Assembly (NCBI GenBank): GCA_903944135.1
Contig: CAJAQL010000001.1
Coordinates: forward strand, 1 to 44,040
DNA from: an uncultured Parcubacteria group bacterium
GTDB lineage: Bacteria; Patescibacteriota; Minisyncoccia; UBA6257; 2-01-FULL-56-20
Length of the DNA: 44,040 nt
Direction of reading: 5' to 3'
Every line of letters begins with the position of its first letter. Position 1 is the first letter of the stretch. Below are positions 1 through 44,040 of the stretch, one piece after another. A model generated the notes under the pieces. The model was not told the DNA's origin. It worked only from the letters and a program-made list of their open reading frames with translations, and did no database searches. The position numbers were made by a program, and so were the translations under genes.

Positions 1-41
1 CGGCAACAAAAAATCGGCCATAAGCCGATTTTTTGTTGCCG
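1..41. terminator. perfect 18-bp hairpin with A-tract/T-tract inside the stem (bidirectional terminator-like)
   Basis: cggcaacaaaaaatcggc-cataa-gccgattttttgttgccg. Confidence 0.75.
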
Positions 42-461
42 TTAGACCTCCTTGCCTAAAATCTTTTTTTGGATCGCTTCGAGTGACTCCTGAGAAGCGG
101 CATGGACGACCGACTGCACCGAACCGCCACCGTCATCGTGCCAGCGCGGCATGATATGCACGTGGAGATGGTCGACCTCCTGGCCGCTTGCCCTACCCTG
201 ATTGATGCCGAAGGTCAGTCCGTCGGGATGAAGCGATCCCATAAGCAGTTTCGCCGTTTCCTTGACAGCTTTGAAAAGCGGCCCGATCTCCTCATCAGGG
301 AGCGCAACCAATGTCGCTGCGTGATATTTCGGGATCACCATCACATGGCCCGGTGTGCGCGGCATGATGTCGAGAAAAGCCACCGCACGGTCATCTTCAT
401 AAACGATCTTTGCGGGTATCGTTTTTGCCGCTATCTTGCAGAAAAGACAATCGGGATTCAT
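42..461 (-). CDS. HIT family (histidine triad) hydrolase
   Basis: CLFCKIAAKTIPAKIVYEDD...HVMVIPKYH...DHLHVHIMPRW; ATG at MNPDC preferred over the TTG start of the ORF track. Confidence 0.9.
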   Translation of the reverse strand: MNPDCLFCKIAAKTIPAKIVYEDDRAVAFLDIMPRTPGHVMVIPKYHAATLVALPDEEIGPLFKAVKETAKLLMGSLHPDGLTFGINQGRASGQEVDHLHVHIMPRWHDDGGGSVQSVVHAASQESLEAIQKKILGKEV

Positions 462-564
462 AAAAAATGTTTTCAATTTATATCACTTCTGTCGTCCCGC
501 TAGAAAACAGGACCCAAACCCTTCTTTCCTCCTGGATCCCGACCTTCGTCGAAATGACCAGTTT

Positions 565-1869
565 TTATGCTTTCAGGCGTTTCTTGATCTCGTCGACAAC
601 CTTTGCAACAAGCACCGATTCTTGCGTGCCAGCACCAAGGTCACGAAGAATGACGCTGTGCTCGTAGATTTCCTTTTGCCCCAAGATCAACGCAAGTCCG
701 ATGCCTTCTTTATCGGCAACCTTGAGCTGGGCGCCGAGCGATTCCCTTGCAAGCGCTTCCGTAACGCAGATGCCTGATTTCCGGAGCTCCTCGCGCAGCG
801 AAAAAGCGTTCTTCTTGGCGAGTGCGCCGGCATGAGCCAGAAATACTTTTTTGGGCGAGCGCGCCGGCGGAACGATTCCCTTTGCCTGCATCACGGCGAT
901 AATGCGCTCGACGCCGAGAGCACCGCCCAAGGCCGGCGTCGCATGTCCTCCGATCATCTCCATCAGATAATCGTAACGGCCGCCGCCGCCAAGAGCTCCG
1001 ATCTCCTCTTCCTTGCCGTCCGCAAAAAATTCAAAGACGGTACGATTGTAGTAATCGAGGCCGCGCACAAGACGGGGATCAACCTCGTAAGAAATTCCAA
1101 CCTCCTCCAAGTATTCAAGCGTCGCTCTGAAATGAGCCTTGCATACCGAACAAAGCTTATCGAGGAAGTTCGGCGCCTTCTCCTTGAACGGCTGGCACTG
1201 CGGCTGTTTGCAATCGAGCAATTTGAGCGGATTTGTTTTGAGACGTCGCACGCAATCCTCGCAAAGTTCCTTCTCGTAGTTCCGATAATAGTTCTGGAGC
1301 TGACGCTTGTAGTTCGGCCGGCATACACGGTCCCCGATCGAATTGATCTTCAATATCGGATTTTTTATTTTGAGCTCGGCGAGCAGATTTGCGATGATCG
1401 TGATGATCTCCGCATCATAAATGGCATCGTTCTGTCCGCCCAGTATCTCATAGCCGATCTGCGTGAACTGCCGGTAGCGCCCGAGCTGGGGACGATCGTG
1501 CCGGAACACGGGACCGACATAGAACAATCGCTGCGGCTGGGCAAGGCGACTCATGCCATGTTCGATATAAGCGCGGCAGATACCCGGCGTATATTCCGGC
1601 CGGAGCGCGAGCACATCGCCGCCCTTCGTGCGAAGAGTGTACATTTCCTTTTCAACAACATCGCTTTCCTCGCCGGAGGTCTTATTATAGAGCGCGGCAT
1701 CCTCCATGATCGGCGTCTCGATGGAACCAAAATTGTACGCACGCGCCAAGGATCGCGCCGCGGTTTCTATTTTCTCCCAATATGGCTCGTCGGCAGGAAG
1801 CATGTCATGCATCCCCTTCTGGGCCCGAAACGCTTCCGGTTTTTCTTTTGTCTTTTCTTTTTGATCCAT
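565..1869 (-). CDS. hisS: histidyl-tRNA synthetase
   Basis: KGMHDMLP, RPEYTPGICRAY, FYVGPVFRHDRPQLGRYRQFTQIGYE, VRGLDYYNRTVFE, GALGGGGRYDYL motifs; start at MDQKEK. Confidence 0.96.
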   Translation of the reverse strand: MDQKEKTKEKPEAFRAQKGMHDMLPADEPYWEKIETAARSLARAYNFGSIETPIMEDAALYNKTSGEESDVVEKEMYTLRTKGGDVLALRPEYTPGICRAYIEHGMSRLAQPQRLFYVGPVFRHDRPQLGRYRQFTQIGYEILGGQNDAIYDAEIITIIANLLAELKIKNPILKINSIGDRVCRPNYKRQLQNYYRNYEKELCEDCVRRLKTNPLKLLDCKQPQCQPFKEKAPNFLDKLCSVCKAHFRATLEYLEEVGISYEVDPRLVRGLDYYNRTVFEFFADGKEEEIGALGGGGRYDYLMEMIGGHATPALGGALGVERIIAVMQAKGIVPPARSPKKVFLAHAGALAKKNAFSLREELRKSGICVTEALARESLGAQLKVADKEGIGLALILGQKEIYEHSVILRDLGAGTQESVLVAKVVDEIKKRLKA

Positions 1870-1954
1870 GGAAATCGTCAATTTTTCAATTTAACAATTT
1901 TTGATTTTCAAGAGGAGGGACCGTACCACCGGATATCATTGAAAATTATCGTTC

Positions 1955-2503
1955 TCAGTACTTCGGCGCAGAAAAGGCCGTGATCTGATCGGGCGGCCAC
2001 AGCCGCACTCTCACTAATCCCACAATGTTCTTCGCAGGCAACGGTCCCCAGGCGCGCGAATCGTAACTATCGGGACGATTATCGCCGAGCAGAAGGTAGG
2101 TGCTCGAAGAAAGCGTATAGGTCTCATCGCCCGAAGTAACGGTTCCCTGCGGAAGATAAGATTCATCAAGAGTGAAGCCCGCGGGATGAACCGCATCGTA
2201 GATCGTCACCGTGCCGCTTGCGATCGCGACGCGTTCGCCGGGAAGCCCGATGATCCGCTTGATGAAATAGGTGCTGTAATCTTCCGGATCATGAAGCACG
2301 ACGACCTCGCCGCGTTCCGGCGGACGGATCCGATAGGTCAATTCGTCAACCAAAACATAATTACCTCCTGCGAAGTTCGGCTTCATGCTATCCCCGACGA
2401 CGGCGAACGGCTGAATAAGAAACGTCCGAATCAATATCACCGCAGCAACAGCGATGATGGCGATCTCAAAGATTTCAAGAAGGGAAGCTAAGAATTTTCT
2501 CAT
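1955..2503 (-). CDS. lepB: signal peptidase I
   Basis: N-terminal TM, VVGDSMKPNF (catalytic Ser), YFIKRIIGLPGE (Lys), LLGDNRPDSYDSRAWG; start at MRKFLASL. Confidence 0.95.
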   Translation of the reverse strand: MRKFLASLLEIFEIAIIAVAAVILIRTFLIQPFAVVGDSMKPNFAGGNYVLVDELTYRIRPPERGEVVVLHDPEDYSTYFIKRIIGLPGERVAIASGTVTIYDAVHPAGFTLDESYLPQGTVTSGDETYTLSSSTYLLLGDNRPDSYDSRAWGPLPAKNIVGLVRVRLWPPDQITAFSAPKY

Positions 2504-2565
2504 GCAGTGGGAATGACTATCTTCAATGCCTTTTATTATAGAGGCGGTTATGGAATAATCAAGGC

Positions 2566-3183
2566 ATGAGACAAGATTCCCCGGAGCTGCGGGAAGTTTT
2601 TGAAAAAAAACAGAGCGAACTTCATTCGGAGAATAACGCCGGAGAACAGCCCGCAAGGCCGTTTCTCGCCGTCGGCCTCGGCAATCCCGGAGCATCATAC
2701 GAAAATACCTATCATAACGCGGGGAGGATCCTGCTCGAATCGGTCGCTACAATATTCTCCGGGAGCAACGCGCTCACCTGGAAAACCTATAAAAGAATTT
2801 TTACCTACGCACAGAGCGGTGAACTGACTTTCGTGGAGCCGATGACCTTCATGAACGAATCCGGCAGGGCGGTTCGCGAGGCAGTTCGAAAATTCAACGT
2901 TGCGCCGGAAGACGTCATTATTTTCCATGATGACAGCGATCTTCCGCTCGGCACATGGAAAATCTCGCGCGAGCGCGGAGCGGCCGGACATCATGGCGTG
3001 GAATCGATCATCGCCGCGCTTGGCGTAAACAGTTTCACGCGCGTTCGCGTGGGTATTCGCCCCAAAGAAGAACACGGCAGGAAAAAAGCTGAGGAGTTTG
3101 TTTTAAAACCGATCACAAAAACAGCTCGCGTGCTTCTTGACGGCATTTCCGAGGATATCGCCAGAAAGCTTACGGAGCGGTAA
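2566..3183 (+). CDS. pth: peptidyl-tRNA hydrolase
   Basis: AVGLGNPGASYENTYHNAGR, EPMTFMNESGRAV, IIFHDDSDLPLG, GHHGVESII. Confidence 0.95.
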   Translation: MRQDSPELREVFEKKQSELHSENNAGEQPARPFLAVGLGNPGASYENTYHNAGRILLESVATIFSGSNALTWKTYKRIFTYAQSGELTFVEPMTFMNESGRAVREAVRKFNVAPEDVIIFHDDSDLPLGTWKISRERGAAGHHGVESIIAALGVNSFTRVRVGIRPKEEHGRKKAEEFVLKPITKTARVLLDGISEDIARKLTER

Positions 3184-3195
3184 AATAGTCCTATT

Positions 3196-3783
3196 ATGAA
3201 AACAGCGACTGTTCTTACATGGCTTCTTGCCTATCGCTACGTCATCCTATTCCCTCTCGTCGTCATTGAGGGGCCGATCGTCACGATTCTCGCGGGATTT
3301 CTTGCATCGCTCGGCCAATTCAATCTTTTTATCTGCTTCCCTCTTATTGTCATCGCGGACGTTTTGGGCGACGTTATCATGTATGCTCAAGGCCGCTGGG
3401 GCGGAAAACTGGTCGTCGAACGATGGGGGCGCAATTTCGGTATCAAACCCGAAGTGATCGGACGGCTGGAAACACATTTCAAAAAACATCCAGGGGGTAC
3501 GCTCATTTTCGGGAAGGTCTCTCACTTCCTGGGCGGCCCTGTCCTCATTGCCGCCGGCATGGCCCGCATGCCGCTCTCGAAATTCCTCTGGTTCAATTTC
3601 CTGGGAACCCTGCCGAAATCGTTCATTCTGCTTCTTATCGGATTCTATTTCGGCCAAGCGTATGCAACATTCGACAAATTCTTTAAATTTGCCGGATGGG
3701 CCGCCATCTTGCTCGTGATACTCTGCCTTATCGTTTACATCCCCCTGTCGAAATTCGTCAAAAAATATCTGAAGGAAGAATGA
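3196..3783 (+). CDS. DedA/VTT-domain membrane protein
   Basis: PIVTILAGFLASLGQFN, ADVLGDVIMYAQGRWGG, HFKKHPGGTLIFGKVSHFLGGPVLIAAGMARMP. Confidence 0.85.
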   Translation: MKTATVLTWLLAYRYVILFPLVVIEGPIVTILAGFLASLGQFNLFICFPLIVIADVLGDVIMYAQGRWGGKLVVERWGRNFGIKPEVIGRLETHFKKHPGGTLIFGKVSHFLGGPVLIAAGMARMPLSKFLWFNFLGTLPKSFILLLIGFYFGQAYATFDKFFKFAGWAAILLVILCLIVYIPLSKFVKKYLKEE

Positions 3784-3902
3784 TCGATCCATCCGTCGCT
3801 GCGGCTCCCGAAAGATCCGGAGCCGGGATCGAATCTTGCCGAACCCTGGATTGCGCCTCCTCGGCGCCGCGGCACGGGAACGAAATGATAAAATAAACTG
3901 AC

Positions 3903-4928
3903 ATGGACTTTTCTCCTGAAAAAAAACGGGTTATGACGGACAAGGGCGATATTTATTATTTTGCCGCAGGTCCGGAAGAAAGCAATCAGACCGTGATATT
4001 GCTTCATGGTCTTTCGTCGAACCACACCACCTGGCTTACGCTCATGGAAAAACTCGCCGCACAGGGTATCCGGTCCATCGCACCCGATCTCCGCGGACAC
4101 GGTTTTTCCGATAAATCAAAAAGGAAAGAGTGGTACACCCTGCCCGTCTTTGCGGAAGATGTCCATCGGATCGCCGAACAGGAACGGTTGCAGGAATTCG
4201 ACATGGTGGGATACTCGTTCGGGGGATATGTTTCTCTTGCATACGCCGCAGCGAATCCCGGGATGCTTCGCAGGCTCGCTTTGGTAAGCACGAATTTCAT
4301 GAATCCCCTGCATTACCAAACTCTCTCACCCGCCGCCCCGATACTTGCGAAATTTTTCGACAGCCTTGCATGGTTCAGCTATCCGCAACGCCGCACGCAT
4401 TATCATTATTTCGAACAGGGAAAATCAACCGGCTATTTCGAATCGACGTTCACGGGACTGTTCACGATGCCGCTCTCGGTGAATTTTTGGACTCTTGCCC
4501 AAACTCTGCGGCTCGATCTCTCGGAATCGCTCCCGCTTATCTCCTGCCCTACGCTCATTGTCCGGAGCATGACCGATCCCTACCTCACCGAACAAGAGGT
4601 TGCGGATATGTCACGCAAGATAAAAAACGCCCATGCGGTAACGATCGCGGGCGACGGCCATTTCCTTGCATCAAGAAATCAGGATGATCTCGCAGGAAAG
4701 CTTCTGCCGTTTCTCATGGATGATCAAAATGAAATATCCGGTCCAAAAACATCCTTACGCCTCCAAAGATCTTCATTTCCCGCGAATACGAATATGGCGA
4801 AGAATATCGAGCCAGGAAAACAAAGAAGGATCAGGACAACGAGGATCCCTAAAAAACCTTCCCGCATCTCCTCTGTGATGCGGCGCCGGACAAAACCCCG
4901 AACCTCAAGCCGATCGGCAATGAAATAA
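3903..4928 (+). CDS. alpha/beta hydrolase; C-terminal ~65 aa of doubtful coding status
   Basis: LLHGLSSNHTTW, APDLRGHGFSDK, MVGYSFGGYVSLAYA (nucleophile elbow), GDGHFLASR; the fold normally ends near FLMDDQNE. Confidence 0.85.
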   Translation: MDFSPEKKRVMTDKGDIYYFAAGPEESNQTVILLHGLSSNHTTWLTLMEKLAAQGIRSIAPDLRGHGFSDKSKRKEWYTLPVFAEDVHRIAEQERLQEFDMVGYSFGGYVSLAYAAANPGMLRRLALVSTNFMNPLHYQTLSPAAPILAKFFDSLAWFSYPQRRTHYHYFEQGKSTGYFESTFTGLFTMPLSVNFWTLAQTLRLDLSESLPLISCPTLIVRSMTDPYLTEQEVADMSRKIKNAHAVTIAGDGHFLASRNQDDLAGKLLPFLMDDQNEISGPKTSLRLQRSSFPANTNMAKNIEPGKQRRIRTTRIPKKPSRISSVMRRRTKPRTSSRSAMK

Positions 4929-4943
4929 GCTTTAAAAAATGCC

Positions 4944-6131
4944 ATGAAAATAGCCATTTGGAGCGATACCTTTCCCCCGCAGGTGAACGGCGTCGCAAGC
5001 GTTGCCAGAGACCTTGCGGATGCGCTCACGGAACTCGGGCATGACGTCGCAATATTCACCGTGATCGGAGAGGATCGCGCCGAAAAGCAAACCGGAGACA
5101 AAACGTTCACCGTGCACAAAATACCGTCGTTCTCCATGCCAAAATCCATCTATCCCGGGGAAGGGCTCTCGGTTGCGCTTCTACCGGGACCCGGAACGAT
5201 CCGCACGCTCAAAGAATTCAAACCCGATATCATCCACGCTCACACGCCATTTCTCGCCGGATGGGGCGCGGTGATGGGAAAAACCATACTGAACGTTCCT
5301 CTCGTAGGAACGCATCATACCTTTTTCGATGATTACCTGAAACACGTAAAACTTGATTATCCATGGGGAAGAAAATTCTCCTGGCAATATACGGTTACCT
5401 ACTACAATCGTGCGGATGCGGTTACAAGTCCGTCACGCGCGCTGGGATCCGCGCTCATAGAGCATGGATTGACCTCTCCCATGCATATCATCCCCAATCC
5501 GGCAGACACCGATTTTTTTGTTCCGGTACAAAGCGCCTCTCTCAAAAAAGACCTTAAAGAACAATTCGGTACCGGAGAACATGCCATCGTCTATATGGGA
5601 CGCGTAAGTTACGAGAAAAGCATCGATCAGGCCCTCGAGGCTTTTTGCATCGCACTGAAGGAAATGCCCAATGCAACGTTCATGATCGTCGGCGACGGGC
5701 CTGAACGAAAAAAACTCGAGGGTTTGGCGCGCGAGCTTGGGATCGGAAAAAAGATCATCTTTACCGGCATGCTCCATGGCGAAAAACTCAGGAATGCGCT
5801 CTGGGCAAATGATGCCTTCATTACGGCAAGCCAAAGCGAGAATATGCCGATCTCGATTATTGAAGCGATGGCCTGCGGCCTGCCGGTCGTGGCGGTACAT
5901 GCAAGAGGGATCCCCGATATCGTACACCACAATGAGAATGGATTGCTCGCCCCGCCCGGCGAGCCGAAGCTCCTCGCCCGTGCCATCGTTGAAATTTTTT
6001 CTTCGCCGGAAAGCCTTCGCAAAAAAGGAAATGCGTCGCGCAAACTCGCAGAACAATATTCGAAAAAGAATATTGCACGATCCATGGTTGCACTGTACGA
6101 AGCGATCATTAAAAGCCCATCTCAAAGATAA
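4944..6131 (+). CDS. GT4-family glycosyltransferase
   Basis: MKIAIWSDTFPPQVNGVASVARDLADAL, IIHAHTPFLAG, YMGRVSYEKSIDQALEAF, ASQSENMPISIIEAMACGLPVVA. Confidence 0.92.
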   Translation: MKIAIWSDTFPPQVNGVASVARDLADALTELGHDVAIFTVIGEDRAEKQTGDKTFTVHKIPSFSMPKSIYPGEGLSVALLPGPGTIRTLKEFKPDIIHAHTPFLAGWGAVMGKTILNVPLVGTHHTFFDDYLKHVKLDYPWGRKFSWQYTVTYYNRADAVTSPSRALGSALIEHGLTSPMHIIPNPADTDFFVPVQSASLKKDLKEQFGTGEHAIVYMGRVSYEKSIDQALEAFCIALKEMPNATFMIVGDGPERKKLEGLARELGIGKKIIFTGMLHGEKLRNALWANDAFITASQSENMPISIIEAMACGLPVVAVHARGIPDIVHHNENGLLAPPGEPKLLARAIVEIFSSPESLRKKGNASRKLAEQYSKKNIARSMVALYEAIIKSPSQR

Positions 6132-6144
6132 ACATCAAAAAAAT

Positions 6145-7170
6145 ATGAAAATCTGCCTCTATCTCGAATATTATCACCTAGCAGGAGGACGGCTCTATAA
6201 AAACATCGGTACCGGCCTTCTCTCTTCATACCGCAACCAGAAAGAGGTTCTCACAAGGAGCGGCATCGAATTCATCGAAACATGGGATGAATCCTGCGAC
6301 ATCCTTCAGATCAACACTCCTTGGTTCAATTCGATCCGCCTGATCCACAAAGCGCATCGCCTGGGTATGCCGGTCGCGATCTGGTCGCATGTCACCGCAG
6401 AGGACAGCCGCGACGTCTTTTGGTTCGGCAAGCTCACCTATCCCCTTGTGCGACGCTACCTGACCTATGCTTACGGTCTCGCGGATATCGTATTTTGCCC
6501 GAGCGAATACACTAAATCGCTTCTTGTTCGCTACGGTCTTGATCCTAAAAAGCTCGTTGCCGTTTCGAATGGCGTCGATGTTCATGTTTTCAAGAAAGAC
6601 GAAGAAAAACGCGCGGCGGCGCGGGATGGATATCATTTGAACGGCATGGTCATCGGAACCGTCGGACTCGCTATTCCGCGCAAAGGCATTGACACGTTCA
6701 TTGTGCTCGCCCGCAAATTCCCGCAGCATACGTTCGTCTGGTTCGGAAAGATCTACAGTTCATTCCTTGCAAAACCCTTGCCGAAAGACCTGCCACCGAA
6801 CGTGATGTTCACGGGCTACGTGAAAGATATCGTCGCCGCATTCAACGCGCTCGATATTTATATTTTTCCTTCCTACGAAGAAAACCAGGGCATGACAAAC
6901 GTAGAAGCTGCCGCAATAGGCGTGCCGATGCTCTTGCGCAATCTGCCCGCCTATCGCGGCTATTTCACCGACGAGAGCGATTGTCTTATGGCGCAGAACG
7001 AGAACGAATTCGCCCCGAAGCTTGCGCGGCTTTTGGAAAACAAAGAAGAACGCGACCTTCTTGCTGCGCGCGCCAAGGAACGCGTTGTCAAAGAACAATC
7101 CCTCGAGGCCTGCGGCGAAAAAATGCGTATGCTCTACGAGCAACTTTTGAAGAATCGGAAAAGATTATAA
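6145..7170 (+). CDS. GT4-family glycosyltransferase (second copy)
   Basis: ATG at MKICLYLEYYHLAGG inside the longer track ORF; VSNGVDVHVFKK, GTVGLAIPRKGIDTFI, FPSYEENQGMTNVEAAAIGVPML. Confidence 0.88.
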   Translation: MKICLYLEYYHLAGGRLYKNIGTGLLSSYRNQKEVLTRSGIEFIETWDESCDILQINTPWFNSIRLIHKAHRLGMPVAIWSHVTAEDSRDVFWFGKLTYPLVRRYLTYAYGLADIVFCPSEYTKSLLVRYGLDPKKLVAVSNGVDVHVFKKDEEKRAAARDGYHLNGMVIGTVGLAIPRKGIDTFIVLARKFPQHTFVWFGKIYSSFLAKPLPKDLPPNVMFTGYVKDIVAAFNALDIYIFPSYEENQGMTNVEAAAIGVPMLLRNLPAYRGYFTDESDCLMAQNENEFAPKLARLLENKEERDLLAARAKERVVKEQSLEACGEKMRMLYEQLLKNRKRL

Positions 7171-7209
7171 AAAGATTAAACCTTTCTTTTCTTTTTTACC
7201 GCCATCGGT

Positions 7210-8250
7210 ATGGTGGGAAATATGGAGAAAGAAGCTATTTTTTATCACGCCATCGCTCAGCATGCTGCGGGCAGCTATGCAGATATCTCGCGTCTCAAGA
7301 AGAACTTTGCGAGCTGGGAGGAAACGTATCGAGCAATACCCGATCTCCGAGACGCGCCGAACCCCGAAATGGCTTATGAAATGCTGCGCAAAAGCGGTAT
7401 TTCGCTTGCGCTTAAAGAAGATTCGCGATATCCGCTCTTGCTCCGCGAGATCCCTCATCCACCGTTCGGCATTTATATAAAAGGGATGCCGCCCGAAAAC
7501 GATCAATTGACGATCGCAATCGTGGGAACGCGACGGGCGACGCCCGACGGAAAAAGCACCGCCCGCAGCTTCGCCGCCAAGCTCGCACGTGCAGGCATCT
7601 CTATCGCGAGCGGACTTGCCTTCGGCGTCGATACCGCTGCGCACGAGGGATGCCTTGATGCTGGAGGCAGAACTATTGCCGTCCTCGCCTGTGGCCTTGC
7701 GAATATCTATCCCCGGAACAACGAGTCCATTGCACGGAAAATCCTCACCCAGGGCGGCGCGATCATCTCAGAATATCCGCCCGACATGCCGGCATATCCA
7801 TCACGATTCCTTGAGCGCAACCGCATCATAAGCGGCATCTCCAAAGGCACGCTCGTCATTGAATCGCCGGAACGGTCAGGCTCGCTCGCAACCGCGCGGT
7901 TCGCTTTTGAGCAGAATCGCGACGTGTTCGTCGTGCCCGGCGGGGTCGCTCATCCAAACTTCAAAGGCTCGAATCAGCTCATTCGCCAAGGCGCCGAGCT
8001 TATCACTTGTACCGAGGATATTCTTGAATCATATGGCATATTTAAGGAAAAAAGAGACGTCTCTCTCGCCGCCAGAACACCCGAAGAAAAAACCATTCTG
8101 GAATTTCTTGCGCAACTTGACGGAGCTGCGGACATTGACAAAATAATCGATCTGACTAAACTTGAACCCCGTATTGCGAACCAGACCGTCAGCACGCTCT
8201 ATATTAAAGGACTGATAAAAGAGCAAAGCGACGGATATATGATAAACTGA
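7210..8250 (+). CDS. dprA: DNA processing protein DprA/Smf
   Basis: IAIVGTRRATPDGKSTARSFAAKLARAGISIASGLAFGVDTAAHEGCLDAGGRTIAVLACGL, C-terminal winged helix. Confidence 0.95.
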   Translation: MVGNMEKEAIFYHAIAQHAAGSYADISRLKKNFASWEETYRAIPDLRDAPNPEMAYEMLRKSGISLALKEDSRYPLLLREIPHPPFGIYIKGMPPENDQLTIAIVGTRRATPDGKSTARSFAAKLARAGISIASGLAFGVDTAAHEGCLDAGGRTIAVLACGLANIYPRNNESIARKILTQGGAIISEYPPDMPAYPSRFLERNRIISGISKGTLVIESPERSGSLATARFAFEQNRDVFVVPGGVAHPNFKGSNQLIRQGAELITCTEDILESYGIFKEKRDVSLAARTPEEKTILEFLAQLDGAADIDKIIDLTKLEPRIANQTVSTLYIKGLIKEQSDGYMIN

Positions 8251-8259
8251 ACAAAAGTC

Positions 8260-10539
8260 ATGGACCTCATCATCGTCGAATCACCAACCAAAGCAAAGAC
8301 CATCGGCAAATTCGTCGGCAAGGATTTTGTCGTCGAATCGTCCTACGGACATATCCGCGATCTGCCCAAAAGCAAGATCGGCATTGATGTAAAGCACGAT
8401 TTCGAACCGACCTATGTCATTCCCAAAAAAGCGGAACCGGTGGTTGAGAATCTCAGACGCCTCGCCAAGAAAGCGACGCGCGTCATTCTCGCAACTGATG
8501 AAGACCGCGAAGGAGAAGCGATCGCATGGCATCTGATCCAGGCGCTTGATCTTGAGAAGAAAGGGAAAGAAAAACCGACGGAACGCATTGCCTTCCACGA
8601 GATCACAAAAGACGCGATCCTCCGCGCACTCGAGCATCCGCGCGATCTCGACATCAATCTTGTCGATGCTCAACAAGCGCGGCGCGTGCTCGATCGCCTT
8701 GTCGGTTATGAGCTCTCCCCGTTCCTCTGGCGCAAGGTGCGCTATGGGCTTTCCGCCGGCCGCGTGCAGAGCGTCGCCGTCCGTCTTGTCGTCGAGCGCG
8801 AACGCCTGATCCAAGCTTTTAATAAAGAAGAGTATTGGACGATCGAAGGAAAGTTCCTGCCAGAAAAATCCAAAACATCCTTCCCTGCTACGCTTATTTC
8901 CATAAATGACAAAGCAGTCGGCAAAATGGGCATCACGACCGAAGCCGATGCAAAGAAGATCGTGGATGGCGTCCGCGATGCAAAGTTCCATATCAAGGAT
9001 ATTGCCGTGAAGGATGTTCGCCGCAATCCATCGGCGCCATTCACCACATCGACGCTCCAACAGGAAGCGGCACGCAAGCTCGGCTTCTCGGCAAAACAGA
9101 CCATGATGATCGCCCAGCACCTCTATGAGAATGGCTTCATTACCTATATGAGAACCGACAGCGTGAATCTCGCCGAGTCCGCGCTCGTTCAGGCACGCAC
9201 CGTGATCACGGAAGAGTTCGGCGCGAATTACGCCATTCCCGAACCGCGACGCTATACCACAAAAAGCAAAGGCGCACAGGAAGCACATGAAGCCATCCGC
9301 CCGACCGATCTCAGTAAGACCTCGGCCGGATCGCTTGGCATCAAAGATCGGAACAGCGTCCGGCTTTACGATCTCATCTGGAAACGCACCATCGCCTCGC
9401 AAATGAGAGAAGCACTCCTTGAACAGACTGCCATCGATATCGAAGCCGAAACTGCGCAAAAAGAAACCTTCCGCGCCAACGGCCAAACCGTCAAATTTGA
9501 CGGTTTTATCCGCGTTTATACCGAAGGCCGCGATGACGACGCATCCGATGAAATTGAAGGAAAATTGCCGAAGCTTGAGATTGATCAACCGCTCTCGCTC
9601 GAAGAAATATCGCCGATCCAGCATTTTACCGAACCACCGGCACGCTACACGGATGCTACGCTCGTGAAAGCACTTGAAGCGGAAGGTATCGGCCGGCCAT
9701 CGACCTACGCACCGACGCTCTCGACCGTTCAGGACCGCGGCTATGTCGAAAAGATCGAGAAGAAATATCAGCCGACCGAGATCGGCATCCTCGTGAATGA
9801 CCTGCTGGTCGAGAATTTTCCGGAGATCGTCGACATCAAATTCACGTCGCGCATCGAAGAGGAATTCGACGAGATCGCCGAAGGCAAAATGAAATGGACC
9901 GACGTCTGCCGCGATTTCTATATTCCGTTCAAAAAGAATCTCGCCGAAAAAGAAGCGTCCGTCGAAAAGCAGGTCGAGATATCGGATGTCCCCTGTCCGC
10001 AACATCCGGGCGAAATGATGATCATCAAATTCGGACGCATGGGAAAATTCCTCGCCTGTCCTCAACCAGGCGTGAAGATCACGCTCCCGATGCCGGAAGA
10101 AGCTGCCGAGATCAAGGCGCTCGAAGAAAAAACGAAGGATGAACGCTGCCCGATCTGCGGCAAGCCGATGAAGGTGCGGCGCGGACGTTTCGGATATTTC
10201 CTCGGCTGCATCGATTATCCCACCTGCAAAGGCATCTCGAAGATCTGGGACAAAACCGGCTTTAAATGCCCGAATTGTAAATGGCAAACAGAGAATGGCA
10301 AATGGACCAGAAACGAGAACGAATCGGAAAATAGCCCAAAGATCGGCGATATCGTCCTTAAAAAATCCCGCGGACGCGGCCGACCATTCTACGCCTGCAA
10401 TCGCTGGCCCGCGTGCACATTCCTCATGAGCAAAAAGCCGGAATCCGAGGCTGACCTTGAAGAAGCATTCAAGGAATGGCAGAAAAATCCACCGAAAGAA
10501 AAGAAAACAAAATCGCCATACAGCAAAAAAGCCGCTTGA
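8260..10539 (+). CDS. topA: DNA topoisomerase I
   Basis: MDLIIVESPTKAKTIGKFVG, ATDEDREGEAIAWHL, FITYMRTDSVNL, two C-terminal Cys4 zinc ribbons. Confidence 0.97.
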   Translation: MDLIIVESPTKAKTIGKFVGKDFVVESSYGHIRDLPKSKIGIDVKHDFEPTYVIPKKAEPVVENLRRLAKKATRVILATDEDREGEAIAWHLIQALDLEKKGKEKPTERIAFHEITKDAILRALEHPRDLDINLVDAQQARRVLDRLVGYELSPFLWRKVRYGLSAGRVQSVAVRLVVERERLIQAFNKEEYWTIEGKFLPEKSKTSFPATLISINDKAVGKMGITTEADAKKIVDGVRDAKFHIKDIAVKDVRRNPSAPFTTSTLQQEAARKLGFSAKQTMMIAQHLYENGFITYMRTDSVNLAESALVQARTVITEEFGANYAIPEPRRYTTKSKGAQEAHEAIRPTDLSKTSAGSLGIKDRNSVRLYDLIWKRTIASQMREALLEQTAIDIEAETAQKETFRANGQTVKFDGFIRVYTEGRDDDASDEIEGKLPKLEIDQPLSLEEISPIQHFTEPPARYTDATLVKALEAEGIGRPSTYAPTLSTVQDRGYVEKIEKKYQPTEIGILVNDLLVENFPEIVDIKFTSRIEEEFDEIAEGKMKWTDVCRDFYIPFKKNLAEKEASVEKQVEISDVPCPQHPGEMMIIKFGRMGKFLACPQPGVKITLPMPEEAAEIKALEEKTKDERCPICGKPMKVRRGRFGYFLGCIDYPTCKGISKIWDKTGFKCPNCKWQTENGKWTRNENESENSPKIGDIVLKKSRGRGRPFYACNRWPACTFLMSKKPESEADLEEAFKEWQKNPPKEKKTKSPYSKKAA

Positions 10540-10553
10540 TAAAAGCGGTTTTT
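10532..10553 (+). terminator. rho-independent terminator after topA
   Basis: ccgctt-gataa-aagcgg followed by ttttt; overlaps the topA stop codon. Confidence 0.75.
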
Positions 10554-10565
10554 ATTTGCCTGAGA

Positions 10566-10630
10566 TCTATTTTAAAATTTAAAACTATTTCATCTGCGAG
10601 CTGGAGTATTTTTGAGATAGGCTCTAAAAT
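10566..10630 (+). promoter_or_regulatory. inverted-repeat promoter element upstream of trpS (family copy A)
   Basis: tctattttaaaa ... tttttgagataggctcTAAAAT, 6 nt before ATG. Confidence 0.5.
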
Positions 10631-10636
10631 AAAAGC

Positions 10637-11647
10637 ATGACCGCATTTTCGAAAAAGATCATCTTGACCGGCGACCGCCCGACGGGAAAGCTTCACCTGG
10701 GACACTATGTCGGCTCGCTCGCGAACCGCGTAAAACTACAGGACGAATATCAGCAATTCATCATCATTGCCGACATGCAGGCCCTGACTGATAATGCAGA
10801 AAATCCCGAAAAGGTCCGGGATAATATCATCGAAGTCGCACTTGATTATCTTGCCGCCGGCATCGACCCGGAAAGATCAACTATCTTCATCCAATCGCTC
10901 GTTCCGGAACTTGCCGAGCTCACGATGTATTTCATGAACCTCGTCACCCTGGCGCGCGCCGAGCGAAATCCGACCGTGAAGGATGAGATGAAGCAGAAAG
11001 GCTTCGGGGCTGATGTTCCCATGGGTTTTTTGGCCTACCCCATCAGCCAGGCCGCCGATATTCTTGCCTTCAAGGCGAATCTCGTACCGGTAGGCAACGA
11101 TCAGGAACCGATGATCGAGCAGACGAACGAGATCGCGGAAAAGTTCAACCGCATCTATGCCCCGATCTTTCCTGAAGTGAAATCTCTTATTTCTGAAACG
11201 CCGCGCCTCATAGGAACTGATGGCAAGGCGAAAATGAGCAAATCGCTCGGCAATGCCATTCTTTTGTCCGATAACGATGACGCTATCGCAAAAAAAGTGA
11301 CGGATATGTACACCGATCCGAACCACATCCGCGTCAGCGACCCGGGAACCGTAAAAGGCAATGTTGTCTTCACCTATCTCGATCTTTTCGATCCCGACAA
11401 AGCAGAGATCAAAAAATTGAAAGAACGATACCGCGAAGGCGGTCTTGGAGACGTCGTCCTCAAAAAACGGCTCACGGAAATTCTGAGGAGTATCATCGGG
11501 CCGATGCGCGAACGGCGCAACGAACTCGCGAAAGATCCCGATGCCATTCGGAAGATATTAAAAGAGGGAACTGAACGTGCACGTGCGACCACCGCAGCAA
11601 CGCTCCATGATGTCAGAAACGCAATGAAGATCGATTATTTCGGATAG
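10637..11647 (+). CDS. trpS: tryptophanyl-tRNA synthetase
   Basis: [18 protein letters not shown] (HIGH), [16 protein letters not shown] (KMSKS). Confidence 0.96.
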
Positions 11648-11726
11648 CGCCGAAACCCATTCTGCCATTCCAAGCACCGCAAGGAATCTTTTTTGTTATA
11701 TAGCTCATTTTCCGAACCGGTTGAGA

Positions 11727-11788
11727 ATCTATCTTGAAACTATGCCCGCGGCGCAGGGCTGGAGTATTTTTGAGATAGGTTTTAGGAT
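11727..11788 (+). promoter_or_regulatory. inverted-repeat promoter element upstream of relA (family copy B)
   Basis: aatctatcttgaaa ... gctggagtatttttgagataggtttTAGGAT, 6 nt before ATG; 22 nt identical to copy A. Confidence 0.5.
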
Positions 11789-11794
11789 AAATAT

Positions 11795-13501
11795 ATGCCG
11801 ACACCCGAACTCATCAAGAAAGATCCCGACGGTCTCGTTGCGCGCGCTTATGCATTCGCGGAAAAGGCGCATCGCGGACAGATGAGAAAAAGCGGCGAAC
11901 CATACCTCAAACATCCCCTCGCCGCCGCAGAAACGCTTGCATCATGGCACATGGACGACGCGACGATCGCGGCAGGACTGCTCCATGATACGATCGAAGA
12001 TACCGGCACGCCTCTTGAAACCATAAAGAAAGAATTCGGCGACGAGGTCGCTTTCCTCGTGAACGGCGTGACGAAGCTCGGACATTTCAAATATCGCGGC
12101 GAAGAGCAGGACTCAAAGAACCAAGCGGAAAATCTGCGCAAGATGGTCATCGCCCTCTCCGAAGATCTGCGCGTCGTTTTCATAAAACTTGCCGACCGTC
12201 TGCACAACATGAGAACGCTCGCCGCGCTTCCTCCCGCCAAACAGAAAAGGATAGCGCTCGAGACCGACGAGATCTACGCACCCTTGGCATACCGTCTCGG
12301 CATGTATAATCTTTCCGGCGAACTACAGGATCTCGCCTTCCCTTTTCTCTATCCGAAAGAATATGAATGGCTCATCAAGAACACCAAGGAACAATACGAA
12401 ACGCGGCTCGCCTATCTTGAAGCCATCAAACCGGAAGTGGAAAAAGTTCTCCGCGCACATGACATCGCACCACTTGAGATCGAGATCCGAGCAAAGCGAT
12501 ACAGCAGCCTGTATAAAAAACTCCTGAGGCGGAGCATGGATATGGGCAGGATCTACGATATGGTCGCCCTGCGCGTCATCGTCGCGACCATTCCGGAATG
12601 CTATGCGGCGCTCGGCGTCATCCATGAAACATGGCCGCCGGTGCCGCGCCGCATCAAGGATTACATCGCTATGCCAAAACCGAACGGCTATCGCAGCCTG
12701 CATACGACCGTGATCGGCCCGGAGGAAAAGACGATGGAAATACAGATCAGAACCCGCGAAATGCACGATGAGGACCAATTCGGCGTTGCCGCACACTGGC
12801 TCTACAAAGAAAAAGGCGCGAACAAGATATCGGGGAAAAAGCTCGCCGAAGAACTGACCTGGGTACAGCAACTCAAAGCGTGGCAGGATCATTTTTCCGG
12901 ACAGACGACGGACGCTACGGAGATGCTCCAGGCAATGAAGGTCGATTTCTTCCAGCATCGGATATTCGCCGTATCGCCGCGCGGCGACGTCATTGACCTT
13001 CCTGCGGAATCGACCCCGGTTGATTTCGCCTATCATATCCATTCCGAAGTCGGCAATACCTGCGTCGGCGCAAAAGTGAACGGTGTTCTGGTTCCCCTCG
13101 ACCATAAACTGAAATCGGGCGACGTCGTGCAGATCCTCACGCAAAAAGGGAAAAAACCATCCGAGGATTGGCTCCGTTTCGCAAAAAGCTCGATCACACG
13201 CGATCATATCCGCATCGCGCTTCGAAACAAGAATAAATTAATAAAAGGAATAAAAGGCCCGACGCACTGCGAACTGAAGCTTGTCGTAGAAAACCGCGTC
13301 GGACTCATCAAGGATGTCTCCGCAGTGATCGCACGAAACCATATCGGCATCCTGAGTTTCCATTCCGACAATCCGAAGGACAACCGCTATTCGTTCAATA
13401 AAGCCGAGGTCCAGCTCACGGACAAAGCAAAGATAGAAAAATTGATCGTCAAACTCAAGACGATCCCAGGCGTGAAAGAGATCAGCTACCGCATGATATA
13501 G
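11795..13501 (+). CDS. RelA/SpoT bifunctional (p)ppGpp synthetase/hydrolase
   Basis: HD domain GLLHDTIEDT, synthetase RIKDYIAMPKPNGYRSLHT, TGS (DLPAESTPVDFAYHIHSEVG), C-terminal ACT-like. Confidence 0.95.
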   Translation: MPTPELIKKDPDGLVARAYAFAEKAHRGQMRKSGEPYLKHPLAAAETLASWHMDDATIAAGLLHDTIEDTGTPLETIKKEFGDEVAFLVNGVTKLGHFKYRGEEQDSKNQAENLRKMVIALSEDLRVVFIKLADRLHNMRTLAALPPAKQKRIALETDEIYAPLAYRLGMYNLSGELQDLAFPFLYPKEYEWLIKNTKEQYETRLAYLEAIKPEVEKVLRAHDIAPLEIEIRAKRYSSLYKKLLRRSMDMGRIYDMVALRVIVATIPECYAALGVIHETWPPVPRRIKDYIAMPKPNGYRSLHTTVIGPEEKTMEIQIRTREMHDEDQFGVAAHWLYKEKGANKISGKKLAEELTWVQQLKAWQDHFSGQTTDATEMLQAMKVDFFQHRIFAVSPRGDVIDLPAESTPVDFAYHIHSEVGNTCVGAKVNGVLVPLDHKLKSGDVVQILTQKGKKPSEDWLRFAKSSITRDHIRIALRNKNKLIKGIKGPTHCELKLVVENRVGLIKDVSAVIARNHIGILSFHSDNPKDNRYSFNKAEVQLTDKAKIEKLIVKLKTIPGVKEISYRMI

Positions 13502-13604
13502 ATTCAGTCTCTATCCCGACCCCGCATCGGTGGGATAAATTTCTGACGGGATCCAGTTCTCTCTTTTTCTTTTTCCAAAACTCCGTGCCGCAGGAGGATA
13601 ACAA

Positions 13605-14804
13605 TTATCCTTCCTGCATCCCTAACTTTCTTAAAATATTTCCGAGTTCTTCTTCTGAATAGAATGTGATCGTTATCTTGCCGTTTCCGGCTCCCTTTTG
13701 GATCTGTACCGGTGCACCCAAAGACGAGGAAAGTTCATCCTGCATGGCCCGCATCTCGGGTGGCAAGTTCGCTTCCATTTCCGCAAGCGATGGCCGTCCG
13801 CGATGGCCGATGCCTCCGCTGAACCGCTTTACGCGCTCTTTCACGTCGCGCGTCGTGAGCCCGTGCTCGGCAATATCGTCAAAAAGCTGCTTCTGGGCGG
13901 CAGGATCCTCCACGGCAAGGAGAAGTCGTGCGTGGCTTTCCGACAAGCCTCCTTTTTGGAGCGCATCCTGGATATATTCCGGCAGATCAAGAAGGCGCAT
14001 CGTGTTCGCCACCGTTTCCCGGCTCTTACCGAGCTTCGCGGCGATCTCGCGCTGGGTCATGCGGAATTCCTCCTGAAGGCGCTGGAACGCACGCGCCATT
14101 TCGACGGCGTTCAGATTCTCGCGCTGAAGATTCTCTATAACGGCAAGCTCGAGCTTTTCGCGCTCAAGATCGACATTCCGGATGATGGCGGGAATGACAC
14201 GCAAACCAAGCAGTTTCGCTGCACGCAACCGGCGTTCGCCGGCAATAAGCTGATATTCCACTTCAACGCCACCCAAGGTTTCCTTTTCAACTTTGGAAAC
14301 CACGATCGGCTGGAGAATGCCGAACTCACGGATGGAATTCGCCATCTCGCGTATCGCGTCCTCATTGAACTCGCGGCGTGGCTGACCGGGATTCGGATGT
14401 ATCTTCTCGACTTCAAGATGGAAAATATAATCTTCCGGCGCATGCTCCTCTTTCTTCGGCTTCACGTCGGGAACGGCAGGGGAAGAACCGATCGATTGAT
14501 GGATGACCGGCGGAACCGACAGGATCGGTTTGTCAGGTTTCGGCAGGCTAAATTCCTGCGGCGCGGCAATGTCCGTTTCAGCAGGACGAGCCGGAAGATC
14601 CAATTCATCCTTGGGCGCAGAAAGATCAATGCGCACCGGCTCGGCAGGTAAAGTTTGCGGAACAACCGCGGCATTTCCCGGAGAAAAAATTCCAGGAATA
14701 ACCTTGCTGGCATTCATAGAGGGTGTCGTGTTCGGACTGGTCGGTGGCTGATTCGCCGCATTCCCTTTTTGCGGTATGAGAGATTCTAATCCTTTGCCAA
14801 GCAT
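13605..14804 (-). CDS. parB: chromosome partitioning protein ParB
   Basis: IHPNPGQPRREFNEDAIREMANSIREFGILQPIVV, YQLIAGERRLRAAKLLG, HTH MTQREIAAKLGKSRETVANTMRLLDLP. Confidence 0.96.
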   Translation of the reverse strand: MLGKGLESLIPQKGNAANQPPTSPNTTPSMNASKVIPGIFSPGNAAVVPQTLPAEPVRIDLSAPKDELDLPARPAETDIAAPQEFSLPKPDKPILSVPPVIHQSIGSSPAVPDVKPKKEEHAPEDYIFHLEVEKIHPNPGQPRREFNEDAIREMANSIREFGILQPIVVSKVEKETLGGVEVEYQLIAGERRLRAAKLLGLRVIPAIIRNVDLEREKLELAVIENLQRENLNAVEMARAFQRLQEEFRMTQREIAAKLGKSRETVANTMRLLDLPEYIQDALQKGGLSESHARLLLAVEDPAAQKQLFDDIAEHGLTTRDVKERVKRFSGGIGHRGRPSLAEMEANLPPEMRAMQDELSSSLGAPVQIQKGAGNGKITITFYSEEELGNILRKLGMQEG

Positions 14805-14852
14805 GATAAAAAGTTAAAAGTTAAAATAGGAAGGAAAATTTGATATCGATCT

Positions 14853-15674
14853 TCATACGTTGAAATCTCCGAAATCTTTGCTTGCTGCAGCCCCTTCCGG
14901 TACCGAGGTCTTCATTTCGTCCGCGATCACTTCGTCGGCAAGCCGACGATACGCTTCGGCGCCGCTCGAATCCGGGCGATACAGAATGACCGGCCGCGAA
15001 TAGCTTGGTGCTTCAGCAAGCGCGACGCTTCGCGGCACCTCGACCGCGAACACGCGATGCGGAAAATGTTCGCGGAGATTTTTCGCCACCTCACGGCTCA
15101 AATGTTCCCGTTTATTATACATCGTAATGAGCGCGCCCGAAATCGCGATCGGATGGTCAAGGTTGTTTTTGATGAGCTCGATGGTCTCCAAAAGCTGGCC
15201 CAATCCTTCCAGGCTGTAATATTCCGCCTGCACCGGAATGATGACCTCATCCGCCGCCATAAGCCCGTTCAACGCAAGCAAGCTCAAACTCGGCGGCAGA
15301 TCAATCAGGATATAATCGTACTGATGCCGCACGCGATTCAAAAATTTCCGCAGAAAATATTCGCGTTCCGGCATACCGACCAACTCGACAAGTGCACCGG
15401 CAAGATGCGGCGCGGCAGGAATAAAATGATAGTTATAGATCTGACTCGGTAGGATAAGCTCTTCCTGTGTCGCCTCGCCGATGATGCCATGATAGATGCT
15501 CTTGCCGCCTTTTGCCTGGTCATAACCCAATGCCGAACTCGCGTTCGCCTGCGGATCAAAATCGACGAGCAAAACCCGGCGTCCCGCGAGCGCCAGATAC
15601 GCGCCAAGGTTGACAGCGGTCGTCGTTTTTCCGACGCCGCCCTTCTGATTGCAGATCGCGATGACACGTGCCAT
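14853..15674 (-). CDS. parA: chromosome partitioning ATPase ParA/Soj
   Basis: AICNQKGGVGKTTTAVNLGAYLALAGRRVLLVDFDPQANASSALG. Confidence 0.97.
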   Translation of the reverse strand: MARVIAICNQKGGVGKTTTAVNLGAYLALAGRRVLLVDFDPQANASSALGYDQAKGGKSIYHGIIGEATQEELILPSQIYNYHFIPAAPHLAGALVELVGMPEREYFLRKFLNRVRHQYDYILIDLPPSLSLLALNGLMAADEVIIPVQAEYYSLEGLGQLLETIELIKNNLDHPIAISGALITMYNKREHLSREVAKNLREHFPHRVFAVEVPRSVALAEAPSYSRPVILYRPDSSGAEAYRRLADEVIADEMKTSVPEGAAASKDFGDFNV

Positions 15675-15697
15675 ATGTCAGTATTATATCGCGAAAC

Positions 15698-15785
15698 GCG
15701 CGAGGTTCATAGCGCTTTGTCCTGTTTAAAAAACAGAAAAACCTCGCGCAGATAAAGCTTACGAAAGGCTTTTCCGTACGAGGTT
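15698..15785 (-). promoter_or_regulatory. three-armed alternating inverted repeat between the small membrane gene and parA
   Basis: gcgcgaggtt (15698-15707), aacctcgcgc (15740-15749), cgaggtt (15779-15785); T-tract after arm 2 on the minus strand; parA -10 TATAAT at 15688-15683. Confidence 0.5.
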
Positions 15786-15990
15786 AAAAAAGATGGAATC
15801 GCTGAGCCGCCCTGTGAATCGCAAGAACGGATACGCACAAAGTAAAATACACTATAATGCTGCCGAAAGCGCAGAAATCCGCAACGACATCGCTCTTGGT
15901 GTTCTTATAGGCCACAACCTCGGCGATGATAGCAACCATCACGGCTACCGGCAGGAAAAACCAATTCGAACTCACTTTGGTTTTTGGCAT
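15784..15990 (-). CDS. small two-TM hypothetical membrane protein
   Basis: 68 aa, two hydrophobic segments; SD aaaaaaggagg 9 nt upstream of ATG. Confidence 0.65.
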   Translation of the reverse strand: MPKTKVSSNWFFLPVAVMVAIIAEVVAYKNTKSDVVADFCAFGSIIVYFTLCVSVLAIHRAAQRFHLF

Positions 15991-16108
15991 GGCAAACGTC
16001 CTCCTTTTTTCAGAATAATACCGATAAAATGTCGCGTCAAATATTTTCAGCGCACTATCCCACTTTGAAAAATAGGTCGGGTAAAGTTTATATTTTAAAG
16101 GCGAGGTC

Positions 16109-16114
16109 TATAAT
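16109..16114 (+). promoter_or_regulatory. -10 box of the xer gene, leaderless arrangement
   Basis: TATAAT-gaaact-ATG. Confidence 0.6.
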
Positions 16115-16120
16115 GAAACT

Positions 16121-17014
16121 ATGCCTCAGACCGAATTGCAGAAATTGATCACCGATTATCTCGCCTACCTTGAGATCGAAAAAAATCGGTCGCCAAAGAC
16201 ACGGGAGAATTATGAACACTATCTGAATGTTTTCATGGAGTTCGCCGGAATAAAAAATCCCGCGGAGATCACGGACCAGCTTGTCCGCGAATTCCGCATG
16301 ACCATTGCGCGCCGGAATATTAAAAAAATAACGCAGAGCTATTACGTCATCGCCCTGCGGAACTTCCTTAAATATCTCGCGAAGCGCGATATCGCGTCCC
16401 TCTCGCCGGACAAGATAGAACTGCCAAAAACGCCATCGCGGCAGATCGAAACCCTGGCCTACGGCGATCTCGAACGGTTGCTCGCGGCACCGAAGAGCGA
16501 CAGTTTGCGCGATCTCCGCGATAAAGCGATCCTCGAGACGTTCTTTTCAACCGGCCTCCGCCTTGCGGAGCTTTGTTCGCTCGACCGCTATCTTGACCTC
16601 GAACGCGGCGAATTCTCGGTACGCGGCAAGGGCGATAAGATCCGCGTCGTGTTCCTTTCCTCGTCAGCAAAAGACGCCATCAAAAATTATCTCAAAAAAC
16701 GGGTCGATGTCGAAGAAGCGCTTTTTATCAGCATCGATAAATCGGGCAAGGTGATCGGCCGCATCACGCCGCGATCGGCGGAACGCGTCGTGACATCTCG
16801 CGCCCTTCAGGCGGGCATCGCAAAACCCGTGCACGCGCATGAACTTCGGCATAGTTTCGCGACCGATCTCCTCATGAATGGCGCCGATCTCCGCTCGGTC
16901 CAGGCGCTCCTCGGCCATGCGAACATTTCAACGACTCAGATCTATACCCATCTCACCGACAAACAGCTCCACGAGATCCACAAAGAATATCACGGAAAGA
17001 GGCGGGAAGAATAA
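16121..17014 (+). CDS. tyrosine recombinase XerC/XerD-like
   Basis: N-terminal SAM-like core-binding domain; catalytic STGLRLAEL, HELRHSFATDLLMNGADLRSVQALLGHANISTTQIYTHL. Confidence 0.93.
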   Translation: MPQTELQKLITDYLAYLEIEKNRSPKTRENYEHYLNVFMEFAGIKNPAEITDQLVREFRMTIARRNIKKITQSYYVIALRNFLKYLAKRDIASLSPDKIELPKTPSRQIETLAYGDLERLLAAPKSDSLRDLRDKAILETFFSTGLRLAELCSLDRYLDLERGEFSVRGKGDKIRVVFLSSSAKDAIKNYLKKRVDVEEALFISIDKSGKVIGRITPRSAERVVTSRALQAGIAKPVHAHELRHSFATDLLMNGADLRSVQALLGHANISTTQIYTHLTDKQLHEIHKEYHGKRREE

Positions 17015-17188
17015 AAAAAATTTAGCATCGTCCCCGAAGGGGGGATGAACTGTGCTTCCTGCTTTTTTAAAATTTTTTATAAGCACATATCCTCAGTCTC
17101 CATGAAGGATGACAAAAATCCAACATAAAAAATTCCCCGCTTCGTCATGATGACCGAAGCGAGGAACGGTTGAAAGAACGGGCACGGG

Positions 17189-17551
17189 TCATCCCCGATG
17201 CGCACGCAAACGATTTCGCCGAATTCGAAAGTGATACGTCCCCCATTGCGATCCGGCGATTGCTGCAACAAAAATGATTGCTTCCTTCCACTGCAGATGG
17301 CGACCTCCCATGAAACACGAGATGGCACCGACGATCATCATGAGACCGAAGAAATATCCCATGAAATACGTTTCGTCGATCCATGCGACCACGGCCGACG
17401 CGACGACAACCTGAGTCAGAACGACCCAAAAAACCGTCGTTGGACGGAAACCGGCGTATATGCCGACGATCGCCTCAGCAAGAAATACGATCACCGCCAG
17501 CGTTGCGAACAATCCCATTTTATTGCTGGGACTGAGTTGAATGCTGAACAT
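17189..17551 (-). CDS. hypothetical multi-TM membrane protein
   Basis: 120 aa, about four hydrophobic segments; SD gaggagg 8 nt upstream of ATG. Confidence 0.65.
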   Translation of the reverse strand: MFSIQLSPSNKMGLFATLAVIVFLAEAIVGIYAGFRPTTVFWVVLTQVVVASAVVAWIDETYFMGYFFGLMMIVGAISCFMGGRHLQWKEAIIFVAAIAGSQWGTYHFRIRRNRLRAHRG

Positions 17552-17584
17552 GACAAAGCCCTCCTCTGATTCTTTTTATCACAA

Positions 17585-19120
17585 TTAAACTAATTCGTCA
17601 AGTACGCTCCGTCCTGTCATTTCGGACGGCTGGGGGATATGCATGATCTCAAGAAGGGTCGGTGCCACATCGGCAAGCGACCCCAATGTTTCCATCGTAA
17701 GCGATTCCTGATTGATGAATTTTCTTCCCTTGAATTCTTCCCCTATCAAGTGAAGCGGCACAGGACTCGGATCGTGCTGGCTTTCGGGCAGCCCGGTCAT
17801 CGGATTGATCATCTCTTCCATATTGCCATGGTCGCCAGTGATCGCAACGAACGCACCGGAACTTTCAGCGGCCCGGAGAACCCGTCCGATCTCGCGATCA
17901 ATGACCTGCACCGCGGCAATGCCAGCATTGTAATCTGCAGTATGCGCGATCGTATCAGGATTCGCATAGTTCACCAAGATGAAATCGAACGTGCGATTTT
18001 CCATCGCCTCAACGAGGCGGTCCGTGATCGGCTTCGCCATCATCTCGGGGTGCTCCTCCGGATGCAAACTTTCCTGCGATGGAATAAGCGTGCGATATTC
18101 GTTCAGAAACGGAGCTTCCCGCAAACCGTTGAAAAAATAGGTTACGTGCGCATACTTATAGGTTTCCGCAAGGCGGAGCTGGACTAGGTCGTGATCGGAA
18201 ATGACCTTTCCCAGGGGGTTCTCCACGGTGTCCGCCGGAAACGCAACCGGGACATTGAACGAATCATCATAATGGCTCATGGTTGCGACGTAGAGATTCT
18301 TGAAATCGATCGTTGCGAATTTGTCGAATGGTTTCACGATAAATGACGATGCGAGCTGGCGAATGCTGTCTTCGCGGTAATTGAAGAAAAACAGCGCATC
18401 GCCATCCTGTATTTTTTTATCATCAGAAAAACGCATCGGCGGAAGATATTCCTCCGTGACGCCGTTCTTATAATTCGCCTCAATGAGCGGCATCGGATCG
18501 GAAACCACGTTCCCGAACTGTCCCGTCATCGTTTGATAGGCGGCTTCGGTCAATCGCCATTCACCCTGGCGGTCCATGGCATAATAACGCCCCATCAAAC
18601 TCGCAAGATACTGCCGCGGCACTTCCTGTAAAAATTTTTCAAGCGTGTGCGGCGGGCTGTCTTTTGCATCGGCAAAAAGGTGCAAATTTATCTTTGGAAC
18701 TTTTTCCTGTTCCGCCATCTTGATGAGCGCCTTCAAATGATCGAGTGATGCATGAACATTCGCCTTCGTAAGCAGTCCCGCAAAATTTATCGCGCCGCCG
18801 GATTCACGGACATGAGCACACGCTTCTTTCAGCACTTTGTTTTCGAAAAAGGTGCCATCCTGGATCGCCATCATGATCTTCGGATAATACTGATACAACA
18901 CTTTCCCGGCGCCGAGCGTAAGATGGCCGACTTCGCTGTTACCAACCTCACCCCACGGCAAACCAACTGAAATACCCGAAGCCTGCAGGCTTGTCATGGG
19001 ATAATTATCATGAAGCCACGCGAAATTCGCCGGCTTTGCGACATAAATAGGGTTCGACGCATTGTTCGGACCAATGCCCCAACCATCAAGAATAATGAGA
19101 ACGAAAGTCCTTTTGGCCAT
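17585..19120 (-). CDS. gpmI: 2,3-bisphosphoglycerate-independent phosphoglycerate mutase
   Basis: LIILDGWGIGPN, PWGEVGNSEVGHLTLGAGKVLYQ, FFFNYREDSIRQL, VNYANPDTIAHTADYNAGIAAVQVID, ITGDHGNMEEM. Confidence 0.96.
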   Translation of the reverse strand: MAKRTFVLIILDGWGIGPNNASNPIYVAKPANFAWLHDNYPMTSLQASGISVGLPWGEVGNSEVGHLTLGAGKVLYQYYPKIMMAIQDGTFFENKVLKEACAHVRESGGAINFAGLLTKANVHASLDHLKALIKMAEQEKVPKINLHLFADAKDSPPHTLEKFLQEVPRQYLASLMGRYYAMDRQGEWRLTEAAYQTMTGQFGNVVSDPMPLIEANYKNGVTEEYLPPMRFSDDKKIQDGDALFFFNYREDSIRQLASSFIVKPFDKFATIDFKNLYVATMSHYDDSFNVPVAFPADTVENPLGKVISDHDLVQLRLAETYKYAHVTYFFNGLREAPFLNEYRTLIPSQESLHPEEHPEMMAKPITDRLVEAMENRTFDFILVNYANPDTIAHTADYNAGIAAVQVIDREIGRVLRAAESSGAFVAITGDHGNMEEMINPMTGLPESQHDPSPVPLHLIGEEFKGRKFINQESLTMETLGSLADVAPTLLEIMHIPQPSEMTGRSVLDELV

Positions 19121-19230
19121 AGTAAGCTTATTCTACCATGATAAACGCCGCAAAAACATTGCATAATTCATTATTTTATGGTTTCTTATATTGAGAGTTT
19201 TTACGCGAGCCGAGAAAGGAGGCAGCGAGA

Positions 19231-19461
19231 ATGACCCAGTATGACCCATCTTACTGGGAAGACGACCAGTACGATCAATATGAAGCGATGTGCGGCGATA
19301 AAGTTCCGCACAAAACTCGCATGGAAGCTATCTCCGCCGCGGAGACGTATTTTCATGAAACCGGAGAACGCCTGGCTACGTATCCATGTGACTTTTGTGT
19401 TTTCTGGCACACCGGCCATAATCGACATCCTCAAAATCAGCGCAAAAGGAGAAAAAAATAA
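19231..19461 (+). CDS. small protein with YPCDFCVFWHTGH motif, unknown function
   Basis: 76 aa; SD aaaggagg 8 nt upstream of ATG; Cx2C-x3-HxGH possible metal site. Confidence 0.7.
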   Translation: MTQYDPSYWEDDQYDQYEAMCGDKVPHKTRMEAISAAETYFHETGERLATYPCDFCVFWHTGHNRHPQNQRKRRKK

Positions 19462-19492
19462 TGGACGGGAATACACGATGATTCCCGTCCAT
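19461..19492. terminator. hairpin after the 76-aa gene
   Basis: atggacgggaat-acacgatg-attcccgtccat, perfect 12 bp. Confidence 0.55.
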
Positions 19493-19590
19493 ATCCATAT
19501 TTGCCAGCGACCCGCCAATTGAAAACAAAAGAAAAATACGGTAGCATATCCGAAGAACTTAGCGGTTCTTCCGAAAACGAGTTCTTCTAT

Positions 19591-19663
19591 GCCAGGGTAG
19601 CTCAGTGGTTAGAGCAGGGCTTTCATAAGGCCAAGGTCGTGGGTTCGACTCCCACCCCTGGCA
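19591..19663 (+). tRNA. tRNA with CAT anticodon (elongator Met or lysidine-type Ile2, not resolved)
   Basis: acceptor GCCAGGG/CCCTGGC, D-stem GCTC/GAGC, anticodon loop TTCATAA, T-stem GTGGG/CCCAC; CCA not encoded. Confidence 0.93.
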
Positions 19664-19665
19664 CT

Positions 19666-19710
19666 GCAATGTAAAACCGGAACAATTTGTTTGTTCCGGT
19701 TTTACATTGC
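19666..19710 (+). terminator. perfect 19-bp hairpin downstream of the tRNA
   Basis: gcaatgtaaaaccggaaca-atttgtt-tgttccggttttacattgc. Confidence 0.7.
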
Positions 19711-19743
19711 CCTAATATGAAACAGGAGCCGAACGCCGGAGCA

Positions 19744-19840
19744 AAAATTTTCAGTAGAAAATTTTCGTGAGGCGGTGCCCAGGCCAAACGCGAGCGACGG
19801 CGAGCGCGAGAGTCGCGGGCGATTCCCATCCTTGGCACCA
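19744..19840 (+). repeat. palindrome plus degenerate tRNA 3'-end copy ending in CCA
   Basis: aaaattttc-agta-gaaaatttt, then gcccagg ... gtcgcgggcgattcccatccttggcacca, resembling gtcgtgggttcgactcccacccctggca of the adjacent tRNA. Confidence 0.45.
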
Positions 19841-19896
19841 CTTCGCCCGTTCGGGCTTTGCGGTGCCGACACACATTCGCCATCTTACGATCGGCT

Positions 19897-20325
19897 TTAT
19901 TTGCTTTTTTTAACAAATACCATGAGTCCTTTCCGTTTTTCATAACCGCATCTTTCCAGAAAACCGAAATTTTTGCGCTCGGTCTCGCCGAAAATGTCCG
20001 TTCCCGCGACGAGCGATTCAATCTTCTGCATCATGCGGGTTCCGATCCCCTGCCGCTGATATTCCGGCACGATCAGCATATCAAGTATTTTTGTCGTGGT
20101 TGCAAAATCGGAAAGCACGCGAGCAAAACCGACAAGCTCACCCGCACCGTTCCGGGCCGAAACCGCGATGTCGCAGCTTGCGATCGAACGCTTCATGCGC
20201 GCCGCGGAATACTTTTTTCCCGTCCCCCAGCCCAGTTCGACATAAAGAGCCGCCGCATCGGCGGGATCAATGGAGTTTTTATCCGCCGAGACGATAACGT
20301 CCGAATTCTTTTTTATGCTTGCCAT
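19897..20325 (-). CDS. GNAT family N-acetyltransferase
   Basis: ELVGFARVLSDFATTTKILDMLIVPEYQRQGIGTRMMQKI. Confidence 0.9.
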   Translation of the reverse strand: MASIKKNSDVIVSADKNSIDPADAAALYVELGWGTGKKYSAARMKRSIASCDIAVSARNGAGELVGFARVLSDFATTTKILDMLIVPEYQRQGIGTRMMQKIESLVAGTDIFGETERKNFGFLERCGYEKRKGLMVFVKKSK

Positions 20326-21533
20326 GTTTCAATGATTTTTTTATATGCCCACGCGCTCGGACGGATCTTGCGCTCAAGCGTGCGGTAGTCCACTTCAACC
20401 AAGCCGAATCGCGGCCAAAACCCGCTGTCCCATTCGAAATTATCGAGAAGCGACCAATGGAAATAGCCGCGGATATCTGCGCCTTCATTTATGGCCCTTT
20501 TAACGGACATAAGATAGTTTTCGATAAACGAAGCTCGTTCTACGTCCCGCGCGTCGGCGAGCCCGTTCTCCGTTATATAGATCGGTAATCCATATTTTTG
20601 AAGTTGTTTCAATATCTGATACATGCTCTCGGGATAAATTTCCCATCCAAGGTCCGTCTTCTCTTTATTTCTGTTCTTATTGAGACCACCATCGACGCGA
20701 TTATGGAAATAATGATTGACCCCGATAAAATCGGAAGACTTGATCGTACGTTCGAGAAAATAAAAATTAACAAAACGATCCATGAGATATTTTAATGCAT
20801 CATTCACCAAACCGCCGGCCGATTCGAACCAGCTCAAATGCATCGCCGCTCCTACGTGCGCTTCCGGCGCAACATCCTTGATGCTCCGGTATGCCATATG
20901 ATGAGCCTTGATCATGCGGCGCATGCTTCGATAAAGCGATATAAAACCATGCTTTTCCGGCGGCCGCTGCCCTTTGTAATAACCATGGAAAGCGACGATC
21001 TCCGGCTCATTGATGGTCATCCAAAACGAAACATCCGCAAGAGAACGTGCCATATGATCGGCATAGCGCGCAAAATATTCAGGAAATTTACCATTCATCA
21101 CGCCCCCTTTCTCCGCCAGCCAAACCGGTAAAGTGTAATGCCATAAGGTGACGAATGGTTTCATGCCGCGCTCGCGGAGCGCCGCGACCACTTCCCGGTA
21201 ATGAGCGATTTCCTTCTCATCGAATTTCCCCTCTTCCGGTTCGACGCGCGACCACTCGATCGAGAAACGGTGCGCGGTATGGCCTAATGATTTCGCGATA
21301 TCGAAATCCTCGCGAAAACGGTGATAGTGGTCGCATGCGCGAGCGGAAACATAATTTTCTTCCTGAAGCGGACTCGGAAAACCGTTCAAGATATAGTCCG
21401 GCCACTTTTTTTCTTCGGCACGACGGGCAAGTTCTTTGGCATTCTTATGCTCCCATACGGTCCAATCGTTATGGGTGTTTCCTTCAACCTGATGTGAAGC
21501 CGTCGCCGCACCAAAGAGAAAATTCTGGATCAT
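20313..21533 (-). CDS. GH1 family beta-glycosidase
   Basis: FGAATASHQVEGN, HRFSIEWSRVEPEEG, MTINEPE (acid/base Glu), IYITENGLAD (nucleophile Glu), GYFHWSLLDNFEW. Confidence 0.95.
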   Translation of the reverse strand: MIQNFLFGAATASHQVEGNTHNDWTVWEHKNAKELARRAEEKKWPDYILNGFPSPLQEENYVSARACDHYHRFREDFDIAKSLGHTAHRFSIEWSRVEPEEGKFDEKEIAHYREVVAALRERGMKPFVTLWHYTLPVWLAEKGGVMNGKFPEYFARYADHMARSLADVSFWMTINEPEIVAFHGYYKGQRPPEKHGFISLYRSMRRMIKAHHMAYRSIKDVAPEAHVGAAMHLSWFESAGGLVNDALKYLMDRFVNFYFLERTIKSSDFIGVNHYFHNRVDGGLNKNRNKEKTDLGWEIYPESMYQILKQLQKYGLPIYITENGLADARDVERASFIENYLMSVKRAINEGADIRGYFHWSLLDNFEWDSGFWPRFGLVEVDYRTLERKIRPSAWAYKKIIETWQA

Positions 21534-22633
21534 TCTTCCAATATTTTCTTCAATTTTGCATTTGGCTTCGGCGCCTTGATCATGAAATCGACCAAAAGGT
21601 CGCCGCGATTCGCGGAAAACATCTGATTGGCTCCGAAATGCGGCATACCTTCTCGCGGGATCCGCAAGTGATCCTTCAGATTGAATCCGGCCGGAATTTC
21701 GACGGTCACCTGCTTCCCCTCGATGGTAGGCACGACTATCTTTTTGCCAAGCAGAAGATCGAGCACATTCAGCTCATGTCTCACGATAAGATCGTTCCCT
21801 TGCCGCTCAAAGATCGAGTGATGCGCCACGCGTACACGTGCATAAAGATCCCCTGCTGCCGCCCCGCGTTCCCCCGCTTCACCCATGCCTTTTATCTTGA
21901 TCAGTTGATTGTCTTCGATGCCGGGCAAAATTTCTATCTTTATATCGCGCGTCGATATTACGCGGCCAGCTCCATGGCAGGACTGGCAGGCGTTTTTCGG
22001 AATTTCGCCAGCTCCATGGCATTTCTCGCACGTCTTAACCTGGGAAAACGCTCCAAAAAATGTATTTTTCTGTTCGCGCACCTGGCCCTGGCCGTCACAA
22101 GCCGTGCATTTCTCGAAACCGCTGCCCGCAGCCGCGCCCTTCCCCCCGCAGGTGTCGCACGTCGTAAATGTCCGCACGTGCAATGTTTTCGAAACACCGA
22201 GAAACGCCTCTTCAAGCGTGATCAGAACCTGTGTTTCGAGATCGGATCCCTGTTCTCGGGTCTTCCTTCGCGGACGTCCGCCCATACCCTCGAAAATGCT
22301 ATCCATGATATCACCAAAATCTCCCGTGTCGGAAAATTGCTCGGGGTCGAAACCAAAACCTTCGAACGGTGATCTCCCTTGGCTGGCACGAGCATCGCTC
22401 CACGACCCGCCAGCGCCAAAATTCGGCTCAGCGTTTCCGAAACGATCATACTGAGTTCGCTTCGTCTTGTCCGAAAGGATCTGGTACGCTTCATTGATCT
22501 CCTTGAATTTCTGTTCATTACCGCCAGGCCGATCAGGATGATATTGGTGCGCAAGCTTGCGATAGGCTTTCTTTACCTCTTCGTCGGAGGCGGTCTTTTC
22601 TATACCGAGAATGTGATAATAATCTTTTGGCAT
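21530..22633 (-). CDS. dnaJ: chaperone protein DnaJ
   Basis: J domain DYYHILGIEKTASDEEVKKAYRKLAHQYHPD, four CxxCxGxG-type repeats, C-terminal domain. Confidence 0.96.
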   Translation of the reverse strand: MPKDYYHILGIEKTASDEEVKKAYRKLAHQYHPDRPGGNEQKFKEINEAYQILSDKTKRTQYDRFGNAEPNFGAGGSWSDARASQGRSPFEGFGFDPEQFSDTGDFGDIMDSIFEGMGGRPRRKTREQGSDLETQVLITLEEAFLGVSKTLHVRTFTTCDTCGGKGAAAGSGFEKCTACDGQGQVREQKNTFFGAFSQVKTCEKCHGAGEIPKNACQSCHGAGRVISTRDIKIEILPGIEDNQLIKIKGMGEAGERGAAAGDLYARVRVAHHSIFERQGNDLIVRHELNVLDLLLGKKIVVPTIEGKQVTVEIPAGFNLKDHLRIPREGMPHFGANQMFSANRGDLLVDFMIKAPKPNAKLKKILEE

Positions 22634-22692
22634 TGTTACAAATATAGTTCACTGTTCGACAATTTTCAATTTTTTCCGTACCTACCCTATCA

Positions 22693-22893
22693 TCACTTCA
22701 CTGCAACCCAGCGATGGCCCCATTCTTTCACCTTTTCTCCGTCATCTGTTTTCTTGATAGGAAAATATTTTATCTGATATTGTTTCCCTTGATATTCAAT
22801 GATGGTGCGCGATTTCGCCTTGGGATAAAGCTCGTCGAGCGTCCGAGTTATTTTTTCCTCTTCCGGTGTTGGCTGATTTTTATAGTTCGGCAT
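22693..22893 (-). CDS. small hypothetical protein in the chaperone cluster
   Basis: 66 aa, protein-like composition, same strand as dnaJ/dnaK. Confidence 0.55.
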   Translation of the reverse strand: MPNYKNQPTPEEEKITRTLDELYPKAKSRTIIEYQGKQYQIKYFPIKKTDDGEKVKEWGHRWVAVK

Positions 22894-22971
22894 GTTTTTT
22901 ATTTTTTACCGAATCATAAAACATCGGAGATTAAAAAATTCTAAAGGAATTTTTTTCTTGGTTCGCTCGGA

Positions 22972-23003
22972 AAAAATGATCCTGCTGCAACAGGATCATT
23001 TTT
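22972..23003. terminator. bidirectional hairpin terminator
   Basis: aaaaatgatcctg-ctgcaa-caggatcattttt. Confidence 0.75.
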
Positions 23004-23039
23004 CTCCTCGCTGCCAAGAGTAAATTTTTCTAAAAGAAA

Positions 23040-24077
23040 TTAGAATTCGATCAGTTCTTTCGTCTGCGGCTGCTCCACGATACGGATAAAACCCGATGCG
23101 AGCAGCAATTCATAAAAGAGCATGGCTAAAAATTGCCCTATCCACACCACCACCACGCCGATACTGCGAAGGAGCAAGAACAATGCGATCCCCCAGCCCG
23201 CCATGAACCAAGTCGAAAATCGGCTTCTCCACCCATCAAGTATATTGACTATGGCAGCATACACCACATCGCTCATTGAACTGGTCGGCATCGCCGTCAC
23301 CCCGAGCAATTTAGAAAAATTTCCCTCCACCTGATTTGTCGCTTCGGAAATAACGGTATTCTGCGCCGAAGGCATCATCTCCGCGAACGTCGTGTTATTT
23401 ACCAAACCCGTCTTCGCTACGCTCTCGGCAAAATCATTGAACGATCCCGTGAGCGTGATGGTGGGATAGAAATTATTAGCCAAGCCCGCCGCCCAGGAAA
23501 AAAATCCGCCAAACATCGATTTTCCGATGAAGATCGATCCGAAGCTTGCAACGGGGAGGCATAAAATGATCGCCGCAAGAAGTCCCGCCGTCACCGTCTT
23601 GGCAACTATGCCGTGGGTCGATTTGAAGAACCTGATCGTGGTGCTGTGCTCCAATTCACTGCGGCCCTCGAAATAACCCGCCAAAAGAAGAATGAAAGCT
23701 ATCCCTGCGGAGATACCGACGATCTTCATGTCGGTCGCATAGAACGGCATAAAGAGCGCGATGATCTCAAAGATTAAAACACCGATCTGCCCCCACGCCT
23801 TTTTGCAGGTTAAAGTCTCAAGCGTCAGCGCCACGATGAACAGCAGAAATGCACCGATCGACAGAAGAAGCGGCCAAGTCCCTTCAAGAAATTTAAAATA
23901 GGAATATCCCGTAAGGAAAGCTGCGACGATGCCTATCGCATCGAGAACGATGGACTTATAGAATCCCGGCGGCCTATCGACGGGTTCCGTAATCCTTACC
24001 TCAGTCGGCTTTAGGAGATTCTGGTTCTGGACCTGGCTCCGTCCCAGGATTCTCGGTGGTTGTATCTGATCCGCCAT
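23040..24077 (-). CDS. multi-TM hypothetical membrane protein overlapping the dnaK 3' end
   Basis: ATG at MADQIQPP inside the longer track ORF; several TM segments; 77-nt out-of-frame overlap with dnaK. Confidence 0.7.
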
Positions 24078-25896
24078 TGTCTTTATTATACACTGCTTGG
24101 CCGATCTTTTGCAGTTCCGTTCCAAGCGCTTCAATGGCCGCCTTGATGGCCGCGACATCCTCGCCATCTTTCACCTTCTTGATTTCTTCGAGCTTCGCAT
24201 CGATACCCGTCTTCACGTCGGCCGGCAACTTATCGCCGGCATCCTTCATGGATTTCTCCGCAAGATAGATCGACGACTCCGCCTGGTTGCGCACATCAAT
24301 GAGCTCTTTCTTCTTCTCGTCTTCCGCCGCATGCGCCGAAGCTTCAGCCTTCATCTTTTCGATATCGTCTTTCGAAAGATTGGTTGAGGCCTGGATCTTC
24401 ACTGACTGCATCTTACCCGTGCCCTTATCCTTCGCGGAAACGTTCAAGATACCGTTCGCATCGATATCGAACGAAACCTCAATCTGCGGCAAGCCGCGCG
24501 GTGACGGCGGAATGCCATCTAAAATGAATCGCGCAAGCGTCTTGTTGTCTCCCGCCATTGGGCGTTCGCCCTGCGTGATATGCACCTCGACCGACGTCTG
24601 ATTGTCGGCTGCCGTCGAGAACGTCTGCGTCTTCGCGGTCGGCACCGTCGTGTTCTTCGGGATCATCGGCGTCGCCACGCCGCCATAGGTTTCGATCGAG
24701 AGCGAAAGCGGGGTCACATCCAAAAGCAAAATATCTTTCACATCGCCCTGCAAGATGCCGGCCTGCACCGCCGCACCCTGCGCGACGACCTCGTCCGGAT
24801 TGATGCCCTGATGCGGATCCTTGCCGAACAGATTCTTCACCGCTTCGACCATCGCCGGCATCCGTGTCTGGCCGCCGACCATGATCACTTCGTTCATATC
24901 GGAAAGCTGGAATCCCGCACCCTTCGGCGCCGGTGCCGTCACCGTTTCCTTCGTAAGCTGGATCGAGCGGTCGATATATTCCTGAACAAGCGATTCAAGC
25001 TTTGCACGCGAAAGTTTCATCACGAAATGCTTCGGGCCGTTCGCATCGGATGAAATGTACGGCAGATTGATCTCCGTTTCCATCGCAGTCGAAAGTTCAT
25101 GCTTCGCTTTTTCCGCAGCTTCCTTCAAACGCTGAAGCGCCAGAGAATCTTTCGAAAGGTCGATGCCTTCCTGCTTCTTGTATTCGCCGAGGAGGTATTC
25201 CTGTATCTTTTTATCGAAATCGTCGCCCCCCAAATGCGTATCGCCGCCGGTCGCTTTTACCTCGACCGTATCATCGCCGATTTCCAGGACCGAGATGTCG
25301 AATGTACCTCCGCCAAAATCATAAACGACGATCTTCTCGTTCTTCTGCTTGTTCATGCCGTAGGCCAAGGCCGCAGCCGTCGGTTCATTTAAAATACGGC
25401 GCACTTTGAGGCCTGCAATCTCGCCCGCGTTCTTCGTTGCCTGCCGCTCGGAATCATCGAAATATGCGGGAACGGTGATCACGGCCTCCTCCACTTTCTC
25501 GCCGAGCCGCGCTTCCGCATCGGCTTTCAATTTTCCAAGGATCGCCGCCGAGATCTCTTCCGGCGAATACCACTTGTCGCCCATCTTCACCTCGACGCCA
25601 CCCGTCGCACCTGCCTGAATCTCATATGGCAGCCATGCCTTGTCGCGCTGAACCTCCGGATCCGTGAACTTGCGGCCCATCAAGCGCTTCACCGAAAAGA
25701 TCGTGTTTTTCGGATTCGTCACCGACTGGCGCTTTGCAAGCAAGCCCACGAGCCGCTCGTTCGTTTTTGAGACCGCAACGATAGACGGCGTCGTTCGATT
25801 GCCCTCGGAGTTTTCCAGGATCTTCGGCTCGCCGCCTTCCATCACCGCCACCGCTGAATTTGTCGTCCCAAGGTCAATGCCGATTATTTTAGCCAT
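24001..25896 (-). CDS. dnaK: chaperone protein DnaK
   Basis: [68 protein letters not shown]. Confidence 0.98.
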
Positions 25897-25950
25897 ATTT
25901 TTTATTAATTATTTAATTATTTGATGATTCGTCCTTTTTTCTGCATTTTT

Positions 25951-26010
25951 CTGTCATCCCCGCGAAGGCGGAAACCCGGAACTGGTTCCCCGCCTTCGCG
26001 GGGATGACAG
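25951..26010. repeat. REP-like palindrome (21-bp perfect arms) between grpE and dnaK
   Basis: ctgtcatccccgcgaaggcgg ... ccgccttcgcggggatgacag. Confidence 0.8.
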
Positions 26011-26013
26011 CGA

Positions 26014-26538
26014 TTACGCCGTTGTTTTTCCTTTGCTCACGATCACCCGACTTGCCCGCAGGACCTTTTCATGTAAACGGTATCCCGGTTCGATCTCTTC
26101 AACGACCGCATCGTGCGGCAAATCGTTTTCTACCTCGGTCATCGCCTCCATCATCGCCGGATCGAACGCCTCGCCTACCTTTATTTCTATCTTTTCCAGT
26201 CCGCGCTTTTTTAAAATGTCTTCGATCTGCGAACGGATCAGATAAATGCCTTTTTCTACCGGCCCCGCTTTTTCCATCGCACGGAGGCCAAGATCAAAAT
26301 TATCCATCACTGAGATCAGGTCTTTGATAAGATCTTCACTGCCGTACTTCACCGCTTCCTGAAGGTGCGCCATCTCATCCTTTTTATAATTGATGAAATC
26401 CGCCTTCGCCCTCTGCCAACCGGCAAGATATTCATCGCGCTGTTTCTCGGCTTCCGCAAGCTTCGTTTCCAATTCGCTCTCATCCACGACCGGCAAATCC
26501 TCCTCTGTCTGATTATCTTTATTTTGTGGTTCGTCCAT
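26014..26538 (-). CDS. grpE: nucleotide exchange factor GrpE
   Basis: coiled coil then NFDLGLRAME, GEAFDPAMMEAMTEVENDLPHDAVVEEIEPGYRLHEKVLRASRVIVSKG; start at MDEPQ. Confidence 0.93.
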   Translation of the reverse strand: MDEPQNKDNQTEEDLPVVDESELETKLAEAEKQRDEYLAGWQRAKADFINYKKDEMAHLQEAVKYGSEDLIKDLISVMDNFDLGLRAMEKAGPVEKGIYLIRSQIEDILKKRGLEKIEIKVGEAFDPAMMEAMTEVENDLPHDAVVEEIEPGYRLHEKVLRASRVIVSKGKTTA

Positions 26539-26551
26539 GATTTTGGTTTCC

Positions 26552-26629
26552 GTCATTCCGGCGAAGGCCGGAATCTATGCTTTTCATCCGAAGACTGAAA
26601 GCATGGATCCTCGCCTCCGCGAGGACGAC
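26552..26629. repeat. REP-like palindrome upstream of grpE
   Basis: gtcattccggcgaaggccggaatctatgcttt ... aagcatggatcctcgcctccgcgaggacgac. Confidence 0.75.
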
Positions 26630-26636
26630 AAGTAAA

Positions 26637-27305
26637 TTATAAGTTTTTAAATATTCTGATCGCTTTTTTGTAGTCCATGCATTTCGGGCCGATCGCGAAG
26701 ACCGAGACCGTTGCATCTCCTATTTTGTAATTGCCGCCGACCACGGCAAGCTGTTCGCTTTTTGTCACGGGACTTTTTTTGCCGATGAAAACCTGCGGAC
26801 CGACGCCGATCTTTTCTGCCGCCCGCGGCGCACGTTCATCCACTGCCTCGAAATCGCGGATCACCGAACGGATCCCCTCGCGATCGCTCCAATCGAGATG
26901 TTCCACAAGCTCGTCGAGCCCGGTTTTATAGATCGCATCATGGGCAACATCCGCAATGACGCCCAAAATGCCAAGTTCATCCGACATCTCTTCGGCAAGG
27001 TCCATCCATGCCGCCCGCAAAAAAAGCTGATGCAGCATCGTCTCACGCAACGCCTCGGCCTCCACCTGCAGAAAATGCCGCGCAAAAAGCTCATAGCCGG
27101 CGTTCGTCGGAATCCGACCCGCGGAATGATAGGGTTGTTCAAGATATCCCTCACCCTCCAGAGCATCAAGCTCAAGACGGATCATCGCCGGCTTGATGCC
27201 GAAATCATACTGGTTATAAAGCCACCCCGAGCTCACTGGCTCCCGGGTGTCGATGAATCCCTGGATAACGGCCTGTAATATCTGTTCCCCTCGCTCCGTA
27301 AGCAT
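26637..27305 (-). CDS. hrcA: heat-inducible transcription repressor HrcA (short form)
   Basis: MLTERGEQILQAVIQGFIDTREPVSSGWLYNQYDFGIKPAMIRLELDALEGEGYLEQPYHSAGRIPTNAGYELF; position next to grpE/dnaK. Confidence 0.88.
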   Translation of the reverse strand: MLTERGEQILQAVIQGFIDTREPVSSGWLYNQYDFGIKPAMIRLELDALEGEGYLEQPYHSAGRIPTNAGYELFARHFLQVEAEALRETMLHQLFLRAAWMDLAEEMSDELGILGVIADVAHDAIYKTGLDELVEHLDWSDREGIRSVIRDFEAVDERAPRAAEKIGVGPQVFIGKKSPVTKSEQLAVVGGNYKIGDATVSVFAIGPKCMDYKKAIRIFKNL

Positions 27306-27311
27306 ATTTAA

Positions 27312-27348
27312 ATTATATGTGTTAGCAATCTCATGTCAAGATTGCCAG
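27312..27348 (-). promoter_or_regulatory. hrcA promoter overlapping a CIRCE-like operator
   Basis: TTAGCAATC-N9-GATTGCCAG (CIRCE consensus TTAGCACTC-N9-GAGTGCTAA); minus strand TTGACA-16-TATAAT-ttaaat-ATG. Confidence 0.75.
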
Positions 27349-27463
27349 TCATTGAAATCCGGCCTTCATAGATTCCGGGAAAATGAACCCTTTTAGCATA
27401 CAAACGCCCATTCACCCTCAAATGAAACCCAAACGATCCAAAAGGTAGTATCATTAAATAACT

Positions 27464-28555
27464 ATGAGAAAATTGTTCTCCGGCATCATCGGCGCCATGA
27501 TCGCATTCTCCCTTGCAGCCATGCCGGCACAAGCCGCAACGACCCCTCTTTCCAATCAGGCGGCACAGCAATTGCTTTCGCTCCTGCTCCAGGAACTCGC
27601 GCTCCTCGAACAGCAGCTTGCCGCAGAAACTGCCACCCCGGCAATCACAACGGCAACAACGACACCGATCGCAGCGATCACCCCGACGCTTCCCCAGCAA
27701 ACAACATTCGATCCGCAGGCGCTGGTGGGCATTCTGTGCTATTACAATGTAACCGCAACAGATCCTACGGATGGCGCCAACCAAACATTTTCGGAACAAG
27801 AAGAGGTGCGCGGCTCGGGTGTCATCATAAATGCCAATGGCAACATTCTCACGAATCGGCACATCATCGAACAACCGTCGGAGACGACGACGCTACAGGA
27901 TAGCAACGGAAATCCGATCTCCGTCATCCTGAGCTACTCCCTCGATCATTGCGAGGTCGGACAACTGCCGGCGGGAACATTACTGCCTTCGGTGAGCGAG
28001 ATACAGTCCCTGAATCCCTATGTTCAAATTCCCGTACTCGGTTATACAGCCCAACCCGTATATATTTCACATGACACCGACACCGAAGAAAATGATCTCG
28101 CGGATTTCGCCGTTCTCCGCATCACGGGAGTTACGGCGAACGGTCCGACGTTCGGCATAAAATCCGTTCCAAGTTCATTCCCCTACGCAACGCTCCTTGC
28201 GATCGATCCCTACGTCACGGCATCAACCACGCTGCCCGGCGATGTTCTCACCTACGGATTTCCGGGAGATGTCACAAGCGGTCAGGGCAATTTCTTTTCG
28301 ACGCTCACCATGACCGGAAGCGTGGGCAACGTGACCGACATAAGCGGCGGCGATAATTTCTACAATGGCATGCCCCTTGTCATCCAGACCGACATGGAGA
28401 TAGCGCACGGTCGCTCCGGATCTCCCTTGATCTGGCGGGGATATGTCATCGGCCTCGTTACGTTCTTCATTGGCGATAACCGAACAAATTCCGGTTCCGT
28501 GGCAAGCGATGCGATCATTAAAACGCTCCAGCCACTCGGTTATCTGCCGCAATAA
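27464..28555 (+). CDS. secreted trypsin-like serine protease
   Basis: signal peptide MRKLFSGIIGAMIAFSLAAMPAQA; GSGVIINANGNILTNRHII, HGRSGSPLIWRGYVIGLVT. Confidence 0.82.
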   Translation: MRKLFSGIIGAMIAFSLAAMPAQAATTPLSNQAAQQLLSLLLQELALLEQQLAAETATPAITTATTTPIAAITPTLPQQTTFDPQALVGILCYYNVTATDPTDGANQTFSEQEEVRGSGVIINANGNILTNRHIIEQPSETTTLQDSNGNPISVILSYSLDHCEVGQLPAGTLLPSVSEIQSLNPYVQIPVLGYTAQPVYISHDTDTEENDLADFAVLRITGVTANGPTFGIKSVPSSFPYATLLAIDPYVTASTTLPGDVLTYGFPGDVTSGQGNFFSTLTMTGSVGNVTDISGGDNFYNGMPLVIQTDMEIAHGRSGSPLIWRGYVIGLVTFFIGDNRTNSGSVASDAIIKTLQPLGYLPQ

Positions 28556-28781
28556 GAACTATCTTCTTGCGCGCCGTTTTCCCTGAAATGATCTTCACCG
28601 AAGAAACGGAAAGTTTGAAATATCCCGCAAGTGCGGCTTCCACAGCATGATTCGCTCGACCATCCTCGGCTGGTTCTTTTACGGCGATCGAAAAACATCC
28701 GTCGAATCCCGGTATAAGGTTTTCCATCTTTTCGATTGACGCACGCCGTGCGCCTGGTTTTGCAAAAACAAGGATCTTCAT
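28518..28781 (-). CDS. DUF167 (YggU-like) protein
   Basis: KILVFAKPGARRASIE...FSIAVKEPAEDGRANHAVEAALAGYFKLSVSSVKIISGKTARKKIV. Confidence 0.85.
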   Translation of the reverse strand: MKILVFAKPGARRASIEKMENLIPGFDGCFSIAVKEPAEDGRANHAVEAALAGYFKLSVSSVKIISGKTARKKIVLIAADNRVAGAF

Positions 28782-28869
28782 GAATTTCCAGTTGAGGCGC
28801 CGACTGGCAACATTAGGAGAACTACCGACATCGTTGCGGCACCAGCCAAATCCAGATTTCATACTTTCT

Positions 28870-28985
28870 TATCATAGAATCCATCTCAAAAACAGTCGCG
28901 CAGATACCTCGAGACGGATTTGAGCGGAAACCGAATCTGGACGAAAGAGCCGCGTCGCTATTTTTGAGATGGGTTCTGGAGTAGA
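28870..28985 (+). promoter_or_regulatory. inverted-repeat promoter element upstream of the VIT1-like gene (family copy C)
   Basis: agaatccatctcaaaaacag ... ctatttttgagatgggttct, then gagTAGAAT. Confidence 0.45.
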
Positions 28986-28996
28986 ATACAAAAGAT

Positions 28997-29494
28997 ATGT
29001 CAAAAAATATAGACCTCTACGTCCGCAATATCGTATTCGGCATTTCGGACAGCCTGGTATCGACCGTCGGCCTCCTTGCCGGCATCGACGCAAGCGGAAC
29101 CTCGCGTCAGATCATCATCCTCACGGGCGTCGTTTATGCTTTTGTTGAGGCATTCTCGATGGCAATCGGCAGTTTTCTCTCCGAAGAATCCACCGAAGAA
29201 TACGAAACGAAGGGCGAAGTTTCCGATGGCAAACCGTTCGCCGCCGGCTTCATTATGTTCATTTCCTTTATCCTCGCATCATTTATTCCTATCGTCCCCT
29301 ATCTTTTCGCAGGATTAACCGCGGCACTTTGGCTTTCGATCACTCTTTCCATCGCGGCGCTCTTTATCGTCGGCATCGTGAGCGCCGAAATCATCAAAGT
29401 TCACCCGTGGAAACATGCCTTGAAAATGGCGCTCCTCGGCGGAGCGGCGATTCTTATCGGAGTCCTCGTCGGAAAATTCGTCAAGGCAGGATAA
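28997..29494 (+). CDS. VIT1/CCC1 family transporter
   Basis: YVRNIVFGISDSLVSTVGLLAGI...AFVEAFSMAIGSFLSEESTEEY. Confidence 0.88.
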   Translation: MSKNIDLYVRNIVFGISDSLVSTVGLLAGIDASGTSRQIIILTGVVYAFVEAFSMAIGSFLSEESTEEYETKGEVSDGKPFAAGFIMFISFILASFIPIVPYLFAGLTAALWLSITLSIAALFIVGIVSAEIIKVHPWKHALKMALLGGAAILIGVLVGKFVKAG

Positions 29495-29519
29495 GACAGG
29501 ACCCGTCCCAATGATCTTC

Positions 29520-29849
29520 TTATTCCTGTTTCAATAACCTATCAACGCGGGCGGCATTTTCATTGCCACGATCGATCGCGAACGAGATCAATGGCATCGG
29601 CCGGATGTTCATTTTTTTATTGAGCGCATGCTGGAATTCGCCGATCTTCATATTGAGAACGCGGAGCGCGTGCGCTTCCGCGGATGCCGGTATCACACTC
29701 ACATGAACCTGCGCGTGGTCCAGCTTTTTGTCGACCGAAACGCCAACGATCGTAATAAGGCCACCGGACAGTTCAATGTCCTGGATGATCATTTTGGAAA
29801 GCTCCTCCTGAATGACGCTGCCCACTCTTTCTGAACGGAAAAATCTCAT
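29520..29849 (-). CDS. rbfA: ribosome-binding factor A
   Basis: RSERVGSVIQEELSKMI...GLITIVGVSVDKKLDHAQVHVSV; next to infB. Confidence 0.9.
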   Translation of the reverse strand: MRFFRSERVGSVIQEELSKMIIQDIELSGGLITIVGVSVDKKLDHAQVHVSVIPASAEAHALRVLNMKIGEFQHALNKKMNIRPMPLISFAIDRGNENAARVDRLLKQE

Positions 29850-29968
29850 AAAAATTGTTTTATTTTATTTTTAAATTAAATCGCATTCCGCATCGTAAAA
29901 ATTTCGATTATCGTTCTGCTTTACGCCACCCCGGCTTCCGCCCGAACTCCAGCAAAAACTATAAAAGA

Positions 29969-31444
29969 CTATTTCTTGATCACAAGAACATCTCCTACGG
30001 CGATCTTGGCGGTGGCATTCGTCAAAATCCCGATTTCTTTCCCTGCTTCTGCCTGTGCTATCTCCGATTTCTTCTCGCGCAAGCCAAGAACCTTTCCGGA
30101 ACCGATCGCCTCCTCTGTTCCACTCTCTGATTTACGCAGCAGTTCAAATGAAGCCTTGCCACGAACGACGCCTTCCGTCACACGACCGCCGACAAGCTGT
30201 TTTTCCAATTTTTCCTGGTTAAAAACAGCGAGCACTTCAAGTTTCCCAATAGCCTGCGGACCGCGCTTCCCGGCCAAAAACTCCGAAACGGCATCCGCGA
30301 GCTCATAGACGATCTTCGAGGTGATGATCGTGACCCGCTGCGCTTCGGCAAGGTTCTGCGATCCTTTTTCGACACGATCCTTGAAACCGATGATCGCCGC
30401 ATTGGTTGCGAGCGCATTTCTCACGTCGTGATCCGTAATGTCGCCGACCGATTGATCAATGACAGCAATGCCTTTTTCATCCTTTTCGCCGATCGCCGCA
30501 AGGACGCTCGCGAGCGCTTCGAGCGAACCTTCATCTGAAGCCTTAAGGATCAGATTCAATTCCTTTCCATTGGCTTTTCCGCCGCCTGACTTCCAAACTT
30601 TCTGAACGGTCTTGGCGGTTGACGAATGCTGGTCAATGGTCGTCCCCACTGAAAATTCTTCGCCTACCGATGGAAGAGTTTCAAACCCGATAATGATCGC
30701 GGGCGCGGACGGCTCAAGAAAGTCCGCCGCCGTACCCAAAAAATCTTCGAGAATCTTCACCTTCCCATTCGCGCTTTTTGTCTGGATCAGATCACCGCGA
30801 TGGAGCGTGCCATTTTTCACGATCACGCTCGTTTCCAGCCCGCGCCGCGGATCACGCCGAGCTTCCAAAACATATCCTGTTGCTGTCGATGCAGGATCAT
30901 ACGAAAGATCCTCCATATCCGCCGTAAGAAGCACGAGATCAAGCAGGGCGTCAACGCCATCGCCGGTCTTTGCGGAAATTCCCTGATAGCTCACCTGTCC
31001 ACCGTATCCCTCAAGGAACACATTCTTGCTCATGAGGTCATTTCTTACCTTATCAATATTCCCTCCGGTCTTATCGATCTTATTGATCGCCACGACAAAT
31101 GGGGTCTTGGTATCTTCAAGGATCTTGATCGCCTCCTCTGTCTGTGGTTTCACGCCTTCTTCGGCGGCAATCACAAGAATAGCAACGTCCGCAACCTGGG
31201 CTCCCCGCGAACGCATGGCACTGAAGGCTTCATGGCCCGGCGTATCGATGAAGGTTATCTTCCGGCCGTTCCGGAGGATTTCATAAGCACCCACCGCCTG
31301 CGTAATACCCCCCGCCTCGCGGGCAGCTACATTTGCTTTGCGAATACGGTCCAAAAGCGTCGTTTTGCCATGGTCAACATGCCCCATTACGACGACGATC
31401 GGCGGTCTCTGCTTTTTCTCCGTTATTTTCTGCTCATTTGACAT
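29969..31444 (-). CDS. infB: translation initiation factor IF-2, minimal form
   Basis: [60 protein letters not shown]; 491 aa starting almost at the G domain. Confidence 0.95.
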
Positions 31445-31522
31445 AACCCGTAAATTTTAGCAGAAAAAACCAAAAAAAACAACGGTTCCGCCCGCGTTTC
31501 CGTTTCTCGGGGTCGAGTCCGC

Positions 31523-33092
31523 TTATTTACCGTTTGCGGCAGATCCGTTCTCGGAGAATGTCATGGAAAACGAATATGACGACCCGCTTCCTTGAATTCC
31601 GTTGAGCGGAAGATCTATTGAGCTAAAATTTGGAGTATTTTCTATGGCCGATTTAAATGCAAGAATCGCATCTTCTGACTGCGCCTCTCCGGATACCGAA
31701 ATCGGCGTAGTATCGGATTGGAGCGTGATGCGCGTGAGGGCCACACTGCTGCTCGCCGCTGCATCTGAAATAGCCTGAATAAGAACGTAGCGTGGCGACA
31801 AGGACGATTCCACGGAAGCGATCATGCTGACCGTGCTATTGAATGCGTTTGCCTGCGATACAAGATCCGCCATCTCTCTCTTGGTATTTGATCCTACGGA
31901 GATGACGGACGCGGAATATGTCGCCGCGCTATTTTCCGTAGTCCGTAGAAAAACGTCGGTAATGGCGAACGCGATAACCAGGATGCCAAGAACGACTGGA
32001 ACCGCCACGCGCCAGAACGACAGAAAATCAAGCATTCCGCTGTCTTCAAAAAGCTCTTTTGCGCCTTCGCCGAGGAAGGTTATCTCCCGGTCCTTGCTTC
32101 GAGGCGTCGCCGCACGCAATCCCGACCCTAACGCTACGGTCCACGCATCAGGAACAGCGCCGCCGAGCGAGTCTTCAAGTATAAACACCGGCATCGGCTC
32201 GGTCTCTCCTATGATCGCACGGGCTTCGTCGACGAAAAATCCTCCCGAAAGCCCGATTGCGGTAATGGGCTTTTTCCAATGCTGGCGATAAAAATTGACG
32301 ACTTGATGTAAATTGAGCGTGAAAGTCTGCTTGAATTTATCCAGTGTTATTTCTCCTTTCTCATCGGAAATATCACGCCACGGACTCATATATTCAAAAC
32401 AAAGCCGTCCATGACGGAGAATAATGAAATCAAGCCCGCTATCATCGATGATAGCGGCAAGATAAGGCTTCTCGAAATCCATTCCCGATGCATACTCGCG
32501 CAATGTCCGAGCCACCGCGAGCGCTTTCGACTCCACGGCGACCGTGACGAATCCGGCAGAAAAAAGAATATTGGTCATCGCATCAACCATCGCGCGATCC
32601 GCAAACGCGCCAAGCACCTCGACCCTCCCGAGTGACTCGTTTCGATTGATGATCTCCCATCCGGAATATGCCTCCGCGGCATCGACCGAAGAAGACATCT
32701 GCAGGTTCAACCGCATCGCCGTATCAAAGCCTTCTCCCGTAATGATCGGCAGGTTGAAAACCTGATTATAGATCGATGCCGCACCGAGAGAGACGACCAC
32801 GTTCATAATACTGCCCTTTTTCGCCAGCTCAGGTATTTGGGATCGAAGCGCCGCAAGCGCCGCAGCGAACGCAAATTCATCTTTTATCTTCCCTCCCTCG
32901 GAGACGCCGGGTTCAATGCGGACGGCGCGGAATTGCCATGCCGCGCCATCGAAATAGGCGAGCCGCAAGAGCTGATCTGTTATTTCGAGGCCACCCGTGA
33001 TAGGACGAATACGCAAAAGGCGCATCATCCTGTCCATGATGCCTCCTGCCTTTCCTAGGCCCGCTTTTATTTTCTTTTCGCTATTGGACATC
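31523..33092 (-). CDS. type IV pilus assembly protein, PilM-like domain fused to TM plus PilN/GspL-like domain
   Basis: actin-like N-terminal region (LAAIIDDSGLDFIILRHGRL, IGLSGGFF), TM VAVPVVLGILVIAFAITDVFL, then periplasmic PilN-like region; start at MSNSEKK. Confidence 0.7.
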
Positions 33093-33506
33093 TTGCCAAG
33101 AAATCGATACAACCTGCCCCGTCGAAGAGCTGATACCAAACACCGCATTTATCTTGCGCGTACGGCCACTTACGGTCGCCGCCGAAAATACTGTATCAAG
33201 GCCGGCGGCAGAACCCGACCCCTGCGTCACGGAAACCGTTGCGGTGCCGTTCGGAACCGTCACGGAATATCCCGCCGACGTGAATGACGTATTGCGGACC
33301 AATCGGAGAAAAGCATCATTTACGCCCGCCGTCGCAACGGCCTCCGCCTTCTCCGATGCTTGCAAACCATAACCGCTATCCACGAATGTTGCGGCAAGCA
33401 CCGCAACCGTCGCCGCGATCACGATCATAACGCCGCCAATAAGAAGAATGGTCGACAGGAACGCCTGACCTGCCGCATTTTTTCTTAAAAGATCGTTCTT
33501 TTCCAC
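33081..33506 (-). CDS. pilin-like/PilX-like membrane protein
   Basis: GTG start; GQAFLSTILLIGGVMIVIAATVAVLAATFVDSGYGLQASEKAEAVATAGVNDAFLRL. Confidence 0.6.
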   Translation of the reverse strand: MEKNDLLRKNAAGQAFLSTILLIGGVMIVIAATVAVLAATFVDSGYGLQASEKAEAVATAGVNDAFLRLVRNTSFTSAGYSVTVPNGTATVSVTQGSGSAAGLDTVFSAATVSGRTRKINAVFGISSSTGQVVSISWQDVQ

Positions 33507-33539
33507 TTATTGATTATAGCACTCTCGAACGAACTTTAT

Positions 33540-34058
33540 TTATTGCCCCGTCGTAGAAGCGGAACTTGTGCTTATCGAAAGAAGTTCCACGGTGAAATGC
33601 AATGTTGAATTTCCCGGAATCGGTCCATAGTCCGAGGCGCCATAGCCAAGTTCCGGCGGGATCACCAGTTCCCGCTTACCGCCGACTTTCATGCCTGCCA
33701 CGCCAAGATCCCACCCCTTAATGACATCGCCGGCGCCAAGCTTGAAGCTGAATGGCTGATTGCCATGTTTGGCCGAGGCATCAAATACCGTACCGTTATC
33801 AAGCGAACCCGAGTAAAGCACGCTTACCGTATCTCCGGTCTGCGCCTCAGCGCCCGTGCCCACTATATCGTCAGTTATTTTTAATTCTTGCATGATAGTA
33901 TTTTGAGTTTGTTTTTCTTGGGCAATGAGCGCGGCTCCCTGTTGCGATTGTGCCTCATTGTTTTTTTGCTCTTCACGGGATTCATACCAAGCACCCGCCC
34001 AAACAAGACCGATAACCACTATGGCAAAACAAATGGTGATGATTATTTTCTTTTGCAT
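33540..34058 (-). CDS. membrane-anchored FKBP-type peptidyl-prolyl isomerase
   Basis: VSVLYSGSLDNGTVFDASAKHGNQPFSFKLGAGDVIKGWDLGVAGMKVGGKRELVIPPELGYG. Confidence 0.94.
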   Translation of the reverse strand: MQKKIIITICFAIVVIGLVWAGAWYESREEQKNNEAQSQQGAALIAQEKQTQNTIMQELKITDDIVGTGAEAQTGDTVSVLYSGSLDNGTVFDASAKHGNQPFSFKLGAGDVIKGWDLGVAGMKVGGKRELVIPPELGYGASDYGPIPGNSTLHFTVELLSISTSSASTTGQ

Positions 34059-34108
34059 GATTTTATACAACTTGCCATTCCCACAAAGGCGGGAATCCAG
34101 AATTTTAG

Positions 34109-34426
34109 TTAGCTTATTTTCGCGCCGGGCGGAACATCTCGTTCGACCGCGAGCATGACGGGCTCGCCATTTTCGCCGTGCGCCGCAAGGATCATCCCCT
34201 GGCTTTCGAGGCCCATCATCATGCGCGGGTCAAGATTCGCGATAATGACGACCTCCTTACCGACAAGATCCTCGGGCGCGTAAGATTTCGCGATGCCGGA
34301 AAGTATCTGGCGCGGTTCTCCGATATCGACCGACAGTTTCAAAAGCTTTTCGGAACCTTCCACGCGCGCGGCCGAAAGGATTTTGCCGACCCGCAGGTCC
34401 ATCTTCTGGAATTCATCAATGGTCAT
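34109..34426 (-). CDS. stand-alone tRNA-binding domain protein (MetRS C-terminal/CsaA-like)
   Basis: DEFQKMDLRVGKILSAARVEGSEKLLKLSVDIGEPRQILSGIAKSYAPEDLVGKEVVIIANLDPRMMMGLESQGMIL; ATG at MTIDEF preferred. Confidence 0.9.
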   Translation of the reverse strand: MTIDEFQKMDLRVGKILSAARVEGSEKLLKLSVDIGEPRQILSGIAKSYAPEDLVGKEVVIIANLDPRMMMGLESQGMILAAHGENGEPVMLAVERDVPPGAKIS

Positions 34427-34605
34427 TGGCATATCATAGCAAAATATATGAAAATTCCAAAATGATCGGAATTGAACCTCGGTCTTCCATTAGCAACGAT
34501 CGGCTCACTCGCACGAATGAACCGATAGAAAAATGAGCTTTCTTCTTCCTCTGAAAATCACAAAACTCAGCTATGTTTTGCGATTTTCTATAAATGGAGA
34601 ATTTC

Positions 34606-34715
34606 TTTTCCGGAAGATTATTACAGTAAGACAACAAAAAATACCGTTCCGAGGGTATGCGAAGACGAACCCCTCGGAACGGTATTTTTTGTTGTCTTAT
34701 ATATCTTCCGGAAAA
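34606..34715. terminator. very long hairpin downstream of tRNA-Pro
   Basis: 29-bp perfect stem (34627-34655/34671-34699, taagacaacaaaaaataccgttccgaggg) plus outer 12-bp stem ttttccggaaga/tcttccggaaaa. Confidence 0.7.
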
Positions 34716-34732
34716 CCGGAAAATCGGAGTTG

Positions 34733-34803
34733 TCGGGCCGCCGGGAATTGAACCCGGTCTTTACGCACCCGAAGCGCATGTACTACCGGTATACGACGGC
34801 CCG
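34733..34803 (-). tRNA. tRNA-Pro (CGG)
   Basis: acceptor CGGGCCG/CGGCCCG, D-stem GTAT/GTAC, anticodon loop TTCGGGT, T-stem CCGGG/CCCGG; CCA not encoded. Confidence 0.92.
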
Positions 34804-34869
34804 CACGATCAGCAGCATTAACTGCCCGTCTATTAAAGCGCACTTAAGAAATTCTGTCTATCCCAGATC

Positions 34870-35265
34870 CTATCGCCGCGTCCTTTTTTTGTGGTGCAGC
34901 TGTTTCGATTTCTGCGTGAGCGCGAATACCGACAGCACCATGATATAATCCGCCACCGCTTCAGGAGAAACCACATATCCCCTTCCTAAGACCAAAGAAC
35001 AGACCGTGAGCCCCAAAATGACGGCCGTCCAGCCGATCACGAACCACTCGCCGGGATGACGGCTTTCGTGAAAATCGTACCAACGGCCGAATTCCTTCGT
35101 TCCGGCATAGATGCTCAATACGCCGACATAGATGACACTGAAAGGCGCGATGAGAAAATCATAGCCGTTCTTCATGAAAAAATCCGCGATTAAAAAAAGG
35201 ACGAATGCTATCGTCCATAGGTTCGTCACCCATCGCCAGATCTTTTCGTCGCGAAAAACAGACAT
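34870..35265 (-). CDS. hypothetical multi-TM membrane protein
   Basis: MSVFRDEKIWRWVTNLWTIAFVLFLIADFF..., about four hydrophobic segments; -10-like TATACT 7 nt upstream. Confidence 0.65.
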   Translation of the reverse strand: MSVFRDEKIWRWVTNLWTIAFVLFLIADFFMKNGYDFLIAPFSVIYVGVLSIYAGTKEFGRWYDFHESRHPGEWFVIGWTAVILGLTVCSLVLGRGYVVSPEAVADYIMVLSVFALTQKSKQLHHKKRTRR

Positions 35266-35380
35266 TGAAAATAGTATAAACCGGAATATTCGATTTATCA
35301 ATCGAATTGTTTGATCTTTGTTGTTTCCATGAGATTCCTCGCAAAGCCCGGAATGACGGATGGATATTTTTTGAACGCGC

Positions 35381-36889
35381 CTACGATACGTGATGCTGTT
35401 TTTTCATTTCCTCTTCAGCCTCACCTTCCAGTTCGTCTTTTTTATTTTTCGCATTTTCCGCAAGAAGTTTGAGCTGATCATCGGTAAGCGTGTTCAGTTT
35501 CTTCATGCGCAGGGTAAGCTCATCGCGGTTATTGCGTTCCGGATCATCGAGCACCTCATCAAAGAGCGATGCAAGGATCCAGCCGACGCGCCGGCTTTCG
35601 GGCAAAGCAAGTTCCCGCATCACATCATCACCCGTTATCTTGAGCATCTTCGGCGAAAGCGGATCCCGCTTCACTTTATCGATCATAAAAAGCAGATGGC
35701 GTAATTTGTAAGGAACCGCCTTTTTGACGCCCGAACCGATGCGATCGGCTTCGCGCACTTTCAAAAGATCATCGATGTTTTCGGATCCCACGCGTACGAC
35801 GAACCGGCGCACGCCCGCCGGAGATATCTCACCGACATTATAGTGAAACATGTGCCGCCGAACGAGATGGGCGACCTGGTCCACGAGATCCTTCGGGAAT
35901 CGCAGACGGTCAAGCGCCTGCACGGTCATTTTCGCGCTCACGTATTCGTGCTGATAGAACGTGGAATCCGGCCCATCGCCGGATTTTACGCGCGGCTTGC
36001 CGACGTCATGCAGAAGTGCCGCGAGCCGCACCGGAAGTGAATAGCCCTGCTTTGCGGTATAATCGAGCGCCTTCACGTCATGTTCGAACACGCTGTAAAT
36101 ATGATGCTTGTTCTGGCCGACGCCAAGCCCCTCGCGAAGTTCCGGCAGGACATAGCGCAAAAGATCGAGCTCCTCGAGAAGCAGAATTCCGCGCGCAGCC
36201 TGCGGCGTCATGATCATCTTCTCGAACTCGTCGCGAATGCGTTCCTTCGCGATCTCCTCAAGCCCGCCCGCCAATTTTTCTATCGCCCGCCGCGTGTTGA
36301 GCTCGATCTCAAAATCCAGTTCCACTGCGAACCGCACCGCACGCATCAAGCGGAGCGCATCCTCACGGAACCGCTCTTCGGCATTCCCGACCGCGCGGAT
36401 GGATTTTTTCCTGATGTCTTCCTGCCCGAAAAACGGATCGGTGATGCCACCCTTCAAGTCCATCGCCATCGCATTCACGGTGAAATCACGCCGCGAAAGA
36501 TCTTCTTCGATCGTCTTTGCAAACTTCACCTCATCCGGATGCCGTTTATCGGAATATTTTCCTTCGATGCGGTAGGTCGTCACCTCAACCGCTTTTATTT
36601 TCTTCTCTGTTTTCTCTTTGTCATTCTCGCGGAGGCGAGGACCCGTGCTTTCCGGGAGCTCTTCCGTTTTCACGATCACCGTCCCGAAGTCATTCTCATA
36701 CACACTGTCCGGAAATAACCCCTGCACTTCTTTCGGTTTCGCATTTGTCGCAATATCCCAATCTTTCGGTATCCGTTTCAGTATCATGTCGCGCACGCAA
36801 CCTCCCACGAGATACGCCTCAAAACCCGCCCCCGCGAGTGTGGCGCAAATATGAGAAACCTCTTCCGGAACCGCAAAGTCCTTTTTCAT
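35381..36889 (-). CDS. CCA-adding enzyme/poly(A) polymerase family with HD domain
   Basis: AYLVGGCVRDMILKRIPKDWDIATNAKPKEV, RRDFTVNAMAMD, DALRLMRAVRFA, AALLHDVGKP; start at MKKDFAVPEE. Confidence 0.93.
   Translation of the reverse strand: MKKDFAVPEEVSHICATLAGAGFEAYLVGGCVRDMILKRIPKDWDIATNAKPKEVQGLFPDSVYENDFGTVIVKTEELPESTGPRLRENDKEKTEKKIKAVEVTTYRIEGKYSDKRHPDEVKFAKTIEEDLSRRDFTVNAMAMDLKGGITDPFFGQEDIRKKSIRAVGNAEERFREDALRLMRAVRFAVELDFEIELNTRRAIEKLAGGLEEIAKERIRDEFEKMIMTPQAARGILLLEELDLLRYVLPELREGLGVGQNKHHIYSVFEHDVKALDYTAKQGYSLPVRLAALLHDVGKPRVKSGDGPDSTFYQHEYVSAKMTVQALDRLRFPKDLVDQVAHLVRRHMFHYNVGEISPAGVRRFVVRVGSENIDDLLKVREADRIGSGVKKAVPYKLRHLLFMIDKVKRDPLSPKMLKITGDDVMRELALPESRRVGWILASLFDEVLDDPERNNRDELTLRMKKLNTLTDDQLKLLAENAKNKKDELEGEAEEEMKKQHHVS
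36620..36644. repeat. REP-like palindrome half-element inside the CCA-adding enzyme gene
   Basis: gtcattctcgcggaggcgaggaccc; translates on the coding strand as GPRLREND. Confidence 0.7.
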
Positions 36890-36994
36890 CTCAATAACTA
36901 TAAGCCATTTCGGGCCCGGCGAGAAATCTTTTCCTTCCGAAAAAATCCTTCGCATAGCTCAGGACAACGGCAACAGAGATCATCTGCATGAAGC

Positions 36995-38161
36995 CTATCT
37001 CACCACGGCACCGAATTCTTCGGCGGTCTTTTTCTCAAGTGTCTTATGCAAAATATCGATCTCGTCATTCGTGAGCGTGCGGTCGCCTGCGCGATAGGTG
37101 ATCCGATAGGCATAGCTTTTTTTGTCGACACCGAACTTTTCGTCATTCTCGTATTCATCGAGGAGTTCGACCTGCTCGACAAGATCCCCCGCCACGTCAC
37201 GGACAAGATCGAAATAAACGTTCGGCATGAAATCCTTTTTCACCACAAAAGAAATGTCGCGGACGATCGCCGGATATTTGCTCACTTCGACGAATTTCTG
37301 TCCCAAATGAAGCTGCTTTTTTACGCGCTCATCATCCGACCACAACAGCCGGATGTCCGGCAACTGCATACTGATGATGGCAAGACGTTCCAGGCCGAAA
37401 CCGAAGGCCCAGCCATTGTATCCTTCAAGCCCCATTTTTCGGAGCGAGCTCTTTTTCGCCATGCCGCCGCCCAAGATCTCGAGCCACTGGCCATTGACAT
37501 CAACCTCAACTTGAAGCGATGGATCCGTGTACGGGAACGTATCATCCAAAAAACGGTATTTCACGTCCTTGCCGAAAACGCCCTGCACGATCCCGGTCAG
37601 CACATTCTTCAATTCGTCGATCGGAAGAATCCCTTCGCTGTCAGGAACCAAATACAACCCATCCATCTGATGGAAGACGTTCATGTGATGGCGGTCGATC
37701 TCATCTTTGCGATAGACCTTCCCGTAGCATATGACACCGAGCGGTTTCCGGGCGGCAATCTTCTCCTTGATCTCCGGTAAGTTCAGATAGTAATACCACA
37801 TGACCGTGTCATGGGTGCGCAGAACGTTCTTGTCGTCGACGTAATAGGTATCGGACATGCTCCGCGCCGGATGCTCGGGCGGAAAATCAAAAAGGTCAAA
37901 AGTGATATTTGCCGGCACGACCTCCGGAACAATGACGTTGTCGAAATTCTCGATGATCGGCAGACTTCTGACACGTGCGACGATATCGAATAACGGACTT
38001 CCCGGCGTGCGCGGAAGGTCGGGCATCGCAAGATAGCGCTTCACGCGCTCCGCATAGGCATCATTCCGCGCGAGCAAAGGTTGCAATGCTTTTTCCTGCG
38101 CATCAAGCGAAATTTTATATTCCTTACTTTCGAGCCGTGTTTTATCGTAGAGTGATCCCAT
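36995..38161 (-). CDS. single-chain phenylalanyl-tRNA synthetase (PheS core plus C-terminal FDX-ACB)
   Basis: VYRKDEIDRHHMNVFHQMDG, FPYTDPSLQVEVDVNGQWLEILGGGM, GWAFGFGLERLAIISMQLPDIRLLWSDDER, then SKYPAIVRDISFVV...YDLVRDVAGDLVEQVELLDEY...YAYRITYRAGDRTLTNDEIDILHKTLE. Confidence 0.93.
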   Translation of the reverse strand: MGSLYDKTRLESKEYKISLDAQEKALQPLLARNDAYAERVKRYLAMPDLPRTPGSPLFDIVARVRSLPIIENFDNVIVPEVVPANITFDLFDFPPEHPARSMSDTYYVDDKNVLRTHDTVMWYYYLNLPEIKEKIAARKPLGVICYGKVYRKDEIDRHHMNVFHQMDGLYLVPDSEGILPIDELKNVLTGIVQGVFGKDVKYRFLDDTFPYTDPSLQVEVDVNGQWLEILGGGMAKKSSLRKMGLEGYNGWAFGFGLERLAIISMQLPDIRLLWSDDERVKKQLHLGQKFVEVSKYPAIVRDISFVVKKDFMPNVYFDLVRDVAGDLVEQVELLDEYENDEKFGVDKKSYAYRITYRAGDRTLTNDEIDILHKTLEKKTAEEFGAVVR

Positions 38162-38200
38162 TGCAATTATGATAGCAAAAAAAACGCACTTGTCACACCG

Positions 38201-39262
38201 TTATTCAGCGGCCTCCGCGCGTTTCTCATCTTTTTTATGCTCTTCGCCTTCCAATATTTCGAACAGTTTTTTCTGTATCGCGATCGACTCGGCCGGCTCC
38301 CAAAGTTCAGCATCGGTGCGATCCTGATAGCGGCGCTTCAAGGCGACGATATTTGCCGCAATGTCCTTTTCGTCCGCTGTGATCTTTTCCTCTTTCCGCA
38401 TCGCCCCCATGATCAAACTTGCGGCGATCTGTTTTCCGATCGCCTCTCTCTCCTCCTTCTCTAATTCTTCTGCCGTTTTCTTGACCTGCTTCAAATAATC
38501 CTCAAGTGAAACGCCTGCCTTCTGAAGCTCTTCATCGCGATGCTCGAAAAACGCGGCGAGCTCCTGATCCACGAGCAATTTCGGTATCTTTATCTTTGTC
38601 TTCTGGGCGATCGCCTGCACCATCGCCTCGCGCCGAACTTCTTTTTCGTCGCGCTCCTTGCCCTCTTTCAAATTCCGCTCAAGCTCCTCCCTGAACTCGG
38701 CGACATTCTTATACGGACCGAATTGCTTCACGAAATCATCGGTCAGCTCGGGCAATGCTTCATCGCCTTCCTTACCCGATTCGCCGCCACGGAACATCTC
38801 ACGGAGATGATGAATGGCCTCATCAACTTCCTCGGTTTTCACTTCAACCGGCTTTTTCTCTTCTGCGATCTTCTTCGCAATGCTCTTGTAGTCCGGGAGT
38901 CCTATCTCAGGCATAAGCGCGAAGCGAGCCGTGAAAACAACGGGGTTTCCAGGCGCCAGTTTCACGAGTCCGACCTCCGGCGTACCCAAAATAGACAGCT
39001 TTTCCGACCCGATGATCTCACGGATCGCTTCGGGAAGCGCTTTGTGCGCCGCCTCTTCCAAAAGCTCCACCGGATCCATCCGCTCCCGCACCATGGCAGG
39101 CGGCACTTTCCCTTTGCGAAAACCAGGGAGTGAAATGTCTTCACCGGCCTCTTCCAACGCCTCGCCTTCATATTCAGTGACGACATCAGCCGCAAGCTCC
39201 GCCTCGAAGGCGATCTCTCCGTCCTTTTCTTTTGTTTTCTTCAAATTCAAATAGCTTGCCAT
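38201..39262 (-). CDS. tig: trigger factor lacking a recognisable PPIase domain
   Basis: N-terminal ribosome-binding SLPGFRKGKVPPAMV; C-terminal helical domain; no FKBP-like segment between VEVKTEEVDEAIHHLREMF and LPELTDDFVKQFG. Confidence 0.9.
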   Translation of the reverse strand: MASYLNLKKTKEKDGEIAFEAELAADVVTEYEGEALEEAGEDISLPGFRKGKVPPAMVRERMDPVELLEEAAHKALPEAIREIIGSEKLSILGTPEVGLVKLAPGNPVVFTARFALMPEIGLPDYKSIAKKIAEEKKPVEVKTEEVDEAIHHLREMFRGGESGKEGDEALPELTDDFVKQFGPYKNVAEFREELERNLKEGKERDEKEVRREAMVQAIAQKTKIKIPKLLVDQELAAFFEHRDEELQKAGVSLEDYLKQVKKTAEELEKEEREAIGKQIAASLIMGAMRKEEKITADEKDIAANIVALKRRYQDRTDAELWEPAESIAIQKKLFEILEGEEHKKDEKRAEAAE

Positions 39263-39475
39263 ATAATTTTTATTTACATTAAATTTTTATGAAATGCCTG
39301 GCCCACTCGATAGAACGGCCCCTTAAAAAAAAGTAAACTCTGAACGCGTTGAGTATATTCCCATATCGCGAAAATTTCAAAATATTAACGCATAAGAGCG
39401 AACTTAAATCAAAAAATAGAATGCACCAATTCGCTTATTTATGAACCAAATATCACGAATTACAAAAGAAAAAAC

Positions 39476-39505
39476 TTGACAAAAAAGTAATTCTTCTGCT
39501 ATAAT
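39476..39505 (+). promoter_or_regulatory. sigma70-type promoter
   Basis: TTGACA-18-TATAAT. Confidence 0.8.
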
Positions 39506-39511
39506 TTCACC

Positions 39512-39608
39512 GAACGAGTGCGAGTATACCTTAGCGACGACGTCGATTGAGGCATATCCCACACGATTCTGTTTGGCCAAAGGCCCCCGCAAGGGGGTTT
39601 TTGGTTTT
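39512..39608 (+). ncRNA. candidate small RNA (promoter to terminator unit)
   Basis: about 7 nt after TATAAT to terminator cccccgcaaggggg-ttttt; no long ORF inside. Confidence 0.5.
39584..39606 (+). terminator. rho-independent terminator
   Basis: ccccc-gcaa-ggggg then tttttggtttttt. Confidence 0.8.
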
Positions 39609-39637
39609 TTGTTGTTTCCGCCTATAATAAAATGGCG

Positions 39638-39722
39638 TTGAGTTCAAAGGGTCGCGAGCACGAGCACTCATTCAAAATCAAACAGAATTGGAGGTCACCC
39701 GCTCGCGACCCTTTGAACTCAA
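39638..39722 (+). promoter_or_regulatory. 22-bp perfect inverted repeat with 41-nt loop in the murB leader
   Basis: ttgagttcaaagggtcgcgagc ... gctcgcgaccctttgaactcaa; TATAAT at 39623-39628. Confidence 0.6.
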
Positions 39723-39751
39723 TAGTGAAAAGCAGCATCCGCATACCCTCC

Positions 39752-40732
39752 ATGCCGAAATTCAAAGAAAATATCCCACTCGCGAAGTTCGCCAATTACA
39801 GGATCGGCGGACCGGCGCGATTTTTTTTTGAAGCAAAAACGGAAAGCAATGTAGCATGGGCGATTGCGGAAGCAAAAGCTCGCAAGATCCCCTGCTTCGT
39901 GCTTGGCGGTGGCACAAATCTTCTCATGAGCGACGCCGGATTCGATGGATTGGTTCTTAAGATCAATATCTCGAAGATCGGCGCCAAGGGAAATCTGATC
40001 ACTGCAGGCGCCGGCATCACTATGGCAAAACTCACGAATTTCGCCGCAAGAAATTCTCTTGCCGGCTTCGAATGGGCAGGCGGACTGCCGGGAACCTTAG
40101 GCGGAGCGATCCGCGGTAACGCCGGATGTTTCGGCGGCGAGACAAAAGATAATATAAAAAACGTAAGGAGCTTCAATATGGAAACCATGCGATTCGCTAC
40201 GCGGAACGTTATGCAGTGCGGCTTCAGCTATCGTACAAGCTTCTTCAAAAAACATCCCGCAGAAATAATACTCGAAGCGACATTTCGCATGAAAAAAGGC
40301 GACGAGAAGAAAATATCCGCAGCACTCCGCGAGAAAAAAGAGTGGCGCAAGACGCACCATCCACTCGAATACCCGAGCGCCGGAAGTGTCTTCAAGAACG
40401 TCCCCCTCTCGAAGATCGTTGACCGACGGAGCAAGGAATATCGTCTAGCCATAAAAGACCGCACCATCCAATATCAGGGCTCGTCATTTTCCGTAAAAAC
40501 CGATCCTATCCCCGTGATCGCCGCCGCAAAGCTGATCGGCGAGAGCGGCCTTTCAGGCATGAAATATGGCGGCGCCGTGATCTCGCCAAAGCATACGAAT
40601 TTTATAGTGAATTCCGATAACGCGACCGCCCGCGACGTGCTTGTTCTCATCGCCATTGCCCAAAAGAAGGTATATCGGAAATTCGGCGTTAAGCTTGAGC
40701 CGGAGATCCAGATCATAAAAGCAGCGGCATGA
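39752..40732 (+). CDS. murB: UDP-N-acetylmuramate dehydrogenase
   Basis: FANYRIGGPARFFFEA, VLGGGTNLLMSD, FEWAGGLPGTLGGAIRGNAG, YPSAGSVFKN; ATG at MPKFKEN. Confidence 0.95.
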   Translation: MPKFKENIPLAKFANYRIGGPARFFFEAKTESNVAWAIAEAKARKIPCFVLGGGTNLLMSDAGFDGLVLKINISKIGAKGNLITAGAGITMAKLTNFAARNSLAGFEWAGGLPGTLGGAIRGNAGCFGGETKDNIKNVRSFNMETMRFATRNVMQCGFSYRTSFFKKHPAEIILEATFRMKKGDEKKISAALREKKEWRKTHHPLEYPSAGSVFKNVPLSKIVDRRSKEYRLAIKDRTIQYQGSSFSVKTDPIPVIAAAKLIGESGLSGMKYGGAVISPKHTNFIVNSDNATARDVLVLIAIAQKKVYRKFGVKLEPEIQIIKAAA

Positions 40733-40832
40733 TCGCACGATCATGATCCGATACTTCCTCCGCCGCGCGAAGACAGGAGATATATTTCCAAGAAGCATTT
40801 TGTGGTAGAATAAAAAAAAGATCATCAAAAAA

Positions 40833-41150
40833 ATGAATATCATCGTCATCAAAAAAGACATCGACCTTGCTCCTGCCACCGAGGATTATCTTCAAAAAAA
40901 ATTCGCTCAGCTCGAAAAATTCGTTGATGCCATTGGCGGAAAAAATCCCGCAGAGCTTACGATCGAGGTGGAAAAGACGACCAATCATCACCAAAACGGT
41001 CTTATTTATAAAACATCCGCAAAAGTGCATGTGGAAAACATTACGCTTCGCGCCGACGCAGAAGCTGAAGATATCCACGGCGCGATCGATGGCGCAAAGG
41101 ATATCCTTCGCGAAGAGATCGAAAAATATAAAGATCGATCCTTGAAATAA
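40833..41150 (+). CDS. HPF/RaiA-family ribosome hibernation factor, short form
   Basis: DIDLAPATEDYLQKKFAQLEKFV...AKVHVENITLRADAEAEDIHGAIDGAKDILREEIEKYK. Confidence 0.88.
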   Translation: MNIIVIKKDIDLAPATEDYLQKKFAQLEKFVDAIGGKNPAELTIEVEKTTNHHQNGLIYKTSAKVHVENITLRADAEAEDIHGAIDGAKDILREEIEKYKDRSLK

Positions 41151-41158
41151 TCTCCGCC

Positions 41159-41905
41159 ATGGAACCTGAAGAAACAACTTTTGAAATCTTCCTCCGCGAC
41201 CGCATAAAAGAAAAAGGCATCTCCCTGAAAAGGCTTTCCGATGTGAGCGGTATCGCGAGCAATCATATCGAAAACCTGTTAAAGGGAGATTTTGAACACG
41301 TGCCCCCGACACCCTACTTCCGCGGATATCTTATGCGTCTCGGCGAAGTCCTTGATTTCGACGGCGAAGCATGGTGGCTCAAAATAAAAAAAGGAGGAGA
41401 CGTCGGAAAATCCGGTCCCACGGATGCGCTTCCCAGTAACCGCTTCGCAAAGAAATCTCCCGCGAAAATCGTTGCTATTTCAGCGGTTGTCTTGGTAATC
41501 CTTTTCATATTTGCTTTTTCACTGCCGCACATCATCGGGAAGCCCATCATCACCATTACATCACCTACATCCACTGACGGAAACCCGTCCGTCATCACAT
41601 CAAGCAGTGTCGTGATCCAGGGCACGGTCAAAAATGCTGATTCGCTTTACATTAACGGCGACGAAGTGACTATTGCAAGCGACGGTTCATGGCAAAAAAA
41701 CGTCCTCATGCCGCAAAATGGCGTAAATCCATTCGAAATCTCCGCAAAGAAATTCCTTGGTGGCACAACCAATATCATGGAGCAGATCATCTATAACGCT
41801 CCGGCAGAAACCTCATCCAGTTCAACGCCGCAGATCACATCACCGACGACAATACCAACGACGTCAACAACCGTCTCAACGACCACCGAATCGCCAGAAA
41901 AGTAA
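41159..41905 (+). CDS. RodZ-like protein (HTH plus TM plus extracytoplasmic domain)
   Basis: FEIFLRDRIKEKGISLKRLSDVSGIASNHIENLLKGDFEHVPPTPYFRGYLMRLGEVL; TM IVAISAVVLVILFIFAFSLP. Confidence 0.78.
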   Translation: MEPEETTFEIFLRDRIKEKGISLKRLSDVSGIASNHIENLLKGDFEHVPPTPYFRGYLMRLGEVLDFDGEAWWLKIKKGGDVGKSGPTDALPSNRFAKKSPAKIVAISAVVLVILFIFAFSLPHIIGKPIITITSPTSTDGNPSVITSSSVVIQGTVKNADSLYINGDEVTIASDGSWQKNVLMPQNGVNPFEISAKKFLGGTTNIMEQIIYNAPAETSSSSTPQITSPTTIPTTSTTVSTTTESPEK

Positions 41906-41993
41906 CCCCGCGCATACGGGGATCCAGAAAAGAAAAGGAATCTGTCATCCCATCTTGCAACAGGATGACGGATTGAAAAATCCAAGTGTAGGG

Positions 41994-42147
41994 CTTTTCT
42001 TTTGGGCAACCTAAGCGAAAACGAGCTAAACATACGCGAACGAATAGAAAAAAGGTCGGGTGCCCGCGACTGCGGAGCTGGGCGACCTTTTTTCGTATCT
42101 GAGTGAGCTGTATGTTGCGAGACGAAGCGGGTTGCCCAAAAGAAAAG
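41994..42147. repeat. 154-nt nested inverted-repeat element between rodZ-like gene and recA
   Basis: outer 18-bp arms cttttcttttgggcaacc/ggttgcccaaaagaaaag; inner 12-bp gaaaaaaggtcg/cgaccttttttc; apical ccgc-gact-gcgg. Confidence 0.65.
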
Positions 42148-42184
42148 ACCGGAACCTTTAATATATTTTTAATCTCCCATCTGA

Positions 42185-42190
42185 TATAAT
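42185..42190 (+). promoter_or_regulatory. -10 box of recA, leaderless arrangement
   Basis: TATAAT-tgcctt-ATG. Confidence 0.65.
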
Positions 42191-42196
42191 TGCCTT

Positions 42197-43303
42197 ATGG
42201 CAAACTTTAAAAAATCAAAAAATACAGGTTCGGCAGGAAAAGAAACGAAAGCGGCAAGGCCAAAAGAGACCAAGGAGGTCAGCGATAAACAGCTCAACGA
42301 GCTTCTTTCGTCGCTTCAGGAAAAGTTCGGCGAAGGCTCCATTATGCGGCTCGGCGAGGTCAGTAAAGTTGATGTTGCGGTAGTCCCTACGGGCTCATTT
42401 TCGCTCGATCTGGCGCTCGGCGTCGGCGGGTTGCCGCGCGGCAGGGTCATCGAGATATTCGGTCCTGAATCAAGCGGCAAGACGACTCTGGCATTGAACG
42501 TCGTCGCGCAGGCGCAGAAGATGGGCGGCAAAGCGGCTTTCATCGACGCGGAACACGCCATGGATCCCGAGTATGCAGCAAGACTCGGCGTCAATGTGAA
42601 TGAACTGTTGATCTCACAGCCGGATAGCGGCGAAGAAGCATTGAATATCCTGGAAAGTTTAGTGCGATCCGGCATGATCGCGGTCGTCGTCGTCGATTCC
42701 GTGGCTGCCCTTACGCCGAAAGCGGAACTTGAAGGCGAGATGGGAGAGCAACATGTAGGACGCCAGGCACGCATGATGGGTCAGGCCCTGCGCAAACTTA
42801 CGGCGATCGCGGCATCCACGCAAACCATGGTCATCTTCATCAACCAGCTCCGCATGAAGATCGGCGTGATGTTCGGCAATCCGGAAACGACGCCGGGCGG
42901 ACGCGCTCTTCCCTTCGCGGCATCGGTTCGCATCGATATCCGCCGCATCGCGCAGGTGAAAAAAGGCGAGAATATCATCGGCAACCGCGTAAAGGCAAAG
43001 GTAGTGAAGAACAAGGTCGCCGCGCCGTTCAAGGCCGCTGAATTCGATATTCTTTTCAATCAGGGCATTTCCTACGAGAGCGACGTCTTGAATGCAGCGG
43101 TCAATCGCGGCGTCGTCAAAAAAGCCGGCGCAAGCTTTTCGTTCGAAGGCGAGAAATTAGGCGTCGGTTTCGATAATGCACGACTGAAACTGAAAGAGGA
43201 CAAAAAACTTATAGAAACGATCAAGGCAAAAGTCATTGAATCCTTTGATAAAGCCGAAGAAGATAACAAAGAAGATGCTCCGAGCGGAGAGAGCGAGGAA
43301 TGA
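42197..43303 (+). CDS. recA: recombinase RecA
   Basis: [79 protein letters not shown]. Confidence 0.98.
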
Positions 43304-43325
43304 TCTTCGGATGAGGTAAGCCATG

Positions 43326-43360
43326 AAATTTAAACCGCCACATCGTGGCGGTTTAAATTT
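43326..43360. terminator. perfect 16-bp hairpin terminator between recA and the convergent nuclease gene
   Basis: aaatttaaaccgccac-atc-gtggcggtttaaattt. Confidence 0.8.
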
Positions 43361-44040
43361 TAAAATCAAGAAAAAGAGCAAGATGATCAGAGACCTCATC
43401 GGAAAGAACTTTGAAATCATCCACCCTGACGCCAGGTGTCGTCAGTGCATAGTCGGCATACATGACCGGGCTTGTGGCATAGAGCGAGCTGCGCGTTGAG
43501 GTAATGCCATATTCCCGGATCAGATTACGCATATCACGCTCCAGTATTTTGATGCTTTCGCCGTCAGGGAGAAGATTGAAATCGCCGCAGATGATCTTTT
43601 CTCCGGAAATTTTATCGAGAGCTCCCCGAAGATGCCGGGATTGGCTCAATCGTTCAGGAGTATCTTTTTTATGCGTACCCTTGATCCACATGCCATGAAA
43701 ATTACAGATCGTGAGCGGTCTTTCATCGACCGCAACCGTGACGCATTGCGCTTTCGCGATCGCTTTTTCCCGCCAATCGGTTCCGGCATCGGAAATAAGA
43801 TCAAAGAGCTCCTCATGGAAAAGCACCGGAATATTTTTTTTAATGAAGATCGCGTTGCCAAAATCGACGTCCTTGCCGATATAACCACGGTAATCGTACC
43901 CCTTTGATTTCGGGCTGAGATGACCTCTGTGGGACGTCAGTATTCTTGAAATATCCTGATACAGATTCATCTTTTCCCCGCTACTGCCGAACTCAAGGTC
44001 CGTGGTCGTACTAAACACTTCCTGAAAGCAAAAAATATCC
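43353..44040 (-). CDS. endonuclease/exonuclease/phosphatase family protein, truncated by the window edge
   Basis: FCFQEV reads in from the edge; ICGDFNLLPDGESI, VSDHLALFLDFKI. Confidence 0.82.
   Translation of the reverse strand, partial: DIFCFQEVFSTTTDLEFGSSGEKMNLYQDISRILTSHRGHLSPKSKGYDYRGYIGKDVDFGNAIFIKKNIPVLFHEELFDLISDAGTDWREKAIAKAQCVTVAVDERPLTICNFHGMWIKGTHKKDTPERLSQSRHLRGALDKISGEKIICGDFNLLPDGESIKILERDMRNLIREYGITSTRSSLYATSPVMYADYALTTPGVRVDDFKVLSDEVSDHLALFLDFKI

Follow-up and report, generated by a model that had tools for sequence, protein, structure and literature searches.

The window examined here, a 44,040-nucleotide stretch of Parcubacteria DNA, carries a gene that we hold with high confidence to encode its cell's only phenylalanyl-tRNA synthetase (PheRS), a single chain like the mitochondrial enzyme FARS2/MSF1 that has probably replaced pheST by horizontal transfer; that it charges tRNA-Phe, works as a monomer and does not edit is inferred. 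The architecture is already known from the PheRS-M family (FARS2/MSF1), listed as a mitochondrial-like family in the AARS Online database paper (PMC11580382), and what appears to be new here is the bacterial form. According to a 2010 review (PMC3275996), the heterotetrameric PheRS is a conserved trait of every prokaryote known, and no class II synthetase other than mitochondrial PheRS is known to be monomeric. The open-licence literature yielded no account of a single-chain PheRS in bacteria; subscription journals lay outside the scope of that search, and absence of a description is unproven.

The gene and its neighbors

The gene is a minus-strand open reading frame with an ATG start (Table 1). 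A first-pass annotation, made from the sequence alone, had described a class II catalytic core followed directly by an FDX-ACB module within one 388-residue frame and no pheT following on the same strand, and both observations hold: Pfam models PF01409 and PF03147 recover the same plan with a gap of about 10 residues between the two domains, and the position expected for pheT is occupied by a nucleotidyltransferase gene of the polyA-polymerase/CCA type, with trigger factor on the upstream side. The frame is a real gene and not a chance one, given its Pfam matches to the core and, over the full model, to FDX-ACB. The PF01409 core, the arginines of motifs 2 and 3 and the Phe-pocket residues are all present, as the sequence criteria for a class IIc PheRS demand; in the pocket, F209, P210 and T212 are invariant among 49 homologues, and Y211 and A252 nearly so.

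Table 1. Positions in the window of the single-chain PheRS gene, its domains and key residues, and the flanking genes.
Feature	Position	Strand	Evidence
Single-chain phenylalanyl-tRNA synthetase gene, 388 aa	36995..38161	-	ORF; Pfam; PDB search
Class II catalytic core tRNA-synt_2d, residues 59-283	37313..37987	-	PF01409, 177-178 bits, E 6e-52
FDX-ACB anticodon-binding domain, residues 294-388	36998..37282	-	PF03147, 94/94 of model, 81-84 bits, E 7e-23
Motif 2 arginine R151 (GKVYRKDE)	37709..37711	-	Invariant in 49 homologues
Phe-pocket motif F209-P210-Y211-T212 (FPYT)	37526..37537	-	Conservation in 49 homologues; comparison with FARS2, E. coli and SrmL
Motif 3 arginine R259 (GFGLERLA)	37385..37387	-	Invariant in 49 homologues
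Downstream neighbor, polyA-polymerase/CCA-adding-type nucleotidyltransferase	35381..36955	-	PF01743 + PF12627 + HD
Upstream neighbor, trigger factor	38201..39262	-	PF05697 + PF05698

Resemblance to the mitochondrial enzyme

Human mitochondrial PheRS is the best sequence match in the PDB (201 bits), with bacterial PheS proteins scoring 132 bits or less and the highest of these aligning to the core alone. The motif correspondence with human FARS2 proposed in the first-pass annotation is borne out by direct alignment, in which GWAFGFGLERLA of the open reading frame pairs with GWAFGLGLERLA of the human mitochondrial protein and SKYPAIVRDISF with SKYPAVINDISF; further pairs are YFDLVRDVAGDLVEQV with FYDLVRTIGGDLVEKV, and YRITYRAGDRTL with YRITYRHMERTL. 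An AlphaFold2 model derived from 49 aligned single-chain proteins (pLDDT 93.4, pTM 0.89) agrees with human mitochondrial PheRS over the whole length of the predicted fold (Foldseek E 5.5e-37, TM 0.77/0.74, rmsd 2.9, 386 columns), and the human mitochondrial structure ranks above all bacterial PheS. The identity of the C-terminal domain as FDX-ACB is supported both by the full-length HMM match and by this fit of the predicted fold. None of the NCBIfam PheRS models reaches its curated cut-off on the 388-residue protein, the highest-scoring models being the uncharacterised SrmL family (NF051887) at 230.9 bits (cut-off 300) and pheS_mito (TIGR00469) at 227.5 bits (cut-off 258.35). Against a viral fold library, all matches were either weak or to other class II synthetases.

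PheRS genes of the host genome and a complete relative

The assembly to which the window belongs is 856 kb long and 91% complete, and profile searches find in it a single copy each of the FDX-ACB domain and the PheRS core, both within the single-chain gene. Neither PheT nor a B3/B4 editing domain was found in this 91%-complete assembly by searches that were positive in control genomes, and no second PheS was found there, the sole additional match being a weak one (20 bits) to a 487-residue open reading frame. There is also no recognizable tRNA-Phe(GAA) gene among the 44 tRNA matches in the assembly, a gap that we attribute to the 9% of the genome that the assembly lacks. We tiled the genome of a relative, G146, which is a single contig of 923,369 bases and 100% complete, to settle the doubt about tRNA-Phe and PheT. 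It contains one single-chain PheRS and two tRNA-Phe(GAA) genes, and no PheT was found in it save for the FDX-ACB part of the single chain; the single chain is thus its only PheRS candidate, with tRNA-Phe(GAA) present. A pheS-pheT pair, which could have overturned the initial reading, is found in neither genome, and a pheT hidden on missing contigs is ruled out by G146 together with the class survey described below.

Two features of tRNA genes were noted in passing. The second tRNA-Phe of G146 lies in a group of about 20 tRNA genes in less than 3 kb (C1:439820-442640; L226), as if in a mobile element or prophage. A gene called as tRNA-Arg(TCG) at G000:C22:7744-7867 (L200) has an insertion of about 50 nt in its anticodon region and is itself contained in an insertion that interrupts a 23S rRNA gene.

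Distribution of single-chain and split forms

The class survey covered 287 genomes with a completeness of 90% or more: the single-chain form occurs in 87 and a PheT over the cut-off in 166, and only one genome (G081) has both, a mutual exclusion with a Fisher p of 4e-43; PheT over the cut-off is missing from 86 of the 87 single-chain genomes, single-contig ones included. Approximately 30% of the sampled Paceibacteria genomes thus carry the single-chain form, and this division of a class between single-chain and PheT-containing members is apparently undescribed, as we found it nowhere in the searchable literature. The one genome with both carries them on different contigs, the single chain on C57 and pheST on C2, and contamination cannot be excluded. 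The window's genome and its 40 nearest relatives (n=41) include 14 with the single chain, 21 with split PheRS, six with neither, and none with both. Elsewhere in the phylum, outside the class, 347 genomes were sampled, and 29 of them, from five families, have the single-chain form. A search of the GTDB species set gave 548 matches, the best 80 of which carry Patescibacteria or Parcubacteria names (Kaiser-, Nomura-, Zambryski-, Taylor-, Colwell-, Vogelbacteria and others) or belong to other bacterial MAGs.

The single-chain PheRS therefore has a patchy distribution, occurring in many Paceibacteria (Parcubacteria) and in some other families of the phylum. The suggestion in the first-pass annotation that the lineage relies on such an enzyme is upheld in that the genome has neither PheT nor a separate PheS, and requires amendment in that the trait is patchy and not that of one genome. 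The forms even switch within a genus: g146 contains genomes with the single chain (G281, G313), with a mini-PheT (G142) and with a larger PheT (G175, G243), and genera g93 and g58 are likewise mixed. A few genomes gave little or nothing: no single-chain PheRS, PheS or PheT was found in G282 (one contig, 100% complete), where there were only cross-hits to other open reading frames, and the PheRS searches gave zero matches in G216, G619 and G654 and only a weak one in G487. No single-chain PheRS gene was found among IMG/VR viral contigs, and the matches examined in phage and plasmid collections were ordinary PheS and SrmL-like relatives only; as far as these matches go, carriage of the gene by phages or plasmids is rejected.

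Inferred loss of editing and reduced forms of PheT

The B3/B4 domain is missing from 75 of the 76 single-chain-only genomes searched. The exception (G253) encodes a free-standing B3/B4 protein of 233 residues, an editor of a kind absent from the rest of the genomes searched. In other genomes of the class, PheT matches begin at about position 158 of the model and lack the N-terminal OB domain, and in G142 (L110) and G207 (L109) PheT is reduced to 396 and 439 residues respectively, retaining B5, CLM and FDX-ACB without B3/B4; PheS in these mini-PheT lineages is only 254-257 residues long. Because a mini-PheT without B3/B4 exists besides the single-chain form, editing would have been lost by more than one route. 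In family f75 (G289, G206; L106, L107) a free protein of 143-165 residues resembling the N-terminal OB domain of PheT (PF01588) is encoded beside the single-chain gene, between it and tyrS; in G289 the start of valS follows, giving the order tyrS - OB - PheRS - valS (tyrS and valS named from translated open reading frames). This small protein has the look of a leftover from a PheT that was otherwise lost. We note that the monomeric state of the single-chain enzyme and its lack of editing rest on inference from the domain plan and the missing genes, without an assay.

Origin of the single-chain form

In the tree of catalytic cores, the split PheS proteins of the class nest among ordinary bacterial PheS, and the single-chain forms, human FARS2 and SrmL lie across a 96/89 branch from split PheS. 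In concatenated trees the bacterial single-chain genes group as one clade (support 95/95 to 99/92), within which the family of the window's genome is not itself a clade (p 1.8e-5). Because the forms switch within families and genera, and because this family is broken up in the gene tree, the evidence favors horizontal replacement of pheST as the best account of the distribution, and differential loss remains possible; the direction of replacement is an inference. We note also that 26 of 93 single-chain loci (L006-L018, L025-L104) are no more than 350 bases from a tRNA-Met(CAT) or tRNA-Thr(TGT) gene. Genes for tRNA are common landing sites for transferred DNA, and this proximity is only suggestive as a hint of transfer.

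The relationship to the mitochondrial enzyme is less clear. One explanation, which concerns origin alone and is compatible with the function proposed here, is that the bacterial clade and FARS2 are products of two independent fusions, and we regard this as nearly an even proposition. The position of FARS2 is unresolved, since trees joining it with split PheRS are nearly as good (delta lnL <1, p 0.41-0.51), and the mitochondrial side of the trees is a single long human branch. FARS2 does, however, adjoin the single-chain clade in both the core (65/40) and FDX-ACB (92/60) trees, and shares with it a short linker and an SK(Y/F)P entry to FDX-ACB. The label "mitochondrial-type" given to the gene initially thus stands for architecture and fold, while shared descent with FARS2 is not resolved by trees that place it adjacent with weak support and do not reject the alternatives. 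A common origin of the two enzymes is suggested, not shown. We also entertain, tentatively, the idea that the single-chain PheRS is a bacterial invention that spread horizontally in Patescibacteria and that the mitochondrial enzyme derives from it or from a common ancestor, rather than from loss of domains in the organelle.

It seems improbable that the single chain arose locally and several times by fusion of a resident CPR pheS to the 3' end of pheT. Such fusions would give exactly the domain order observed, and both the stepwise shrinkage of PheT in related genomes and the free OB domain beside the f75 single-chain genes are as expected. However, CPR PheS falls inside the ordinary bacterial group whereas the single-chain core branches outside the whole of split PheS, and a core tree made to unite single-chain forms with the split PheS of their own class is rejected (p 0.012), although on the concatenated set, with only three split genomes of the class, the same joining gives p 0.10-0.11; with all bacterial single-chain forms in one clade, repeated fusion is unneeded. 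We give very little credence to a third proposal, that the gene is a secondary SrmL-type PheS-like paralogue with another substrate and that the real pheST is hidden in an unassembled part of the genome, for although SrmL is the top NCBIfam match and the window's assembly is incomplete, PheT is missing even from single-contig genomes such as the complete G146, true SrmL proteins score 423-524 bits with NF051887 and form a separate 100/100 branch, and in its Phe pocket the single chain keeps the GWAFG alanine and the FP(Y/F)T motif, in place of which true SrmL has HPYT or HYYT; SrmL identity is ruled out by cut-off, pocket motif and tree, and the proposal is already largely refuted.

Proposed mode of action

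With no biochemistry available, the mechanism is a proposal by analogy. The monomer would activate phenylalanine with ATP in the catalytic core, as the mitochondrial enzyme does; the C-terminal FDX-ACB domain would then swing round to hold tRNA-Phe by its GAA anticodon, and phenylalanine would be transferred to the tRNA without post-transfer editing by B3/B4. A single clade of such enzymes is envisaged to have replaced pheS-pheT, probably horizontally, in many Paceibacteria and in some other families of the phylum.

Implications and comparison with known systems

The frequency of the single-chain form among sampled Paceibacteria contrasts with the published statement of a universal prokaryotic heterotetramer (PMC3275996), and its replacement of the split enzyme matters wherever pheT serves as a marker gene. 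A bacterial single-chain PheRS makes the origin of the mitochondrial-type enzyme testable, and natural bacterial systems that, by inference, lack PheRS proofreading would allow Phe-to-Tyr mistranslation to be measured.

Compared with FARS2/MSF1, the bacterial protein likewise joins the core to a C-terminal FDX-ACB within a single chain, lacks an editing domain and has a matching fold along its whole length, but the identity is only about 32%, the N-terminal region differs, and the score is below the TIGR00469 cut-off. The Phe pocket is FPYT in this protein and FPFT in both FARS2 and split bacterial PheS, and the bacterial protein, unlike its mitochondrial counterpart, is the only PheRS of its genome. 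With the alpha2beta2 enzyme of bacteria (PheS + PheT) it shares homologous core and FDX-ACB domains and conserved motifs 2 and 3; it differs in being a single chain without PheT or B3/B4, in carrying FDX-ACB on the catalytic chain, and in lacking the long N-terminal coiled-coil arm from its predicted fold. The split mini-PheT systems of G142 and G207 resemble it in the absence of B3/B4 but have two chains. SrmL, the "PheS-related mystery ligase" (NF051887), is also a single chain with a core and then an FDX-ACB-like tail, although the true SrmL proteins of Azotobacter, Glutamicibacter and a 635-kb phage sit far off on a branch of their own and do not have the FPF/YT motif in the pocket; the phage gene (LR745206.1, uncultured; L126:3845-4930) encodes an SrmL-type single-chain relative of PheS with 423 bits to NF051887, and the similar genes on Azotobacter and Glutamicibacter plasmids are annotated as hypothetical.
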